From NCBI RefSeq assembly GCF_004795855.1, contig NZ_CP039252.1, forward strand, positions 3,596,001-3,660,000: a DNA stretch of 64,000 nucleotides, given 5' to 3'. Shown here one piece after another: positions 1-64,000 of this stretch (positions within the stretch are counted from its first letter, which is position 1; every line of letters starts with the position of its first letter). The notes under the pieces were generated by a model that saw only the letters and a program-made list of their open reading frames with translations, ran no database searches and was not told where the DNA came from. The position numbers were made by a program, and so were the translations under genes. Source of the stretch: Hydrogenophaga sp. PAMC20947 (lineage in GTDB: Bacteria > Pseudomonadota > Gammaproteobacteria > Burkholderiales > Burkholderiaceae_C).

Positions 1-325
1 CCTTGCCGAGCGGCGGGTGCGTTTTGTGATGCGCAGGCTGCGCAATGAGGTCATGCACGTGCACGTTCGCCTGGCCGACGTGAACGGACCGCGCGGTGGC
101 GTCGACCAGCGATGCCAGCTCAGCCTGGCCACCCTGGCCCACGGCACCTTGGTGGTCAGCGCCACCCAGCGCGATCCCATCGCAGCCCTCAACGCCGCGT
201 TGCGCCGGGCCGCAAGTGCGCTGGTGCGCCAATGGCAACGCCAGCGCCGCCCAGCCCGCCCGGCCACGCGGCGCAACGCGCTCGACTGGACCGTTGAAAC
301 AACGCTTCCTACACCCGCAGGCTGA
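1..325 (+). CDS. HPF/RaiA-like (sigma-54 modulation) protein, 5'-truncated
   Basis: The frame is open to the left edge, so the start lies outside the window; a GTG at 17 is in frame but would cut the conserved part. The visible part carries the LADVNGPRGGVDQRC stretch followed by an ALRRA helix, which matches the ribosome hibernation factor (HPF/RaiA, formerly sigma-54 modulation) fold family. Family members bind the 30S subunit and help inactivate ribosomes in stationary phase. This copy has an Arg/Pro-rich tail. It may be a divergent HPF-domain paralogue rather than the main hpf gene. Assignment is by motif only. Confidence 0.55.
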   Translation, partial: LAERRVRFVMRRLRNEVMHVHVRLADVNGPRGGVDQRCQLSLATLAHGTLVVSATQRDPIAALNAALRRAASALVRQWQRQRRPARPATRRNALDWTVETTLPTPAG

Positions 326-392
326 CGCCCCGCATCGCCCTGCACACCGGTCCGTGAATACCGGCCCCACCTTTTCTGAAAAGACACCCACC

Positions 393-1100
393 ATGAACCC
401 CTCTGACAAGACCCGCACCCTGCCCTCGAGCCGCGCCCCCTGGGGCACCGGCGGGCAGCGCTCGCTGAGCACCGACAACCCTGCCGCAGCCAAGGTGCTG
501 CGCAACACCTACGCCCTGCTGTCGCTCACGCTGCTCTTCAGCGCCGGCGTCGCGGCCACTGGCGTGGCCTTTGGCTGGACCTCGCCCGGGCTGGTGGTGA
601 CGCTGGTGGGTTACTTCGGCCTGCTGTTTGCCGTTCACAAGCTGCAAAACAGCGGCTGGGCGATTCCCGCGGTGTTCGCGCTCACTGGCTTCATGGGTTA
701 CACCCTGGGCCCGATGTTGACGGCCACATTGGCCTTGCCCGGTGGTGCGCAAACCATCGTCACCGCGCTGGGGGCCACCGGCGCCACCTTCCTTGCGCTG
801 TCGGCCTATGTGCTGACCACCCGCAAGGACTTCAGTTTCATGGGCGGTTTTTTGTTTGCCGGCATGGTGGTCGCCTTGATGCTGGGTCTGGGTGCGATCT
901 TCTTCGAGATGCCGGCGCTGGGTCTGGCCGTCTCCGGCCTGGTGGCGCTGCTGTCGGTGGGCTTGATCCTGTTCGAGACCAGCCGCATCGTCAACGGCGG
1001 CGAAACCAACTACGTGCTGGCCACGGTCGGCCTCTTTGTCTCGGTGTTCAACCTGTTTGTCAGCCTGCTCAACCTGATGGGCATTGGCAGCAACGACTGA
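393..1100 (+). CDS. Bax inhibitor-1/YccA family membrane protein
   Basis: A 235-residue integral membrane protein with about seven hydrophobic segments after a hydrophilic N-terminus of about 45 residues. The order and spacing of the helices and the late FETSRIVNGGETNYV stretch are typical of the bacterial BI-1/YccA/YbhL family. These are inner-membrane proteins linked to calcium leak or to modulation of FtsH proteolysis. The frame is open further upstream, but the ATG at 393 begins the recognisable protein, so earlier starts were rejected. A TerB-like gene follows 38 bp later and may be co-transcribed. The physiological role cannot be read from the sequence. Confidence 0.85.
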   Translation: MNPSDKTRTLPSSRAPWGTGGQRSLSTDNPAAAKVLRNTYALLSLTLLFSAGVAATGVAFGWTSPGLVVTLVGYFGLLFAVHKLQNSGWAIPAVFALTGFMGYTLGPMLTATLALPGGAQTIVTALGATGATFLALSAYVLTTRKDFSFMGGFLFAGMVVALMLGLGAIFFEMPALGLAVSGLVALLSVGLILFETSRIVNGGETNYVLATVGLFVSVFNLFVSLLNLMGIGSND

Positions 1101-1138
1101 CCACCCAACGCCCTCTCATTCCATCAGGAGCACACACC

Positions 1139-1561
1139 ATGCGCGCATACCCCATCGACAGCCCCCAGGCCGCCACACGGCTGCTGGCCATGGCCCTGGT
1201 GGCCGACGGCCACTACGCCCCCAGCGAACTCAAGGCACTGGACCGCCTCGGGGCATCCGAACGGCTGGGCCTTTCACCCCTGGGCATGAAGTCGGTGATC
1301 GACACCTATTGCCAGGAATTGATGCAGATACAACATGGCGACGGACAAGGCCTGGCCAGCATGCCAGCCGAACTGCGCAACCGCCTGCTGGGCGAAGTGC
1401 GCAACCCCCGACTGCGCGATGAAGTGAGGCAACTGTGCGAGGCCATCGTGCTGGCAGACGGTCATCTCGCCGACAGCGAGGTCGCGGTGCTCGATGCCAT
1501 GGCCGACGCCTGGCGCCACCAGCCCACGCAGGCGTGGCGCGCGGTCGCAGCCCGCATGTAG
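1139..1561 (+). CDS. TerB-like (tellurite-resistance-type) domain protein
   Basis: A 140-residue soluble protein with two copies of a pattern seen in TerB-like alpha-helical domains: LLAMALVADGHYAPSELKAL near residue 15 and CEAIVLADGHLADSEVAVL near residue 100. In TerB these acidic VADG..(S/D)E turns bind metal. A clear AGGAG lies 8 bp before the ATG. It follows the BI-1 gene by 38 bp on the same strand, suggesting co-transcription. No other ter genes are adjacent, so tellurite resistance should not be assumed. A stress or metal-related role is inference from the family. Confidence 0.6.
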   Translation: MRAYPIDSPQAATRLLAMALVADGHYAPSELKALDRLGASERLGLSPLGMKSVIDTYCQELMQIQHGDGQGLASMPAELRNRLLGEVRNPRLRDEVRQLCEAIVLADGHLADSEVAVLDAMADAWRHQPTQAWRAVAARM

Positions 1562-1644
1562 GGCGCGGCGCACGCCCCCAAACCGCAAAACGCGCCCTGG
1601 GGAACCCAGCCCGTGAAGACCCTGATCTGGGTCGTGACCGGGCC

Positions 1645-2412
1645 TCAATCCAGCCGGGCGAAGAACACGGCGGTCATGACCAGGCCGATGACGATGACCC
1701 CCAGCCGCACCCACTGCGCCGGTAGCCGTTTTGACCACCGCGCGCCCAGGAAGCCACCAGCGGTCGCCGCCACCATCATGACCATCCCCTCACGCCAGGC
1801 AATGGCACCGGCAATCACAAACGCCGCCACCGACAACCAGGACAACACCAGCGAATTGAGGTTCTTGAGCGCATTGACCACGTTGAGGCGGGTTTCGCCC
1901 GCCACGCTGTACAGCGCCATGAGCAAGATGCCCAGACCGCCATTGAAGTAGCCGCCGTAAATGGCCACCGCCAGCAAGGCCACATCGCGCCAGCTGGGCC
2001 CGCCGGTGTCTGTGGCCTGGGCGTGGCTTCGGGCCCAGCGTGCGATCGACGGTCCCGCAGCGAACAGCACAGTCGCAAACAGCAAAAGCCAAGGCACGAT
2101 GCCCGAAAACAGGTGGGCCGGCGTGACCAGCAACAACAGCGCACCCGCCACGCCACCCGCCGCACAAATGCCCATCTCCCGCCACAAGCGCCGCTCAGGC
2201 AGGGCCTGCAACTCGGCTTTGAAACCCAGGGTGCTGCCCAGATAGCCCGGGCTCACGGCCAGGGCACTGGTGGCGTTGGCCACAATGGGTGGCACCCCGG
2301 TGAAAATCAGCGCCGGAAAGGTCAAAAAGCTGCCACCCCCCGCAATCGCATTGAGCACGCCGGCGCCAAAGGCGGCGATGGCCAGCAAGCCGATGTGCAA
2401 CAGTGAATCCAT
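1645..2412 (-). CDS. TauE/SafE family anion (sulfite/sulfonate-type) exporter
   Basis: A 255-residue polytopic membrane protein starting MDSLLHIG. It has the TauE/SafE (DUF81) signatures: an N-terminal GAGVLNAIAGGGSFLTFPAL segment and a second-half repeat containing GGYFNGGLGILLM. Family members export sulfite, sulfoacetate or related organosulfur anions. It is the last gene of a minus-strand series that includes a CsoR-family repressor, a TDT-type anion exporter, DUF2892 and an RND pump. That combination recalls persulfide/sulfite detoxification gene sets; the substrate here is inference. The ATG at 2412 was preferred over an in-frame upstream start because the hydrophobic N-terminus begins there. 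Confidence 0.8.
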   Translation of the reverse strand: MDSLLHIGLLAIAAFGAGVLNAIAGGGSFLTFPALIFTGVPPIVANATSALAVSPGYLGSTLGFKAELQALPERRLWREMGICAAGGVAGALLLLVTPAHLFSGIVPWLLLFATVLFAAGPSIARWARSHAQATDTGGPSWRDVALLAVAIYGGYFNGGLGILLMALYSVAGETRLNVVNALKNLNSLVLSWLSVAAFVIAGAIAWREGMVMMVAATAGGFLGARWSKRLPAQWVRLGVIVIGLVMTAVFFARLD

Positions 2413-2504
2413 GGTTTGCCCAGCAGTACGCCGCACAGCGCGGCCGCTTGATTATGGGCAGGGCTGCCCCCGGCCATTCTCTTCAAGCAGGTCAACACTG
2501 TTTA

Positions 2505-2807
2505 TCAGCGCGACCGCCCCAACCGGTGTTGCAGCCGGTCCAGCACTTCGCCCACAGCGCCGGTGGGGGCATTGCCTTGGGACAATTCTTGCTCGGCCAC
2601 CGAGAGGTTGAGGCGCACATAGGTGCTGTCCAGCGCGTGCCGGGTGGCCAACAGTTGTTGAGCGATCTTGGTGCAGTCGGCTCCATCAGCCAGCAGTCTC
2701 TGCAGGCCACGCACCTGGCCTTCTGCACGCCGCAAACGGTGCACCAGCTCAGCCTTGCGCTTGGTGCTCAGCGGATCTGCGGGCGTGGGGCAGGCAGGCT
2801 CGCCCAT
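2505..2807 (-). CDS. CsoR/FrmR-family metal- or thiol-sensing repressor
   Basis: A 100-residue all-helical protein of the DUF156 (CsoR/RcnR/FrmR/CstR) family, recognised from RLRRAEGQVRGLQRLL and the following DC..IAQQLLATRHAL segment. Cys45 matches the first conserved ligand cysteine. By residue spacing (+25 and +29) the positions of the usual second-helix His and Cys are Val70 and Glu74, so the copper-binding set is absent. The gene lies 13 bp after the TDT exporter gene, inside the transcription unit it probably controls. A perfect CsoR-type palindrome sits in the promoter at the head of the unit (8663-8676). Likely an autoregulated repressor; the inducer is unknown and may be a reactive sulfur species or an aldehyde. 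Confidence 0.85.
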   Translation of the reverse strand: MGEPACPTPADPLSTKRKAELVHRLRRAEGQVRGLQRLLADGADCTKIAQQLLATRHALDSTYVRLNLSVAEQELSQGNAPTGAVGEVLDRLQHRLGRSR

Positions 2808-2820
2808 CGATGGCGTCCGG

Positions 2821-3834
2821 TCAAGCCGCTACCGGCTGGATGCTGGCAATGGGTTCAGGGGCCAGCAAGGTGCCATCGCGCAAGCCACGCACCGTGGCGA
2901 AGCCCAGCCACAGGATGACCATGGAGGCCACGGCGAGCAGCAACACACCCACGGTCTGCAACGCGCCACCACCCTGCAACTCACCCAGGCGCAGCGTCAG
3001 CGCGGCCAGGGAGGCCATCGGGAACGACAGACCCCAGAACGCAACACCGAATGGCTGGCTGGCAATGCGCCGCACCAGCGGAGTCAGCCACATCAGCGTG
3101 AACACGGCAATGCCCCACATGCCCAGAGGAAGCGCCGCAGGGGCCTCAAACTGGGTCAGCACCACCCCGATCACGGCAGGCGGCGCCAAGGTGATGAACC
3201 AGGCGGGCAAGATGCGATCGGGCAAAGGGCTGTGCGCAATGCGCCGCACCAGCACCAGCCCCATCACAATGGGCCAGAAAAAGACACCAATCCCCATTTG
3301 GGCTGCGGACCACACGTCGTGTCCCAGCGGAAGACCCGCCAGCGGAGCGACCACGTTCCCCACCACGGGAATCAGCAGCACCGGCGTGACCGCCGGCCAC
3401 AAGCCGGTGTTGCCCGGCGTCGTACCGATGACGGGCGACAGCCACCGGCCCAGCACCCACACCGTCGCCCACACCTGGGTCAAGGCGCCAACCCACCACA
3501 AGGCATGGAGCAGCGGATGCGCTCCCAACAACGCAACGCCGACAGCGGCCAGCAGCAAGGTGGACACCGGCAAGGCCGCCACAAATGCATGGCGCACCGG
3601 GTGCTTGAGGTCGTCAGCCAGCGCCGCCGGGTAACGCGAGGCCCGCACGAAAGAGGCCACCAGCAGCAACACAAATACCAGCGCCGCCAGAGCCCCGACG
3701 ACCAGCGCGATGCCATCGGCCATCTCCCCCAGCACGCCACTGGCCCGGTGCCAGGCCAGCGACAGGCCACTGAGGCCCATCACCATCGAAAACCAGCCGG
3801 GCATGAGAAATTTGAGGGGGGAGCTTGGGGTCAT
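2821..3834 (-). CDS. TDT-family anion exporter (TehA/SSU1/SLAC1-like)
   Basis: A 337-residue membrane protein with about ten hydrophobic helices, starting near a PGWFSMVMG motif diagnostic of the tellurite-resistance/dicarboxylate transporter (TDT) family. That family includes TehA, the yeast sulfite pump SSU1 and plant SLAC1 anion channels. It lies between a DUF2892 gene (55 bp away) and the CsoR-family repressor gene (13 bp away) on the same strand. Next to TauE, sulfite or a similar anion is the most economical substrate guess. The sequence cannot decide between sulfite, C4-dicarboxylate and tellurite. Confidence 0.8.
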   Translation of the reverse strand: MTPSSPLKFLMPGWFSMVMGLSGLSLAWHRASGVLGEMADGIALVVGALAALVFVLLLVASFVRASRYPAALADDLKHPVRHAFVAALPVSTLLLAAVGVALLGAHPLLHALWWVGALTQVWATVWVLGRWLSPVIGTTPGNTGLWPAVTPVLLIPVVGNVVAPLAGLPLGHDVWSAAQMGIGVFFWPIVMGLVLVRRIAHSPLPDRILPAWFITLAPPAVIGVVLTQFEAPAALPLGMWGIAVFTLMWLTPLVRRIASQPFGVAFWGLSFPMASLAALTLRLGELQGGGALQTVGVLLLAVASMVILWLGFATVRGLRDGTLLAPEPIASIQPVAA

Positions 3835-3889
3835 GGACGTCCTGGAATCGCGAAGCAGAAAGCGCTCAGCGTATCAAAGGTCAAACCGC

Positions 3890-4114
3890 TCAGCGGCTGC
3901 AAGTTCCATTGCCCTCAGGCACGCCCAGCTTCTTGAGCAGCTTGCCGGGCAGGCAGAAGCCCGTGAAGCCCGACTGAAACAGGTTGAGGCCCACAAAGGC
4001 GGTGAAAGCGAGGAACCAGGGGCTCACAAAAATCGGGCTGCCTTCGAAGCCCAGCGCGAGCGACAGCATGACAAAAAAGCCAGCAAGGACGCGGATGTAA
4101 CGGTCAACAGTCAT
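3890..4114 (-). CDS. DUF2892 (YgaP-type) small inner-membrane protein
   Basis: A 74-residue protein starting MTVDRYIRVLAGFF, with two hydrophobic segments and a C-terminal FTGFC.. motif, matching the DUF2892 domain. In YgaP this domain is fused to a rhodanese, and it recurs in bacterial sulfide/persulfide gene clusters. A GGAG lies 6 bp before the ATG at 4114; an in-frame TTG at 4126 is the weaker start. It sits 81 bp after the RND pump and 55 bp before the TDT exporter on the same strand. A role in sulfur-species handling is inferred from context. Confidence 0.75.
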   Translation of the reverse strand: MTVDRYIRVLAGFFVMLSLALGFEGSPIFVSPWFLAFTAFVGLNLFQSGFTGFCLPGKLLKKLGVPEGNGTCSR

Positions 4115-4195
4115 GTCAATCTCCAAAGTTTAAAAGCGTGCAACGGGAAGAAATCGGAAGCCATAGGGAGGAAAGGGCAGTCAACCCGACGCGGC

Positions 4196-7100
4196 TCACG
4201 CGTCGGCGAGGCGCTCGTGCTTCTTGCGGTAGGTGGCGTAATACAAGACAGGAATCACCACCAGCGTGAGCAGCGTCGACACGGCAATGCCGAAGATCAG
4301 CGAGATGGCCAGACCGTTGAAGATCGGGTCGTCCAGAATGAAGAAGGCGCCCATCATGGCGGCCAGCCCGGTCAGCGCAATCGGCTGAGCGCGCACCGCG
4401 GCCGACTGCACCACGGCCTGCGCAAAGGGCACACCCCGAGCCGTTTCCAGCTCGATGAAGTCCACCAGCAAGATGGAATTGCGCACGATGATGCCGGCGA
4501 GCGCGATCATGCCGATCATGGACGTGGCGGTGTATTGCGATTGCAGCAAGGCATGGCCCGGCATCACACCGATGATGGTCAACGGAATCGGCGCCATGAT
4601 GATCAGCGGTGTCAGGTAGCTTTTGAACTGCGCCACCACCAGCAAGTAGATCAGGATCAAACCCACGCCATAGGCGGCGCCCATGTCGCGGAAAGTCTCA
4701 AATGTGATCTGCCACTCGCCGTCCCACTTCACCGCATATTCGCGGTAGGGATCCTTGGGCTGGTTGATCCAGTACTCGCCCAGCTCACCGGTGTTGGGCA
4801 AGGTGGCCTCGCCCAGCCGGCTGCGGATCTCGGCCAGACCGTACAGCGGCGAATCCAGTTGACCAGCCATGTCGCCCAGCACATAGGTGACCGGCAACAA
4901 ATTTTTGGTGTACTTCGGCTGATCAATCACGCCGCGCTCTACCGTCACCAGCTCCGACAACGGCACCATCGTCCCATTGGCGGCCTTGAGGGGCAAGGCC
5001 AGCAAGCCGTCGAGCCCCACCTGCTTGTCGAGCGGCAACTGCAGGCGAACCGGCACCGGAAATTTGGCCTGGCCATCGTGCAGGTAGGCGGCATCAGAAC
5101 CCGACAAGGCGGCGTACACCGTCTGGGCGATCACCTGCACCGGAATACCCAGCGATTCCGCGCGCTGGCGCTGGATGCGCAGGAAGGCACGCGGCGCGTT
5201 TTCCTTGAGCGTGGTGTCTACACCCACGATGTCCGGCGTGTCGCGGAAAGCCTGGGCCACGCGCAGCGCAAGCTCGGCGCGACCTTTTTCATCGGGTCCA
5301 TACACCTCGGCCACGATGGGCGACATCACGGGCGGGCCGGGCGGCACTTCCACCACCTTGATGCGCGCACCGTGCACCTCGGCAATTTTTTCGAGCGCCG
5401 GGCGGTGGCGTTGTGCGATCGCGTGGCTCTTTTCGCTGCGCTGATGTGAGTCGACCAGATTCACCTGCAGATCGCCACTCTCAGCCTCGGCGCGCAGGTA
5501 ATACTGGCGCACCAGCCCATTGAACGTGATGGGGCTGGCGGTGCCCGCATAACCTTGCACATTGACCACTTCAGGCTGCTGGGCCAGATAGGCCGTCATG
5601 TCCTGCAGGGCGGCGGCCGTGTCCTCCAGCGGCGTGCCGGCGGGCATGTCCAGCACCACCTGGTATTCGCTCTTGTTGTCAAAGGGCAGCATCTTGAGCA
5701 CCACGCCCATGCCCGAGCTCGGGATCAGCGCCAACGCCACCGACAGCAGCAGCGCCACCAGAATGCCCACCAGCAACATCCAGCGCCACTTCGCACTCTG
5801 CAGAAAGGGAGTGAGGGTTTTGGTGAAGGTGTTCTGCAGCACGCGGGTCAGCCCCGAAGGCCCGTGGGCCTGTGCCTTGGTGTTGGTCAATTTCAGCGCC
5901 AGCCACGGTGTCACGGTGAAGGCGATGGCCAGCGAAATGGCCATGCCCATGCTGGCGTTGATCGGGATCGGGCTCATGTAAGGGCCCATCAGGCCGGACA
6001 CAAAGGCCATGGGCAGCAAGGCAGCGATCACGGTGAACGTGGCCAGGATGGTGGGGCCACCCACTTCATCGACCGCGCGGGGAATGATCACGGACAGCGG
6101 GTCACCAGGCGAGAGTTGCCGGTGTCGGTGGATGTTTTCCACCACCACAATGGCATCGTCCACCAAGATGCCAATGGAGAAAATGAGCGCAAACAGCGAC
6201 ACCCGGTTGAGCGTGAAGCCCCAGGCCCAGGAGGCAAACAAAGTTGCGGTCAGGGTGAGGACCACCGCCGCGCCCACGATGATGGCTTCGCGCCGACCCA
6301 GCGCCAGACCCACCAGTACGATGACACTCCCCGTGGCAAAAATCAGCTTCTGGATCAGCTTGTTGGCTTTGGCCGCAGCCGTCTCGCCGTAGTCGCGGGT
6401 GATGGACACCTGCACGTCGTCGGGGATCACGGTGTTCTTGAGCGCGTCCAGCCGCTCACGCACCCCTTCGGCCACATCCACCGCATTTTCACCCGGCTTT
6501 TTGGTCACGGTGATGGTCACGGCCGGATGGCTCTGACCCTGCTGCTCGGCGTTGGCCTGATCGGCAGCGCCCGGCGTGAACCAGGTGTAGCGCGTGGGCA
6601 ATTGCGCACCGGCCTCGACCCGGGCGACTTCGCGCAGATAGATCGGGCGGCCCTGGCTAACGCCCACCACGATGTCGCCCACGTCTTGCGCGTTTTGCAG
6701 GAACTCGCCCGTCTCGACGCTGAGCATGCCCGGCTCCCCCGCAGCGGCGGCCGGATTCGCCACCTTGCCCGAAGGCATGGCCTGGTTGGCGGCAGCGATC
6801 GCGCCCTGAAGCGCCTGCAAGCTCACACCGCGTTCCCGCAGTTTGTTGGGCTCAAGCCAGACGTGAACCGCCCGTCCCGGCCCACCGATGGTGACCACTT
6901 CGCGTGTGCCTTTGACCCGCTTGAGCTCGGTTTCCACCGAGTGCGCCACGCGCTCCAGATCCATTGCGCTGGCCGCATCCTTGGTCCACAAGGTTGCCGC
7001 GAGCACCGGCACATCGTCGATGCCTTTGGGTTTCACGATGGGGGTCAACACCCCCAGGCCCTGGGGCAGCCAATCCTGGTTGGCATTCAGCACGTCGTAC

Positions 7101-7489
7101 AGGCGAACCAGCGCCTCGGTGCGCGGAACACCCACCTGGAACTGCACCGTGAGCACGGCCACGCCCGGGCGAGCCACCGAATACGTGTGCTCGATGCCCT
7201 GGATCTGGGACAGCACATGCTCGGCGGGCAACGCCACCATTTTTTCGACATCTGCGCTGGACGCCCCGGGAAAGGGAATCAGCACATTGGCCATCGTCAC
7301 ATTGATCTGCGGCTCTTCTTCGCGCGGCGTCACCATCACGGCAAAGATGCCCAGCAACAAAGCCACTAGCGCGAGCAAGGGGGTGATGGCGTTGGACTGG
7401 AAGGCACGCGCGATCGAGCCGGAGAAGCCGAGCTTTTCAGGGGCATCGACCTCTGTCGGCAGAGGGTTGGGGTGTTGTGAGGTGCTCAT
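4196..7489 (-). CDS. RND-family efflux pump, inner-membrane permease subunit
   Basis: A protein of about 1,097 residues with the two-repeat RND architecture: a first TM near residues 30-50, a large periplasmic loop, a TM bundle near 380-540 carrying GILVDDAIVVVENIHRH (the proton-relay Asp pair), a second periplasmic loop and a terminal TM bundle. It resembles the drug/organic-solute RND group rather than CusA/CzcA. The ATG at 7489 has a GAGG upstream. A GTG at 7501 overlapping the adaptor stop codon is the alternative start. It pairs with the adaptor upstream; no outer-membrane channel is encoded nearby, so a shared TolC-type protein would be needed. Confidence 0.9.
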   Translation of the reverse strand: MSTSQHPNPLPTEVDAPEKLGFSGSIARAFQSNAITPLLALVALLLGIFAVMVTPREEEPQINVTMANVLIPFPGASSADVEKMVALPAEHVLSQIQGIEHTYSVARPGVAVLTVQFQVGVPRTEALVRLYDVLNANQDWLPQGLGVLTPIVKPKGIDDVPVLAATLWTKDAASAMDLERVAHSVETELKRVKGTREVVTIGGPGRAVHVWLEPNKLRERGVSLQALQGAIAAANQAMPSGKVANPAAAAGEPGMLSVETGEFLQNAQDVGDIVVGVSQGRPIYLREVARVEAGAQLPTRYTWFTPGAADQANAEQQGQSHPAVTITVTKKPGENAVDVAEGVRERLDALKNTVIPDDVQVSITRDYGETAAAKANKLIQKLIFATGSVIVLVGLALGRREAIIVGAAVVLTLTATLFASWAWGFTLNRVSLFALIFSIGILVDDAIVVVENIHRHRQLSPGDPLSVIIPRAVDEVGGPTILATFTVIAALLPMAFVSGLMGPYMSPIPINASMGMAISLAIAFTVTPWLALKLTNTKAQAHGPSGLTRVLQNTFTKTLTPFLQSAKWRWMLLVGILVALLLSVALALIPSSGMGVVLKMLPFDNKSEYQVVLDMPAGTPLEDTAAALQDMTAYLAQQPEVVNVQGYAGTASPITFNGLVRQYYLRAEAESGDLQVNLVDSHQRSEKSHAIAQRHRPALEKIAEVHGARIKVVEVPPGPPVMSPIVAEVYGPDEKGRAELALRVAQAFRDTPDIVGVDTTLKENAPRAFLRIQRQRAESLGIPVQVIAQTVYAALSGSDAAYLHDGQAKFPVPVRLQLPLDKQVGLDGLLALPLKAANGTMVPLSELVTVERGVIDQPKYTKNLLPVTYVLGDMAGQLDSPLYGLAEIRSRLGEATLPNTGELGEYWINQPKDPYREYAVKWDGEWQITFETFRDMGAAYGVGLILIYLLVVAQFKSYLTPLIIMAPIPLTIIGVMPGHALLQSQYTATSMIGMIALAGIIVRNSILLVDFIELETARGVPFAQAVVQSAAVRAQPIALTGLAAMMGAFFILDDPIFNGLAISLIFGIAVSTLLTLVVIPVLYYATYRKKHERLADA

Positions 7490-7497
7490 GGTGGGCC

Positions 7498-8628
7498 TCA
7501 CTGCGCCGAAGCAGCGGCGGGCTCTGCGCCGCTGAGGCCCGCTCGAACCGGATCGAGCGCCACGCGGTCGCCCGCCTTCAGACCGGCGATGACCTCCAGA
7601 CCGGCAGCCCCGTGGCTAGAGCCCGTGCGCACCGCGCGCAGTGAGAACCCAGCCGTTTTGCCTTCACCTCGCGAGCTCACGATGTACACCGCCGTCAGCT
7701 CCCCGCGGTGCACCAACGCCGACTCGGGCACCACGAGGCGCTGCTGCTCGGCACTGCCCACAAACCGCACACGCACCTGGCGACCGGGCACCTGTTTGGC
7801 ACCATCGGCAACGCTCAGGTCCAGGCGCCACTCCACGGTCTGCGACACAGGGTCTGCCACGGGCAGGATGGTCGTTGTCACTGGCCGCACCCATTCATCC
7901 GAACCGGGCAGCCGCACTTCGACCCGTTGGGCCTGCTGCGCCGCCACGTGTTGCGATGCCGGCACATACACCACGGCGCGGATCGGTTGGGGGGCGTACA
8001 CCGTGAGCAACGGGCTGCCAGGCATCGCCAGGGAACCGGCTTCGGCATGGGTTTGCAGCACCCAACCGTCGTAAGGCGCGGTGAGCCGAGTGAACCCTTG
8101 CGCCAGGGAAGATTGGGTCTGGCCAGCACGGGCTGCGGCCACACCGGCCTGGGCCGCCTTGAACTGAGACTGCGCCGTGTCGAGCGCGGCCTGCGCCACA
8201 AAACCCTGGGCACGCAAGTCGCGCGTGCGATCAAAGTTGGCTTTGGCGTTGGTCAGAGACGCTTCGGCCTGGGCCATACCGGCCTGGGCCTGGGCCACCC
8301 CCGCCTGCGTGGCGCGGTCATCGATCACCACCAGCACCTGCCCTGCCTTGACCTGGTCACCCGCCTTGACGCTCAACTGAGCAATCCGGCCACTGGCCTG
8401 CGCGGAAAGCGTGCTCTGGCGCACGGCCTGCAAACTTCCGTCCATTTCCAGCCCCACGCCCACCGCCTGTTCGCCCACCGTCAGCACCGGCACCTGCGGG
8501 CCCGCTGCGGGCTCGGCACGGGCACCCGATGCCAGGGAGAGCGACAAAGCCACAACGCAACCCGCCCACCCCGCGGACCAAGGGGCGGCAGCGGCCGGGG
8601 CAGAACGATGAGACAGGTGAGCAGACAT
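7498..8628 (-). CDS. RND efflux periplasmic adaptor (membrane fusion) protein
   Basis: A 376-residue HlyD/AcrA-type adaptor. It has an N-terminal signal segment ending about residue 38, then a lipoyl-like half (VKAGDQVKAGQVLVVIDDR), an alanine-rich coiled hairpin near 90-150, the second lipoyl half and beta-barrel, and a C-terminal membrane-proximal domain (AGLKAGDRVALDPVRAGL). It bridges the RND permease encoded just downstream to an outer-membrane channel. The ATG at 8628 is preceded by GGAG; an in-frame TTG at 8640 lies inside that leader. It is the first gene of the unit driven by the promoter at 8651-8679. Confidence 0.9.
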   Translation of the reverse strand: MSAHLSHRSAPAAAAPWSAGWAGCVVALSLSLASGARAEPAAGPQVPVLTVGEQAVGVGLEMDGSLQAVRQSTLSAQASGRIAQLSVKAGDQVKAGQVLVVIDDRATQAGVAQAQAGMAQAEASLTNAKANFDRTRDLRAQGFVAQAALDTAQSQFKAAQAGVAAARAGQTQSSLAQGFTRLTAPYDGWVLQTHAEAGSLAMPGSPLLTVYAPQPIRAVVYVPASQHVAAQQAQRVEVRLPGSDEWVRPVTTTILPVADPVSQTVEWRLDLSVADGAKQVPGRQVRVRFVGSAEQQRLVVPESALVHRGELTAVYIVSSRGEGKTAGFSLRAVRTGSSHGAAGLEVIAGLKAGDRVALDPVRAGLSGAEPAAASAQ

Positions 8629-8650
8629 GGTTTTCTCCAATACGACTTAC

Positions 8651-8679
8651 AGTATATCCACATACCCCTAGGGGTACAA
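8651..8679 (-). promoter_or_regulatory. Promoter with CsoR-type operator in the spacer
   Basis: Read on the minus strand, a -35 TTGTAC (8674-8679) and a -10 TATACT (8651-8656) are separated by exactly 17 bp. The spacer and the edge of the -35 hold the perfect 14-bp palindrome TACCCCTAGGGGTA (8663-8676). G-tract/C-tract palindromes of this kind are typical CsoR/CstR-family operators, and such a repressor is encoded in the same unit. Repressor binding would directly block RNA polymerase. Transcription would start around 8644, giving a leader of about 16 nt before the adaptor ATG. Confidence 0.75.
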
Positions 8680-8749
8680 GAAGCCCCCCTGTGCAACCGA
8701 CTGGACTCACATCCCTAAACCGCGCAGCATACTGGCGCGCTCACCCCGA

Positions 8750-10105
8750 TCACCCCGCTGCGGAGCGCTCCAAAGCCCCCACGTCGGCCGGTGCAAAGCG
8801 AACCTGGCGCACCAGGCGCCAGACGCAATACACAAAAGCAGCCGACGCCAGTGCCAGCGTGCCGTAGGCCACGCGCAAGCCCAGCCACTGGGCCAGACCA
8901 CCCATCAACACGCCGGCGACCTGAGAGCCCAGCGCAATGGCGATCATCAACAGCGCGGAGAGCCGGGGGGCATCGTGTGCAAAGGCCCGCAAAGCGATAC
9001 CGAGCAAGATGGGGAAGGCCACCGAGACACCCAGGCCTGCGCCAAAGTTGCACAAGGCCAGCCAGGCCCATGGCACGCCTGCTGGCGTGAGCCAGAGGGC
9101 CCACAACGACACCGCAGCCAGCACCCCCAGCCCCTGGATTTTCTGCTCCATGCTGAAGCGGCTGGGAAAGAAGGCCTGCCAGATGCGCCCGGTCACCATG
9201 CCGGCCATCAGGAAGCCCAGCACCAGGCGGGCCGACTGCTCGTTCACATCCAGGGTTTCGTGGGCATAGCTGACGAACCAGAAATACTGCCCCCACTCAC
9301 ACAGCCCCGCAAAAATGCCGGCCAACACCACCCAACGCACCACCGGCTGGCGCAACAGGCCCAGGTAACCATGGGCGACCGCAGACGCCATGGGCTGCCG
9401 AGCCCCGGCATCCGGCTCGGCGGCTGCTTCGACCTCCGCGTGTTTGGGGGCCATGGTCCGGGCGGGCGTTGGCGGAGCAACCGATACTGGGCCGCCCTGC
9501 CCACGAAACTGCACTGTGCTCAGACGCCGGGTCTGCAGCGACATGAACAGCATGCCCAGCAACAGCACACCGAAAACCGCGTAGGGCGCCCGCCAGCTCG
9601 TGCTCAGCCACAAGGCTCCGGTGACCAGCAAGGGCGAGATCACGGTCCCCAGGCTGTACCCCACGTCGACCAAGCCGATGATGCGGGTGCGCTGTTCGGG
9701 GTCGTCACTGAGCTCGGCCAGCAAACCGTGGCCCAAGGTGAAGAGTGCGGTCTCAAAGGTCGCAATCGACACCATGAACACCGCGAGCCAGAAGAAAGTC
9801 GACGCCAGCAATACCCCCACCAGCGAAACCACCACCAGCACGGTGTACACCATCAGGAGCTTGCGCGGCGGCCAGCGCTTCGCCACAGCGCCACCCAGCA
9901 GCGACCCGATCACGCTGCCCCCGCTCCAGATGGCCATCAGCCAGCCCACGTCCTGAAAAGACACGCCCATCTGGGCACGCAGGTTGGGCGTGACAGCGCC
10001 CAGCAATGCGCCAAAGGTGCCCCAAAGAAGGGCGCAGTAGAGGAAGAGCCAGCCCACAAAGGGCAGGTTGCGCAAAGGCGCCAGAAAAGAAAATGGGGAA
10101 GACAC
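8750..10105 (-). CDS. Major facilitator superfamily transporter
   Basis: A 451-residue transporter with 12 predicted helices in two six-helix halves. A long hydrophilic, Ala/Pro-rich central loop (about residues 205-250) separates the halves. After the second helix is GGAVAKRWPPRKLL, a variant of the MFS loop 2-3 motif. The start is a GTG at 10105. The gene ends about 70 bp before the efflux promoter and is not part of that unit. No substrate can be assigned; the neighbours (alr upstream) are not obviously related. Confidence 0.8.
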   Translation of the reverse strand: MSSPFSFLAPLRNLPFVGWLFLYCALLWGTFGALLGAVTPNLRAQMGVSFQDVGWLMAIWSGGSVIGSLLGGAVAKRWPPRKLLMVYTVLVVVSLVGVLLASTFFWLAVFMVSIATFETALFTLGHGLLAELSDDPEQRTRIIGLVDVGYSLGTVISPLLVTGALWLSTSWRAPYAVFGVLLLGMLFMSLQTRRLSTVQFRGQGGPVSVAPPTPARTMAPKHAEVEAAAEPDAGARQPMASAVAHGYLGLLRQPVVRWVVLAGIFAGLCEWGQYFWFVSYAHETLDVNEQSARLVLGFLMAGMVTGRIWQAFFPSRFSMEQKIQGLGVLAAVSLWALWLTPAGVPWAWLALCNFGAGLGVSVAFPILLGIALRAFAHDAPRLSALLMIAIALGSQVAGVLMGGLAQWLGLRVAYGTLALASAAFVYCVWRLVRQVRFAPADVGALERSAAG

Positions 10106-10266
10106 GAGCGGTATTCAACAAAGTGGGGGAGAACCCCACTGATTGTGGTCGGATGCGTGGGCCTTCGCGCCGCTGGCGCATCAAAAGAATCGCAGCGGTA
10201 ACTCAAGCCCCCGCGTGCGTCGGGCACGCCGGGGGGGAGCAAGGTCTCGTTGTTCCGGGTTGACGT

Positions 10267-11388
10267 TCAGGCTGCGACCATCGGCACCCGGGGCGCCACC
10301 GCGCACAGCAGCTCATAGGAAATGGTGCCCGCCGCAGCCGCGACTTCATCCACCGGCAAGGCCGCACCGGACACAGGCGAGAGGCCCCACAGCACCACCT
10401 CGGCGCCGATGCCCGCCGTGTCGCCCAACGGAGACAGGTCCACCGTGATCATGTCCATGCTCACCCGGCCCACCACCCGGGTGCGCACGCCGTTGACCAG
10501 CACAGGCGTGCCCGTCGGGGCATGGCGGGGGTACCCATCGGCATAACCGCAAGCAATGACACCGACCCGCATGGCCGAAGGCGCGGTGAACGTGGAACCA
10601 TAGCCCACCGTATCACCAGCCAGCACCGACTGCACACCGATCACCCGCGTGGACAACGTCATGGCAGGTCTCAGATCCCATCCGGCCGCCGTGTGCTCCG
10701 GGTGGTCGGGTGCACCGCCGTACAAGGCGATGCCCTCGCGCACCCAGTCCGCCGCCAGGGTGGACACCCCTTCGCCCCGCAGGGGCGTGTGCGCATGGCG
10801 CAGAATCGCCGCGCTGTTGCACAAAGAGCGCTCGCCGGGCAGATCGACTGTTGCGGCTTCAAACGCCGCCAACTGGTGCGCTATGCCGCGTGGCCCGTCG
10901 GCGTCGCTGAAGTGGGTCATGAGCGAAATCTCTTCCACCTGGGGCAAGGCATTGAGTCGGGCCCAAGCCGCACGGAACGCCGTGGGGGTGAAGCCCAGCC
11001 GGTTCATGCCGCTGTTGAGCTTGAGGAACACCCGGTGCGGGGCCTGTGTTTTGTGCGCCGCCAGCCAATCCAGCTGTTCGGTGCAATGCACGGTGTGCCA
11101 CAGCCCCAGGCGTGAACACAGTTCCAGATCCCGGGGCTCAAACACCCCTTCCAGCAGCAAGACAGGTCCGCGCCAGTCCAGGGCGCGGATGCGCTGCGCT
11201 TCTTCGAGGTCCAGCAAGGCGAAGCCATCGGCGCTGCGCAAGCCTTCAAAACTGCGCTCGATGCCATGCCCGTAGGCGTTGGCCTTCACCACCGCCCAGA
11301 CCTGGGCGTCGGGCGCCCTCACCCGGGCCTGGTTCAGGTTGTGGCGCAAGGCATCGAGGTGCACGGTGGCGAGAATGGGACGTGGCAT
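10267..11388 (-). CDS. alr: Alanine racemase
   Basis: A 373-residue fold-type III PLP enzyme that interconverts L- and D-alanine for peptidoglycan synthesis. Visible landmarks are the PLP-lysine motif [10 protein letters not shown] near residue 35, the metal/substrate-side [10 protein letters not shown] near 130, and the catalytic Tyr region VGYGSTF near 260. The frame is open further upstream, but the ATG at 11388 gives the normal N-terminus [17 protein letters not shown]. The gene is divergent from lplT across a 266-bp gap. It could be called alr or dadX; no D-amino-acid dehydrogenase gene is adjacent, which favours alr. Confidence 0.92.
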
Positions 11389-11654
11389 GGTTAAGGTACT
11401 TCCATTGATCAAATAGACCTCCGCCGCATTTGTCAGCGACAGGCAGATGTGGCGACTTTCCAGGACGGCGGTCAAACTTCGCACCGCGTCAAGCGCGGCT
11501 GATGCGCCGCACCCACAGGAACCGTTTGGTATTACAGGCTGTCACAAATGGCATGCTATAACCAGCAACCCTTGAGACAGTACGCCGGACTTTCGCACAA
11601 AACAGCCGCCAGAAGCCCTGCGCTTGGCCCCAAACGGCGCACAAAATCATCCCC

Positions 11655-12938
11655 ATGAAGCGCGGCTTCTACACCATCATGACGGCGCAGTTTTTCAGCT
11701 CCTTGGCTGACAACGCGCTGTTTGTGGCCGCCATCGAGTTGTTGCGCAGCCGCGGCGAGCCCAACTGGCAAGCCGCCGCATTGGTGCCGCTTTTTGCCTT
11801 GTTCTATGTGCTGCTGGCGCCTTTTGTGGGCGCCTTCGCCGACGCCAAGCCCAAGGGCCATGTCATGTTCCTCAGCAACGCCATCAAGGTCGGTGGTTGC
11901 TTGCTGATGCTTGTGGGTGTGCACCCACTTCTCGCCTATACCCTGGTGGGGCTGGGCGCTGCAGCCTACTCTCCCGCCAAATACGGCATCCTCACCGAGT
12001 TGCTGCCACCATCCCAGCTGGTCAAGGCCAACGGCTGGATCGAAGGCCTGACCATTGCATCCATCATCCTGGGTGTGTTGCTCGGCGGCCAGCTGGTGTC
12101 CCCCTGGGTGTCCACCCAATTGCTGGCGGTCGACCTGCCCGGCCTGCACACCGGCATCCACCACCCGGCCGAAGCCGCCATCGCAGCCCTCATGCTGGTC
12201 TACGCCCTGGCCGCCTGGTTCAACACCCGCATCCCGCTGACCGGCGTCACCCCCCGGCCCATGCCCAAGAACCCGCTGGCCCTGCTGCCCGACTTCTGGC
12301 GCTGCAACACCCGCCTGTGGCGCGACCGCCTGGGCCAGATCTCGCTGGCGACCACCACCCTGTTCTGGGGCGTTTCGGGCAACCTGCGCTACATCGTGCT
12401 GGCCTGGGCCGCCGCCGCCCTGGGCTACTCCACCACCCAGGCCTCTTCGTTGGTGGGCGTTGTGGCTGTGGGCACCGCCGTGGGCGCGGTGGTGGCGTCC
12501 ATGCGCATGCGTCTGGACCAGGCCACCCGCGTGATGCCCCTGGGCATCGCCATGGGCCTGTTGGTCATTGGCATGAATTTCATCGACAACGTCTGGGTGG
12601 CGGCCCCGTTCCTGGTGCTGCTGGGCGGGATCGGCGGCTTCATGGTGGTGCCCATGAATGCCTTGCTGCAACACCGGGGTCACAACCTGATGGGTTCAGG
12701 TCGCTCGATCGCGGTGCAAAACTTCAACGAGCAAGCCTGCATCCTGGTCTTGGGCGCGCTGTACAGCTTCTCGACCGCCTCGGGCCTGTCGGCCTTCGTC
12801 GCGATCACCGCATTCGGCGTGGTGGTCGCCGGCTTCATGTGGCTGATCATGAAATGGCACCAGCACAACGAGCGCACCCACCCTCACGAACTGGAACGGT
12901 TGATGGAAATCGCGCGACGGGACGACCTGCACGGGTAG
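11655..12938 (+). CDS. lplT: Lysophospholipid transporter LplT
   Basis: A 427-residue MFS-type protein matching LplT. The N-terminus MKRGFYTIMTAQFFSSLADNAL and the following AFADAKPKGHVMF loop are characteristic. LplT flips lysophospholipids (lyso-PE, lyso-PG) across the inner membrane for re-acylation. In enterobacteria it is paired with the acyltransferase Aas, but no aas or plsC gene follows here. It is divergent from alr. Downstream is a dispersed repeat element. Confidence 0.9.
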   Translation: MKRGFYTIMTAQFFSSLADNALFVAAIELLRSRGEPNWQAAALVPLFALFYVLLAPFVGAFADAKPKGHVMFLSNAIKVGGCLLMLVGVHPLLAYTLVGLGAAAYSPAKYGILTELLPPSQLVKANGWIEGLTIASIILGVLLGGQLVSPWVSTQLLAVDLPGLHTGIHHPAEAAIAALMLVYALAAWFNTRIPLTGVTPRPMPKNPLALLPDFWRCNTRLWRDRLGQISLATTTLFWGVSGNLRYIVLAWAAAALGYSTTQASSLVGVVAVGTAVGAVVASMRMRLDQATRVMPLGIAMGLLVIGMNFIDNVWVAAPFLVLLGGIGGFMVVPMNALLQHRGHNLMGSGRSIAVQNFNEQACILVLGALYSFSTASGLSAFVAITAFGVVVAGFMWLIMKWHQHNERTHPHELERLMEIARRDDLHG

Positions 12939-12944
12939 CGGTGG

Positions 12945-13035
12945 CTCCCCCTGCGCCGCGCTGGTGTGCGTCACCCCTCAAGGGCGATGCTGGCGGCCTG
13001 GCAAAGCCAGTTCCGCGGCATCCTGGGTTGAGACA
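12945..13035 (+). repeat. Dispersed intergenic repeat, copy A
   Basis: The copy begins about 7 bp after the lplT stop. Its core runs from a GTCACCCC element through GGCGATGCTGG to a hairpin CTGGCAAAGCCAG and then GCGGCATCCTGGGT. The same order of blocks occurs at 14961-15045, inverted at 15088-15168, and at 43744-43826. It is non-coding and lies between genes each time. The small internal palindrome around GGCAAAGCC is the best conserved part. Confidence 0.7.
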
Positions 13036-13157
13036 CCGCGCGCAGGAAAAGGGCTTGATTTCGCTGCGCTGGGCCAACAGCTCGATCCGCGAAGTCACGC
13101 GGGTCTAAAAACAGCGGCCCCCTTGACGGCGTCGCAGGGGGCGCTTCGGGCGTGGGT

Positions 13158-14279
13158 TTAAAACCCGCCGAGGTTGGTTTGCTCGAATCCGTCCAGGTTG
13201 ACCAGCCGGTGTTGCGCCAGCACCTTGTACAGATCGGACTCGGCCACCGACCGGGACAGGTAAGCATCGCTGCCGGCCAGGCCGGCCTTGATGCGGTCCA
13301 TGCTGCCCGCGGTCGGGGCGAACATCATGACCACGGGGGCCAACCCATTGGGCAGTTTGCGCTGCTTGGCAGCGCGGCACACCGCATACGCGTCGGGCTC
13401 GCCGCTGAGGCGATCGATCACCACCAGCCGGTAGGCGTGGGCCTTGAGCATCGCCAGCGCCTGTTTGGCGTCGCGCGACCAGTCGATCGCGAGCTCGTAT
13501 TTTTTGAAGCGCTTGTGCAGAATGCGCCCTTCGACCAGGCTTTCGGCCACCAGCAGCACCTCGCCGCGTTGCACCTCGGGCACCGGAGATTCCCTGCGTT
13601 CGTCGTTCGTGCGCCCCATTCGCGACCGGGAGAACCGCGAGACAGGCGCCTGTGCAGCTGGCGTAGGCAACTCCTCCAGCCCACCAAAATCGGTCACACC
13701 CATCACGCCTGGGCGTGCCATGCGTGCAGCGACTGCAGGCGTGGGGGTGCTCGGCGCTGGTGTGGCCACGGGTGCCGTCGCCAGCCGGCGCATCATGGGC
13801 CGGGTCGGGGCGAATTCGGTCTCGGCACCACGGCCACGCACCGGCTTTATCGGCAACAACGGCGCCTTGGCGCTTACCCATGGCTCGGTGGCCGCAAAAC
13901 TGCGGTCGCCGCCATTGCGGGGGGCGACAGGGGGCGCATTGGATGCAGGGGCAGGGGTCGCAGCACGACGCACCCCCACGAGAACGTCCATGGCCGAGAG
14001 CACTGAGACCAGCTTGACGGGCTTGCGCTGCATGGGCCAACCCGTACCGCCGTCGTGAGAACCCACCAACAAAACCTTGCCGCCAAGGTCCGCATACCGA
14101 ACCAGATGCAATGCCTGGGCGTTGTCGGAGTTGACGATCAAGACCTCAGCGTCCATGACCTCGTCTTGCACAAGGTATGCCGGAGGCCGGCGCGCAGCCA
14201 GGCGAAAGAACGATTCAAACGTCGCTGCCTCGTTTTGTGCAAACCCCACCAATGCCACTTTATAAGAAGCGTTGCCCAT
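13158..14279 (-). CDS. Protein with N-terminal and degenerate C-terminal receiver-like domains
   Basis: A 373-residue soluble protein starting MGNASYKVALVGFAQ. The first 100 residues look like a divergent receiver fold, ending LVSVLSAMDVLVG. A low-complexity Ala/Pro/Arg linker of about 120 residues follows. The C-terminal 125 residues resemble a CheY-type receiver (VLLVAES ... LVVIDRLSGEPDAY ... AYLSRSV). The acidic pair is reduced to one Glu and the invariant Lys is Arg, so normal phosphotransfer is doubtful. No kinase or output domain is nearby. An earlier in-frame start exists, but the ATG at 14279 fits the domain start. Function unknown; perhaps a signalling scaffold. Confidence 0.65.
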   Translation of the reverse strand: MGNASYKVALVGFAQNEAATFESFFRLAARRPPAYLVQDEVMDAEVLIVNSDNAQALHLVRYADLGGKVLLVGSHDGGTGWPMQRKPVKLVSVLSAMDVLVGVRRAATPAPASNAPPVAPRNGGDRSFAATEPWVSAKAPLLPIKPVRGRGAETEFAPTRPMMRRLATAPVATPAPSTPTPAVAARMARPGVMGVTDFGGLEELPTPAAQAPVSRFSRSRMGRTNDERRESPVPEVQRGEVLLVAESLVEGRILHKRFKKYELAIDWSRDAKQALAMLKAHAYRLVVIDRLSGEPDAYAVCRAAKQRKLPNGLAPVVMMFAPTAGSMDRIKAGLAGSDAYLSRSVAESDLYKVLAQHRLVNLDGFEQTNLGGF

Positions 14280-14467
14280 CAAACCGCCTTGATTCAATAA
14301 TACGAAGGGACTCACTATTCCTTCTGATCTGAAGTATGCCCGTTTTGCGGTCGAGGCCCCAAACTGCACCGGCCATGTAAGCTTGCAAAGCGTGAGCAAT
14401 GTCCGGCTCACGCAACGCCGTGTGGCCCTTTGACGCCCCATTGCCCATTTTGAAAGGCGACCCGAGC

Positions 14468-14959
14468 ATGTCCAAAAATGTCGAAATTTATGACTTTGAA
14501 GCCCTCTCCATCGACGGCAAAATCGTGCCCTTGCAGCGTTTCCGGGACCGCGTCCTGCTCATCGTGAACACCGCCAGTGCTTGCGGCTTTACACCTCAAT
14601 TCGGTGGCCTGGAAAAGCTGCACCAGACCTATGGCAAGCAGGGCCTGACGGTCCTGGGCTTTCCTTGCAACCAGTTTGGCAGCCAGGACCCGGGGTCCAA
14701 CGATGAAATTGCGGGCTTTTGCCAGCTCAATTTTGGCGTGACCTTTCCCATGATGGAAAAAATCGACGTCAATGGCGCCGACGCCCTCCCGCTGTACCGC
14801 TGGCTCACCGCCGAAGCCCCAGGGCTGCTGGGCAGCAAGGCCATCAAATGGAATTTCACCAAATTCCTGGTCGGCAAAGACGGGCATGTGATCAAACGCT
14901 ACGCACCGCAAGACGCGCCCGAGAAGCTGGCCAAAGACATCGAAGCAGCTTTGGAATAG
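14468..14959 (+). CDS. Glutathione peroxidase family protein
   Basis: A 163-residue thioredoxin-fold peroxidase that reduces H2O2 and organic hydroperoxides. The peroxidatic Cys39 is in NTASACGFTPQF, the Gln motif is GFPCNQFG, and the Trp/Asn motif is WNFTKFLV. It has Cys rather than selenocysteine, as in BtuE-type bacterial enzymes, which often use thioredoxin as reductant. The ATG at 14468 begins the conserved MSKNVEIYDF. A 7-bp inverted repeat (CGTGAGC/GCTCACG, 14391-14412) lies upstream between this gene and the divergent receiver-like gene. Repeat copies follow the stop codon. Confidence 0.92.
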   Translation: MSKNVEIYDFEALSIDGKIVPLQRFRDRVLLIVNTASACGFTPQFGGLEKLHQTYGKQGLTVLGFPCNQFGSQDPGSNDEIAGFCQLNFGVTFPMMEKIDVNGADALPLYRWLTAEAPGLLGSKAIKWNFTKFLVGKDGHVIKRYAPQDAPEKLAKDIEAALE

Positions 14960-14960
14960 C

Positions 14961-15045
14961 CCCCGCGCCAGCTGCGCCGTCACCCCCCAGGGGGCGATGC
15001 TGGCCGACCGGCAAAGCCGGATCGACGGCATCCCGGGTCAAGACA
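14961..15045 (+). repeat. Dispersed intergenic repeat, copy B
   Basis: This is the same family as copy A: GTCACCCCCCAGGGGGCGATG, then CCGGCAAAGCCGG and GACGGCATCCCGGGT. It starts directly after the glutathione peroxidase stop codon. It faces copy C, and the pair together fill most of the 208-bp convergent gap. The internal CCGGCAAAGCCGG can form a short hairpin. Confidence 0.7.
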
Positions 15046-15087
15046 TTTCTCGCCGGACACATTTCGAAGCTGAAGTGGCTTGATACC

Positions 15088-15168
15088 AGGGCACCGCGGA
15101 GCTGGCTTTGCCAGGCCGCCAGTGCCACCCCTGGGGGGTGACGGCGCAGCTGGCGCAAGGGGTTCCCC
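15088..15168 (-). repeat. Dispersed intergenic repeat, copy C (inverted)
   Basis: Read on the minus strand this gives GCGCCAGCTGCGCCGTCACC, then CTGGCAAAGCCAG and CGCGGTGCCCTGG, matching copies A and B. It ends against the lrgB stop codon. Copies B and C are inverted about 40 bp apart between two convergent genes, so the transcript from either strand could fold into a large stem. This may serve as a two-way terminator or mRNA 3'-end stabiliser. Confidence 0.7.
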
Positions 15169-15926
15169 TAGACCCAGCGCAGCAACCATCCCGCCACCAG
15201 CGGCAAGGCCACCGCGCTGAACAGCGCCGACAAACCCATGGCCAATCCGGCGAACGCTCCCGCCTCTTCGTTCACCTGAAACGCTCGCGCGGTACCGATG
15301 CCGTGGGCGGCCGTGCCGAGCGCAAAACCCCGCACGACAGGATCGTGAATGCGCAAGAGATCAAACAGCCAGCGCGCACTGGCGGCACCGAGAATGCCGG
15401 TGCACACCACCAGCACGGCGGTGAGTGAGGGCAGGCCTCCGATCTTCTCTGCGATACCCATGGCCACCGGCGCAGTGACCGATTTGGGCGCCAATGAAGC
15501 GAGCGTCACCTTGGAGGCCCCCAACAGCCAACCCACACCGACCGCCGTCACCGTGGCGGCCAAAGTGCCCACCACCAGCCCACCCAACATGGGCAGCCAC
15601 AGGCGCTTGATGCGCGCGAGTTGCTCCATGAGCGGCACAGCAAGGGCCACGGTGGCCGGGCCCAGCAGGAAATGCACGAACTGCGCGCCTTCGAAATAGG
15701 TGGCATAGGGCGTGCCCGTGGCCCAGAGCAAGGTGCCCAGGGCGATCACCGACAGCCCCACCGGATTGGCCAGCGAGTGAAACCCGCTGCGCCGGTAGAG
15801 CAGAAAAGCTGCGTGGTAGACCAGCAGCGTGATGCTCAGGCCCAGCAACGGCGTGGTCGACAGGTAGACCCACACATCGGACAGGCGCGCGACCGCAGCG
15901 GTGGTGAGTGGCAAGCCCTCGTTCAT
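15168..15926 (-). CDS. lrgB: LrgB/CidB family membrane protein
   Basis: A 252-residue protein with about seven hydrophobic helices and the LrgB signatures PKSVTAPVAMGIAEKIGG and GTAAHGIGTARAFQVNEE. LrgB works with LrgA/CidA-type small membrane proteins in a holin/antiholin-like pair, or in metabolite (pyruvate/glycolate) export. The start codon overlaps the lrgA stop, indicating translational coupling. The plant homologue PLGG1 transports glycolate/glycerate, and the next genes downstream of this locus encode glycolate oxidase subunits; that link is suggestive only. Confidence 0.88.
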   Translation of the reverse strand: MNEGLPLTTAAVARLSDVWVYLSTTPLLGLSITLLVYHAAFLLYRRSGFHSLANPVGLSVIALGTLLWATGTPYATYFEGAQFVHFLLGPATVALAVPLMEQLARIKRLWLPMLGGLVVGTLAATVTAVGVGWLLGASKVTLASLAPKSVTAPVAMGIAEKIGGLPSLTAVLVVCTGILGAASARWLFDLLRIHDPVVRGFALGTAAHGIGTARAFQVNEEAGAFAGLAMGLSALFSAVALPLVAGWLLRWV

Positions 15927-16285
15927 GACCTATCGCCTGGGTTGGGGGCAACGCGCTTCATCAACCAAGCCATGGTGAGTGCCGCACTGGCCAGGCCCAC
16001 CCAGGTACTGATCACCAGCGCCACCCCGATCGCCAACGCTTCGTCGCCCAGTCGCTGCAAATGCAACATCACACCCACGCCAGCGGGCACAAACAGCAAG
16101 GAGAAGTGCTGCAACAAAGTCTGCGCGGTGGGCTTGATCGCCTCGAGAATCGAGGGCCGAGCCACCAGCGTCAGCAGCAAAAATGCCATGCCCACCACCG
16201 GCCCCGGTATCGGCAGGCCCAGCGTGCGCACCAGCGTTTCTCCCAGGAGCTGAAAGACGAGCAAGGTAGCGAGTGCAGGGATCAT
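15923..16285 (-). CDS. lrgA: LrgA/CidA family holin-like protein
   Basis: A 120-residue membrane protein with four hydrophobic segments starting MIPALATLLVFQLLGE, with the family's LPIPGPVVGMAFLL motif near residue 26. It forms the small partner of LrgB, encoded just downstream with a 4-bp overlap. The pair is proposed to oligomerise in the inner membrane and modulate murein hydrolase activity or metabolite flux. No regulator of the LytSR or CidR type is visible nearby. Confidence 0.87.
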   Translation of the reverse strand: MIPALATLLVFQLLGETLVRTLGLPIPGPVVGMAFLLLTLVARPSILEAIKPTAQTLLQHFSLLFVPAGVGVMLHLQRLGDEALAIGVALVISTWVGLASAALTMAWLMKRVAPNPGDRS

Positions 16286-16418
16286 GGGGTGAATTTAACT
16301 CCCTCCGCACCGTCTTTGCCGTCAGCACCCAAAGGGGCGGCACCGGCGGCCCGCCCTGAGCCCGTCGAAAGCCAGCGCAAAAACACCTTGGGCGAAGACG
16401 CATGGCGCGGGAGGAGGG

Positions 16419-17651
16419 TCAAACCTTCAAGGCGTCGTCGAGCAATTCGATCCAGTGGCGCACAGGGGTTTCGGTGCCGCTTTGCAGATGGGTGATGCAG
16501 CCGATGTTGGCGCTGGTGATGACCGCGGGCTTGAGCTCGCTCAGGTGATCGAGCTTGCGGTCGCGCAGCTGGTAAGACAGCTTGGGGTTGAGCACCGAAT
16601 ACGTACCGGCCGAGCCGCAACACAGATGCGCCTCATTTTTGGCCACCATCACGGTAAACCCCAGCTCGCCCAAATGCTGCTCCACGCCGCCTTTGAGTTG
16701 TTGACCGTGCTGCAAGGTGCAGGGAGGGTGAAAGCCCACCACCATCTTGGCGTCGGGCGCTTTCGCCAGCTTGGGCTTGAGAACCGGTACCAGCGCTGGC
16801 AGCAACTCGCTCAGATCTTTCGTGAGCTCACCAATGCGCTGGGCCTTGGCCGCGTAGGCAGGGTCGTCGCCCAGGATGTGGCCGTATTCCTTCACCGTGA
16901 CACCGCAGCCCGACGCGTTCATCACAATGGCCTCGACACCCGATTCGATGTGTGGCCACCAGGCGTCAATGTTGGCTCGCATTTCCGCCTTGCCACCGTC
17001 CTGGTCGTTCAAGTGAAACTTCACCGCCCCGCAGCAGCCGGCCTTCACTGCGATCACGGTCTCGATGCCAGCGGCATCCAGCACGCGCGCGGTGGCGGTG
17101 TTGATATTGGGCATCATCGCTGGCTGCACACAGCCGGCCAGCATGAGCACCTTGCGCGCATGCGTCTGCCTGGGCCAGGCGCCTGCATCCTGCCTGGCCG
17201 GTACTTTGCTTTTCAAAGCCGCTGGCATCAGCGGGCGCACCATCTGTCCCAGCTTCATGGCGGGGCCAAACAGCGGCGAAGGCAGGCCCTCCTTGAGCAA
17301 CCACCGCACGGCCTTTTCGGCCGCCGGGCGCTCGACCTTTTCATCCACGATTTTGCGGCCAATGTCGATCAGGTGGCCATAGTCCACCCCGCTGGGGCAG
17401 GTGGTTTCGCAATTGCGGCAGGTCAGGCAGCGGTCCAGATGCATCTGCGTTTTGCGCGTGGGCTCAGCCCCTTCAAGCACCTGCTTCATCAGGTAAATGC
17501 GCCCACGCGGCCCGTCGAGTTCGTCGCCCAGCAACTGGTAGGTCGGGCAGGTGGCGGTGCAAAACCCGCAGTGCACACACTTGCGCAAAATCGCCTCGGC
17601 GGCACGGCCGTCGGCGCGGGCCTGGTATTCGGGGGAGAGATTGGTTTGCAT
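16419..17651 (-). CDS. glcF: Glycolate oxidase iron-sulfur subunit
   Basis: A 410-residue protein with two ferredoxin-type 4Fe-4S motifs near the N-terminus (CVHCGFCTATCPTY and CLTCRNCETTCPSG). Two CCG-type Cys-rich domains follow (GCVQPAM ... AGCCGAVKFH and HPPCTLQH ... LCCGSAGTYSVL). GlcF passes electrons from the GlcD/GlcE flavoproteins to the quinone pool during oxidation of glycolate to glyoxylate. The ATG at 17651 gives the standard MQTNLSPEY start. It follows glcE by about 96 bp on the same strand; glcD is not in the window. Confidence 0.93.
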   Translation of the reverse strand: MQTNLSPEYQARADGRAAEAILRKCVHCGFCTATCPTYQLLGDELDGPRGRIYLMKQVLEGAEPTRKTQMHLDRCLTCRNCETTCPSGVDYGHLIDIGRKIVDEKVERPAAEKAVRWLLKEGLPSPLFGPAMKLGQMVRPLMPAALKSKVPARQDAGAWPRQTHARKVLMLAGCVQPAMMPNINTATARVLDAAGIETVIAVKAGCCGAVKFHLNDQDGGKAEMRANIDAWWPHIESGVEAIVMNASGCGVTVKEYGHILGDDPAYAAKAQRIGELTKDLSELLPALVPVLKPKLAKAPDAKMVVGFHPPCTLQHGQQLKGGVEQHLGELGFTVMVAKNEAHLCCGSAGTYSVLNPKLSYQLRDRKLDHLSELKPAVITSANIGCITHLQSGTETPVRHWIELLDDALKV

Positions 17652-17747
17652 GTTGATCAGGTTAAGTCCGATGCCGAGCCGCCCCAAGCCGGGTTTGTGC
17701 CCCCATGGAGGGCCGCGACCCACGCAGCGGTGAAGCGTGGGGGCTCA

Positions 17748-18869
17748 TCACATCCTGCCAGGGTTAAAAATACCCGCCGGGTCGAACTCGGCGCGCAGGC
17801 GTTGCGTGATGGTTTCGATCACCGGGCCTTGCTCATCAAAGCGGGCAACGCCGGGCGCCCCTTCGGCCCCGGCGCGGAAAAGGGTGGCATGGCCGTTGAC
17901 GGCCCTGGCAGCGCTGCGCAGCTCGCTGGCAGCGGCAGCCGGCGCCCACAGCCAACGTTGCGCGCCTTGCCATTCGATCAATTGCGCATAAGGCACGTTC
18001 AACACCGGCGCGGTTTGCGGCAGTGAGAGGCGCCACAGGCAGGCTTCAGGTGAGGAGTTTTGGAAAAACGGCAATGTCTGATCTCGGCAACCCGCCCAAT
18101 CGGGGCCGGCCTGGGCGTTGTCCATTCGTTGCCCATGGGCCTCTTTCACCAGGCGCTCGCTGGCCGCCTCGACCGCTGCCACCGCACCACGCAGGCGAAC
18201 AAAAAGCAGCTCGGGTGCGTTGGGCTGGGTCGCATCTTTTACCCAGCAACTGGCGTTGAGCGGCAATGGCTGACCACCCCATCGGTGCAACTGTTCCAGC
18301 GCCTCGGCCTGGCCCAGCTCAAACACCAGGGTGGCCTCAGCCGGTGCCACGGGCAAGACTTTGAGCGAGATGTCGGTGATCACACCCAGTGTGCCCAGGC
18401 TGCCAGCCATGAGCCGGCTGACGTCGTAACCGGCCACGTTTTTCATGACCTGGCCCCCGAAGGTCAGCCATTCGCCTTTGCCGTTGATGAACTGCAGGCC
18501 GAGCACATAGTCGCGCACGCCGCCCACATTGGCCCGCCCAGGTCCTGCGAGCCCGGCGGCGACCACGCCACCAATGGTCGAGACGGCGCCAAATCGGGGG
18601 GCCTCGAACGGCAGGTACTGGCCCTTTTCAGCCAGCACGGCGTCCAGATCGGACAGCAGCGTTCCGGCGCGCACGGTCACCACCAGCTCGGTGGGCTCGT
18701 GGCTCACGATGCCCTGCCAGCCTTGCGTGGACAGCACTTCACCCGATGTGGGGTTGCCGTAAAAGGCCTTGGTGTCGCCCCCCACGATGCGCAAGGGGGT
18801 ACGGGCGGCGGTCCCAGCCTTAACCTGATCGATCAGGGCGGCGGGTGATTCGGGGTTGGTGGCACTCAT
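17748..18869 (-). CDS. glcE: Glycolate oxidase FAD-binding subunit GlcE
   Basis: A protein of about 373 residues with the PCMH-type FAD-binding domain in the first half (RIVGGDTKAFYG, EAPRFGAVSTIGGVVAAGLAG, DYVLGLQFINGKGE, KNVAGYDVSRLMAGSLGTLG). It ends in the short FNPGRM motif shared with GlcD. GlcE is a smaller flavoprotein partner of GlcD in the glycolate dehydrogenase complex. Several in-frame Met codons lie upstream (18878, 18890); the one at 18869 was chosen by family length and is uncertain. The catalytic GlcD is not encoded upstream, where a small exported-protein gene lies instead. Confidence 0.88.
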   Translation of the reverse strand: MSATNPESPAALIDQVKAGTAARTPLRIVGGDTKAFYGNPTSGEVLSTQGWQGIVSHEPTELVVTVRAGTLLSDLDAVLAEKGQYLPFEAPRFGAVSTIGGVVAAGLAGPGRANVGGVRDYVLGLQFINGKGEWLTFGGQVMKNVAGYDVSRLMAGSLGTLGVITDISLKVLPVAPAEATLVFELGQAEALEQLHRWGGQPLPLNASCWVKDATQPNAPELLFVRLRGAVAAVEAASERLVKEAHGQRMDNAQAGPDWAGCRDQTLPFFQNSSPEACLWRLSLPQTAPVLNVPYAQLIEWQGAQRWLWAPAAAASELRSAARAVNGHATLFRAGAEGAPGVARFDEQGPVIETITQRLRAEFDPAGIFNPGRM

Positions 18870-19040
18870 GCCGGCCATGGTAGCGGTCATGCCCGATTCC
18901 GGCGTTGAATTTTTTGCACAGGCCGCTGCAAATGCACCACGCGCGTGCCCCATGCGACCAACCCCAATCACAGGCACAAGCTCCCACCGTCAAGCCCGCG
19001 AAGGCATGTCCGTGGCGTCGAAAGCCGGGATGGCCCCACC

Positions 19041-19313
19041 CTATCGGGTGTAGCCCAGGCACATACCCGCGTTGGGCCGGCCTTTGCACTCCCGCTTCAG
19101 GCGCCGCTCACGCGCGGCCGGCTTCTCGCTGGAGGGTGAGTCAATGAAACGGACCGAACTGGGCAGTTGCTCGGTCGCGGCCCTGGTGCGGGTCTCGGCC
19201 TTGACCGCTGCCTTCACGGGGGCTTTCGCCGCCCAGGCAGGCCCCAGACCCAAGACGACCCCACAGCCCAACAGCAAGGCCCCAGCACGTCGCCGCACAA
19301 ACAGCATGTCCAT
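19041..19313 (-). CDS. Small exported protein of unknown function
   Basis: A 90-residue protein with a signal peptide (MDMLFVRRR followed by a hydrophobic stretch and an AWA cleavage-like site near residue 28). A lysine/alanine-rich linker and a basic C-terminus with CKGRPNAGMCLG follow; its two Cys could form a disulfide. A GGAGGGG lies 5 bp before the ATG at 19313, which supports this start over an earlier in-frame Met. Hydrophilic and cationic after cleavage. I do not recognise a named family. It lies between amtB and glcE on the same strand. Confidence 0.55.
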   Translation of the reverse strand: MDMLFVRRRAGALLLGCGVVLGLGPAWAAKAPVKAAVKAETRTRAATEQLPSSVRFIDSPSSEKPAARERRLKRECKGRPNAGMCLGYTR

Positions 19314-19431
19314 TTCATCCCCTCCCAGGCACTCTTTTGAATCGCTGCATCTTCTGCCCAAAGCCTGTGCAAGTCTGTGATGCATTCACCGCACCCTCAG
19401 CATTCCGGGAACGCCAGCCAAACGCCAGACG

Positions 19432-19467
19432 AAAAAGACCCCGCGGGCCTTGCGGCACCGCGGGGTC
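19432..19467 (-). terminator. Rho-independent terminator after amtB
   Basis: On the minus strand a perfect 10-bp stem GACCCCGCGG/CCGCGGGGTC (19437-19446 with 19458-19467) encloses an 11-nt loop. It is followed by a run of five T with flanking TC (plus-strand A run 19432-19436). It lies about 50 bp beyond the amtB stop codon, so it would end the glnK-amtB transcript. Confidence 0.85.
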
Positions 19468-19515
19468 AATATCAAAAGGAGATCTGGGCAGCGGCGCGCG
19501 AGGCGCCGCTGGAGA

Positions 19516-20937
19516 TCAACGGCTGTAAGCCGTTTCGCCGTGGGACGTGATGTCCAGACCTTCGCGCTCGGACTCTTCCGAAACACGCAGACCCACCACC
19601 ATGTCGACCACTTTGTAGGCAATAAAGGCCACCACCGTCGACCACACCATGGTGATCACCACGCCTTCGGCCTGAATCAGGACCTGGCTGGCGATGGAGA
19701 AGTCGTCACCACCGGTGCCGCCCAGGCTGGGAGCCGTGAACACACCGGTCAGCAGCGCACCAAGGATACCGCCCACGCCGTGCACACCGAACACGTCCAG
19801 CGAGTCGTCAGCGCCCAGCATTTTCTTCAGGCCAGACACACCCCACAGGCAGAGGAAACCAGCCAGTGCGCCGATGATGAGGGCACCCATGGGGCCCACC
19901 GAACCGCAAGCGGGGGTGATGGCAACCAGACCGGCCACTGCGCCCGAAGCAGCGCCCAGCATCGAGGCCTTGCCTTTGTGCATGGCTTCACCCAGGCACC
20001 AGGCCAGCACCGCAGCCGAGGTGGCAAACAAGGTGTTGATGAAGGCCAGCGTTGCGCCACCGTTGGATTCCAGGTTGGAGCCGGCGTTGAAACCGAACCA
20101 GCCCACCCACAGCAGCGAAGCACCCACCATGGTCAGCGTCAGGCTGTGAGGCGCCATGGATTCTTTGCCGTAGCCGATGCGCTTGCCCACCATGTAAGCA
20201 CCCACCAAGCCAGCCATGGCCGCGTTGATGTGCACCACGGTACCGCCGGCGAAGTCCAGCGCACCTTTGTCGAGCAGGTAACCACCAGCACCCCACACCA
20301 TGTGGGCGATCGGCAGGTAGCTGAAGGTGAACCAGATCACCGAGAACAGCAGCACAGCGCTGAATTTCATGCGCTCGGCGAACGAGCCCACGATCAGGGC
20401 GCAGGTGATACCGGCAAAGGTGGCCTGGAAAGCAATGAAGATGAACTCGGGAATCTTCACACCTTCGGTGAAGGTGTCGGCCAGCGAGGCGGGCGTGACG
20501 CCCAGCAAGAAGGCCTTGCTGAGGTTGCCGATGATCAGGCCTTCACCGCCGAACGCCAGGCTGTAGCCGTAGACGGCCCACATCACGGAGATCAGCGAGA
20601 ACACCACCATCACCTGCATCAGCACCGACAGCATGTTCTTGCTGCGAACGAGGCCGCCGTAGAACAGCGCCAGGCCGGGGATCACCATCAAGATGACCAG
20701 AATGGTGGAAACCATCATCCAGGCGGTATCGCCCTTATCGACGGTCGGTGCCGGCGCAGCGGCTTCGACGGCAACCGCCTCAACAGCCATCGCAGGCGCT
20801 TCGACAGCCGGTGCGGCAGAGGTGTCTGCCGGCGCTGCCATGGTCGCAGGAGCTTCGGTCGTGGTCTGAGCCGAGACGTTCAGGCCGCCCAGGGCCAGCC
20901 CCATGCCCAGCAGTAGAGATGCAACAAGTTTTTTCAT
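19516..20937 (-). CDS. amtB: Ammonium transporter AmtB
   Basis: A 473-residue ammonium channel. A signal-peptide-like N-terminus starts MKKLVASLLLG, then an Ala/Pro/Val-rich periplasmic linker of about 60 residues leads to the 11-helix Amt core. Landmarks are DTAWMMVSTILVILM, FYGGLVRSKNML, DFAGGTVVHINAAMAGLVGA and DDSLDVFGVHGVGGILGALLTG with a pore His. The trimer conducts NH3/NH4+ and is blocked by unmodified GlnK. The ATG at 20937 was chosen because the signal segment starts there. It follows glnK by 34 bp, with a terminator downstream. Confidence 0.95.
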   Translation of the reverse strand: MKKLVASLLLGMGLALGGLNVSAQTTTEAPATMAAPADTSAAPAVEAPAMAVEAVAVEAAAPAPTVDKGDTAWMMVSTILVILMVIPGLALFYGGLVRSKNMLSVLMQVMVVFSLISVMWAVYGYSLAFGGEGLIIGNLSKAFLLGVTPASLADTFTEGVKIPEFIFIAFQATFAGITCALIVGSFAERMKFSAVLLFSVIWFTFSYLPIAHMVWGAGGYLLDKGALDFAGGTVVHINAAMAGLVGAYMVGKRIGYGKESMAPHSLTLTMVGASLLWVGWFGFNAGSNLESNGGATLAFINTLFATSAAVLAWCLGEAMHKGKASMLGAASGAVAGLVAITPACGSVGPMGALIIGALAGFLCLWGVSGLKKMLGADDSLDVFGVHGVGGILGALLTGVFTAPSLGGTGGDDFSIASQVLIQAEGVVITMVWSTVVAFIAYKVVDMVVGLRVSEESEREGLDITSHGETAYSR

Positions 20938-20971
20938 GTCCGTGGTCTTTCTTGGGTTTCGGTGGTGGCGA

Positions 20972-21538
<567 letters not shown>

Positions 21539-21689
21539 TCAAAACCGGTTCCACCGCTTGGCTGTGCCATCATGCCGACGGGGTTGCCAAGGGCCTGCTG
21601 TCACGGGCCGCATCAACGCACCAATCGCGTGCTCTTCAGACGCCCATTGAGGCAACGAGGGCGCGCACCAAAACAGGGAGGACACCAAA

Positions 21690-23267
21690 ATGGGTTTGTC
21701 ATTGGTGCACAGCCGTGCACTGCTGGGGCTGGAAGCGCGCCCGGTTCAGGTCGAAGTGCACCTGGCCAATGGCCTGCCCAGCTTCACGCTGGTGGGCTTG
21801 GCCGACACCGAAGTCAAAGAAGCGCGCGAGCGCGTGCGCTCGGCCATTGCCAATGCGGGTCTGGATTTCCCCAGCAACAAGCGTATCACCGTCAATCTCG
21901 CCCCGGCCGATTTGCCCAAGGATTCGGGCCGTTTTGACCTGCCGATTGCCCTGGGCATCCTGGCTGCCAGCGGCCAGATCAGCGACGCTCGCATGCAAGG
22001 CTGGGAATTCGCGGGCGAGCTCTCGCTGGGCGGTGATCTGCGGCCGGTGCGCGGCTCGCTGGCCATGAGCCTGGCCCTGCACCGCGCGGCCGAAAAGGGC
22101 GGCCCCAGCCTGGAACGCACCCGTTTGGTGCTCCCACCCGGCAGCGCCGAAGAGGCTGCGCTGGTGCCCGAGGCCCAGGTCTACCGGGCCAGACACCTGC
22201 TGGACGTGGTGGCCCAGTTCCTGCCCGAAGCCAAACCGGGCGAAGCGGCCCCCATGACCAGCCCCGAAATCGAAGACAACGGCGGCTGGCAGCGCGTGTC
22301 CCCCACCCACGCCAACAACCCGCCGCAATACGCCGACCTGGCCGATGTCAAAGGCCAGGTGGCGGCCAAGCGCGCGCTGGAGATCGCTGCGGCCGGCGGG
22401 CACAGCCTGTTGATGGTCGGGCCGCCCGGCTCCGGCAAAAGCATGCTGGCCCAGCGATTCGCTGGCCTGTTGCCGCCCATGAGCACCGGCGAAGCCCTGG
22501 AATCGGCCGCTGTGGCATCGCTGGCCGGCCGCTTCAGCCTGGAGCGCTGGGCCCAGCGCCCCACCGGCGCGCCCCACCACAGTGCCAGCGCCGTGGCCCT
22601 GGTCGGCGGTGGCTCACCACCCCGCCCCGGTGAAATCTCGCTGGCCCACCACGGTGTCTTGTTCCTCGATGAATTGCCCGAGTTTCCGCGCGCTGCCCTG
22701 GAAGCCCTGCGCGAGCCTCTGGAAAGTGGCCAGATCCGCATCTCGCGCGCGGCCATGCAAAGCGAATTTCCCGCCCGCTTCCAGCTCATCGCCGCCATGA
22801 ACCCCTGCCCCTGCGGTTTTCTGGGCCACCCCACCCGCTCCTGCCGCTGCTCACCCGACCAGATCAACCGCTACCAGAGCAAGCTCAGCGGCCCGCTACT
22901 CGACCGCATCGACCTGCACGTGGAAGTGCCCGCCCTGCCCCCCGACGATCTGCTGCACGGCTCCGCCGGCGAATCCACCGATGCCGTGCGCGAGCGCGTG
23001 GTCGACGCGCGAGAGCGCGCCCACGCCCGCCAGGGCCAGACCAACCAGGCCCTGAGCGGCCAGGCGCTGGACCAGCACATCCACGCCGATCCCAGTTCCC
23101 TCAAGTTTCTCAACACCACGGCAGCCCGCCTGGGCTGGAGCGCCCGCAGCACCCACAGAACCCTGCGCGTGGCCCGCACCATCGCCGACCTGGCCAAGCT
23201 CGACGAGGTGATCGTGGCGCATGTGGCCGAAGCGGTGCAGTACCGGCGGGCGTTGCGGCAAGGATGA
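21690..23267 (+). CDS. comM: YifB/ComM family Mg-chelatase-like AAA+ ATPase
   Basis: A 525-residue protein. It has an N-terminal Lon-protease-like fold domain (VEVHLANGLPSFTLVGLADTEVKEARERV), then a Mg-chelatase-type AAA+ module with Walker A GPPGSGKSM near residue 245 and Walker B GVLFLDELPEF near 322, and a C-terminal helical domain (STRTLRVARTIADL-like). A Cys cluster (NPCPCGFLGHPTRSCRCS, near 370) is typical of the family. ComM is a hexameric helicase that promotes branch migration during natural transformation. GGAGG precedes the ATG. The neighbours give no competence operon. Confidence 0.93.
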   Translation: MGLSLVHSRALLGLEARPVQVEVHLANGLPSFTLVGLADTEVKEARERVRSAIANAGLDFPSNKRITVNLAPADLPKDSGRFDLPIALGILAASGQISDARMQGWEFAGELSLGGDLRPVRGSLAMSLALHRAAEKGGPSLERTRLVLPPGSAEEAALVPEAQVYRARHLLDVVAQFLPEAKPGEAAPMTSPEIEDNGGWQRVSPTHANNPPQYADLADVKGQVAAKRALEIAAAGGHSLLMVGPPGSGKSMLAQRFAGLLPPMSTGEALESAAVASLAGRFSLERWAQRPTGAPHHSASAVALVGGGSPPRPGEISLAHHGVLFLDELPEFPRAALEALREPLESGQIRISRAAMQSEFPARFQLIAAMNPCPCGFLGHPTRSCRCSPDQINRYQSKLSGPLLDRIDLHVEVPALPPDDLLHGSAGESTDAVRERVVDARERAHARQGQTNQALSGQALDQHIHADPSSLKFLNTTAARLGWSARSTHRTLRVARTIADLAKLDEVIVAHVAEAVQYRRALRQG

Positions 23268-23848
23268 ACAACAACACCATCAACGGGCTGGAAGCCCTTG
23301 CAGCGTGAAAAGCATGGGCATGCCCAAGCACACCACGTCCCCTTGGCCCGCATGGCTCTGGCTTTGACACTCAGCGCTTGCGAAGGTCGCAGCATGCAAC
23401 ATACCCAAACCCGCGCCCACCGACAGCGAGCAGGTTGGTGGCCGGAAAGAAGACAGCAAGCGACGCAAACTGCGTCCAGTTCATTGCAGGATAAATCGAC
23501 CTTCCTGTGAGATGCTTCTCAAAAGCAACACCCTGGTTGATCGTCGCCAACTTCCCCCGGCCGACAGCACCGGGCATGCTTGTCTACAGCTTGGGCCTCA
23601 TCCCCTGGGCATATCGGAGCCCCCAACCAGCATCGGCCAAGACTTCCCCTCAACAGGACTGTAGGCTTGCTGTGGCCCTAGGGCATTCCAGTGGTCTGCG
23701 CACCATGGATCGGTACCGTGCAACATGGCAAATCGATTTGTACTGGCTGGCGGTATCGGGCTTGCTGTATGTGTGGGCGGTCGTGTGAGCCCACCGTTCA
23801 TGGCCCACAGGAATTGTTCGGGGCTGGAAAGCGGCAGGGCCAACGCGG
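23268..23848. other. Intergenic region without a supportable gene
   Basis: About 580 bp between comM and the convergent zinc-ribbon gene. Only short, overlapping open frames occur, none with a ribosome-binding site plus convincing codon pattern. A 27-codon frame at 23704-23787 with a hydrophobic stretch is the most protein-like, but it is too weak to call. No terminator hairpin with a T run was found. Local base composition is less GC-rich than the flanking genes. Confidence 0.4.
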
Positions 23849-24811
23849 TCAATTGGCCATGCGGGCCCGCCGCTCAGCGTCCATCTTGCGATACGAAACA
23901 CAGATGGCATCGTTCACATTGGCCGGCTGCCGGCAGGCATCGATGCGGCAAAAATCGCGCGCAATCATATTGGTTTCAGTGGCACAGGTTTGCGCAACCG
24001 TTTTCACCGGGTTGGGCGCTGCGGGGACTGGTGGTGGCTGAACCGGGGCCACTGCAACGGGTGCAGGTGGTGGAACCGCGGTGGCGGCAACCGCGGCTTC
24101 TTTGGCGGCCAACGTGCGGGCTTCCTGCACGCGCTGGCGCTCGGCGATGCGGGCGGCACGGGTGCGGGCCAGCGCGGCCACGCGATCGGCCTCTTTGCGC
24201 TCGTCTCGCGCCCGGACTTCATCCACAGCCTGGTTCAACTGGTTCACCGCTGGCGCGGAGTCTGATTCTGGCGGGACAGGCTCCACGGCCAAGGCCGAGG
24301 CAACAGGGAGAGGCTCCACCACAGGGGCTTGAACCGACGGCTGGGCGATCGAATCGGGTGATGGGCGTGCCCCCTCAGCCACGGGCTCCGATGGTGAGGC
24401 AGAGCTGAAAGCGCCCGACCACCAGGCGGCAGCAACGGCCAGCAAAAGAACCCCGCCGACCAGCGCACCCCATGGGCGCTTCGCCCGCGAGACTGGCGCC
24501 GTGGCGCCGTCAACAGAAGGCGCGTCGCTCAATGCGGCGGCTTCTTTAGCCAAATCCTTGCGGCGCCGGCCCAGTGGAGCCCCACAGGCCAGGCAACTCA
24601 GTGAACGCCGCGGATTGGGCGCCTTGCACGCAGGACAAGGCCGTGTGGATTTTTTCTGGCCCGGAACGCCCATCGAAGAGCCCAATCCCGGCTCTTCGGC
24701 CACTGTTTCAGGCTCTTCGACCACGGTGACGGCCACCAATGACCGCGTACACCCGCGACAAAACCGGGCCCTGTCCCGATTTTCAGCCCCGCACTCACCA
24801 CAAACAACCAT
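23849..24811 (-). CDS. Double zinc-ribbon, single-pass membrane protein of unknown function
   Basis: A 320-residue protein. Two CxxC...CxxC zinc ribbons occupy the N-terminal 85 residues (CGECGAENRDRARFCRGC and CPACKAPNPRRSLSCLAC). A basic segment, one TM helix near residues 115-133 and a Pro/Ala/Val-rich linker follow, then an Ala/Arg-rich coiled segment (about 190-240). The short C-terminal Cys-containing domain has CATETNMIARDFCRIDACR and ends in a basic helix. The ribbons would be cytoplasmic and the C-terminal domain periplasmic. The last domain, with paired Cys, is likely disulfide-bonded. Function is not known. Confidence 0.65.
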   Translation of the reverse strand: MVVCGECGAENRDRARFCRGCTRSLVAVTVVEEPETVAEEPGLGSSMGVPGQKKSTRPCPACKAPNPRRSLSCLACGAPLGRRRKDLAKEAAALSDAPSVDGATAPVSRAKRPWGALVGGVLLLAVAAAWWSGAFSSASPSEPVAEGARPSPDSIAQPSVQAPVVEPLPVASALAVEPVPPESDSAPAVNQLNQAVDEVRARDERKEADRVAALARTRAARIAERQRVQEARTLAAKEAAVAATAVPPPAPVAVAPVQPPPVPAAPNPVKTVAQTCATETNMIARDFCRIDACRQPANVNDAICVSYRKMDAERRARMAN

Positions 24812-24974
24812 GCTTCACCCGCAACTCACAAATTGAAAGGCGTTCTACCACGGCGACAGGGTCCCGCCCAGCCCCAGCAGCGCGAGCGGCAACCAGCGAG
24901 AGCCCGAAGGTGCCGCCAAGGCACCACACGCAGAAGCATCCATGGTCTCAGCAGCAGCCCCACCCACCGTCAGA

Positions 24975-27728
<2,754 letters not shown>

Positions 27729-27756
27729 GGGGGCTCACCAGGGTTTTGAACATTGA

Positions 27757-27883
27757 CTGGTGAGCGCCGTTGAAGCCGGATGTTCCGGCGGGGACGCATC
27801 GCGTCCCGGTGACCCAAGCCTGACAACCGGCAAAGCCCCGTTGGTCGGGGACAGTGGCCGGCGCTGCAGCGCTCCTTGAGTGT
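27757..27883 (-). promoter_or_regulatory. S-adenosylhomocysteine (SAH) riboswitch
   Basis: On the minus strand, about 30-155 nt before metH, the conserved SAH riboswitch blocks appear in order: CTCAAGGAGCGCTGCAGCG (27862-27880), a variable hairpin, GTCAGGCTTGGGT, an accessory hairpin, and CAACGGCGCTCACC. CTCAAG pairs with CTTGGG (P1), and GAGCGC pairs with the distal GCGCTC. SAH riboswitches (Rfam SAH_riboswitch) turn on SAH-recycling genes such as metH, ahcY and metF, mainly in beta- and gammaproteobacteria. The distal pairing ends close to the start codon. Confidence 0.9.
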
Positions 27884-28111
27884 GGCGTGATTTTAACGGT
27901 TGCCTTCCGATTTGTCTGGCGCCCCGCCCCTCACGCCCACCATCCCCCTGAAGTCAAATCCATACAGCCATCCCAAGGCGGCTAACACAAGAGCCGGCAC
28001 CACATCCCGGTTTGCAACTTAGCAACGGTGTGAATATTCACCAAGCTGGTGTCAGCCTGACCAAGGTGTCCTTGTGCACACTGGCGGTTTTCCGAGGGAG
28101 GAACATCGGCC

Positions 28112-28948
28112 ATGACCCGATCGTTGTTGAACCGTTTGCCTGACATCCTGGCGCGCGCCGCAGTGCGCTCCAGCGAAGCCCTGCACGCGCTCGGCGTGAA
28201 GCCTGGCCAACCCGCAACGGATTGGCTGCCATTTCGGTCCCCCAGCGCCTGCGCCTGGAGTCCGCCGGACGGCGAGTCCACCCGCCTGCAAACGGGTCAC
28301 GATCTGGCCTTGCTGCTGAACAGCCTCATTGCCAGCCCTCAGCGGCCATCACTTCGTGGTCAGGTGGGTTTCCTGTGGCTTCGGGCCACACCCAGCCAAC
28401 CTTTGACCGACGCAAGAGGAGCCCCAACGGGCGCGCTCTCCTCCGGCAACCTTGCGCTGGGCCAGTCCTGGCTCAGCGACCTTGCACTGCGCCTCTTCGT
28501 GGCCCGCGAATTGCTGGCACCGTCGGCCCTGTTGACGTTGACGCCCACCATCGACCTGGGGCCTTGCATCCCCCTGATGCTGAAAACCGTGCTGGGCTGC
28601 GAGCCGTTCCGGATGACCAGCGGCGGCCCCGACGGCAACCCGGTTGTCTTGGCCTGCCGCACCTCTTCAGCGCACGGCCAGCGCCCGGCCACACTCCCAC
28701 GGCACCAGATCCCTACGCTGATCCAATGCTTGCGAGACACCCCGATCACCGGACGCACCGCGCTGGTCATGCGCCCGGAGCCTGGCATCCTGGGTTTGCA
28801 GCCCGCGTGGTGGGGTGACTGGCTCCTCACCGATCCGGACCCGGCCGCGATCCACGCCCTGCGCAACCGGTTGAACCATCAAACCTGGGCTTCGCCGCCC
28901 CGCCTCGGTACCAGAGGCGCTCGGGAACCTGCTGCGGCCTGGGGCTGA
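28112..28948 (+). CDS. Hypothetical protein
   Basis: A 278-codon frame with third-position GC and codon choice like its neighbours, and a GGGAGG 10 bp or more before the ATG. The protein is soluble, with an Ala/Leu-rich middle (SWLSDLALRLFVARELLAPS) and several Pro/Gly turns. I see no signal peptide, TM helix or known motif and do not recognise the family. It stands alone between metH (divergent) and the amidase gene (convergent). It could be a lineage-specific protein; the C-terminal 70 bp overlap a possible opposite-strand frame. Confidence 0.5.
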   Translation: MTRSLLNRLPDILARAAVRSSEALHALGVKPGQPATDWLPFRSPSACAWSPPDGESTRLQTGHDLALLLNSLIASPQRPSLRGQVGFLWLRATPSQPLTDARGAPTGALSSGNLALGQSWLSDLALRLFVARELLAPSALLTLTPTIDLGPCIPLMLKTVLGCEPFRMTSGGPDGNPVVLACRTSSAHGQRPATLPRHQIPTLIQCLRDTPITGRTALVMRPEPGILGLQPAWWGDWLLTDPDPAAIHALRNRLNHQTWASPPRLGTRGAREPAAAWG

Positions 28949-29367
28949 CGCCCAACCTGATCTGCACACCCCGGGGCGGGACTGGACCTCGGGGCTTCTG
29001 CACCACCGACGCACATGCGAGGCAAAGGCGCCAAGCTCCAGGGGCCGGCTTCGGAGCCGGCGAGGGGGTCGAACATGCAGTCTTTCTCGACCCGATTCCA
29101 GCCGCCGGCGCTCAGGTGCGCCAAGGGCTTGGGAACAAGGTAGACCTGGACTGAGTGGAAATTCAGGTCCACAGTCTTTCCGGCCCACTGGCGCAGTTTG
29201 GCGAAGATGCCGCGCAGGTTCAGGCTGTGCGCTGTGCCGGTGGCCCTTTCCAGACTGGATCGGCTCAGGGACAAAATCAAAAAATTTGAACCTCTGAACC
29301 TGTGATGCAGCCAGCGAATCAAGTTTGGGCACTGGTTTACGGGTGGGGAATCCCTTCGATTGGGCAC
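28879..29367 (-). CDS. Doubtful open frame with coding-like codon use
   Basis: An opposite-strand frame of 162 codons in the gap between the amidase gene and the hypothetical gene. Its middle part (about 28985-29265) has high third-position GC and an ordinary amino-acid mix ([20 protein letters not shown]), which suggests it is or was translated. Both ends look poor: the start overlaps the amiE 3' end, and the tail is Pro/Arg-rich and overlaps the neighbouring gene. It may be a remnant of a longer gene. No family recognised. The rest of this 388-bp gap holds nothing else I can support. Confidence 0.25.
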
Positions 29368-30359
29368 TCTTCAGTGCCGATCATGGGTCGCGTGATGGCC
29401 TCGACAGCCGACCGCGTGCCATCCGGGTCGTTCACCCAGTTCCGATAAAAATCAAAGGGGCAAACGGCGACACCTTTGTCGCCATCATGCGAGTTGATTA
29501 CACCGGTATAGCCGCGGTGCAACAGCTTGAACAAATGATTTTCACTCTGCCCGTTCTTGCGGAAGTCGCGAATCAGGCTCTTGGAGAGGGCCGCGTACTG
29601 CACACCGTTTTCCTCCTCGCCGCACTCACCCAGGGTGCGGCCATCAAAACCGATGACTGCGCTGTGACCGAAGTAGCTGTACACGCCGTCGAAGCCGGCA
29701 GCGTTGGCGACAGCCACGTAAGTGTTGTTGGCAAAGGCCATGGCTTTGCTGATCAGGATCTGCTGCTCTTTGGCCGGGTACATATAGCCTTGGCAGCGAA
29801 CAATGAGTTCTGCGCCCTTCATGGCACAGTCGCGCCAGATCTCCGGGTAATTGCCATCATCGCAAATGATGAGGCTGATCTTCAATCCCTTGGGCCCTTC
29901 GCTCACATAGGTGGTATCGCCAGGGTACCAGCCCTCAATGGGCACCCACGGGATGATCTTGCGGTATTTCTGAACGATCTCTCCCTGATCGTTCATCAAG
30001 ATCAATGTGTTGTAGGGTGCTTTATTGGGGTGCTCTTCGTGCTGCTCTCCGGTCAGCGAAAACACGCCCCAAACCTTGGCCTTGCGGCAGGCTGCAGCAA
30101 AAATTTCGGTCTCGGCACCGGGCACGGTCGTCGCTGTCTCGTACATCTCCTGGCTGTCGTACATGATGCCGTGGGTGCTGTACTCGGGGAAAATCACCAG
30201 ATCCATGCCGGGCAAACCCGACTTCATGCCAATCACCATGTCGGCAATCTTGCGTGCGTTGTCGAGCACTTCGGCTTTGGAATGCAACCGTGGCATCTTG
30301 TAATTAACCACGGCCACACCGACAGTGTCATGGCTGCTTGAAATGTCGCCGTGAATCAT
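29337..30359 (-). CDS. amiE: Aliphatic amidase
   Basis: A 340-residue nitrilase-superfamily amidase very close to Pseudomonas AmiE along its whole length (start MIHGDISSS). The catalytic triad is present at family positions: Glu59 (FPEYS), Lys134 (YRKIIPW) and Cys166 (IWRDCAMKG). It hydrolyses short aliphatic amides such as acetamide and propionamide to the acid and ammonia in the cytoplasm. It is the last gene of the amide transport/hydrolysis series on this strand, 87 bp after fmdB. The C-terminus is slightly shorter than the 346-residue Pseudomonas enzyme. A formamidase (AmiF) label is less likely but possible. Confidence 0.93.
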
Positions 30360-30446
30360 GGCAGTTTCCCTTTATCTATGTGAATTACGCGGGCGTTTCA
30401 ACCCCGAAAGCGGCGGTGGCGCAGAGCGCGCGACCGCTCTGAAAGC

Positions 30447-30788
30447 CTAGTGGCTGATCATCCAGGGCCGCTTGCCTGGAAAGGCCTTGGCGCCATTGGG
30501 CGCCGTCACCGTGGCCTTGCTGCGCCCGGTGCTGCAGCAGCCACAACCGGGGGGATGGCGCAATCGCTGGTAGTCGCGTGAGCTTTGGGGCTCGTGACGC
30601 GCGCGCTCGTTGGTTGCCATGGCCGTGCGGGTACTGCCATTCATGAGGGCGAGGCGGGGCGCGGTGGCGAAGACGCGTGGAGAAGCACCCGCACAGTCAG
30701 GGCATGCTGCGGGCACATTGCGCTCGGCCAAAGTCCTGAAAGCGTCAAAGCCACCGCAACTGGGGCATTCATAGTCGTAAGTAGGCAT
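30447..30788 (-). CDS. fmdB: FmdB-type zinc-ribbon protein
   Basis: A 113-residue protein with the FmdB regulatory zinc ribbon at the N-terminus (MPTYDYECPSCGGF ... CPDCAG). The longer tail has a second Cys group (GCGCC, near residue 84) and a conserved-looking C-terminus. FmdB was named in the Methylophilus formamidase cluster, where it was proposed to regulate fmdA. It lies directly between fmdA and amiE. The extra CGCC motif is not part of the minimal FmdB domain and could bind metal. Confidence 0.85.
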   Translation of the reverse strand: MPTYDYECPSCGGFDAFRTLAERNVPAACPDCAGASPRVFATAPRLALMNGSTRTAMATNERARHEPQSSRDYQRLRHPPGCGCCSTGRSKATVTAPNGAKAFPGKRPWMISH

Positions 30789-30821
30789 GGCGGACGGATC
30801 CTAAAAATCAGACAGGTAGGC

Positions 30822-30901
30822 GGCGGCAATCCCAGCCGCCAGCGTTTGAACTGCACCGCGCCCGACCCCCACCTCCGAAGAGAAGGGATAGGGCGGTGCA
30901 G
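30822..30901 (-). promoter_or_regulatory. Inverted repeats between fmdA and fmdB
   Basis: The 120-bp gap contains two nested candidates: a 6-bp stem GGCGGC/GCCGCC with a 7-nt loop (30822-30840) and a 9-bp stem CTGCACCGC/GCGGTGCAG with a 33-nt loop (30851-30901). Neither has a T run, so they look like RNA-processing or mRNA-stability elements rather than terminators. They could set different levels for fmdA and for fmdB-amiE. Confidence 0.35.
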
Positions 30902-30908
30902 TGGTCCA

Positions 30909-32135
30909 TCACAGGTCTGGCGACAAGGGCATCTGCACCGAACCATCCAGGTGCTTGATCGGCCCGGCGGCGTTGGGGTTGATGTCGAAATCAAAGATCT
31001 GCGTGGGCAGCCAGAGGGTGGCGCACGAGTTCGGCACATCGACCACCCCACTGATGTGCCCTTGCACGGGCGCAGTACCCAGAATGGAATAAGCCTGTGC
31101 GCCCGAGTACCCGAATTTCTTCAGATACTCGATGGCATTCAGACAGGCCTGGCGGTAAGCCACGTTGACGTCCAGGTAGTACTGCTTGCCAGCCTCGTCC
31201 ACCGAAATGCCCTCAAAGATCAGGTAGTCGTTGTAATTCGGCGTGATCGGGCTGGGCTTGAAAATGGGGTTCTTGATGCCGTACTTGGCCATGCCCCCTT
31301 TGATGAGCGTGACTTTCATGTGCACCCAGCCCGCCATCTCGATGGCGCCGCAGAAGGTGATCTCTCCGTCGCCCTGACTGAAGTGCAGATCACCCACAGA
31401 CAGCCCTGCCCCTTCGATGTACACCGGGAAAAACACCTTGGCCCCTCGCGAGAGGTCTTTGATATCGCAGTTCCCACCGTGTTCGCGGGGCGGCACGGTG
31501 CGCGCGCCTTCTGCGGCCGCCTTGTCGCGTGCTGCGCCGGTCATCTTGCCCATGTGGGCGGTGGCGGCAAAAGGCGGATTGGCCAGACCGCTGGTGCTGG
31601 GATCGGAATCGATCAGCGCCTGCTCGCGTGTGTTCCACATCTCCAGCATCTTGGGATCGGGCAGGCAGCCGATCAAGCCTGGATGGATAAGGCCGGCGTA
31701 GTTCACGCCAGGCACGTGGCGCGAGCTGGTGAACATGCCATGGATATCCCAGATCGATTTTTGGGCCTGGGGGAAGTGGTCGGTCAGAAAACCGCCGCCG
31801 TTTTTCTTGCTGAAGAAACCGTTGAAACCCCAAAGACTGTCCTGCTTGGCGCCGATGTCGAGCAAGTCGACCACGAGCAGATCGCCCGGCTCGGCGCCCT
31901 TCACGCCCACGGGACCGGACAGGTAGTGCACGGTCGTCAGGTCGATGTCGCGCACATCGTCTGCGCTGTCGTTGTTCTGGATGAAGCCCCCCGTCCAGTC
32001 AAAGGTTTCCAGCACGAACTCGTCGCCCGGGTTGACCCAGCAGGCCATCGGAATGTCGGGGTGCCAGCGGTTGTGGATGTTCTCGTTTTCGGTGGGTGAC
32101 TTGCTGAGATCAACCTTGATCAGGGTATCGGCCAT
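30909..32135 (-). CDS. fmdA: Formamidase/acetamidase
   Basis: A 408-residue member of the FmdA_AmdA family, the same length as the Methylophilus enzyme. It carries the typical HNRWHPDIP start region, PVGVKGAEPGDLLVVDLLD near residue 85, PGVNYAGLIHPGLIG, REHGGNCDIKDL, and the C-terminal GVVDVPNSCATLWLPTQIFDFD. It hydrolyses formamide (and acetamide less well) to ammonia and formate, and is unrelated in fold to AmiE. It follows the last ABC ATPase gene by 54 bp, so import and hydrolysis are encoded together. Confidence 0.95.
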   Translation of the reverse strand: MADTLIKVDLSKSPTENENIHNRWHPDIPMACWVNPGDEFVLETFDWTGGFIQNNDSADDVRDIDLTTVHYLSGPVGVKGAEPGDLLVVDLLDIGAKQDSLWGFNGFFSKKNGGGFLTDHFPQAQKSIWDIHGMFTSSRHVPGVNYAGLIHPGLIGCLPDPKMLEMWNTREQALIDSDPSTSGLANPPFAATAHMGKMTGAARDKAAAEGARTVPPREHGGNCDIKDLSRGAKVFFPVYIEGAGLSVGDLHFSQGDGEITFCGAIEMAGWVHMKVTLIKGGMAKYGIKNPIFKPSPITPNYNDYLIFEGISVDEAGKQYYLDVNVAYRQACLNAIEYLKKFGYSGAQAYSILGTAPVQGHISGVVDVPNSCATLWLPTQIFDFDINPNAAGPIKHLDGSVQMPLSPDL

Positions 32136-32189
32136 GGCGTGCTCCTTTGGGGGGTGGAAGAATGGAGGGGAAGTGGGACGGACGGTGTG

Positions 32190-32879
32190 TCAGACAGAGA
32201 GATAGGACTTGATGCGCGCCTGGTCGGTGTCGGCGCGCGCGGTCTCATGCACAAGACGCCCGCCTTCGATCACAAAAAGGCGGTCGGCCACATCCATCGC
32301 AAACGACAACACCTGCTCGGACACCACAATGGTGATTTCGCGCATCTTGCGAATCTCGTTGAGCGCTTTGGCGATGTCTTTGATGATGGAAGGCTGGATG
32401 CCTTCGGTGGGCTCGTCGAGCAACAACACCTTGGGGTTGGTCACGAGCGCCCGGGCAATGGCGAGCTGTTGCTGTTGCCCACCCGAGAGGTTGCCGCCCT
32501 TGCGCCGACGCATCTCCCACAACACCGGAAAGAGCGCATAGATCTCTTCCGGTATGGCTTTGAACTTGGCGTTCTCCAGCCCCGTCTGGATGTTTTCTTC
32601 GACGGTCAGGGTCGGAAAAATCATGCGGCCCTGGGGTACGTAGGCAATGCCCTTGGCGACCCGACGGAAACTCTCATCGTGAGAAATGTCTTGACCGGCG
32701 ATCGAGATTTGCCCTGACTTCAAAGGCAAGATGCCCATGAGGCTTTTGAACAGCGTGGTCTTGCCCATGCCGTTGCGTCCCATGATGGCCACCGTTTCGT
32801 TTTTTCGCCCGTCGAACGAGAGGCCATGCAAGGCTTCGCTTTGTCCATAGGACACGAACAGATCTTTGACTTCCAGCAT
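32190..32879 (-). CDS. Urea/amide-type ABC transporter ATP-binding protein (UrtE/LivF-like)
   Basis: A 229-residue ABC ATPase with Walker A GRNGMGKTT near residue 37, the signature LSGGQQQQLAIARAL near 134 and Walker B VLLLDEPTEGIQP. The LSGGQQQQL signature and the TEGIQPSIIKDI run are typical of UrtE, the second ATPase of urea-type importers. It starts at the ATG at 32879, 29 bp after the partner ATPase gene. It would energise uptake of short-chain amides or urea together with the other four transporter genes. Confidence 0.9.
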   Translation of the reverse strand: MLEVKDLFVSYGQSEALHGLSFDGRKNETVAIMGRNGMGKTTLFKSLMGILPLKSGQISIAGQDISHDESFRRVAKGIAYVPQGRMIFPTLTVEENIQTGLENAKFKAIPEEIYALFPVLWEMRRRKGGNLSGGQQQQLAIARALVTNPKVLLLDEPTEGIQPSIIKDIAKALNEIRKMREITIVVSEQVLSFAMDVADRLFVIEGGRLVHETARADTDQARIKSYLSV

Positions 32880-32908
32880 GTTGTGCTCCTTTTGGGTTCC
32901 TGGCGGCA

Positions 32909-33652
32909 TCAGTGGCCGAGGTACACGTCGATGACCTTGGGGTCTGCCTGTACCTGCTCCATCGGGCCTTCGGCGAGGATCTTTCCCTGGTGCATCACGG
33001 TGACCTTGTGAGCGATTTTTTTTACGAATTCCATGTCGTGCTCGATCACGATCACCGCGCGATTCGTGCAGATGCGCTGCAGCAATTCGGCCGTGAGCTC
33101 GCGCTCCCGTGCACTCATGCCGGCAATGGGTTCGTCCAGCATCAGAAGCTCGGGTTCCTGCATCAGCAACATGCCAATTTCCAGCCACTGCTTCTGGCCA
33201 TGAGAGAGCAGGCCAGCCTCTGTTTCGAGCCGGTCCAACAAGCCAATGTCCAGGGCCACGGCCTCCACGCTGGCACGTATGGCATCTGTGCACTTGAATG
33301 CCAAAGCACCAAAAACCGACCGGCCGCTCGGGTAAGAAACCTCCAGATTTTTGAACACGGACAGGTTTTCGTAGATCGACGGCGTCTGGAACTTGCGCCC
33401 GATGCCCAGACGGACCCGCTTGTATTCCGGCACCTTCAGAATTTCCTCGTTCTTGAACTTGATGCTGCCGCCGCTGGCCTGGGTTTTGCCGCAAATCAAA
33501 TCGAGCAACGTGGTCTTGCCGGCGCCGTTCGGGCCGATGATCACCCGCAGTTCGTTTTTGTCGATGTAGAGCGTGAGCGCATCAATGGCTTTGAAGCCAT
33601 CAAAGGACACGGTCAGGTCTTCGACGGAAAGTGCAAAGTCGGTATTGCTCAT
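32909..33652 (-). CDS. Urea/amide-type ABC transporter ATP-binding protein (UrtD/LivG-like)
   Basis: A 247-residue ABC ATPase with Walker A GPNGAGKTT near residue 40 and the non-standard signature LSHGQKQWLEIGMLL in place of LSGGQ, a hallmark of UrtD-type subunits. Walker B is LLMLDEPIAGMS and the switch His is in VIEHDMEFV. It pairs with the UrtE-like ATPase encoded next. The family context (formamidase downstream) favours amide over urea as substrate, since no urease or urea carboxylase gene is present in the window. Confidence 0.9.
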   Translation of the reverse strand: MSNTDFALSVEDLTVSFDGFKAIDALTLYIDKNELRVIIGPNGAGKTTLLDLICGKTQASGGSIKFKNEEILKVPEYKRVRLGIGRKFQTPSIYENLSVFKNLEVSYPSGRSVFGALAFKCTDAIRASVEAVALDIGLLDRLETEAGLLSHGQKQWLEIGMLLMQEPELLMLDEPIAGMSARERELTAELLQRICTNRAVIVIEHDMEFVKKIAHKVTVMHQGKILAEGPMEQVQADPKVIDVYLGH

Positions 33653-33673
33653 GGATTATTTCTCGTTGAAACG

Positions 33674-34873
33674 TCAAACGCCTTGACCGCGAGTGCCTTC
33701 TGGCAGGTCGGCTTGTGCCTGTGGCACAGCGCTCGCTTCCGGCAGTCGCTTGAGGGCGGCTGGCGGCGTGGGCACACCCGCATCCTTCAGGGCCTGGCGG
33801 CGCGAGCGCCACCAGGGCACGATGCGTTCTTCCCACACACCGGCCAGGCCCATGGGGAATGCCATGGTCACGCCGATGAAAAGGGCCGCCATGAGGAACA
33901 GCCAGGCATCCGGAAAGCTCTCCGAAAAGTAGGTCTTTCCTGCATTGACCAACAACGTGCCGTAGACCGCACCCACCAAGCTCATGCGCCCACCCACAGC
34001 GGCAAAAATCACCATTTCAATCGAAGGCACGATGCCGACAAAGCTGGGCGACATGAAGCCCACCTGCAGCGAAAACATCGCACCGCCAATGCCCGAGAGA
34101 CCCGCTGCCAGACAGAAGACAAATATGCGAAAGTCGGCCACGTCATAGCCGGAGAAACGCACCCGGTCCTCCTTGTCGCGCATGGCGAGCAAGAGCGTGC
34201 CAACCTTGCTGGTCTGGATCCATCGGCACAGCAGAATCGAGCCGATCAACAAGCCGACACACAGGTAGTACAGGACGTATTTGGCGCTGTCTGTACGGGT
34301 ATCCCAGCCCAGCACCGTCTTCAGATCGGTCATGCCATTGACCCCGCCGGTGTAGCCCTGTTGGCCGATGATCAGCACCGTGAGAATCAGTGCGACAGCC
34401 TGCGTGATGATGGCAAAGTACACGCCTCCGACGCGGCGTTTGAACATGGCGTAGCTGATGATCCAGGCCAGCAACATGGGAACGGCGATCACCGCAATCA
34501 ATGCCAGGGGCAGGCTTTTGAACGGCACCCAGAAGGTGGGCAACTCGGTGATCTGGTTCCAGTCCATGAAGTCAGGAATGCCTGGTGTGGACTGAATTTT
34601 GGTGCTCACGGGATCCGAGGCTTCGAGCTTGAGGAACATGGCCATGGCGTAACCGCCCAGGCCAAAAAACACCCCTTGGCCCAGACTCAGAATGCCACCG
34701 TAACCCCACACCATCACCAGTCCAACGGCCACGAATGCGTAGGTGAGGTATTTCCCGACCAGGTTGAGACGAAAGATGTCCAGAGCCAACGGCAAGACAA
34801 CGGCGAGCAACAGGGTGAGCAGCACCACACTGGCGAGCTGGTAACGGTGTATCCAGGCCTTCAAAGTGTTCAT
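33674..34873 (-). CDS. fmdF: Amide/urea ABC transporter permease (FmdF/UrtC/LivM-like)
   Basis: A 399-residue permease of the branched-chain-amino-acid/urea group. It has about ten hydrophobic helices, a GYGGILSLGQGVFFGLGGYAMAMFL motif near residue 60 and the EAA-like region AGLSGIGGAMFSLQVGF near 260. A charged, Pro-rich cytoplasmic tail of about 45 residues ends the protein. It forms the translocation pore with the LivH-like permease encoded upstream. The symbol follows the Methylophilus fmdDEF naming by analogy. Confidence 0.87.
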   Translation of the reverse strand: MNTLKAWIHRYQLASVVLLTLLLAVVLPLALDIFRLNLVGKYLTYAFVAVGLVMVWGYGGILSLGQGVFFGLGGYAMAMFLKLEASDPVSTKIQSTPGIPDFMDWNQITELPTFWVPFKSLPLALIAVIAVPMLLAWIISYAMFKRRVGGVYFAIITQAVALILTVLIIGQQGYTGGVNGMTDLKTVLGWDTRTDSAKYVLYYLCVGLLIGSILLCRWIQTSKVGTLLLAMRDKEDRVRFSGYDVADFRIFVFCLAAGLSGIGGAMFSLQVGFMSPSFVGIVPSIEMVIFAAVGGRMSLVGAVYGTLLVNAGKTYFSESFPDAWLFLMAALFIGVTMAFPMGLAGVWEERIVPWWRSRRQALKDAGVPTPPAALKRLPEASAVPQAQADLPEGTRGQGV

Positions 34874-34915
34874 GTCATTTTTCTCCGGAAGAAATCGAAT
34901 CGAAGGAGCGGGGAT

Positions 34916-35830
34916 TCAACGGCGCACTTTGCTGGGGAACAAGCCCTGAGGGCGCACCATCAGGATCAGCACGATCAGGGAGAGGGTCAGCATTTTGGCC
35001 ATGGAGCCAGAAAGGAAAAATTCGGTGATCGATTGCGTCTGTGCGATGCCAAAAGCAGAAACCACCGTGCCCAGCAAGCTGGCCGCGCCGCCAAAGGTGA
35101 CCACGAGAAAGGCGTCCACGATGTAGAGCGAACCCGATGTCGGGCCCGTGGACCCGATGGTGGTGAAGGCCGCACCGGCGACGCCGGCAATACCGCAGCC
35201 AATGGCAAAGGTGAGGCGGTCGGTCTTTTTCGTATCGATACCGGTGGCATTGGCCATCACCCGGTTGCTCACCGTGGCCCGTACGCGCAGGCCCCAGCGG
35301 CTCTTGTTCATGGCGATCCATACGCCGGTCGTGACCAGGGCGGTCAACGCCAACACAAACATGCCGTTGATCGGGATGTCCAGACCCTCGGAAGGCGCCC
35401 AGGAACCCATCAACCAGTCGGGCAAGGTCGGGCTGACCTCTTTGGGACCAATGAAGGTTCGAAAACATTGCTGCATGGCCAGGCTGATGCCCCATGTCGC
35501 GAGCAGGGTGTCCAGCGGGCGCTTGTACAGGTGGCGGATCAGCCCCCATTCGACAAACCAGCCGACCACGAAAGCAAGCAGGAAAGCGGCCACGATGGCG
35601 AAGGGAAAATAGGCGGCGACAGCCTCGGGGCTGATCGCTTCGGCCAGCGTCGAGCCCAGGTAAATGGTGTACGCCCCGATGGTCATGAACTCACCATGGG
35701 CCATGTTGATCACTCCCATCTGCCCGAAAATGATGGCCAGCCCCAGCCCCATCAGGAGCAACACAGCAAACAAACTCAAGCCAGCAAAGCCTTGCATCAG
35801 GCCAATGTTGAGCAGGTCATCAAAGCTCAT
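34916..35830 (-). CDS. fmdE: Amide/urea ABC transporter permease (FmdE/LivH-like)
   Basis: A 304-residue permease with about eight helices and the LivH-type motifs MGVINMAHGEFMTIGAYT near residue 35 and GIAGVAGAAFTTIGSTGP near 215. It is much shorter than canonical UrtB (about 520 residues, with an extra periplasmic domain), which is the main reason to favour the FmdE/amide type over true urea UrtB. It lies 134 bp after the substrate-binding-protein gene and 42 bp before the second permease gene. Confidence 0.87.
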   Translation of the reverse strand: MSFDDLLNIGLMQGFAGLSLFAVLLLMGLGLAIIFGQMGVINMAHGEFMTIGAYTIYLGSTLAEAISPEAVAAYFPFAIVAAFLLAFVVGWFVEWGLIRHLYKRPLDTLLATWGISLAMQQCFRTFIGPKEVSPTLPDWLMGSWAPSEGLDIPINGMFVLALTALVTTGVWIAMNKSRWGLRVRATVSNRVMANATGIDTKKTDRLTFAIGCGIAGVAGAAFTTIGSTGPTSGSLYIVDAFLVVTFGGAASLLGTVVSAFGIAQTQSITEFFLSGSMAKMLTLSLIVLILMVRPQGLFPSKVRR

Positions 35831-35884
35831 GGTGAAACTCCAGCGAAAGTGATTTCAGGGTCGACGGTCTGGTCGCGACGAGGA

Positions 35885-35904
35885 CCCGCCCAGGCTTGGG
35901 CGGG
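35885..35904 (-). promoter_or_regulatory. Intercistronic hairpin after the binding-protein gene
   Basis: A perfect 8-bp GC stem CCCGCCCA/TGGGCGGG with a 4-nt loop lies in the 134-bp gap between the substrate-binding-protein gene and the first permease gene. There is no T run. Such hairpins commonly protect the 3' end of the binding-protein mRNA or partly terminate, so that the periplasmic protein is made in excess over membrane subunits. Confidence 0.5.
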
Positions 35905-35964
35905 ACCGGCTGCGCCGACCCGTTGGGCTCGGCCGCGGCGCCAGGGCACCGCGGCAGTCAGTGG

Positions 35965-37233
35965 TTACTGGTATCCCTTGGGGAATGGATCGGGTTTGAT
36001 CAGTTCAGGCGACTCTGAGACCACTTTGAACGTCCCGTCTGGCAACCCCATGGCGATGCGGGATTTGCTCCACAAGTGGTGGTTGGGGTCGAGCTTGACG
36101 TAGCCTTCAGGCGCTGTTTTCAATTCAATGCCCGTCTCGGAAGCGGCGACGACCTTGTCCACATCGAAGCTCTTGGCTTTCTCGACCGCTGCCTTCCACA
36201 ACCAGGGGCCCAGGTAGCCCGCCTGCGTCACGTCGCCGATGACCGCGTCTTTGCCGTACTTCGCCTTGAAGGCCGCCACAAACTTCTTGTTGTTCGCGTT
36301 GTCAAGCGACTGGAAGTACTTCATCGAAGAATAGAAGCCTTTGAAGTTCTCACCACCCACACCGGTCATCTCATCTTCGGTGACCGAGAGCGTCACCAGA
36401 AGCTGCTTGTCGCCCGTGATGCCTGCGGCCTTGAGCGCCTTGTAGAAGGCCACATTGGAGCCCCCAACCACCGCAACAAAAATGCAGTCGGGCTTTTGCA
36501 GCTTGATCTTGTTCATCAGGGACCCGAAACTGGTGCTGCCCAGCGGGTAATACTCCTCCCCGACGACTTTGCCCTTCTGGAAGCTCTCGATGTGTTTGCG
36601 CGCAATCTTCATCGAGGTGCGTGGCCAGATGTAGTCCGAACCAATGAGGAAGAAGGTCTTGGCCTTCTTCTCGGATTTGGCCCAGTCCAGGCTGTACAGA
36701 ATCTGCTGGGTGGCTTCCTGCCCCGTGTAGATCACGTTTTTGGACTGCTCCAGGCCTTCATAAAAGGTGGGGTAATAGAGCAGGCCATTTTCCCGCTCAA
36801 ACACGGGCAGAACCGCCTTGCGCGAGGCCGACGTCCAGCACCCGAAAACCGCAGCGCAATGGTCGCTGATCAACAGCTTCTTGGACTTCTCAGCAAAAGT
36901 GGGCCAGTCGGAAGCACCGTCTTCCTTGATGACCTTGATCTGGCGCCCAAGGATCCCGCCCATGGCGTTGATTTCATCAATGGCGAGTTGCTCGGCCTGA
37001 ATCGAACCGGTCTCGGAAATGGCCATGGTGCCAGTGGACGAATGCAGCTGGCCCACCGTGACTTCGGTGTCCGTGACGGCGAGCTTGGTCGTGTTAACAG
37101 CGGACGTTGGCTGGCCGAAACTCCAGGTTGGGAAGCCCACCACGGAGGCGGCGCCCAACATTTGTAAGACCCGGCGGCGGCTGGCTGCCGGGGTTTCGAG
37201 GGATACGTCATTCGGATCGGATGCGTGCTTCAT
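35965..37233 (-). CDS. fmdD: Amide/urea ABC transporter substrate-binding protein (FmdD/UrtA-like)
   Basis: A 422-residue periplasmic binding protein. A Tat-like signal (SRRRVLQMLGAASVVGF, residues 18-34) is followed by the UrtA/FmdD fold with VTVGQLHSSTGTMAISE near 60, CAAVFGCWTSASRKAVLP near 130 and GLLYYPTFYEGLEQS near 155. These match receptors for urea and short-chain amides. The ATG at 37233 has AGGAG upstream; longer in-frame starts would run into the palindrome at 37304-37349. It is the first gene of the amide series and divergent from the sensor kinase gene. Confidence 0.9.
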   Translation of the reverse strand: MKHASDPNDVSLETPAASRRRVLQMLGAASVVGFPTWSFGQPTSAVNTTKLAVTDTEVTVGQLHSSTGTMAISETGSIQAEQLAIDEINAMGGILGRQIKVIKEDGASDWPTFAEKSKKLLISDHCAAVFGCWTSASRKAVLPVFERENGLLYYPTFYEGLEQSKNVIYTGQEATQQILYSLDWAKSEKKAKTFFLIGSDYIWPRTSMKIARKHIESFQKGKVVGEEYYPLGSTSFGSLMNKIKLQKPDCIFVAVVGGSNVAFYKALKAAGITGDKQLLVTLSVTEDEMTGVGGENFKGFYSSMKYFQSLDNANNKKFVAAFKAKYGKDAVIGDVTQAGYLGPWLWKAAVEKAKSFDVDKVVAASETGIELKTAPEGYVKLDPNHHLWSKSRIAMGLPDGTFKVVSESPELIKPDPFPKGYQ

Positions 37234-37303
37234 GGGGAACTCCTGCGGGGGTTGGAACAGCGGAACCGGCTGGTGGCCGACTGATTGACAGGTTAGGGAT
37301 TTC

Positions 37304-37349
37304 CCGGGGTTCGGCCCATACGTTAAATAACGTATGGGCCGAACCCCGG
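37304..37349. promoter_or_regulatory. 46-bp perfect palindrome in the divergent control region
   Basis: Two perfectly complementary 22-bp arms (37304-37325 and 37328-37349) flank an AA centre. The inner core reads TACGTTAAATAACGTA and the outer part is a GC-rich extension. It lies about 70 bp before the binding-protein ATG on one side and 34 bp before the sensor-kinase ATG on the other. The position and symmetry suggest an operator for a dimeric regulator, most simply the LuxR-type response regulator encoded at 40796. A structured RNA on either strand is also possible. Confidence 0.75.
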
Positions 37350-37383
37350 TGAAATCGAGAACGGTTCTTGCTTGCTCTGGGGC

Positions 37384-40300
37384 ATGCACCCCACCCCCCC
37401 AGCCGCCAAACCCGTGGCCACCCAGAAAATCTTCGGATTTCGCCGCCAGTACAACTCGTGGGTGGCGGATGAGACGATGGAGGACTACGCCTTGCGTTAC
37501 ACGCCGCGCAGCTTTCGCAAATGGAGCGAGTGGCGGGTAGCCAACACAGCATTTGGATCGCTGTCTTTTCTGGCGCTGGAAGCCATTGGTGGCGCCATCG
37601 CCATGAACTACGGCTTCACCAACGCGATGCTGGCCATCCTTGTGGTGGGCCTGATCATATTTTTCACCGGCCTGCCCATCGCCTATTACGCGGCGCGCTA
37701 TGGCCTGGACATGGACCTGCTCACCCGAGGCGCTGGCTTTGGCTACCTGGGCTCAACCATCACTTCGCTGATCTACGCGGTGTTCACGTTCATTTTCTTT
37801 GCGCTCGAGGCGGCCATCATGGCGCTGGCGGTGCAGATGGCCACCGGCTGGTCTTTGCCGGCGTGTTACATCGTCTCGGCCGTGGTCATCATTCCACTGG
37901 CCATTCGTGGCATCACCTTTTTGAGCAAACTGCAGGCCTGGACCCAGCCCCTGTGGTTGTTTCTTCTGCTGCTGCCCTTCGTTTGGCTCGCCATGGATCA
38001 GCCGCAGCTCTTCCGGGACTTTGCAGGGCTGTCAGGGCTCAAATCCGGCAGCAGCGACTTCCAGCCGTTGATGTTCGGTGCAGCGGCGGCGGTGATCTTT
38101 TCACTGGTGGTGCAAATTGGCGAACAGGTCGACTTCCTGCGCTTCTTGCCCGAGAGAAATGCAGAAAACCGCGTGCGCTGGTGGTTGGCGGTACTGGTGT
38201 CTGGCCCAGGCTGGATCGTGATGGGGATGTTGAAAATGGCTGGCGGCGCCTTTTTGGCATTTGCAGCCCTGCAGTTTGAGATTGCGCCGGAACGCGCGGC
38301 CGAACCCACCCAGATGTTCCTCGCTGGCTTCGCTCAGGTGGTGGGTCACTCGGGGTTGGCCATCGCGATGACCGTGGTGTTCGTGATCATTTCCCAGATC
38401 AAGATCAACGTCACCAACGCCTACGCTGGCTCACTGGCCTGGTCCAACTTCTTCGCACGCATCACGCGCAGCCACCCTGGGCGTGTGGTCTGGCTCGTGT
38501 TCAACGTGGTCATTGCACTGCTTTTGATGTTGCTTGGCGTGTTTGGGGGCCTGGAAAAGGTGCTGGCGCTTTACAGCAATGTGGCCATCGCCTGGGTCGG
38601 CGCGCTGGTGGCCGACCTGGTGATCAACAAACCCCTGGGTCTGAGCCCCAAAGGCATCGAGTTTCGTCGAGCCCATCTGTACGACTTCAACCCGGTGGGC
38701 ATGGTCTCAATGCTGGTCGCCACGGTGGTCGCCTGTGTGGCCTACACGGGGGCGCTCGGACCTGAGGCGGCGGCTTTCGCGCCGTTCATAGCGCTCGGAC
38801 TCGCCATCTTGCTGTCGCCCTTGCTGGCATGGGCAACGCAGGGGCGCTACTACCTGGCCAGGGCCAGCACCAGCGAATGGAGCCCGGGCCAGATGGTGCG
38901 CTGCGTGGTGTGCGAAAACGCTTTCGAATCGGAAGACATGGCATCGTGCCCGGCCTACCAGGCGCCCATTTGTTCGCTGTGCTGCTCGCTGGAATCGCGG
39001 TGCCATGATCGCTGCAAAACCAACTCCCGGGCTGTCGATCAATTGCGCGGATGGCTGGTCGCCTGGCTGCCGAACCGCATCGCAGCCCGCGTCAATTTTC
39101 GCGTGGGACACTACCTGCTGGTGTTCATATCCATCGGCTCGATCGTGGCACTGCTGATGGGGATGGTGTATGTGCAAGAGAGTCTTCAGACGCCGGGCGA
39201 AGTACTCCACACCCCTTTTCTGAAAATCTTCGCCTTGCTGCTGGTTCTGGCGGCTGTGTGCGCCTGGTGGGTGGTGCTCACCACCGACAGTCGGCGCATG
39301 GCGCAGGACGAGTCTGAGCGGCAAACCCAATTGCTGATGCTGGAAATCGACGCCCACAAACACACCGACGCCGAACTGCAGGCGGCCCGGGACCGAGCGG
39401 AATCCGCAAGCCAGGCCAAGACACGGTATGTGGCCGGCATGACACATGAGCTGCGCACGCCCCTGACCAGCATCCTGGGCTATGCACAGATTCTGCTCAA
39501 GAGCGACGACATCTCCATCTGGACGCGCGAGAGGATCGCCACCATGCAGCGTTCCGGGCAGCACATGCACGCGCTCATCGACGGTTCGCTCGATCTCGCG
39601 CGCATCGAGGCCGGCCGCCTGAAGCTGGACACGGCGCCCATGCCTTTCGGACCCTTCTTGCAAGACATGGAACGCATGATTCGGCCCCAGGCCGAGGCCA
39701 AAAACTTGCGCTTCGTGTTGCGCCACCAGGGCGAAATGCCCAACTGGATTCGCGGCGATGCCAAGCGGCTTCGCCAAATCTTGATCAACCTGCTGAGCAA
39801 CGCCGTGCGCTTTACCGAGCGAGGCGAAGTTCGATTGATTTTCGATTTTCGACAACAGGTCACCCGCATCGACGTGGAAGACACCGGCATCGGGATTGCC
39901 GAGCAGGATCAAAAGCGCATTTTTCTGCCTTTTGAGCGCGGCAGCGGCGGCCGTCGCGCCACGAGCGCAGGAACCGGATTGGGCCTGACGATCACCCATT
40001 TGCTCACCGACATGATGGGCGGCGAATTGACCTTGCGCAGCCTCACGGGCGAAGGATCCACGTTCAGCCTGCGCCTCTATTTGCCCAGCGTCGAACCCGA
40101 CCCAGAAAGACAAGGCCTTCCGCTGCTCGATCTGCACAGCGTGACAGGGCACGCTGGACCACCCAGGCGAATCCTGGTGGTGGACGATCAAGCGGTACAC
40201 CGGCAATTGTTGGCCGGTTTGTTGGTGCCACTGGGGTTTGTGATCGAGGAAGCGGCCAGCGGCTTGGAGTGCCTGGAAATTCTGGAACGGCAATTGCCTG

Positions 40301-40812
40301 ACCTGCTGTTGCTCGACATCACCATGGACGGACTTGATGGCTGGCAAACTGCGCAAGCCGTTCGAGAGCATGTAACGCCACACCGGCTGCCGATTGTTTT
40401 CGTTTCGGCCAACCAATTTGACAACCAGCCCGAGCGCCTGCTGGCTCAGGGCTGCCAGGGTTTCGTGGGAAAGCCCCTGATGGAGTCCGAGTTGCTCGAA
40501 ACACTCCGGCGCACGCTCGATCTGACATGGATCCGGGCTCTGCCAGAAACAACCGCACATGAACAGGCGGCCGCCGAGGCCCATGCACCCAGCGTATTGC
40601 CCGACGACCTTCGGGATGAGCTCAGAAGCCTGGCACACAAGGGCCAGGTTTCGGGTTTGCGCAAGCGGTTGCAGGATGCCGTGGTCCAGTTCCCCGACCA
40701 CGCCGGCACGCTCAGCATACTGAAAGCTCACGCCGACTCCCTGGATTTCCAGCAGATTCTCGCCCTTCTAATCGACTCAACTGAGCCCGCCAACCATGTC
40801 GACACCGCTTGA
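37384..40812 (+). CDS. NCS1-permease/histidine kinase/receiver fusion sensor
   Basis: A protein of about 1,142 residues. Residues about 15-495 form an NCS1 (purine-cytosine/allantoin permease-like) transporter with some eleven helices. A Cys-rich module (eight Cys, residues 507-544), two more TM helices near 575-640 and a short coiled coil follow. Next is a HisKA/HATPase kinase with His688 (HELRTPL), N-box LINLLSNAVRF, G1 DTGIGI and G2 GTGLGLTI. A receiver with Asp978 (LLDITMDGLDGW) and a helical tail end the protein. It probably senses, and may transport, a nitrogen compound and signals to the overlapping response-regulator gene. An in-frame TTG at 37372 is a less likely start. Confidence 0.9.
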   Translation: MHPTPPAAKPVATQKIFGFRRQYNSWVADETMEDYALRYTPRSFRKWSEWRVANTAFGSLSFLALEAIGGAIAMNYGFTNAMLAILVVGLIIFFTGLPIAYYAARYGLDMDLLTRGAGFGYLGSTITSLIYAVFTFIFFALEAAIMALAVQMATGWSLPACYIVSAVVIIPLAIRGITFLSKLQAWTQPLWLFLLLLPFVWLAMDQPQLFRDFAGLSGLKSGSSDFQPLMFGAAAAVIFSLVVQIGEQVDFLRFLPERNAENRVRWWLAVLVSGPGWIVMGMLKMAGGAFLAFAALQFEIAPERAAEPTQMFLAGFAQVVGHSGLAIAMTVVFVIISQIKINVTNAYAGSLAWSNFFARITRSHPGRVVWLVFNVVIALLLMLLGVFGGLEKVLALYSNVAIAWVGALVADLVINKPLGLSPKGIEFRRAHLYDFNPVGMVSMLVATVVACVAYTGALGPEAAAFAPFIALGLAILLSPLLAWATQGRYYLARASTSEWSPGQMVRCVVCENAFESEDMASCPAYQAPICSLCCSLESRCHDRCKTNSRAVDQLRGWLVAWLPNRIAARVNFRVGHYLLVFISIGSIVALLMGMVYVQESLQTPGEVLHTPFLKIFALLLVLAAVCAWWVVLTTDSRRMAQDESERQTQLLMLEIDAHKHTDAELQAARDRAESASQAKTRYVAGMTHELRTPLTSILGYAQILLKSDDISIWTRERIATMQRSGQHMHALIDGSLDLARIEAGRLKLDTAPMPFGPFLQDMERMIRPQAEAKNLRFVLRHQGEMPNWIRGDAKRLRQILINLLSNAVRFTERGEVRLIFDFRQQVTRIDVEDTGIGIAEQDQKRIFLPFERGSGGRRATSAGTGLGLTITHLLTDMMGGELTLRSLTGEGSTFSLRLYLPSVEPDPERQGLPLLDLHSVTGHAGPPRRILVVDDQAVHRQLLAGLLVPLGFVIEEAASGLECLEILERQLPDLLLLDITMDGLDGWQTAQAVREHVTPHRLPIVFVSANQFDNQPERLLAQGCQGFVGKPLMESELLETLRRTLDLTWIRALPETTAHEQAAAEAHAPSVLPDDLRDELRSLAHKGQVSGLRKRLQDAVVQFPDHAGTLSILKAHADSLDFQQILALLIDSTEPANHVDTA

Positions 40813-41707
40813 ACCCGCCCCTTTTGAGGCCATGCAACCCGTCATCCTGGTGGTGGAGGATGCACCCGATACCTTGCGCCTGCTGTGTGACGCACTGATC
40901 ACAGAGGGCTACGAGGTCGTGGCGGCGCGCGACGCAGCCGAAGCGATTGAGCGCCTGGAGGTCACCGTCCCTGACGGGGTTCTGCTTGACGCCGTGATGC
41001 CCGGGCTCGATGGTTTTGGCTTGTGCCAAAGAATCAAAGCCACGCCAGCATGGTCCCATGTACCGGTGCTGTTCATGACGGGCCTGTCTGACACCGATCA
41101 GATCATTCGCGGCTTTGCGTCAGGCGCGGTGGACTATGTGGTCAAACCTTTGCGCCTGCCCGAAGTGATGGCACGGCTGGCGACGCATGTGCGCAATGCG
41201 CGGGTGGCACGGCTGGCACAGGCCGCGGTGGATGTGGCGGGCATGGGCACCGTTCTGCTTGACACCTTGGGTCGTCCTGCATGGCTTTCGCCCCAGGTCT
41301 CTGAATGGCTGGATCAGGCATTCGGAACGGGTGTCCATGAGCGCAAGGCCGCGCAACAGTGGCTGACCGAGGCGCGCCAGGGTGGAGAGGCCAGCGTGCC
41401 GATGGGGTTGAACGGGCGTTTGGTGGCCCGGCATATTGGCCAAGGCGGTTTGGGCGAATCCATGTTGTTGCTGGCGCAAACCCAGTCCGACAACGCAGCC
41501 ATCCAGCGGTTGCGGGAGATCGCGCTCACGCCCAGGGAGACCGAGGTGCTGTCGTGGTTGGCCAAGGGAAAAACCAATCGCGACATCGCTGACATCCTGG
41601 GCATGAGCCACCGGACGGTCAACAAACATCTGGAACACGTTTTTGAGAAACTCGGCGTTGAAACGCGGTCGGCTGCGGCGGCGATCGCAGGCAAGCTGCT
41701 CCCTTAA
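40796..41707 (+). CDS. LuxR-family response regulator
   Basis: A 303-residue regulator. It has an N-terminal receiver with the acidic pair in VVEDA, phosphoacceptor Asp65 (LLDAVMPGLDGF), and Lys in VVKPLRLPE. A middle PAS-like segment of about 100 residues (GMGTVLLDTLGRPAWLSPQV) follows, then a C-terminal LuxR/NarL HTH (LTPRETEVLSWLAKGKTNRDI, RTVNKHLEHVFEKLGVETR). It starts 17 bp inside the 3' end of the kinase gene, so the two are translationally coupled partners. Likely target: the divergent amide operon through the palindrome at 37304-37349. The stop overlaps the convergent RlmN-like gene by 4 bp. Confidence 0.9.
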   Translation: MSTPLEPAPFEAMQPVILVVEDAPDTLRLLCDALITEGYEVVAARDAAEAIERLEVTVPDGVLLDAVMPGLDGFGLCQRIKATPAWSHVPVLFMTGLSDTDQIIRGFASGAVDYVVKPLRLPEVMARLATHVRNARVARLAQAAVDVAGMGTVLLDTLGRPAWLSPQVSEWLDQAFGTGVHERKAAQQWLTEARQGGEASVPMGLNGRLVARHIGQGGLGESMLLLAQTQSDNAAIQRLREIALTPRETEVLSWLAKGKTNRDIADILGMSHRTVNKHLEHVFEKLGVETRSAAAAIAGKLLP

Positions 41708-42744
41708 GAACGATCGATCTGAATCGCGATGGACTTCTTGTGCAGCGGCAGCGCTGCCCGCGCCCGAAGCTGCCCGCAACCGCCGTCCACATCCTGTCCG
41801 GCCGACTGGCGCAGCTTGGTGAGGACGCCGCGTTGGTGCAAGCGGCGCGCGATGCCGGCGGCCTTCTCCCCGCTGGGTCGTTGGAAAGGCAGCTCGGGCA
41901 CGGCGTTGTAGGGGATCATGTTGAGAATGGCGTATTTGCCCGTCAGCAGCCGCACGATACCCTCGATCTCGTCGTCGCCATCGTTGATGCCCTCCATCAG
42001 CGTCCACTGGTACTGGATGGGGTAATCGGTCGCGCGTGCGTAGGCTTCGCCCAGCTCAACCAGGGCTTCTGGCGTCAAGCGCGGCGCGCGCGGCAGCAGT
42101 TTTTCGCGCAGGTCGGCTTTGGTGGTGTGCAGGGAAATCGCCAGTGCCGGCTTGACGCGCCCGGCCGGCAAGGCTTCAAAAACCCGCGCATCGCCCACGG
42201 TGGAAAACACCAGGCTCTTGTGGCCGATGTTGCCCACCGTGCCCAGCAGGTCGATGGCCTCCATGACGTTGTCCAGGTTGTGCGCGGGTTCGCCCATGCC
42301 CATGAAGACCACCTTCTTCACCGGTCGCATGCGGCGCGCCAGCGCCACCTGGGCCACAATTTCGGCGCTGCCCACCTGGCGAATCAGGCCGGTGGTCCCG
42401 GTCATGCAAAACACACAGCCCACCGCGCAGCCCACCTGGGTTGACACACACAGACCGCCCCTGGGCAGCAGCACGCTCTCTACCATCTGCCCGTCGCCCA
42501 GCTTCACCAACAGGCGCGACGAGCCGTCCTCACCAGGATGTTCGCTGTGCAGTGCGCCGAGGGCTGCCAGCTCGGCTTCAACTTCCGGCATCGCGTTCAC
42601 CAGGGTGTGGGGCAGGAAATGCTCAAGCTCGCGCTGGCCGCTGCGCTGGGGCAGGGCCAGACTCCACAGGCGCAGAACACGCTGCTGGTGGCGGGGGTTG
42701 GCGCCGAGCACGGCCAAGCGCTCGCGCAGGGATGAAAGGCGCAT
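41704..42744 (-). CDS. RlmN/Cfr-family radical SAM RNA methyltransferase-like protein
   Basis: A 346-residue radical SAM enzyme with the cluster motif CAVGCVFCMTG near residue 105, GMGEPAHNLDNV near 150, and the C-terminal methyl-carrier Cys in DVDGGCGQL near 325. These match RlmN/Cfr, which methylate A2503 of 23S rRNA (RlmN also acts on tRNA). It differs from the standard RlmN N-terminus and may be the paralogue found in several Burkholderiales beside a canonical rlmN elsewhere. The ATG at 42744 was chosen because the earlier in-frame region is not conserved-looking. Confidence 0.85.
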   Translation of the reverse strand: MRLSSLRERLAVLGANPRHQQRVLRLWSLALPQRSGQRELEHFLPHTLVNAMPEVEAELAALGALHSEHPGEDGSSRLLVKLGDGQMVESVLLPRGGLCVSTQVGCAVGCVFCMTGTTGLIRQVGSAEIVAQVALARRMRPVKKVVFMGMGEPAHNLDNVMEAIDLLGTVGNIGHKSLVFSTVGDARVFEALPAGRVKPALAISLHTTKADLREKLLPRAPRLTPEALVELGEAYARATDYPIQYQWTLMEGINDGDDEIEGIVRLLTGKYAILNMIPYNAVPELPFQRPSGEKAAGIARRLHQRGVLTKLRQSAGQDVDGGCGQLRARAALPLHKKSIAIQIDRS

Positions 42745-42869
42745 AGGGAGGATTGTCGCCCCCCTTCGGGGATCAAAGATCGGTCGGGCCCGGGGGTTGG
42801 TTGAGAACCGCCCTTCGCTCACAGGGTGTACTTCATCGGCAGACAATGTGCTCCCTGAGGAGCGCCCAC

Positions 42870-43742
42870 ATGAAAACCCTGTCTTCCATTCAACGCAACC
42901 CCGACGGCCATTGGGTCGGCGACGGTTTCCCGGTGCGCAGTGTCTTTTCGTACCAGGACGACCCGCTCACGTTCTCGCCCTTTCTGCTGCTCGACCACGC
43001 CGGGCCAACCCGGTTCGAACCCACGACCGAGCGCCGGGGGGTGAGCCAGCATCCGCACCGGGGCTTTGAAACGGTCACCCTCGTGTACGAAGGCGAGGTA
43101 TCCCACCGCGATTCCAGTGGCGGCGGAGGCACCATCGGTCCCGGTGGTGTGCAATGGATGACCGCAGCGGCGGGCATCGTGCACGAAGAATTTCATGGTG
43201 AGGCATTCGCTCGCGAAGGCGGCCGGTTTGAGATGGTGCAGCTCTGGGTCAACCTGCCCGCCGCGGACAAGATGAAACCGCCCGCCTACCAAGGCATTTC
43301 AGTCGGGCAAACCCCCACGGTGAACCTGCTGAACCCGCAGGGCACCGTGGCAGGCACGGCGCGCCTGATCGCGGGTGAGCTGCTGGGCCAGAAAGGCCCG
43401 GCCCGCACCTTTTCACCCATGCAAGTCTGGGACTTGCGGCTCACAGCCGGTCAAACCGTGCACCTGCCCGCCCCGGAAGGCCACACCACGGTGCCGCTGG
43501 TGTTGCACGGTCGTGTGCGCACGGACAGCGGCGAGGAGGCAACCGATGCCGAGATGATGGTCTTCACACGTGAGGGCGATGGCGTCACACTCGAGGCCAT
43601 CACCGATGCCACGGTGTTGTGGCTGAGCGGTGAGCCCATCCATGAGCCGGTGGTGGGCTACGGGCCCTTCGTCATGAACACCGAGGCTGAGATCCACCTG
43701 GCTTTTGCCGACTTTCAAAGTGGGCGAATGGGGAGGCTTTGA
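42870..43742 (+). CDS. Pirin family protein (first of a tandem pair)
   Basis: A 290-residue bicupin with the pirin motifs FLLLDHAGPTRFEP near residue 35, the metal-binding HPHRGFETVTLVYEGEVSHRDS near 60, and GGVQWMTAAAGIVHEE near 95. Pirins bind Fe(II) through three His and one Glu, and some have quercetin dioxygenase activity. GAGG lies 9 bp before the ATG. A second pirin gene follows after a dispersed repeat. The two differ considerably, so this is an old duplication. Role unknown, possibly redox or flavonoid-type substrate oxidation. Confidence 0.88.
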   Translation: MKTLSSIQRNPDGHWVGDGFPVRSVFSYQDDPLTFSPFLLLDHAGPTRFEPTTERRGVSQHPHRGFETVTLVYEGEVSHRDSSGGGGTIGPGGVQWMTAAAGIVHEEFHGEAFAREGGRFEMVQLWVNLPAADKMKPPAYQGISVGQTPTVNLLNPQGTVAGTARLIAGELLGQKGPARTFSPMQVWDLRLTAGQTVHLPAPEGHTTVPLVLHGRVRTDSGEEATDAEMMVFTREGDGVTLEAITDATVLWLSGEPIHEPVVGYGPFVMNTEAEIHLAFADFQSGRMGRL

Positions 43743-43743
43743 C

Positions 43744-43826
43744 GCCCCCGCGTCGCCTTCGGTGCCTCCCCCAAGGGTCGGCGCTGGTGGCCCGGCAAAG
43801 CCGGCTCCACGGCGCCCTGGAATTGG
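43744..43826 (+). repeat. Dispersed intergenic repeat, copy D
   Basis: This lies between the two pirin genes and starts right after the first stop codon. It has the family order CCCCCAAGGGTCGGCGCTGG, CCGGCAAAGCCGG and CCACGGCGCCCTGGAAT. It is the most divergent copy in the window, but the hairpin core GGCAAAGCC is unchanged and the spacing to flanking blocks is kept. Confidence 0.65.
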
Positions 43827-43873
43827 CGTTAGCGCACAATTTGGCGTGGAACCTGAACACAAAGGAGGACACG

Positions 43874-44743
43874 ATGCTGGAAATGGTGATCAACGCTCGA
43901 GCGGCCGATCTGGGTCACGGGCTTATGGTGCGTCGTGTTCTGCCGTTTGCCAAGCGCCGCAGCATCGGCCCGTTTGTTTTCCTCGACCACGCAGGCCCGG
44001 TGCCATTGCCAGCCGAGTACTCGCGGGCAGCCGACGTGCGGTCGCATCCGCACATCGGCCTGTCCACGGTGAGCTACCTGCTGAGCGGCCAGATCACCCA
44101 CCGCGACAGCCTCGGCACGCTGCAAGTCATCCGGCCAGGCGAGGTCAACTGGATGACGGCCGGGCGCGGCATTTCGCACTCCGAGCGCTTCACCTACCCC
44201 GATTCGTACGCCGACGGTGGGCTCGAACTGATGCAGCTCTGGGTCGCTCTGCCAGAAGCCGACGAGGAAACGGAACCCGCCTTCACCCACTACCCCGCCC
44301 ATGAGCTGCCGGTGCTGGAGCGGAGCGGCGTCTGGATGCGGCTGGTGGCGGGCAGCGCCTATGGCGAGACCAGCCCGGTTCGCACGCATTCGCCGCTGTT
44401 TTACCTGCACACAGAATGGCAGGCGGGTGCCAGTCTGGCCTTGCCCGGCGGGTACCGGGAACAGGCTGGGTATGTGGCAAAAGGCGAGATCGAGCATGCT
44501 GGCGAGGTCTACCGGCCCGGCCAATTGCTGGTGTTCGGTGACGACACCAAGGCCACGCTCACCGCCCGAACCAACGCCACGCTGATGCTCTTTGGCGGCG
44601 ATCCGCTGGGCGAACGCCACCTCTTCTGGAACTTCGTGTCATCGAGACCCGAACGCATTGAGCAGGCCAAGGCCGACTGGCAAGCAGGCCGTTTCAAACT
44701 GCCTCCGGACGACCGGGACGAGTTCATTCCCTTGCCCGGCTGA
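43874..44743 (+). CDS. Pirin family protein (second of a tandem pair)
   Basis: A 289-residue pirin with FVFLDHAGPVPLP near residue 35, HPHIGLSTVSYLLSGQITHRDS near 60 and GEVNWMTAGRGISHSE near 95, so all four metal ligands are present. AAAGGAGG precedes the ATG at 43874. The long in-frame extension upstream is repeat DNA and is not part of the protein. It is probably co-transcribed with the first pirin gene despite the repeat between them. Confidence 0.88.
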   Translation: MLEMVINARAADLGHGLMVRRVLPFAKRRSIGPFVFLDHAGPVPLPAEYSRAADVRSHPHIGLSTVSYLLSGQITHRDSLGTLQVIRPGEVNWMTAGRGISHSERFTYPDSYADGGLELMQLWVALPEADEETEPAFTHYPAHELPVLERSGVWMRLVAGSAYGETSPVRTHSPLFYLHTEWQAGASLALPGGYREQAGYVAKGEIEHAGEVYRPGQLLVFGDDTKATLTARTNATLMLFGGDPLGERHLFWNFVSSRPERIEQAKADWQAGRFKLPPDDRDEFIPLPG

Positions 44744-44881
44744 GACACCACCCTGCCTTGTGAAGAACAACTGAGTGTCCCCATCCCTGTAATACATCAC
44801 ATAACCCCCAGAAGAACCAGCGCACAATGACAGTTTGTTGCTGCTCTAGGTCAAAACGGCTCACCGCCCAACCCACTCTAC

Positions 44882-45511
44882 ATGTCCCTGATCGACAAGC
44901 TATTTGGCTCCGCACGCGAAAGCGATGCCCCCGAAACACGCCTGCCCGCCGAACGCAAGGCTCAGGTAGATGGCTCGCTCAGCGCCCATGCTGCCGCGCT
45001 GCTGTTGCGTGCGCCCACCGCGCTCATGCAACTCAGCGAAGTCGAAGCGCTGACCGTGGTGGGCTTTATGCGCCCGAGACAGTTTGCTGCGGGCACCACC
45101 ATCATTCGACAAGGCGAAGCGGCCGATACCGGCTTCATGGTGCTGGTGCTCAGCGGCGAGATCACGGTGGAGACCCTGATGGCCAGCCGCGTCAACCCGG
45201 CCACGGTGACCGTGCTGGGGCCCGGCAGCCTGATCGGCGAGATGGCGCTGGTCGACGGCGGCGCGCGCTCGGCTTCCTGCACCGCCAGCTCCGATGTGCG
45301 CTGCGCCGTGCTCACCCGCAGCGCGCTCGAAACCCTGACCACCGAGCAGCCCGTCATCGCTGCCAAGCTCATGACTGCGGTGGCCCAGCGGCTGGCCGAG
45401 CGCCTGCGCGAAAGCAGCCACAAGCTGCAGGTCTACAGCAGGCTGGTGCACACCATGCAACAGGAAATCGACGCGCTGATGCCCACCCCCGACCGGCGCC
45501 TGAAAGGCTGA
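44882..45511 (+). CDS. Cyclic nucleotide-binding-domain protein without a DNA-binding domain
   Basis: A 209-residue protein with one cNMP-binding beta-roll (FAAGTTIIRQGEAADTGFMVLVLSGEI near residue 68, LGPGSLIGEMALVDGGARSASC near 118). The phosphate-binding cassette keeps GEMALVDGGARSA. The C-terminus is a helical segment rather than a winged helix, so it is not a Crp/Fnr transcription factor. A sensor or adaptor role is likely. It stands alone between the pirins and the ketopantoate-reductase-like gene. Confidence 0.7.
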   Translation: MSLIDKLFGSARESDAPETRLPAERKAQVDGSLSAHAAALLLRAPTALMQLSEVEALTVVGFMRPRQFAAGTTIIRQGEAADTGFMVLVLSGEITVETLMASRVNPATVTVLGPGSLIGEMALVDGGARSASCTASSDVRCAVLTRSALETLTTEQPVIAAKLMTAVAQRLAERLRESSHKLQVYSRLVHTMQQEIDALMPTPDRRLKG

Positions 45512-45778
45512 AGCAGCGAAGACTCAAAACGACGGCTGTCCCGAAATAGAAGCGTGCCTGAACGCCTGCCCCGCCTAAACCCGAATCGGATAATGTGCGA
45601 GGGAGTCACGGGTCAAGGAGAAAAGCGGCAAGCCGAAGGAAAACCCGCCTTGTCGTCATCATGACTGACACCTTCTACCCCTGGTCCCATGCTAGAGCCT
45701 CACTCTCCATGCCTCGCTGCCCGCCACCCATGACCCTACCGCTTCCCCGTTGCGCCTCAGTGCCCACCCCATCCGACC

Positions 45779-46771
45779 ATGAGCCCGCCTGACCCTTCTG
45801 CTATCGCATCAGCGCCCGGCCCTGTGTGGGTGATGGGCGCTGGCAGTGTGGGTTGCTACGTGGGGGGTTGCTTGCAGGCGGCAGGGGTCACGGTCGAATT
45901 CATTGGGCGCCCCCGGGTACTGCAGGCCCTGCGGACCCACGGACTGCACCTCACCGATCTGGACGGGGGGGACCAGCGCATCGCGCCCAGTGCGCTGCGC
46001 CTGCATGAAGATGTGCCGGGAGGCCCCACCCCACCAGCGCTGGTCCTGTTGTGCGTCAAGAGTCCAGCCACGGCTGAGGCTGCTCGCCAACTGGCCAGCC
46101 GCTTGCCCTCCCACACGCTGGTGCTGTCGTTGCAAAACGGCCTTCGCAACACGCAAGCGGCGCGCAGCGCGGCGCCCAGACTCCACGTTGTGCCCGGCAT
46201 GGTGCCGTACAACATCGCTGAGCTGAACCCTGGCCACTACCACCGTGGCACCACGGGCCAACTGGCCGCGCAAGACACCGCTGCACTGAGTGCCTGGTCC
46301 CGCGTTTTTGCCGGGGCAGGCATTGCGCTGGACCTGCACACCGACCTCAAACCGGTGCAATGGGGCAAGCTCCTGCTCAACCTCAACAACCCCGTGAATG
46401 CCTTGTCTGGCCTGCCTTTGCTGGCCGAGTTGCTGACCCCCGTCCACCGGCGGCATTTTGCGGCTCTGATGCAAGAAGCGCTGGGCCTCTTGAAGGCCGC
46501 AGGCATTCAACCGGCTCAGATCACACCCCTGCCCTGGGCCGTGCTGGTGCGCGTGCTGCAATTGCCCACACCGCTGTTCCGGCTGGTCGCCGCGCGCATG
46601 CTGCGCATCGACCCGAAAGCCCGCTCCAGCATGGCCGACGACCTGGCCCTGGGCCGCTCCACCGAAATCGACGCCCTGAGTGGCGAGGTGGTGCGCCTGG
46701 CTTCATCGCTGGGCCTGCGCGCGCCGCTCAATGAAGCCATCGTGACCCGTATCCGCGCACTGCAAGGCTGA
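45779..46771 (+). CDS. 2-dehydropantoate 2-reductase family protein
   Basis: A 330-residue Rossmann-fold reductase. The N-terminal nucleotide-binding motif is VMGAGSVGCYVGG near residue 18. The catalytic/substrate features are LCVKSPAT, SLQNGLRN, the catalytic-Lys region KPVQWGKLLLNLNNPVNALSG near 200, and a terminal SSMADDLALGRSTEIDALSGE. KPR/PanE reduces ketopantoate to pantoate with NADPH for coenzyme A synthesis; many paralogues act on other 2-oxo acids. It ends 6 bp before the convergent terC. Confidence 0.85.
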   Translation: MSPPDPSAIASAPGPVWVMGAGSVGCYVGGCLQAAGVTVEFIGRPRVLQALRTHGLHLTDLDGGDQRIAPSALRLHEDVPGGPTPPALVLLCVKSPATAEAARQLASRLPSHTLVLSLQNGLRNTQAARSAAPRLHVVPGMVPYNIAELNPGHYHRGTTGQLAAQDTAALSAWSRVFAGAGIALDLHTDLKPVQWGKLLLNLNNPVNALSGLPLLAELLTPVHRRHFAALMQEALGLLKAAGIQPAQITPLPWAVLVRVLQLPTPLFRLVAARMLRIDPKARSSMADDLALGRSTEIDALSGEVVRLASSLGLRAPLNEAIVTRIRALQG

Positions 46772-46777
46772 TCCAGC

Positions 46778-47728
46778 TCAGGTATTGGGCGCGGTCTTGC
46801 TGCTCCAGACCATGGTAATGGCCAAAATGCCCAGCACCACGCCCAGGGACACCGACACTGGAATCTTGAAGATATCAATCAGCACCATCTTGCTGCCGAT
46901 GAACACGAGAATCACGGCCAGCCCGTAGTTCAACAGGTGGAAGCGGCTGGCCGCCGCCTGCAGCAGGAAGAACATGGCGCGCAGGCCCAGGATGGCAAAC
47001 ACATTGCTGGTCAGCACGATGAACGGGTCTTTGGTGATCGCAAAAATGGCGGGAATGGAGTCCACCGCGAAAATCACATCCGTCAGCCCCACCAGGCAGA
47101 TCACCATCAGCAACGGCGTGGCAATCTTCTTGCCGTTTTCAACAGTCCAGAACTTCTCACCGTCGTAGTGCTGGCTCACCGGCAACAGCTTGCGAAGCAG
47201 CCTGAGCGCCGGGTTGTCTTCCAGACTCTCTTCCTTGCCCGCCGCCCACCACATCTTCACGCCAGTGAGGATCAGGAACGCGCCGAACAGGTACAGGATC
47301 CAGTGGAACTCCGCCAGCAACCAGCCCCCCACCAGAATCATGATGGAGCGCAGAAAGATGGCCCCGATGATGCCGATCATCAACACCCGCTTCTGGAACG
47401 CAGCAGGAACCGCGAAGTAGGTGAAGATCAGCAGGAAGACAAAGATGTTGTCCACCGCCAGGCTCTTCTCGATCAGGTAGCCGGTGAGGAACTCCAGCGA
47501 CTTTTCATTGGCCAGCGCGGTGGAGCCCGTGCTGTCTTTCACGGCCCACCAGAACAGCGCGTTGAACACAAAACTCAGGCCCACCCACAGCAGCGACCAG
47601 TTCACGGCCTCTTTGATGCTGACCTCGTGTGCGCCCTGCTTCTTGAGCACAGCAAAATCGACAAACAACGCCGCGAGCACAAACACGACGAAGACAATCC
47701 ACAGCCACAGGGGCGCAATGGTTTCCAT
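46778..47728 (-). CDS. terC: TerC family membrane protein, probable Mn(II) exporter
   Basis: A 316-residue protein with about nine hydrophobic helices and TerC landmarks: FVDFAVLKKQGAHEVSIKEA near residue 22, EKSLAVDNIFVFLLIF near 85 and VGLTDVIFAVDSIPAIFAI near 210. The acidic DN/D pairs form the metal path. TerC/Alx-type proteins next to yybP-ykoY riboswitches export Mn(II), and such a riboswitch lies just upstream. The ATG at 47728 has TGAGG upstream; an in-frame TTG at 47737 is weaker. Tellurite resistance is not implied. Confidence 0.88.
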   Translation of the reverse strand: METIAPLWLWIVFVVFVLAALFVDFAVLKKQGAHEVSIKEAVNWSLLWVGLSFVFNALFWWAVKDSTGSTALANEKSLEFLTGYLIEKSLAVDNIFVFLLIFTYFAVPAAFQKRVLMIGIIGAIFLRSIMILVGGWLLAEFHWILYLFGAFLILTGVKMWWAAGKEESLEDNPALRLLRKLLPVSQHYDGEKFWTVENGKKIATPLLMVICLVGLTDVIFAVDSIPAIFAITKDPFIVLTSNVFAILGLRAMFFLLQAAASRFHLLNYGLAVILVFIGSKMVLIDIFKIPVSVSLGVVLGILAITMVWSSKTAPNT

Positions 47729-47765
47729 GGGTGACAAACCTCAAATTGGGTGTTGTTGAGAAACA

Positions 47766-47940
47766 CCCCGCAAGGTCTTGCCGGAGCAAGCGGAATCACC
47801 AGCGATCCCGCCCACCCGAAGTTTCCGGCGGGCAACCCTGGGGATCACACCGCGTACTGACGAAAACTTCCCCGTTGCAGCGGCCAGACACAAGGTCCCT
47901 GCGCTGTAGCGAATGGCTACTCCCCTTGAAGGGAAAGCGC
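47766..47940 (-). promoter_or_regulatory. yybP-ykoY (manganese) riboswitch upstream of terC
   Basis: On the minus strand the two conserved parts are present: AAGGGGAGTAGCC at the 5' side (47917-47929) and GGCAAGACCTTGC at the 3' side (47770-47782). CAAGG pairs with CCTTG to close P1. Two hairpin arms with a GTAGC/GCTAC helix lie between. This class binds Mn(II) at the docked loops L1 and L3 and turns on exporters such as MntP, Alx and TerC. The rest of the 315-bp gap up to the metH half gene holds no gene. Confidence 0.85.
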
Positions 47941-48043
47941 GATTGTCAAAGGCTCAGGCGGGCCCGGCAAGTGGAAGCTTACTCAGAAAAAACAGGATGG
48001 TTGTTCTGCAACACACCCGTTTACCCATCCTGAATGCTTGATA

Positions 48044-49099
<1,056 letters not shown>

Positions 49100-49483
49100 G
49101 GGGTGATTGTAGGAAGTGCCGGCGCGGCAGGAGAAAGCCCCCGCCGTTAGACCTGCCCGTCCCAGGGAATCACGCAGGTATGGCCCACGATGCGCAACGG
49201 CCCCGCCTTCACCGGCCACGAGCGGAATTCGCACGGACCACGCAAGGATTCACGCGGCTGGCACGAAACGAATCGATCGACCTGCGGCGAAATGAACGCA
49301 TCCGCGTCATTGGGCTTTCGGGTGCGGGTTACAGTCCCGGTCTTGCTGAGGCTTTGTCAGTACGAGGCACACAGGGCCGTCCACACAGAAGGTCTACCCT
49401 CGGCAAGGTCCTCCCGGACCATCCAGCCGCTTGCAACGCACGCATTCGCGAACCCACTCTTGACACCCAACCCGGACATCCCC
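49100..49483. other. Divergent intergenic region, no gene seen
   Basis: About 380 bp between the metH N-terminal gene and the DUF1993 gene. Open frames run through it, but none has a ribosome-binding site or recognisable product, and the conserved DUF1993 start lies at its right end. It presumably holds the promoters for both genes. No clear riboswitch, repeat copy or terminator was found. Confidence 0.4.
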
Positions 49484-49993
49484 ATGACCAGCGCTCTGTA
49501 CTCCCACTCCGTTCCTGTTTTCAAGCAAATGCTGACCGCCTTGAAAACCATTCTTTCGCAGACCAGCGAACACGTCACGGCCAAGGCGATCGAGCCCGAC
49601 GCCTTGCTGCAGGCTCGCCTGTTTCCCGACATGTTCCCCTTGCTCAAGCAGGTGCAGATTGCCGCCGATTTTTCGCGCGGTGTTTCAGCGCGTCTGGCGG
49701 GTGTGGATGTCCCCGTCTACGAAGGCCAGGAAAAGAATTTTTCCGATCTGGACGCGCTGTTGACGCAGACCCTGGCCTTTCTGGACAGCCTGAGCGCGGC
49801 CCAGTTTGAGGGCAAAGAAAGCAGCGAGATCGTCTTGCGCCCCGGCACACCCAAAGAGAAGAAGTTGAGCGGTCAGACCTACCTGGCCCACTACGGTTTG
49901 CCGCAGTTTTTCTTCCACGTCACCACCGCCTACGACATCCTGCGCCACAACGGCATGGCTGTCGGCAAGCGCGACTACATGGGCGCTTACTGA
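49484..49993 (+). CDS. DUF1993 family protein
   Basis: A 169-residue protein starting MTSALYSHSVPVFKQMLTAL, with the family's four-helix DinB-like fold. Motifs are LLQARLFPDMFPLLKQVQIAADF near residue 42, KEKKLSGQTYLAHYGLPQFFFHVTTAYDILR near 125 and a C-terminal VGKRDYMGAY. The HVTTAYDILRH stretch carries the His-type positions seen in DinB-like metal-binding proteins. Function is unknown; it is a common single-gene unit in Proteobacteria. The in-frame upstream extension is not conserved-looking and was left out. Confidence 0.85.
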   Translation: MTSALYSHSVPVFKQMLTALKTILSQTSEHVTAKAIEPDALLQARLFPDMFPLLKQVQIAADFSRGVSARLAGVDVPVYEGQEKNFSDLDALLTQTLAFLDSLSAAQFEGKESSEIVLRPGTPKEKKLSGQTYLAHYGLPQFFFHVTTAYDILRHNGMAVGKRDYMGAY

Positions 49994-50124
49994 GCAGGCC
50001 AACCACCGGGGTTGCGGGCTGGCCTTGATCTCACAACCCCCGAGTCGAAAGCAACCGCTCACCAATTCGGCGCCAGATGGCAGAGGGGCGTACGCGGCTT
50101 AACATGGGAGTCGCTCTGCCGTGC

Positions 50125-51195
50125 ATGCTCATGACCGTACCCCCAACCCTTTCTCTCATCCCCGACGGCGATTCCGGTCATGCCCAATGGCGTGCCGACC
50201 TGCCGCGCTGGCGCCAGCTGGTTCAGGCGAGGTGGTTGCACGCCCTTCTGGCGGGTGCTGTGGTGGACGCCGCGCCTGCGGGTGCATGGCATTTGTTTGA
50301 AGTGGGCGAAGGCCCGTGGATCAGCACCCAGACGCCGACCATTCCTGGCGCCATCTGGCTGGATGTGCAGCGGTTCGAAGGCGGTCCTTTGTGGAACAAG
50401 GTGCCCGACGATCTGTTGCTACAGCAGCTGGCTGAGCTGGGCATCCGGCACGGCACCACCGTGGTGCTGGCGGGTCGCAAGCGGGTGGCCAATGCCCGGG
50501 CGGCTCACCTGCTTCTGTACGCCGGTGTGAGCGATGTGCGCTTGCTGGACGGCGGCACCCAGGCCTGGATGCTGGCTGGCTTTCCGCTCACGCAGGACAC
50601 ACCACCCAAGGTTCTGGAACCGCTGGCCAGTTTCGGACTGACACAGCCCGCCTGCCCGCAGTTCCTGGTGGACACGGTACAGGTGCGGGCCTTGCTGCAG
50701 CAGTCCGATGCCACGCTGGTGAGCATCCGCACCTGGGGAGAGTTCACGGGCCGGACTTCGGGCTACGACTACATCGCCGCACGCGGCGACATCGCCGGAG
50801 CACGCTGGGGCCATGCGGGCGCCGATGGCGATGTGAACGACATGAGCGCGTTCCACACGCCAACGGGGCTGATGCTGGATACAGCGAGCATTGAGGCGCT
50901 GTGGCGCAGCCAGGACATCAGAACGCATGGCCACACCACGTTTTATTGCGGCACCGGTTGGCGCGCGTCGCTGGCATTTTTCTATGCCTGGCTGATGGGC
51001 TGGAAGGGCATCAGCGTGTACGACGGGGGTTGGCTGGAGTGGACCAACGACCCCAGCAATCCGACCATCGACCGGCAACGGTTGCCGAGTACGCAGCCCG
51101 CCCACCCAGGCGGCCGCGGATCAACAGCCTCCGAGGCGTTGCTCTGGGCAGGCGGCCCGCCACCACTCGGCGTCCGGTCGGAAGTCGGCGCGTGA
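50125..51195 (+). CDS. Two-domain rhodanese/sulfurtransferase
   Basis: A protein of about 356 residues with tandem rhodanese domains. The first lacks a catalytic Cys loop, with VVLAGRKRVANARAAHLLLY where the active loop should be. The second has YCGTGWRASLAFFYAW, with the catalytic Cys in a CGTGWRA loop as in YnjE and thiosulfate sulfurtransferases. A C-terminal tail of about 40 Pro/Gly-rich residues is probably disordered. Start choice among ATGs at 50104, 50125 and 50131 is uncertain, as no strong ribosome-binding site is seen. Likely role: sulfur transfer or thiosulfate/cyanide metabolism. Confidence 0.75.
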   Translation: MLMTVPPTLSLIPDGDSGHAQWRADLPRWRQLVQARWLHALLAGAVVDAAPAGAWHLFEVGEGPWISTQTPTIPGAIWLDVQRFEGGPLWNKVPDDLLLQQLAELGIRHGTTVVLAGRKRVANARAAHLLLYAGVSDVRLLDGGTQAWMLAGFPLTQDTPPKVLEPLASFGLTQPACPQFLVDTVQVRALLQQSDATLVSIRTWGEFTGRTSGYDYIAARGDIAGARWGHAGADGDVNDMSAFHTPTGLMLDTASIEALWRSQDIRTHGHTTFYCGTGWRASLAFFYAWLMGWKGISVYDGGWLEWTNDPSNPTIDRQRLPSTQPAHPGGRGSTASEALLWAGGPPPLGVRSEVGA

Positions 51196-51265
51196 TGAGT
51201 GGTCCAGCCCCTGGGTCTGCCAAATTCAGACTCCGGCGCAAGACTCAAACCTGGAGCATCCGCCC

Positions 51266-51808
51266 ATGACCCGCTCGGTCCGCCCCATCGAATTGCCTGC
51301 AGGCGCCCTGCTTCAACGCTGTCGCGACGCCGGTGCATATGCAGACTGCTACACCTGCGAGGTGGATGGCTCGGTGTCCCACGTCGGTTTTGTGGAGGCC
51401 TTTTACACCACGCGCTTGTTCAAGGTGGAGCGCTTCATCTTGCGCTGGCTGGCCCGCCGGCCTGCGACCGACGCCGATGCCCGGCGGCTGGCCGAGGGGA
51501 CGGCGGACAGCTTTTCAGCATGGCGTGTGGAGGGGCGTGCGGCGAACCAGCTGCTGCTGGCGGACTTCACCGGGCATACCAAATCATGGCTGATGGTGGC
51601 GCCGGGCAGCGCCTCAGGGGCACAGACGCTGACCCGCCTCTACTTCGGGTCTGCGGTTGTACCCCAGGCGAAGCGAGGCCCCAACGGAGAGCCAAGGATG
51701 GGTTTTGTTTTCCCGGCCCTGCTGGGATTTCACCGCCTGTATTCCCGGTTGCTGCTCGGCGCCGCGCGCGCAAGTTTGATGCGTGCCCAGTTGGCTCGCA
51801 CGTTGTGA
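51266..51808 (+). CDS. Conserved-looking hypothetical protein
   Basis: A 180-residue soluble protein with a VGFVEAFYTTRLFKVERFILRW-type helix near residue 40 (shown here only in part), SAWRVEGRAANQLLLADFTG near 85, TKSWLMVAP and a strand TRLYFGSAVVP near 125. It ends in a basic helix. The Arg/Trp-rich core and absence of signal peptide or TM helix suggest a cytoplasmic ligand-binding fold. I do not recognise a named function. It is convergent with the cytochrome b5-like gene, which ends 27 bp away. Confidence 0.6.
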   Translation: MTRSVRPIELPAGALLQRCRDAGAYADCYTCEVDGSVSHVGFVEAFYTTRLFKVERFILRWLARRPATDADARRLAEGTADSFSAWRVEGRAANQLLLADFTGHTKSWLMVAPGSASGAQTLTRLYFGSAVVPQAKRGPNGEPRMGFVFPALLGFHRLYSRLLLGAARASLMRAQLARTL

Positions 51809-51835
51809 ACGGCGAACGGGCGCCCCGCACCAAGA

Positions 51836-52243
51836 TCAGGGCTTGTCGAGCACGCCGATGCGGTAGCTCGGCAGCAGCTGGTCCGCCGCAGGCGAGTGCG
51901 GCCGGCCTTTGGTCTTGGTTTTGTAGGCCTCGGTGGCTTCCTTGCCGCACCAGGGCAGGACAACACTGGGGCGGCTCGGGTGCTCGGGCAAGTAGGCGGC
52001 AAGGTCGTAGACGGCGCCATTGATGGCCATCCAGCAATCGGCTTCTGTTGCGTGACGCGCCACCTCGGCAAGCGTGAAGCGCTTCTCTGAAGTGTTGGCC
52101 GCTGCAGGTGCTGTGGCGGGCGGCGGAGCCGCCGGGGAAGAATCCGATGGCGCGGGGGCTGGTGGGGTCGACGTGCCTGCCATGGCAAACACCATGACGG
52201 CGGCCCAGAAAATGGCGGTGGCGGCGAGGAAGAGTTTGCGCAT
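51836..52243 (-). CDS. Membrane-anchored or exported cytochrome b5-like protein
   Basis: A 135-residue protein with an N-terminal hydrophobic signal/anchor (MRKLFLAATAIFWAAVMVFA), a Pro/Ala-rich linker and a cytochrome b5-type domain (FTLAEVARHATEADCWMAIN, VYDLAAYLPEHPSRP). The usual HPGG is changed to HPSR but keeps the axial His. The second axial His is in RPHSPAADQLL. The insert VVLPWCGKEATEAY carries a Cys. The alternative start at 52273 overlaps the upstream stop (ATGA). It is the last gene of a three-gene redox series; it likely accepts or passes electrons outside the cytoplasm. Confidence 0.78.
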   Translation of the reverse strand: MRKLFLAATAIFWAAVMVFAMAGTSTPPAPAPSDSSPAAPPPATAPAAANTSEKRFTLAEVARHATEADCWMAINGAVYDLAAYLPEHPSRPSVVLPWCGKEATEAYKTKTKGRPHSPAADQLLPSYRIGVLDKP

Positions 52244-52269
52244 GGGGTTCGTCCCTTTCCTGTTGTTGC

Positions 52270-53541
52270 TCATCTGAAATCGAAGCGTTCGAAATGGATG
52301 CGCGGCGCGCCAACGCCTCGCTGGTGCAGCAGTTGCACGGCCGCATCCACCATGGCCGAGGGTCCGCAGAGGTAGCAGCCGAGCCCTGTCAGATCGCTGG
52401 CCGCCGGCAAAAGCTGGCTCAAGTCGGGCAGCGCATCGCCCGTATCAACCACCTGCAGTTGGAGCATGGGCTGCTGCGCCGCGAGTTCGTTGAGTTCCTG
52501 CGTGTAAGGCGCGGCGGCGCCTTCGCGGTGCAGGTAGATCAGGTGCACAGGGTCAACCAGCGGGCCGTTGCGCAATGCGGCAATGAAGGGCGTGATGCCG
52601 ATGCCGCCCGCCAGCCACAAGCTGGGACCGGAGCCGCCAGCGAAGAAGTCGCCAAAAGGCCCTTGCACGCGCACGGCGGCGCCGGAGCGGATGGACTGCA
52701 GCTGGCGCGTGCAGTCGCCCAGGGCCTTGATGCCGAGGCCCAGGCGGCCTTCATCTCCCAGGGAGCTGATGGTGTAAGGGTGGTATTCGCCGCAGCCCTG
52801 GTATTTCGGGCCGGCAAAGAACGCAGCCAGCACAAATTGCCCGGGGGCGGCGCTCAGGGGCTTGGTGGCGGAAGCGGCCAGGGGCTGGAGCGAGAGCTCG
52901 ACCGTGGTCGGAGAGAGGTGTTTGACGCGCTGCACCACGTACGGCTGGGCGCCCAGGCCATGATCCGCTCGAATCACGCGCCACAACAGGAAACCGATGA
53001 TCAGCAATGGCGCCACGAGCAGCACGCCATCGAGCCCCAGCGCCACCAAATGGGCCGCGCCCAAAAGCACGGACAACGAGAGCAAGTGATGAAACTGGCG
53101 CCAGATGGCGTAGCGCAGCTTGGGCCAGAGTGCCACCATCAACCCCGCCATCATGCACAGCAGCGAGGCCCAGCCCAGCCACACAGGCCAACCCTGCTGC
53201 CAGGGCGAAAGCATGGCCCAGGCCATTGCGGGGGACTCCGACCAGTCGCTGGCCGCGAAGGCCAGCGGATGCGCCAGCACCACCACATAGGCCCAGACAC
53301 CCAGCAGGTGGTGCCAACGGTACATGGGCTCCAGGCCGCCGAGCGAGCGCGCCAGCCAGGGCTCACGAACCATGAGCAACAGGCTGACCAGCAGCAGGCC
53401 GCTGCCCATCCAGCCGGTGACAAGGCCACCCGTGCGCCAAAGCGCAAGCGCCTGCGGCCAGGCCCAGCCCACCAGCGCGCCCACCACCAAAACGGTGATG
53501 AGCGTCAGCCGGGTGGAGATGGAGCGGGCATGGCCGGGCAT
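52270..53541 (-). CDS. Ferric-reductase-like transmembrane flavoprotein
   Basis: A 423-residue protein. Six helices form a ferric-reductase-like haem domain (His in YRWHHLLGVWAYVVVLAHPL near residue 78 and in RQFHHLLSLSVLLGAAHL near 150). A ferredoxin-NADP reductase module follows: FAD site HPYTISS near 270, pyrophosphate site GIKALGDCTRQL, NAD(P) site WLAGGIGITPFIAAL near 330 and CYLCGPSAMVDAA near 390. It would move electrons from NAD(P)H across the membrane. A b5-like protein gene overlaps or follows directly and a small exported-protein gene precedes it. Confidence 0.87.
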   Translation of the reverse strand: MPGHARSISTRLTLITVLVVGALVGWAWPQALALWRTGGLVTGWMGSGLLLVSLLLMVREPWLARSLGGLEPMYRWHHLLGVWAYVVVLAHPLAFAASDWSESPAMAWAMLSPWQQGWPVWLGWASLLCMMAGLMVALWPKLRYAIWRQFHHLLSLSVLLGAAHLVALGLDGVLLVAPLLIIGFLLWRVIRADHGLGAQPYVVQRVKHLSPTTVELSLQPLAASATKPLSAAPGQFVLAAFFAGPKYQGCGEYHPYTISSLGDEGRLGLGIKALGDCTRQLQSIRSGAAVRVQGPFGDFFAGGSGPSLWLAGGIGITPFIAALRNGPLVDPVHLIYLHREGAAAPYTQELNELAAQQPMLQLQVVDTGDALPDLSQLLPAASDLTGLGCYLCGPSAMVDAAVQLLHQRGVGAPRIHFERFDFR

Positions 53542-53560
53542 GGGTAGATCGTCTCGCGCT

Positions 53561-53857
53561 TCAGGGTTTGGCCTGCGGTGGGCGCAGGTGCCCGCACAGA
53601 TCGCGGCGCTCCGACGCCGGCCTGAGGGTCTGACCGCTGGCTTGCGCCCTCGCCTCCATCGCTTCATGGTGTTGCGATTGATAGGCACGGCAGGCGTCGT
53701 AATCGGTGAAGGCCCGCACGATGGCCTGGTGTTCGAGCCGCTCTTTGGGGGTCATATAGGCCCAGCCGCTGGTGTTGCGCTCACTGGCTCTCAAAGGCCC
53801 TGCGGCAGCCGCAGTGGCAGCGCTCAAGAGCAGCAGCAAAAGGGTCAGACGCATCAT
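53561..53857 (-). CDS. Small exported protein of a redox operon
   Basis: A 98-residue protein with a signal peptide (MMRLTLLLLLLSAATAAAAG) and a short charged mature part containing SGWAYMTPKERLEHQAI and FTDYDACRAYQSQHHEAME, plus a second Cys near the C-terminus. It is 19 bp upstream of the ferric-reductase-like gene on the same strand. The two Met codons at 53857 and 53854 are both possible starts. His- and Cys-containing mature segments could bind metal or haem. No named family recognised. Confidence 0.6.
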   Translation of the reverse strand: MMRLTLLLLLLSAATAAAAGPLRASERNTSGWAYMTPKERLEHQAIVRAFTDYDACRAYQSQHHEAMEARAQASGQTLRPASERRDLCGHLRPPQAKP

Positions 53858-53969
53858 GGAGCCGGTATACATGTTGCATAGCTTGGCAGATAGAGCAAGG
53901 TCCGCCTTGATGCCGGTCAAGAGGTCGGTGAATCGCACCGATGCGCTGGCCACGCGGCGGCGAACCGCG

Positions 53970-56168
<2,199 letters not shown>

Positions 56169-56837
56169 ATGGCAACCCAAAAGAGCATCCCCACTGTCAC
56201 CCGCTCGCCAAAACCCGCGGCCGACGCTGCGCCCGGCGATCGCCGCCAGGACATCCTCCTGGCCGCACTGGCCTGCGCCACCGAGCTGGGGCTGGAGGCG
56301 GTGTCCATCGAGGGCGTTCGGACGCGATGTGGTGCGAGTGTGGGGAGCATTTACCACCACTTCGGCAGCCGCGAAGGCATCGTGGCGGCGCTGTACGTGG
56401 TGCTCTTCCAACGCCAGACGGCGGCTATCGAATCCGCACTGCAAAAGGCACGCACCCCGCAGGAAGGGGTCCAGGCGCTTGTGCAGGGTTATCTCGACTG
56501 GGTGGTCGCCTACCCAGACCAGGCGCGCTTCATGTTCCAGGCCCGGGCGCTGGCCGCTCAGGGCGCACACAAGGCCGAACTCACCGCTTCGGCACAACGG
56601 CGCAACCAGACGCTCGTGGACTGGTTTGCGCCCCACCAGCTGGAGGGCTCCGTGCTGGCGTTGCCTTGCGAGTTGCTGCCCTCGCTGGTGATGGGGCCAG
56701 TACAAAGCTATTGCCGGGCCTGGCTGTCGGCCGAGGCGAGCGGCGCGGCAGGCCTGCCCGCACCCACGCGCTTTCGCGACGAGCTGGCCAGCGCGGCCTG
56801 GCAGGCTGTGGCCGGCCTGGGCCATGCCCGACAATAG
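56169..56837 (+). CDS. TetR-family transcriptional regulator
   Basis: A 222-residue regulator with an N-terminal HTH (RRQDILLAALACATELGLEA, then CGASVGSIYHHFGSREGIVAALY near residue 55) and a helical ligand domain with an AYPDQARFMFQARALA helix. It has a short hydrophilic leader of about 25 residues. It is divergent from fadH and overlaps its own likely operators, so repression of fadH relieved by an acyl-CoA or similar ligand is a reasonable guess. A rhodanese gene follows 4 bp after the stop. Confidence 0.88.
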   Translation: MATQKSIPTVTRSPKPAADAAPGDRRQDILLAALACATELGLEAVSIEGVRTRCGASVGSIYHHFGSREGIVAALYVVLFQRQTAAIESALQKARTPQEGVQALVQGYLDWVVAYPDQARFMFQARALAAQGAHKAELTASAQRRNQTLVDWFAPHQLEGSVLALPCELLPSLVMGPVQSYCRAWLSAEASGAAGLPAPTRFRDELASAAWQAVAGLGHARQ

Positions 56838-56841
56838 CGGC

Positions 56842-57261
56842 ATGAAACACCTGTCTCCCAAGGAAGCCTGGTCCTGGCTGCAGGCCGAGCGAGCGCGTCT
56901 CGAAACCGCCGGGCAAGACGGCCCGTTGTTCGTGGACGTGCGCATGGAGATCGAGTCGCTGTACGTGGGCCGCCCGCCCGGCGTGGAAAACATCCCCTGG
57001 TACGAATACCCCGACCTCACGCCCGACCCGCTGCGTTTTGCCGCAGCCGTGGAACAGGAAGCGGGCTCCAAGGCGCGCCCGGTGCTGCTGATTTGCCGCA
57101 GCGGCAAGCGCACGCTCGACGCTGGCCAGGCCCTTGAAACGGCAGGTTTTACCGATGTGGCCCATGTGGTGCACGGATTTGAAGGCGATCTCAATGAGGC
57201 TTTCAAGCGCTCCAGCCTGAATGGCTGGCGCCACGAGCAACTGCCCTGGGAGCAAATGTGA
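56842..57261 (+). CDS. Single-domain rhodanese
   Basis: A 139-residue rhodanese-like sulfurtransferase with LFVDVRMEIESLYVGRPPG near residue 30 and the active loop CRSGKRT with catalytic Cys85. It follows the TetR gene by 4 bp, so the two are likely co-transcribed. The ATG at 56842 gives the typical N-terminus. The EYPDL region before the loop is typical of bacterial rhodaneses with a PpiC-like or stand-alone role. Substrate unknown. Confidence 0.85.
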   Translation: MKHLSPKEAWSWLQAERARLETAGQDGPLFVDVRMEIESLYVGRPPGVENIPWYEYPDLTPDPLRFAAAVEQEAGSKARPVLLICRSGKRTLDAGQALETAGFTDVAHVVHGFEGDLNEAFKRSSLNGWRHEQLPWEQM

Positions 57262-57373
57262 CCGGCGCGCGGGAATCAACCGATGGCTTTGTTGCCATCG
57301 CCAGCCGTGCTGAAGAACGGTCAGCGCGCGCGGCTGAGCGCGTAAGCACCTCCCTGGTGGGGTCGAGCCGACC

Positions 57374-59290
57374 ATGGACATGATCGACATCGCACCCGAA
57401 GGCGAAACACTGGAAACCTGCGCCGGTGTGCTGCAAGAGGTTTTTGGCTACGACGCCTTTCGCGGCCCGCAGGCGCAGATCGTGTCTGAGGTCAGTGAGG
57501 GCCATGACGCCCTGGTTCTGATGCCCACGGGCGGCGGCAAATCGCTGTGTTACCAGGTCCCCGCCATCGTGCGCGAGCGCGCCGGCCACGGGCTCACCGT
57601 GGTGGTCTCGCCGCTGATCGCCCTCATGCACGATCAGGTGGGCGCGCTGCGGGAAGCCGGTGTGGCCGCTGCCTTCCTCAATTCCAGCCTGTCTCTGGAA
57701 GACGCCCAGCGGGTCGAGAAGGAGATGCTGCGTGGCGAGATCACGCTGCTTTACGCCGCGCCCGAGCGCCTGACCACGCCGCGCTTTCTGGCCTTGCTCG
57801 ACTCGCTGCACGAACGCGGCAAGCTGAGCCTGTTTGCCATCGACGAAGCCCACTGCGTGAGCCAGTGGGGCCACGATTTCCGGCCCGACTACCGTGGCCT
57901 GGTCGTGTTGCACGAACGCTTCCCCGGCGTGCCCCGTGTCGCACTCACCGCCACGGCCGACGACCTGACACGCGCCGACATCATCGAGCGCCTGCAGCTT
58001 CAAGAAGCGCGCACCTTCATCAGCAGCTTCGACCGCCCCAACATCCGCTACACCATCGTCGAGAAGACGGACGGCACGCAGCAGCTGTTGCGCTTCCTCC
58101 GCGACGAGCACAGCAGCGCTCAGGGGCATGACGCCGGCATCGTTTACTGCCAGTCGCGCAAGCGCGTGGAAGAGGTTGCCGGCATGCTGTGTGATGCCGG
58201 CTTCAACGCCCTGCCGTACCACGCTGGTCTGGACGCCGCCAAACGCTTGAACCACCAGGACCGCTTCCTGCGCGAGGAAGGCCTGATCATGGTCGCCACC
58301 ATCGCCTTTGGCATGGGCATCGACAAACCCGATGTGCGCTTTGTGGCCCACCTGGACATGCCCAAAAACATCGAGGGCTATTACCAGGAGACCGGTCGCG
58401 CCGGCCGCGATGGCGAAGCGGCCAACGCCTGGATGGTCTACGGCCTGCAGGATGTCGTGAACCAGCGCCGCATGATTGACGAAAGCCCGGCGGCCGACGA
58501 ATTCAAGCAAGTGCTGCGCGGCAAGCTCGATGCACTGTTGACGCTGGCCGAGGCCAGCGATTGCCGTCGCGTTCGTTTGCTGGGTTACTTTGGTGAAAAC
58601 AGCGAGCCCTGCGGAAACTGCGACAACTGCATCAAACCGCCCGAGCTGCACGATGCAACAGAAGCCGCCCGCAAGGTCCTCTCCTGCATCTACCGCGTGC
58701 AACAGGCCAGTGGCACCGCATTCGGCTCCGGCCACATCATGGACATCTTGCGCGGCAAACAGACCGACAAGATGGCGCAGTACGCGCACGACAAGCTCTC
58801 AACCTTCGGCATAGGCGCTGAGCTGTCAGAAACCCAGTGGCGCGCCCTGCTGCGCCAGCTGATCGCGCGTGAGGCTGTGTATGTCGACGCGGCCCATTTC
58901 AACACCTTGCACCTGGCCGACGGCGCACGCGAGATCCTCAAGGGCGGCACCCAGGTGTGGATGAAACAGGCCAGCGAAAAACCCAGCCGCTCACGCGGCA
59001 AGGGCAGCAGCAGCCGCAACACCGCCAAAGACGTGGCGCCCGATGGCCAGCCGCTCAGTCTGGCCCAGCGCGAATGCCTGGATGCGCTCAAGGCCTGGCG
59101 CGCCGAAGTGGCGCGCGAGCACAACCTGCCGGCTTTCGTGATCTTCCATGACGCCACTTTGCGCGCGCTCGCCGCTCAACTTCCGCAAACGCTGGCCGAT
59201 CTGGATGGCATTGCCGGCATCGGCCAGAAAAAGCGCGAGGCCTACGGGCAAGAAGTGCTGCGGGTCGTGAGTGCTTTTGGGTCAGCTTAA
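57374..59290 (+). CDS. recQ: ATP-dependent DNA helicase RecQ
   Basis: A 638-residue superfamily 2 helicase. Walker A is [12 protein letters not shown] near residue 50, the DEAH box is [18 protein letters not shown] near 155, and motif VI is [11 protein letters not shown] near 335. The RQC zinc site (CRRV ... CGNCDNC, near 395-420) and winged helix are followed by a single C-terminal HRDC domain ([20 protein letters not shown] near 555). It unwinds 3'-tailed and forked DNA in recombination repair and replication fork rescue. The length is normal and no frameshift is seen. Confidence 0.95.
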
Positions 59291-59467
59291 AACCCGGCCC
59301 GGGCGCGTGCTGTTTACCATCGTTTGACGCACCGAAAAGAAGTCGACCGCCTGTCGGTCGCACCCCCGTTTTTGGACTGCAAAGCCTCAAGAACAGCGGG
59401 GAGCCGTCGATGCAACAGGGGAGCCGGGAACATTCCCGCCCCTGCACCAACTCCCACGGAGCACCCC

Positions 59468-59812
59468 ATGTTCTTCAAGCTGCCCTGGTTATTCAAGTCC
59501 AAGAAAGAAAGCTACCACGACACCCAGGTGTTGGAGCTCGACTTCCTCGTGGATGAATTCCACGATGCCATGGGTGACATCCAAGACCCGCTTCGCACGC
59601 GCCTTCACGCTGCACTGCTTTCCTGCCAGACCCCCAAAGATCTGTGGTTTCTGCGCGGCAAGCTGTTCAATTTGATTTCCCGCCACCACTGCGAGTACGT
59701 CGCTCATGAGCGGGTGGCCCGGCTGGACCACAAGCTGCAGTTCTTCGTCTCCCACCACCCCGACCACGCGCCAGAGGAGTTGCCGTCTGGCCCCATGGCT
59801 TTGCTGCACTGA
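59468..59812 (+). CDS. Small hypothetical protein
   Basis: A 114-residue cytoplasmic protein starting MFFKLPWLFKSKKESYHD. It is mostly helical, with two acidic/aromatic segments (ELDFLVDEFHDAMGDIQDPL near 28, DLWFLRGKLFNLISRHHC near 58) and a His-rich stretch (FFVSHHPDHAPEE near 92). The longer upstream extension was rejected because codon use changes and the ATG at 59468 fits. A strong terminator follows 41 bp downstream, so it ends its transcript. No named family recognised. Confidence 0.65.
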   Translation: MFFKLPWLFKSKKESYHDTQVLELDFLVDEFHDAMGDIQDPLRTRLHAALLSCQTPKDLWFLRGKLFNLISRHHCEYVAHERVARLDHKLQFFVSHHPDHAPEELPSGPMALLH

Positions 59813-59852
59813 AGCCCGCACCACCTTCCCCACCAGCACCCTGCTGGATCAC

Positions 59853-59881
59853 AAGCCCGTCCGAAAGACGGGCTTTTTTTT
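59853..59881 (+). terminator. Rho-independent terminator
   Basis: A perfect 9-bp stem AAGCCCGTC/GACGGGCTT with a CGAAA loop is followed by a run of eight T (59874-59881). It sits about 40 bp after the stop of the small hypothetical gene and about 40 bp before the amidotransferase gene, separating the two plus-strand units. Confidence 0.93.
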
Positions 59882-59923
59882 CGAGCCCGATTCAGCCCCG
59901 GCCCAACCTTTAGAATCCGCCGC

Positions 59924-60718
59924 ATGCCCACGCTCTCCCCTCGCAGCCACGCCGCCGCCCGCCCCCTGCTCATCGTCAAGTTGGGCGAAGCCCACGAACA
60001 GATCCGCGAACGCCTGGGCGACTTCGACGAATGGATTGCCGCCGGCCTGCACAGCGCCGGCGCCACCACCATCACCATCGACCCCCGGGCCGGTGGAGCC
60101 CTGCCCGATCCCAGCGAAGTGGCCGGCATCGTGATCACCGGTTCACACGCCATGGTGACCCACCGTGACGACTGGAGCGTGGCGCTGATGCCCTGGCTGG
60201 TCCGCGCAGTTGAAGCCGAAGCGCCCCTGCTGGGCATTTGCTTTGGCCACCAAATCCTGGCCCAGGCGATGGGTGGCACGGTTGACAACCACCCCGGCGG
60301 CGTGGAAATCGGCACCATCACCATCAGCCGGAGCGCCAACAGCCACGGCGACGCCCTGCTGGGTGGCCTGCCAGAACATTTCGACGCTCAATCGGTGCAC
60401 TGGCAATCGGTGAGGGTGCTCCCACCCGGCGCGGTGCTGCTGGCCGGCACCGAATTTGAGCCCCACCATGCGTTCCGCATCGGCCCTTGCGCCTGGGGTG
60501 TGCAGTTTCATCCTGAGTTTTCGGACGAGGTGCTGCGGGCCTACCTGGAGCGGCTCGGACCTGAGCTGGCCAAAGAAGGCAAGGACGCCGAGCGGGTCAT
60601 CGCCGGCCTGCATCCCACGCCGTTGTCGTCTTCGCTGCTGCCCACCTTCGCGCGTTTCGCGCTCGCACACCAGCGGCCATCCGCCGTCGATCCTGAGGCA
60701 CGGATGGTCGCGGCCTGA
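59924..60718 (+). CDS. Class I glutamine amidotransferase (GATase1) protein
   Basis: A 264-residue stand-alone class I amidotransferase. The nucleophile elbow is LLGICFGHQ with Cys106, the GIVITGSHAMVTH oxyanion strand is near residue 69, and the catalytic His-Glu is in FHPEF near 192. It resembles GMP-synthase-like glutamine amidotransferases that occur as single-domain enzymes, often annotated as acting on an unknown amide acceptor or as gamma-glutamyl hydrolases. It is independent of the neighbouring genes. Confidence 0.85.
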   Translation: MPTLSPRSHAAARPLLIVKLGEAHEQIRERLGDFDEWIAAGLHSAGATTITIDPRAGGALPDPSEVAGIVITGSHAMVTHRDDWSVALMPWLVRAVEAEAPLLGICFGHQILAQAMGGTVDNHPGGVEIGTITISRSANSHGDALLGGLPEHFDAQSVHWQSVRVLPPGAVLLAGTEFEPHHAFRIGPCAWGVQFHPEFSDEVLRAYLERLGPELAKEGKDAERVIAGLHPTPLSSSLLPTFARFALAHQRPSAVDPEARMVAA

Positions 60719-60887
60719 TCCCGATACGCGGCGGAACAAGGTCACGCTGCTGTCCCGCAGCGACAACGGGGGGGCCCAAAAATCCCGGCAATGCCAATGG
60801 GATGCCCGGACGCGAGGGATATCCCGGGTGATGGGAACGAGGTCACGACACACACTACAGGCTGACCCCGCAACCCGAGACCCCTGC

Positions 60888-61466
60888 ATGTTCAAGAACC
60901 TGTCCTTCCCGTTCGCGGCGCTGTGTTTTGCACTGCTCATCAGCGCCGGCAACAGCGCTCAGGCCGCAACCCCATTTGAAAAGACGTCCACCGTGGCGGG
61001 CGTCCCTCTGACGCTCAACGGTGCTGGCACCCGCTACAAAGTGGTTTTCAAGGTCTACGACATGGGCATGTACCTGCGCGCACCAGCGAAAACGGCCGAG
61101 GCAGCCATCGCACAGGACGGGCCCAAAAAGCTGTCGTTCGTGGCGCTGCGCAAGGTGTCCGGCACCGACCTCGGCCTGGCCTTCATGTCTGGCATGGACG
61201 ACAACTCGCCCCGTGACATCAGCCGAAAACACCTGATTGAGACCACCAAGCTGATCGCCATTTTTTCTGGCAAAAGCTACATGCAACCCGGTGAAACGTT
61301 CGCCCTGGAATTTGTGCCCGGCAAAGGCACCACCTTCTTCATCGAGGGCCAGGCCCAAGGCCAACCCATTGGCGATGCAGAATTCTTCGAGATGGTGCTC
61401 CGCATCTGGCTCGGCCCCTCGCCAGCCGACTGGCGCCTGAAAGACGCCCTGGTCTCGCCCACCTGA
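60888..61466 (+). CDS. Chalcone-isomerase-like exported protein
   Basis: A 192-residue protein with a signal peptide cleaved around AQA26 and a chalcone isomerase-like fold (GTRYKVVFKVYDMGMYLRAP near residue 47, DNSPRDISRKHLIETTKLIA near 105, a strand EFVPGKGTTFFIEGQ near 145, and FFEMVLRIWLGPSPAD at the end). In bacteria this family is periplasmic and likely binds fatty acids or other ligands rather than chalcones. The gene stands alone, convergent with the AAA ATPase gene, which ends 44 bp away. Confidence 0.85.
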   Translation: MFKNLSFPFAALCFALLISAGNSAQAATPFEKTSTVAGVPLTLNGAGTRYKVVFKVYDMGMYLRAPAKTAEAAIAQDGPKKLSFVALRKVSGTDLGLAFMSGMDDNSPRDISRKHLIETTKLIAIFSGKSYMQPGETFALEFVPGKGTTFFIEGQAQGQPIGDAEFFEMVLRIWLGPSPADWRLKDALVSPT

Positions 61467-61510
61467 GCCGGCCAGGAACGCCCCAGGAGCGGCCGCCGCA
61501 GGTCGGGGCC

Positions 61511-63925
61511 CTAAAACCCGATGCTGCGCGACTCGCGCACCTCGGGTTTGATCCGGTGCTCGGCCTCCAGCTGCGCCAGAAACTCTGACGGTTCCAGCGT
61601 CTCGTCCAGGATTTCAACCTGGCGCTGCACGGCCGCATAGTCGCCTGGGCACAGCTGGGTCAATTTGATCAGCCGCGCCTTGAGAGCATCGTCCAGCCGG
61701 GACGCATCGCCCGCCAGCGCTTCCACCACAAACATGGTCTCGCGCTGCGCAGTGGTCAGCGGCTTGAAGCGGATCTTGAACGTAAAGCGACGCAGCGCCG
61801 CCTGATCGATGCTGTCCATCAGGTTGGTCGTGCACACAAACACACCGTTGTACCGTTCCATACCCTGCAGCATCTCGTTCACTTCGGTCACTTCATAGGT
61901 GCGCTGAGCGCCGCGCCGGTCCTGCAAGAAACTGTCGGCCTCGTCCAGCAGCAACACCGCTTTCTCGGCTTCGGCCTCTTTGAACATCGCCGCCATGTGC
62001 TGCTCGGTTTCGCCCACAAACTTGCTCATCAGATCGCTGGCGCGCCGGATCATCAGCGGGCGCTCCAGTGCCAGGGCGATGTGCTCGGCCAATGCCGTCT
62101 TGCCCGTGCCCGGCGCGCCGTGGAAACACAAGGCACCATGGCCCCGCGCTTTGAGCGCGGCCACGATGCGTGGCACGTCGTAGCGGCTCTCGACATTGAG
62201 CATGTCCAGGCTGTATTGCGTGACGCTTGGGCGCTTGATTTCATCGGGCTGGCGGCCCAGGGCCTGGTCGGCGTTCTTGAGCTGGCGCTCGATCAGGGCA
62301 TCGATATCCAGCGGCGTCACCGCCGGCTTCTTGCTGCCGCGCCGAGCGCCCGTCCTGGCTGGCGCTGAAGCCAACTGCGCAAAGCGCAAGGCGGTGCGAA
62401 CCTGCGCCGGTGTGAGCCCTTTGCGCTCGGTCAGCCGGGCCACCAGCGCATCGCTCACGGGCGCACCGTCCAGGGTCTTGCGGATCAACTGCTCCCGCGC
62501 GCCGGGTGGCGGACTCTTGAGCTCGAGATGGTAGGCAAAGCGGCGGCGGAATGCCGGATCGATCTGCTCGATGCGGTTGGTCACCCACACCGTAGGCACT
62601 GCGTTGGATTCCAGAATCTGGTTCACCCAGGCCTTGCCACTCACACTGGCGCTGTGTGCGGGCGCGCTGACCTGCTCGGCCCGGGCCATGTACTGCGCGG
62701 CTTCGCTGGAGATCGGCGGAAACACATCTTCCACTTCGTCAAACAGCAGCGCCGATTGAGCCGTGCCTTTAAGGAAAACCTGGGCAATCTGCAGGGAGCG
62801 GTAACGGTCCCGTCCACTCAAGGCGTTGCCATCACGGTCGGCGTACTCCACCTCGAACAATTCCAGGCCGGCGGCCTTGGCCACCACGCGCGCCAGCTCG
62901 GTCTTGCCCGTGCCCGGTGGGCCGTACATCAAGATGTTCACGCCCGGCTCCTTGCGAGCCACCGCTTCTCGCAACATGGCGCACAGCAGTTGCACATCGT
63001 CGGCCACGTAGTCAAAGTCTTTGGGGGTGAGTGCCGAGATCGCCGCTGGCCGCGTGAACACCGCCATCAGCTCGCTCTGGCTGCTGTACTTGCGCATCAG
63101 CACCGGTGGCAGCTTTTCGCTCACCTTCATGAGGTCGGCCAGATCGGTGATGTTGTGTTCGGAGATCAGGTTCTCCACCATCCCGATTCGCTCCAGCCGG
63201 GAGCCTGCGCGCAAAGCCTCACCCACCTCGCTGGCCTTGACCCCCGCTACCTCCGCAATGGCCGCGTATGCCTCGGGCGCGTTGTTGACCTTGAACTCCA
63301 CCAAAATAGAGCGCAGGTCACGCTGGTAGCGCGCCAGGGTGCCGTAGAGCAGAAGCGCCCGCTCGGCGCGGTTGAGCTGCAACAGGCCCGCCAGTGCATC
63401 GATGTTTTTCTCAACCAGCGTGGAATGTTTCTTGAGCGACTGGCTCAACCAGTCTCCGGTCACCGACAAGACCGAGAGCAAATCTTTGGGCGATTCCTTG
63501 GCGTATTCGTCGAGGTAAAAAAACAGGGTGCCCTCTTCGTATGGTCCGCGCCACACACCGTAGCGCTCCATGAAGGCGGCGGTGGACAGGGTTTCACAGC
63601 CGGTCCACAGCTCGTTGTCTTTGCAGCGACGCCCCAGGAATTCGCGCACCCGGGAGAGCACCGTGAGCGGCCACACCAGATGCCGCCCGGCCAGTGCCAG
63701 CAAAGTGTTGAGATCCCGGCGCACATTGAAGCGGGGGCCCTGACGAGCGGCCAGACTCAAGACAAAGTGCGAACACATCAGGTCCAGCACCGGTGCCTGA
63801 CGCAGACCCGGTGGAACGAACACACGCGCATCGAGCGCCGGCGCGGGCCGGGGTTCATGGCCCGCACGCACTTCCGGCGCTGGGCGCGTCACAGCCTTGG
63901 CTGGCTGCAACAGGCGTTTGCTCAT
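61511..63925 (-). CDS. Double-AAA+ ATPase of unknown function
   Basis: An 804-residue protein. A helical N-terminal half of about 330 residues has no recognised domain. A first AAA+ module follows (Walker A MYGPPGTGKTE near 335, Walker B LLFDEVED near 390, sensor TVWVTNRIEQIDPAF near 450). A second AAA+ module comes next (Walker A HGAPGTGKTA near 603, Walker B LLLDEADSFLQD near 655, sensor VFVCTTNLMDSIDQAALRR near 700). Both modules look catalytically intact. Such proteins act as hexameric remodelling ATPases. The partner or substrate is unknown; neighbours give no clue. Confidence 0.75.
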   Translation of the reverse strand: MSKRLLQPAKAVTRPAPEVRAGHEPRPAPALDARVFVPPGLRQAPVLDLMCSHFVLSLAARQGPRFNVRRDLNTLLALAGRHLVWPLTVLSRVREFLGRRCKDNELWTGCETLSTAAFMERYGVWRGPYEEGTLFFYLDEYAKESPKDLLSVLSVTGDWLSQSLKKHSTLVEKNIDALAGLLQLNRAERALLLYGTLARYQRDLRSILVEFKVNNAPEAYAAIAEVAGVKASEVGEALRAGSRLERIGMVENLISEHNITDLADLMKVSEKLPPVLMRKYSSQSELMAVFTRPAAISALTPKDFDYVADDVQLLCAMLREAVARKEPGVNILMYGPPGTGKTELARVVAKAAGLELFEVEYADRDGNALSGRDRYRSLQIAQVFLKGTAQSALLFDEVEDVFPPISSEAAQYMARAEQVSAPAHSASVSGKAWVNQILESNAVPTVWVTNRIEQIDPAFRRRFAYHLELKSPPPGAREQLIRKTLDGAPVSDALVARLTERKGLTPAQVRTALRFAQLASAPARTGARRGSKKPAVTPLDIDALIERQLKNADQALGRQPDEIKRPSVTQYSLDMLNVESRYDVPRIVAALKARGHGALCFHGAPGTGKTALAEHIALALERPLMIRRASDLMSKFVGETEQHMAAMFKEAEAEKAVLLLDEADSFLQDRRGAQRTYEVTEVNEMLQGMERYNGVFVCTTNLMDSIDQAALRRFTFKIRFKPLTTAQRETMFVVEALAGDASRLDDALKARLIKLTQLCPGDYAAVQRQVEILDETLEPSEFLAQLEAEHRIKPEVRESRSIGF

Positions 63926-64000
63926 TCGGACACCTCCGTTCTTGACAAATGACGAAATTTATCTTTAGGTCGACATTCAGGCGGACCATAACCCAGCTTG

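What the first reader, a model, noticed from the sequence alone, without database searches (positions are those of the whole stretch)
37384..41707. Transporter-kinase-receiver fusion paired with a LuxR regulator beside an amide operon
Seen: one frame joins a full NCS1-like permease, a Cys-rich module, a HisKA/HATPase kinase and a receiver, and a LuxR-type regulator overlaps its end by 17 bp. Known: transporter-sensor fusions exist (CbrA joins an SLC5-type transporter to a kinase). Inferred: the permease domain reads out amides, urea or a related nitrogen compound and controls the divergent import and hydrolysis operon. This is the best candidate for an under-described system in the window.
Basis: partly seen in the sequence, partly recalled or inferred. 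Interest (0 to 1): 0.8.

Follow-up and report, generated by a model that had tools for sequence, protein, structure and literature searches.

The report
Urea/amide-sensing transporter–kinase switch
A bacterial sensor built by fusing a nucleobase-permease-like membrane protein to a signalling kinase sits, in many bacteria, beside genes for taking up and breaking down urea or formamide, and probably uses the transporter part to detect those compounds and switch the genes on.

Summary
Confirmed. One 1,142-aa frame (37384-40812) joins an NCS1-fold permease, an eight-cysteine module, two further membrane helices, a complete histidine kinase and a receiver; a LuxR-type response regulator overlaps its end by 17 bp. 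It diverges from urtABCDE-fmdA-fmdB-amiE.

Pfam and sequence searches of the PDB miss the permease domain, but its AlphaFold model matches CodB and Mhp1 best. In an even sample of 398 genomes of the phylum, 52 carry the domain (58 copies, all in frames of 894 aa or more). Of these, 56 of 58 lie beside formamidase/short-type urt, urease or canonical urt genes; the other two lie on short contigs. Formamidase occurs in 40 of the 398 genomes, and 39 of those also carry the fusion.

New here: a conserved 16-bp palindrome (TACGTCA-N2-TGACGTA) in the divergent promoter. It varies with the regulator's recognition helix and recurs upstream of fmdA. The same genome holds a paralogue facing urease genes.

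Best reading: a urea/short-amide transceptor kinase. It works like CbrA/CrbS, but with an NCS1-type sensor and a cysteine module instead of SLC5-STAC. Ligand, phosphotransfer and DNA binding are inferred, not shown. In Cyanobacteria the neighbourhood link is mostly lost.

The parts
37384..40812 (+). permease-Cys-2TM-HisKA-HATPase-receiver fusion (1142 aa)
   Evidence: open frame; Pfam domains; the 120 listed homologues (the window's own included) carry the same three signalling domains
37435..38853 (+). NCS1-fold permease domain, residues 18-490
38893..39027 (+). eight-Cys module, residues 504-548
   Evidence: all eight Cys invariant in 61 of 61 rows; Foldseek list made up mostly of treble-clef zinc domains, best E only 0.18
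39100..39303 (+). two further, probably membrane-spanning, helices before the kinase, residues about 573-640
   Evidence: helices 573-602 and 609-679 in the model; median identity 42%; membrane assignment read from the sequence
39415..39615 (+). HisKA, phospho-acceptor His688
   Evidence: His in 122 of 122 aligned frames
39754..40083 (+). HATPase_c
   Evidence: N802, N806, D833, G835, G837, G863, G865, G867 in 122 of 122
40171..40506 (+). C-terminal receiver of the hybrid kinase
   Evidence: D978 and K1030 in 122 of 122
40796..41707 (+). response regulator: receiver, unassigned middle (no Pfam hit at E<=10), LuxR/GerE HTH
   Evidence: adjacent LuxR-type regulator in 56 of 58 sample copies (55, plus L125 seen)
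37304..37349 (.). 46-bp perfect palindrome between urtA and the kinase
   Evidence: the surrounding 76 nt fold at -54.7 kcal/mol as RNA, z -10.8
37319..37334 (.). putative operator core TACGTTA-AA-TAACGTA
   Evidence: matches the conserved TACGTCA-N2-TGACGTA at 12 of 14; the only site of TACGTYANNTRACGTA in the 4.85-Mb genome at <=1 mismatch, while the backward-read control pattern has 2
35965..37233 (-). urtA-type substrate-binding protein
   Evidence: TIGR03407 above cut-off; start codon as CAT at 37231-37233
34916..35830 (-). urtB, short form (304 aa)
   Evidence: TIGR03409
33674..34873 (-). urtC
   Evidence: TIGR03408
32909..33652 (-). urtD
   Evidence: TIGR03411
32190..32880 (-). urtE (start approximate)
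   Evidence: TIGR03410
30909..32135 (-). fmdA formamidase
   Evidence: NF045496, 748 bits against cut-off 500
30447..30788 (-). fmdB-like zinc-ribbon protein
   Evidence: PF09723, E 1e-11; the name FmdB is by analogy
29337..30359 (-). amiE aliphatic amidase
   Evidence: NF009802, 715 bits against cut-off 427

Best explanation
A transceptor two-component system for urea and short-chain amides. The NCS1-fold domain binds the small amide (inferred). Its conformational change passes through the Cys module and the 2-TM/coiled-coil segment to the HisKA-HATPase kinase (inferred). The kinase phosphorylates the LuxR-type regulator encoded by the overlapping gene (inferred from overlap and adjacency; the tail has no conserved His, so no HPt step is evident). 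The regulator, presumably as a dimer, binds the palindrome TACGTCA-N2-TGACGTA in the shared divergent promoter and activates urtABCDE-fmdA-fmdB-amiE (palindrome shown by comparative genomics; binding and activation inferred). In the urease-linked sister lineage the same sensor type faces urease genes behind sigma-54-like promoters, so there it probably works together with general nitrogen control.
For: Linkage: 56 of 58 even-sample copies beside urea/amide genes, the 2 others on short contigs; 39 of 40 FmdA genomes carry the fusion. The paralogue in the same genome faces urease genes. Sensor: NCS1 fold; permease better conserved than the kinase; polar core residues invariant in 61 of 61 rows that include amide-linked, urea-linked and cyanobacterial copies. 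Kinase residues intact in 122 of 122 frames. Operator: >=12 of 14 matches in 78 of 117 intergenics against 2 of 585 shuffles; TACG-N8-CGTA in 93 of 108 non-urease intergenics, with 147 occurrences in 2.55 Mb of loci against 113 counted in the 50 kb of intergenics. The half-site differs with the recognition helix: mostly TACGTCA with N-H helices (56 of 57 have the frame), TACGCAA/CGA with D-Q helices (13 of 16), none with K-R (0 of 7). In 17 other genomes 20 of 23 pattern sites lie in the fusion promoter (13) or just upstream of fmdA (7). Sensor swap: in L163 and L170 the same permease and Cys module sits on another kinase, still near fmdA.
Against: No biochemical or genetic test exists here. 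In Cyanobacteria (12 of 244 genomes) the neighbourhood is lost: of the 11 fetched sample loci and L088 none shows urt or amidase genes, apart from one 25%-identity ABC-ATPase hit in L208, and several loci are short; only L067/L219, outside the sample, has them. No AmiE over the cut-off occurs in those 12 genomes, though UrtA is in 11 of 12 against 74 of 232 others. Four of 43 fmdA copies are not near a fusion, and the second fmdA of G196 has no operator match. The frame TACG-N8-CGTA is absent in all 9 urease-linked promoters and found in only 3 of 10 with N-Q helices. Whole-genome pattern counts do not exceed the backward-read control in the window genome (1 against 2), and in 17 genomes the control has 12 forward matches in 6 genomes against 23; the case rests on where the sites lie. 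Helix classes are also taxonomic classes. No sigma-70 site was found in the window promoter.
Confidence: 0.72

Rival explanations
1. The permease mainly transports urea or amides and the kinase responds to flux or cytosolic nitrogen, so it is an uptake system with a built-in flow meter.
For: NCS1 transporters are symporters (established knowledge); CbrA transports histidine (PMC7918813, passages); permease core strictly conserved.
Against: The operon already encodes an ABC uptake system; in the even sample all 58 copies are in frames of 894 aa or more, although the protein search also lists shorter entries that were not all explained.
Confidence: 0.2
2. The permease is a membrane anchor; the signal is metal, redox or nitrogen status read by the invariant Cys module or the 2-TM segment.
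For: Eight Cys invariant in 61 of 61 rows; Foldseek list mostly of zinc domains, though no significant hit.
Against: The permease is more conserved than the kinase and its core polar residues are invariant; a metal or redox signal does not explain the near-exclusive linkage to urea/amide genes in the sample.
Confidence: 0.12
3. The ligand is an NCS1-like nucleobase, hydantoin or allantoin, whose breakdown yields urea.
For: Closest folds are CodB (cytosine) and Mhp1 (hydantoin).
Against: Neighbourhoods hold urea/amide genes in 56 of 58 sample copies, although nucleobase-catabolism genes were not searched for; formamidase and amiE do not act on purines (established knowledge).
Confidence: 0.06
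4. The palindrome is the site of a different regulator and the LuxR regulator acts elsewhere.
For: No binding data; the palindrome is missing in urease-linked loci that have the same regulator family, and helix classes follow taxonomy.
Against: The half-site differs with this regulator's recognition helix; 20 of 23 sites in 17 genomes sit in the shared promoter or before fmdA.
Confidence: 0.12

Closest known systems
SLC5-STAC histidine kinases: CbrA/CbrB, CrbS/CrbR, RpuS/RpuR (PMC13022988, PMC7918813 and PMC5715377, passages; PMC9100948, start of abstract in a search listing)
   Same: LeuT-fold transporter fused to a histidine kinase; CrbS is also a hybrid kinase with a LuxR-family partner that needs an inverted repeat; sensor and regulated pathway share a nutrient
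   Different: NCS1 rather than SLC5 fold; an eight-Cys module plus two helices stand where STAC stands; the pathway is urea/short amides; different palindrome
Amt-type ammonium sensor kinase of Candidatus Kuenenia (PMC5764959, start of abstract in a search listing)
   Same: transporter domain fused to a histidine kinase for a nitrogen compound
   Different: unrelated transporter fold (recalled) and ligand
NCS1 transporters CodB and Mhp1
   Same: fold, 15-19% identity
   Different: not recognised by PF02133; in the even sample only in long, kinase-sized frames
fmdCABDEF operon of Methylophilus methylotrophus, induced by formamide and urea (PMC10781810, passages)
   Same: formamidase, FmdB and amide/urea ABC transporter genes
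   Different: the passages seen name a putative positive regulator but no kinase (no occurrence of 'histidine kinase' or 'two-component' in that text)
AmiC/AmiR control of amiE (PMC13209695, passages)
   Same: amide-inducible amidase control
   Different: ligand-binding AmiC plus antiterminator AmiR; the P. veronii chromosomal fmd-urt cluster lacks amiC and amiR (same paper)

Membership tests
SLC5-STAC transceptor kinases | SLC5 (SSS) transporter domain | tested here: not met
SLC5-STAC transceptor kinases | STAC domain between transporter and kinase | tested here: inconclusive
   the scan of residues 501-672 gave only two insignificant families, neither STAC, but whether the library holds a STAC model was not checked; the place is taken by an eight-Cys module
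SLC5-STAC transceptor kinases | complete HisKA-HATPase kinase fused C-terminally | tested here: met
SLC5-STAC transceptor kinases | transport activity of the fused domain (shown for CbrA) | not testable with these tools
   needs uptake assays
NCS1 transporter family | NCS1 fold | tested here: met
NCS1 transporter family | match to PF02133 (Transp_cyt_pur) | tested here: not met
   no match for the protein or anywhere in the genome; the control rings in 4 of 14 reference genomes
NCS1 transporter family | sequence homology to a known member | tested here: inconclusive
   hhalign to CodB: E 4.7e-4 but probability 32.6 over 203 columns
Hybrid histidine kinase with LuxR/NarL-type response regulator | receiver in the kinase and separate receiver-GerE partner gene | tested here: met
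   partner adjacent in 56 of 58 sample copies
fmd/urt short-chain amide operon | formamidase FmdA with urtABCDE-type ABC genes | tested here: met

The most novel reading that the evidence does not exclude
A so far unnamed, widespread class of urea/amide transceptors: an NCS1-fold permease turned into a dedicated sensor (in the even sample always part of a long frame), coupled through an invariant eight-Cys, probably metal-binding, module, and plugged by evolution into at least three outputs (hybrid kinase with LuxR regulator in most sampled genomes of the window's phylum; a non-hybrid kinase near an OmpR-type regulator in L163/L170; another non-hybrid kinase in Cyanobacteria). One pocket serves urea-linked and amide-linked pathways.
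Probability: 0.55. Interest if true: 0.75.

Novelty: new variant of a known kind. Interest (0 to 1): 0.63.

Why it matters
How bacteria sense environmental urea and short amides to induce urease, urea uptake and formamidase is defined for only a few systems (general knowledge). This gives a concrete sensor, its partner and a predicted operator, present in 52 of 398 sampled genomes of the phylum, that can be tested in laboratory strains. It also extends transporter-kinase transceptors to the NCS1 fold, with a coupling module (eight Cys) unlike STAC, which bears on how transporter movements reach kinases. The domain matches no Pfam model; in databases the proteins are called hybrid kinase or ATP-binding protein, and in JGI entries also 'purine-cytosine permease-like', so the permease part is already named there but its role is not.

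Tried and rejected
Pfam, NCBIfam and PDB sequence searches of the permease gave nothing for that part; PF02133 has no member in this genome. HHalign to E. coli CodB was too weak to map ligand residues, so no ligand-contact claim is made. The Cys module alone folded with moderate confidence (pLDDT 75.7) and no PDB hit reached E 0.001, so zinc binding is only a guess. A sigma-70 promoter in the window intergenic was not found. Sigma-54-like sites are clear for urease-linked loci (9 of 9 on both strands, 1 of 90 mononucleotide shuffles on each) but weaker for the kinase promoter of urt-linked loci (40 of 96 against 28 of 960 shuffles), absent for the canonical-urt group on that strand (0 of 11), and the window itself has none near that score. 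The three operator-pattern sites away from fusion and fmdA promoters (G246, G207, G385) lie inside long open frames and look like chance. Amide linkage in Cyanobacteria was looked for and not found. Positions that separate amide- from urea-linked permeases were listed but give no clear pocket change. Free-standing copies are not excluded: the search with the permease alone listed shorter proteins; of ten read, several run into the Cys module and then lose the family sequence or stop, three end at or before the permease end, and one (P0133) joins the 2-TM part directly to a regulator; whether these are cut contigs, frame breaks or real was not resolved. Set aside as not about this protein: the Hik28 paper and a P. 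fluorescens evolution paper. No paper seen describes this fusion, judging by the listings and the passages read; PMC13296017 (passages) does note a two-component hybrid kinase and LuxR regulator beside a second urtABCDE in Ectopseudomonas guguanensis, without its architecture. One paper search, one homology search and one genome search were left unused.
Full report
OBSERVATION. The frame 37384-40812 and the overlapping regulator 40796-41707 are as described. HisKA, HATPase and receiver domains are above Pfam cut-offs. The divergent operon is urtABCDE-fmdA-fmdB-amiE: UrtA-E, FmdA and AmiE score above NCBIfam cut-offs, and a zinc-ribbon FmdB-like gene lies between fmdA and amiE. The nearest named relatives are Hydrogenophaga and Rhodoferax assemblies, so the window is probably from that part of the Comamonadaceae.

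DISTRIBUTION AND NEIGHBOURS. In an even sample of 398 genomes of the phylum, 52 carry the permease domain at E<=1e-60, 58 copies, in open frames of 894-1365 aa. Reading up to 19 kb around the copies: 38 of 58 face formamidase/short-type urt genes, 11 canonical urea ABC genes (long UrtB), mostly with urease genes, 7 urease; 2 of 58 have no call, both on short contigs (for one of these, L144, a urtA start is seen at the contig end). The labels are coarse: L129, counted as urease, also has short-type urtABCDE and an fmdA 11.7 kb away. Over all 139 copies examined, including those in the 80 closest loci (not an unbiased set): 103 formamidase/urt type, 15 canonical urt, 10 urease, 2 both, 1 amiE alone, 8 none. 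FmdA (NF045496) occurs in 40 of the same 398 genomes; 39 of the 40 have the fusion, 13 genomes have the fusion without FmdA, and 39 of 43 fmdA copies lie within 15 kb of a fusion (Fisher p 1.4e-41, not corrected for relatedness). The window genome has a second copy at C1:4778819-4782166 (58% identity in the permease), followed by its own LuxR-type regulator and divergent from ureABC-EFG.

OUTPUT SWAPS. L163 and L170 keep the permease, Cys module and 2-TM part, but the kinase is short and non-hybrid and lies near a separate receiver-kinase gene and an OmpR-like regulator (read by eye from the translations, no family scan), still near fmdA. In 12 of 244 Cyanobacteria the domain sits in frames of 963-1072 aa; three translations read out end in another non-hybrid kinase. 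There the neighbourhood link is lost: of the 11 fetched sample loci (four of them under 15 kb) and L088, none shows urt or amidase genes beyond one 25%-identity ABC-ATPase hit in L208; only L067/L219 (not in the sample) has urt and amiE. AmiE over its cut-off occurs in 2 of 244 genomes, neither with a fusion; one fusion genome, G407, has a match below the cut-off. UrtA is in 11 of 12 fusion genomes against 74 of 232 others (p 5e-5, uncorrected). A quick tree of 124 permease domains puts all 10 rows labelled urease, with 4 of 15 canonical-urt rows, in one group of 17 (SH-aLRT 99), while the other canonical-urt rows lie elsewhere, 10 of them inside a mostly formamidase-type group. So the sensor seems to have changed between urea and amide contexts more than once while its invariant core stayed the same.

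OPERATOR. The intergenic region of the window (37234-37383) holds a 46-bp perfect palindrome centred on TACGTTA-AA-TAACGTA. In relatives the core is TACGTCA-N2-TGACGTA, nearly always with a 2-base spacer: 78 of 117 divergent intergenics match at 12 or more of 14 positions, against 2 of 585 dinucleotide shuffles. The looser frame TACG-N8-CGTA occurs in 93 of 108 non-urease intergenics, 0 of 9 urease intergenics, and 31 of 40 non-urease intergenics of the even sample; it has 147 occurrences in 2.55 Mb of loci and 113 in the 50 kb of intergenics. In the window genome there is one site at up to one mismatch, no more than the backward-read control (2); in 17 other genomes there are 23 sites in 16 genomes, against 12 control matches (forward strand) in 6 genomes. 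Counts alone therefore prove little, but the places do: 13 of the 23 lie within 280 bp upstream of a fusion and 7 within 125 bp upstream of fmdA (G387, G054, G356, G146, G193, G314, G174); 3 lie elsewhere. For 102 of the 117 intergenics the adjacent regulator could be classed by two recognition-helix residues: N-H 56 of 57 with the frame, half-site mostly TACGTCA (90 of 144 half-sites); D-Q (Bradyrhizobium type) 13 of 16, half-site TACGCAA or TACGCGA; N-Q 3 of 10; K-R (urease-linked) 0 of 7; the other classes have 1 or 2 members each. This covariation is what a regulator-operator pair predicts, but helix classes follow taxonomy, so it is support, not proof. The 9 urease-linked intergenics instead carry two divergent sigma-54-like sites each (9 of 9 on both strands, against 1 of 90 mononucleotide shuffles per strand).

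MECHANISM. Shown by computation: fold, intact catalytic residues, gene linkage, conserved palindrome. Inferred: ligand (urea and short amides), signal path through the Cys/2-TM part, phosphotransfer to the LuxR partner, activation at the palindrome. Support from print: the M. [quoted passage not shown] veronii Yu15, with a chromosomal amiE-fmdA-fmdB-urtABCDE cluster and no amiC/amiR there, uses formamide and acetamide as sole nitrogen sources, though it also has a plasmid acetamidase operon (PMC13209695, passages); neither passage tests the kinase.

COMPARISON. It works like the SLC5-STAC kinases. CrbS/CrbR is the nearest in logic: hybrid kinase, LuxR-family partner, imperfect inverted repeat needed for activation (PMC5715377, passages); CbrA has transport activity and a STAC linker (PMC13022988 and PMC7918813, passages). 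It is not a member: its transporter is of the NCS1 fold, not SLC5, and the linker differs. One report that mentions the adjacency does so only as annotation (PMC13296017, passages), and JGI names already include 'purine-cytosine permease-like'. Hence: new variant of a known kind.

Noticed in passing
window 37304-37349: The 46-bp palindrome (22-bp arms) is far longer than the conserved 16-bp core; among the other 116 intergenics the longest perfect arms listed are 12 bp. How it arose is unexplained.
   Followed up: partly
L009 12757-17492 (G000:C1, about 4778756-4783491): Paralogous fusion and LuxR-type regulator divergent from ureABC-EFG, with sigma-54-like sites facing both ways in the shared promoter.
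   Followed up: yes
L163 6499-9156 and L170 5663-8347: Same permease, Cys and 2-TM sensor on a different non-hybrid kinase, with a separate receiver-kinase gene and an OmpR-like regulator, near fmdA.
   Followed up: partly
Cyanobacterial genomes, e.g. G438:C174:2918-3988, G556:C55:138681-139745, G571:C9:73322-74380: UrtA-like binding domains lie inside open frames of about 800-1,612 aa, so they may be fused to signalling domains; possible second kind of urea receptor.
   Followed up: no
L022 10001-14300 and 16849-21248: A Hylemonella contig carries both fusion lineages (amide type and urease type) a few kb apart.
   Followed up: no
window 41704-41707: The regulator gene and the gene on the other strand (41704-42846, taken for rlmN by eye) end tail to tail with a 4-bp overlap.
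   Followed up: no
protein P0133 (871 aa): A metagenome protein joins the permease, Cys and 2-TM part directly to a receiver-LuxR regulator without a kinase; deletion, assembly error or real one-protein system is open.
   Followed up: no
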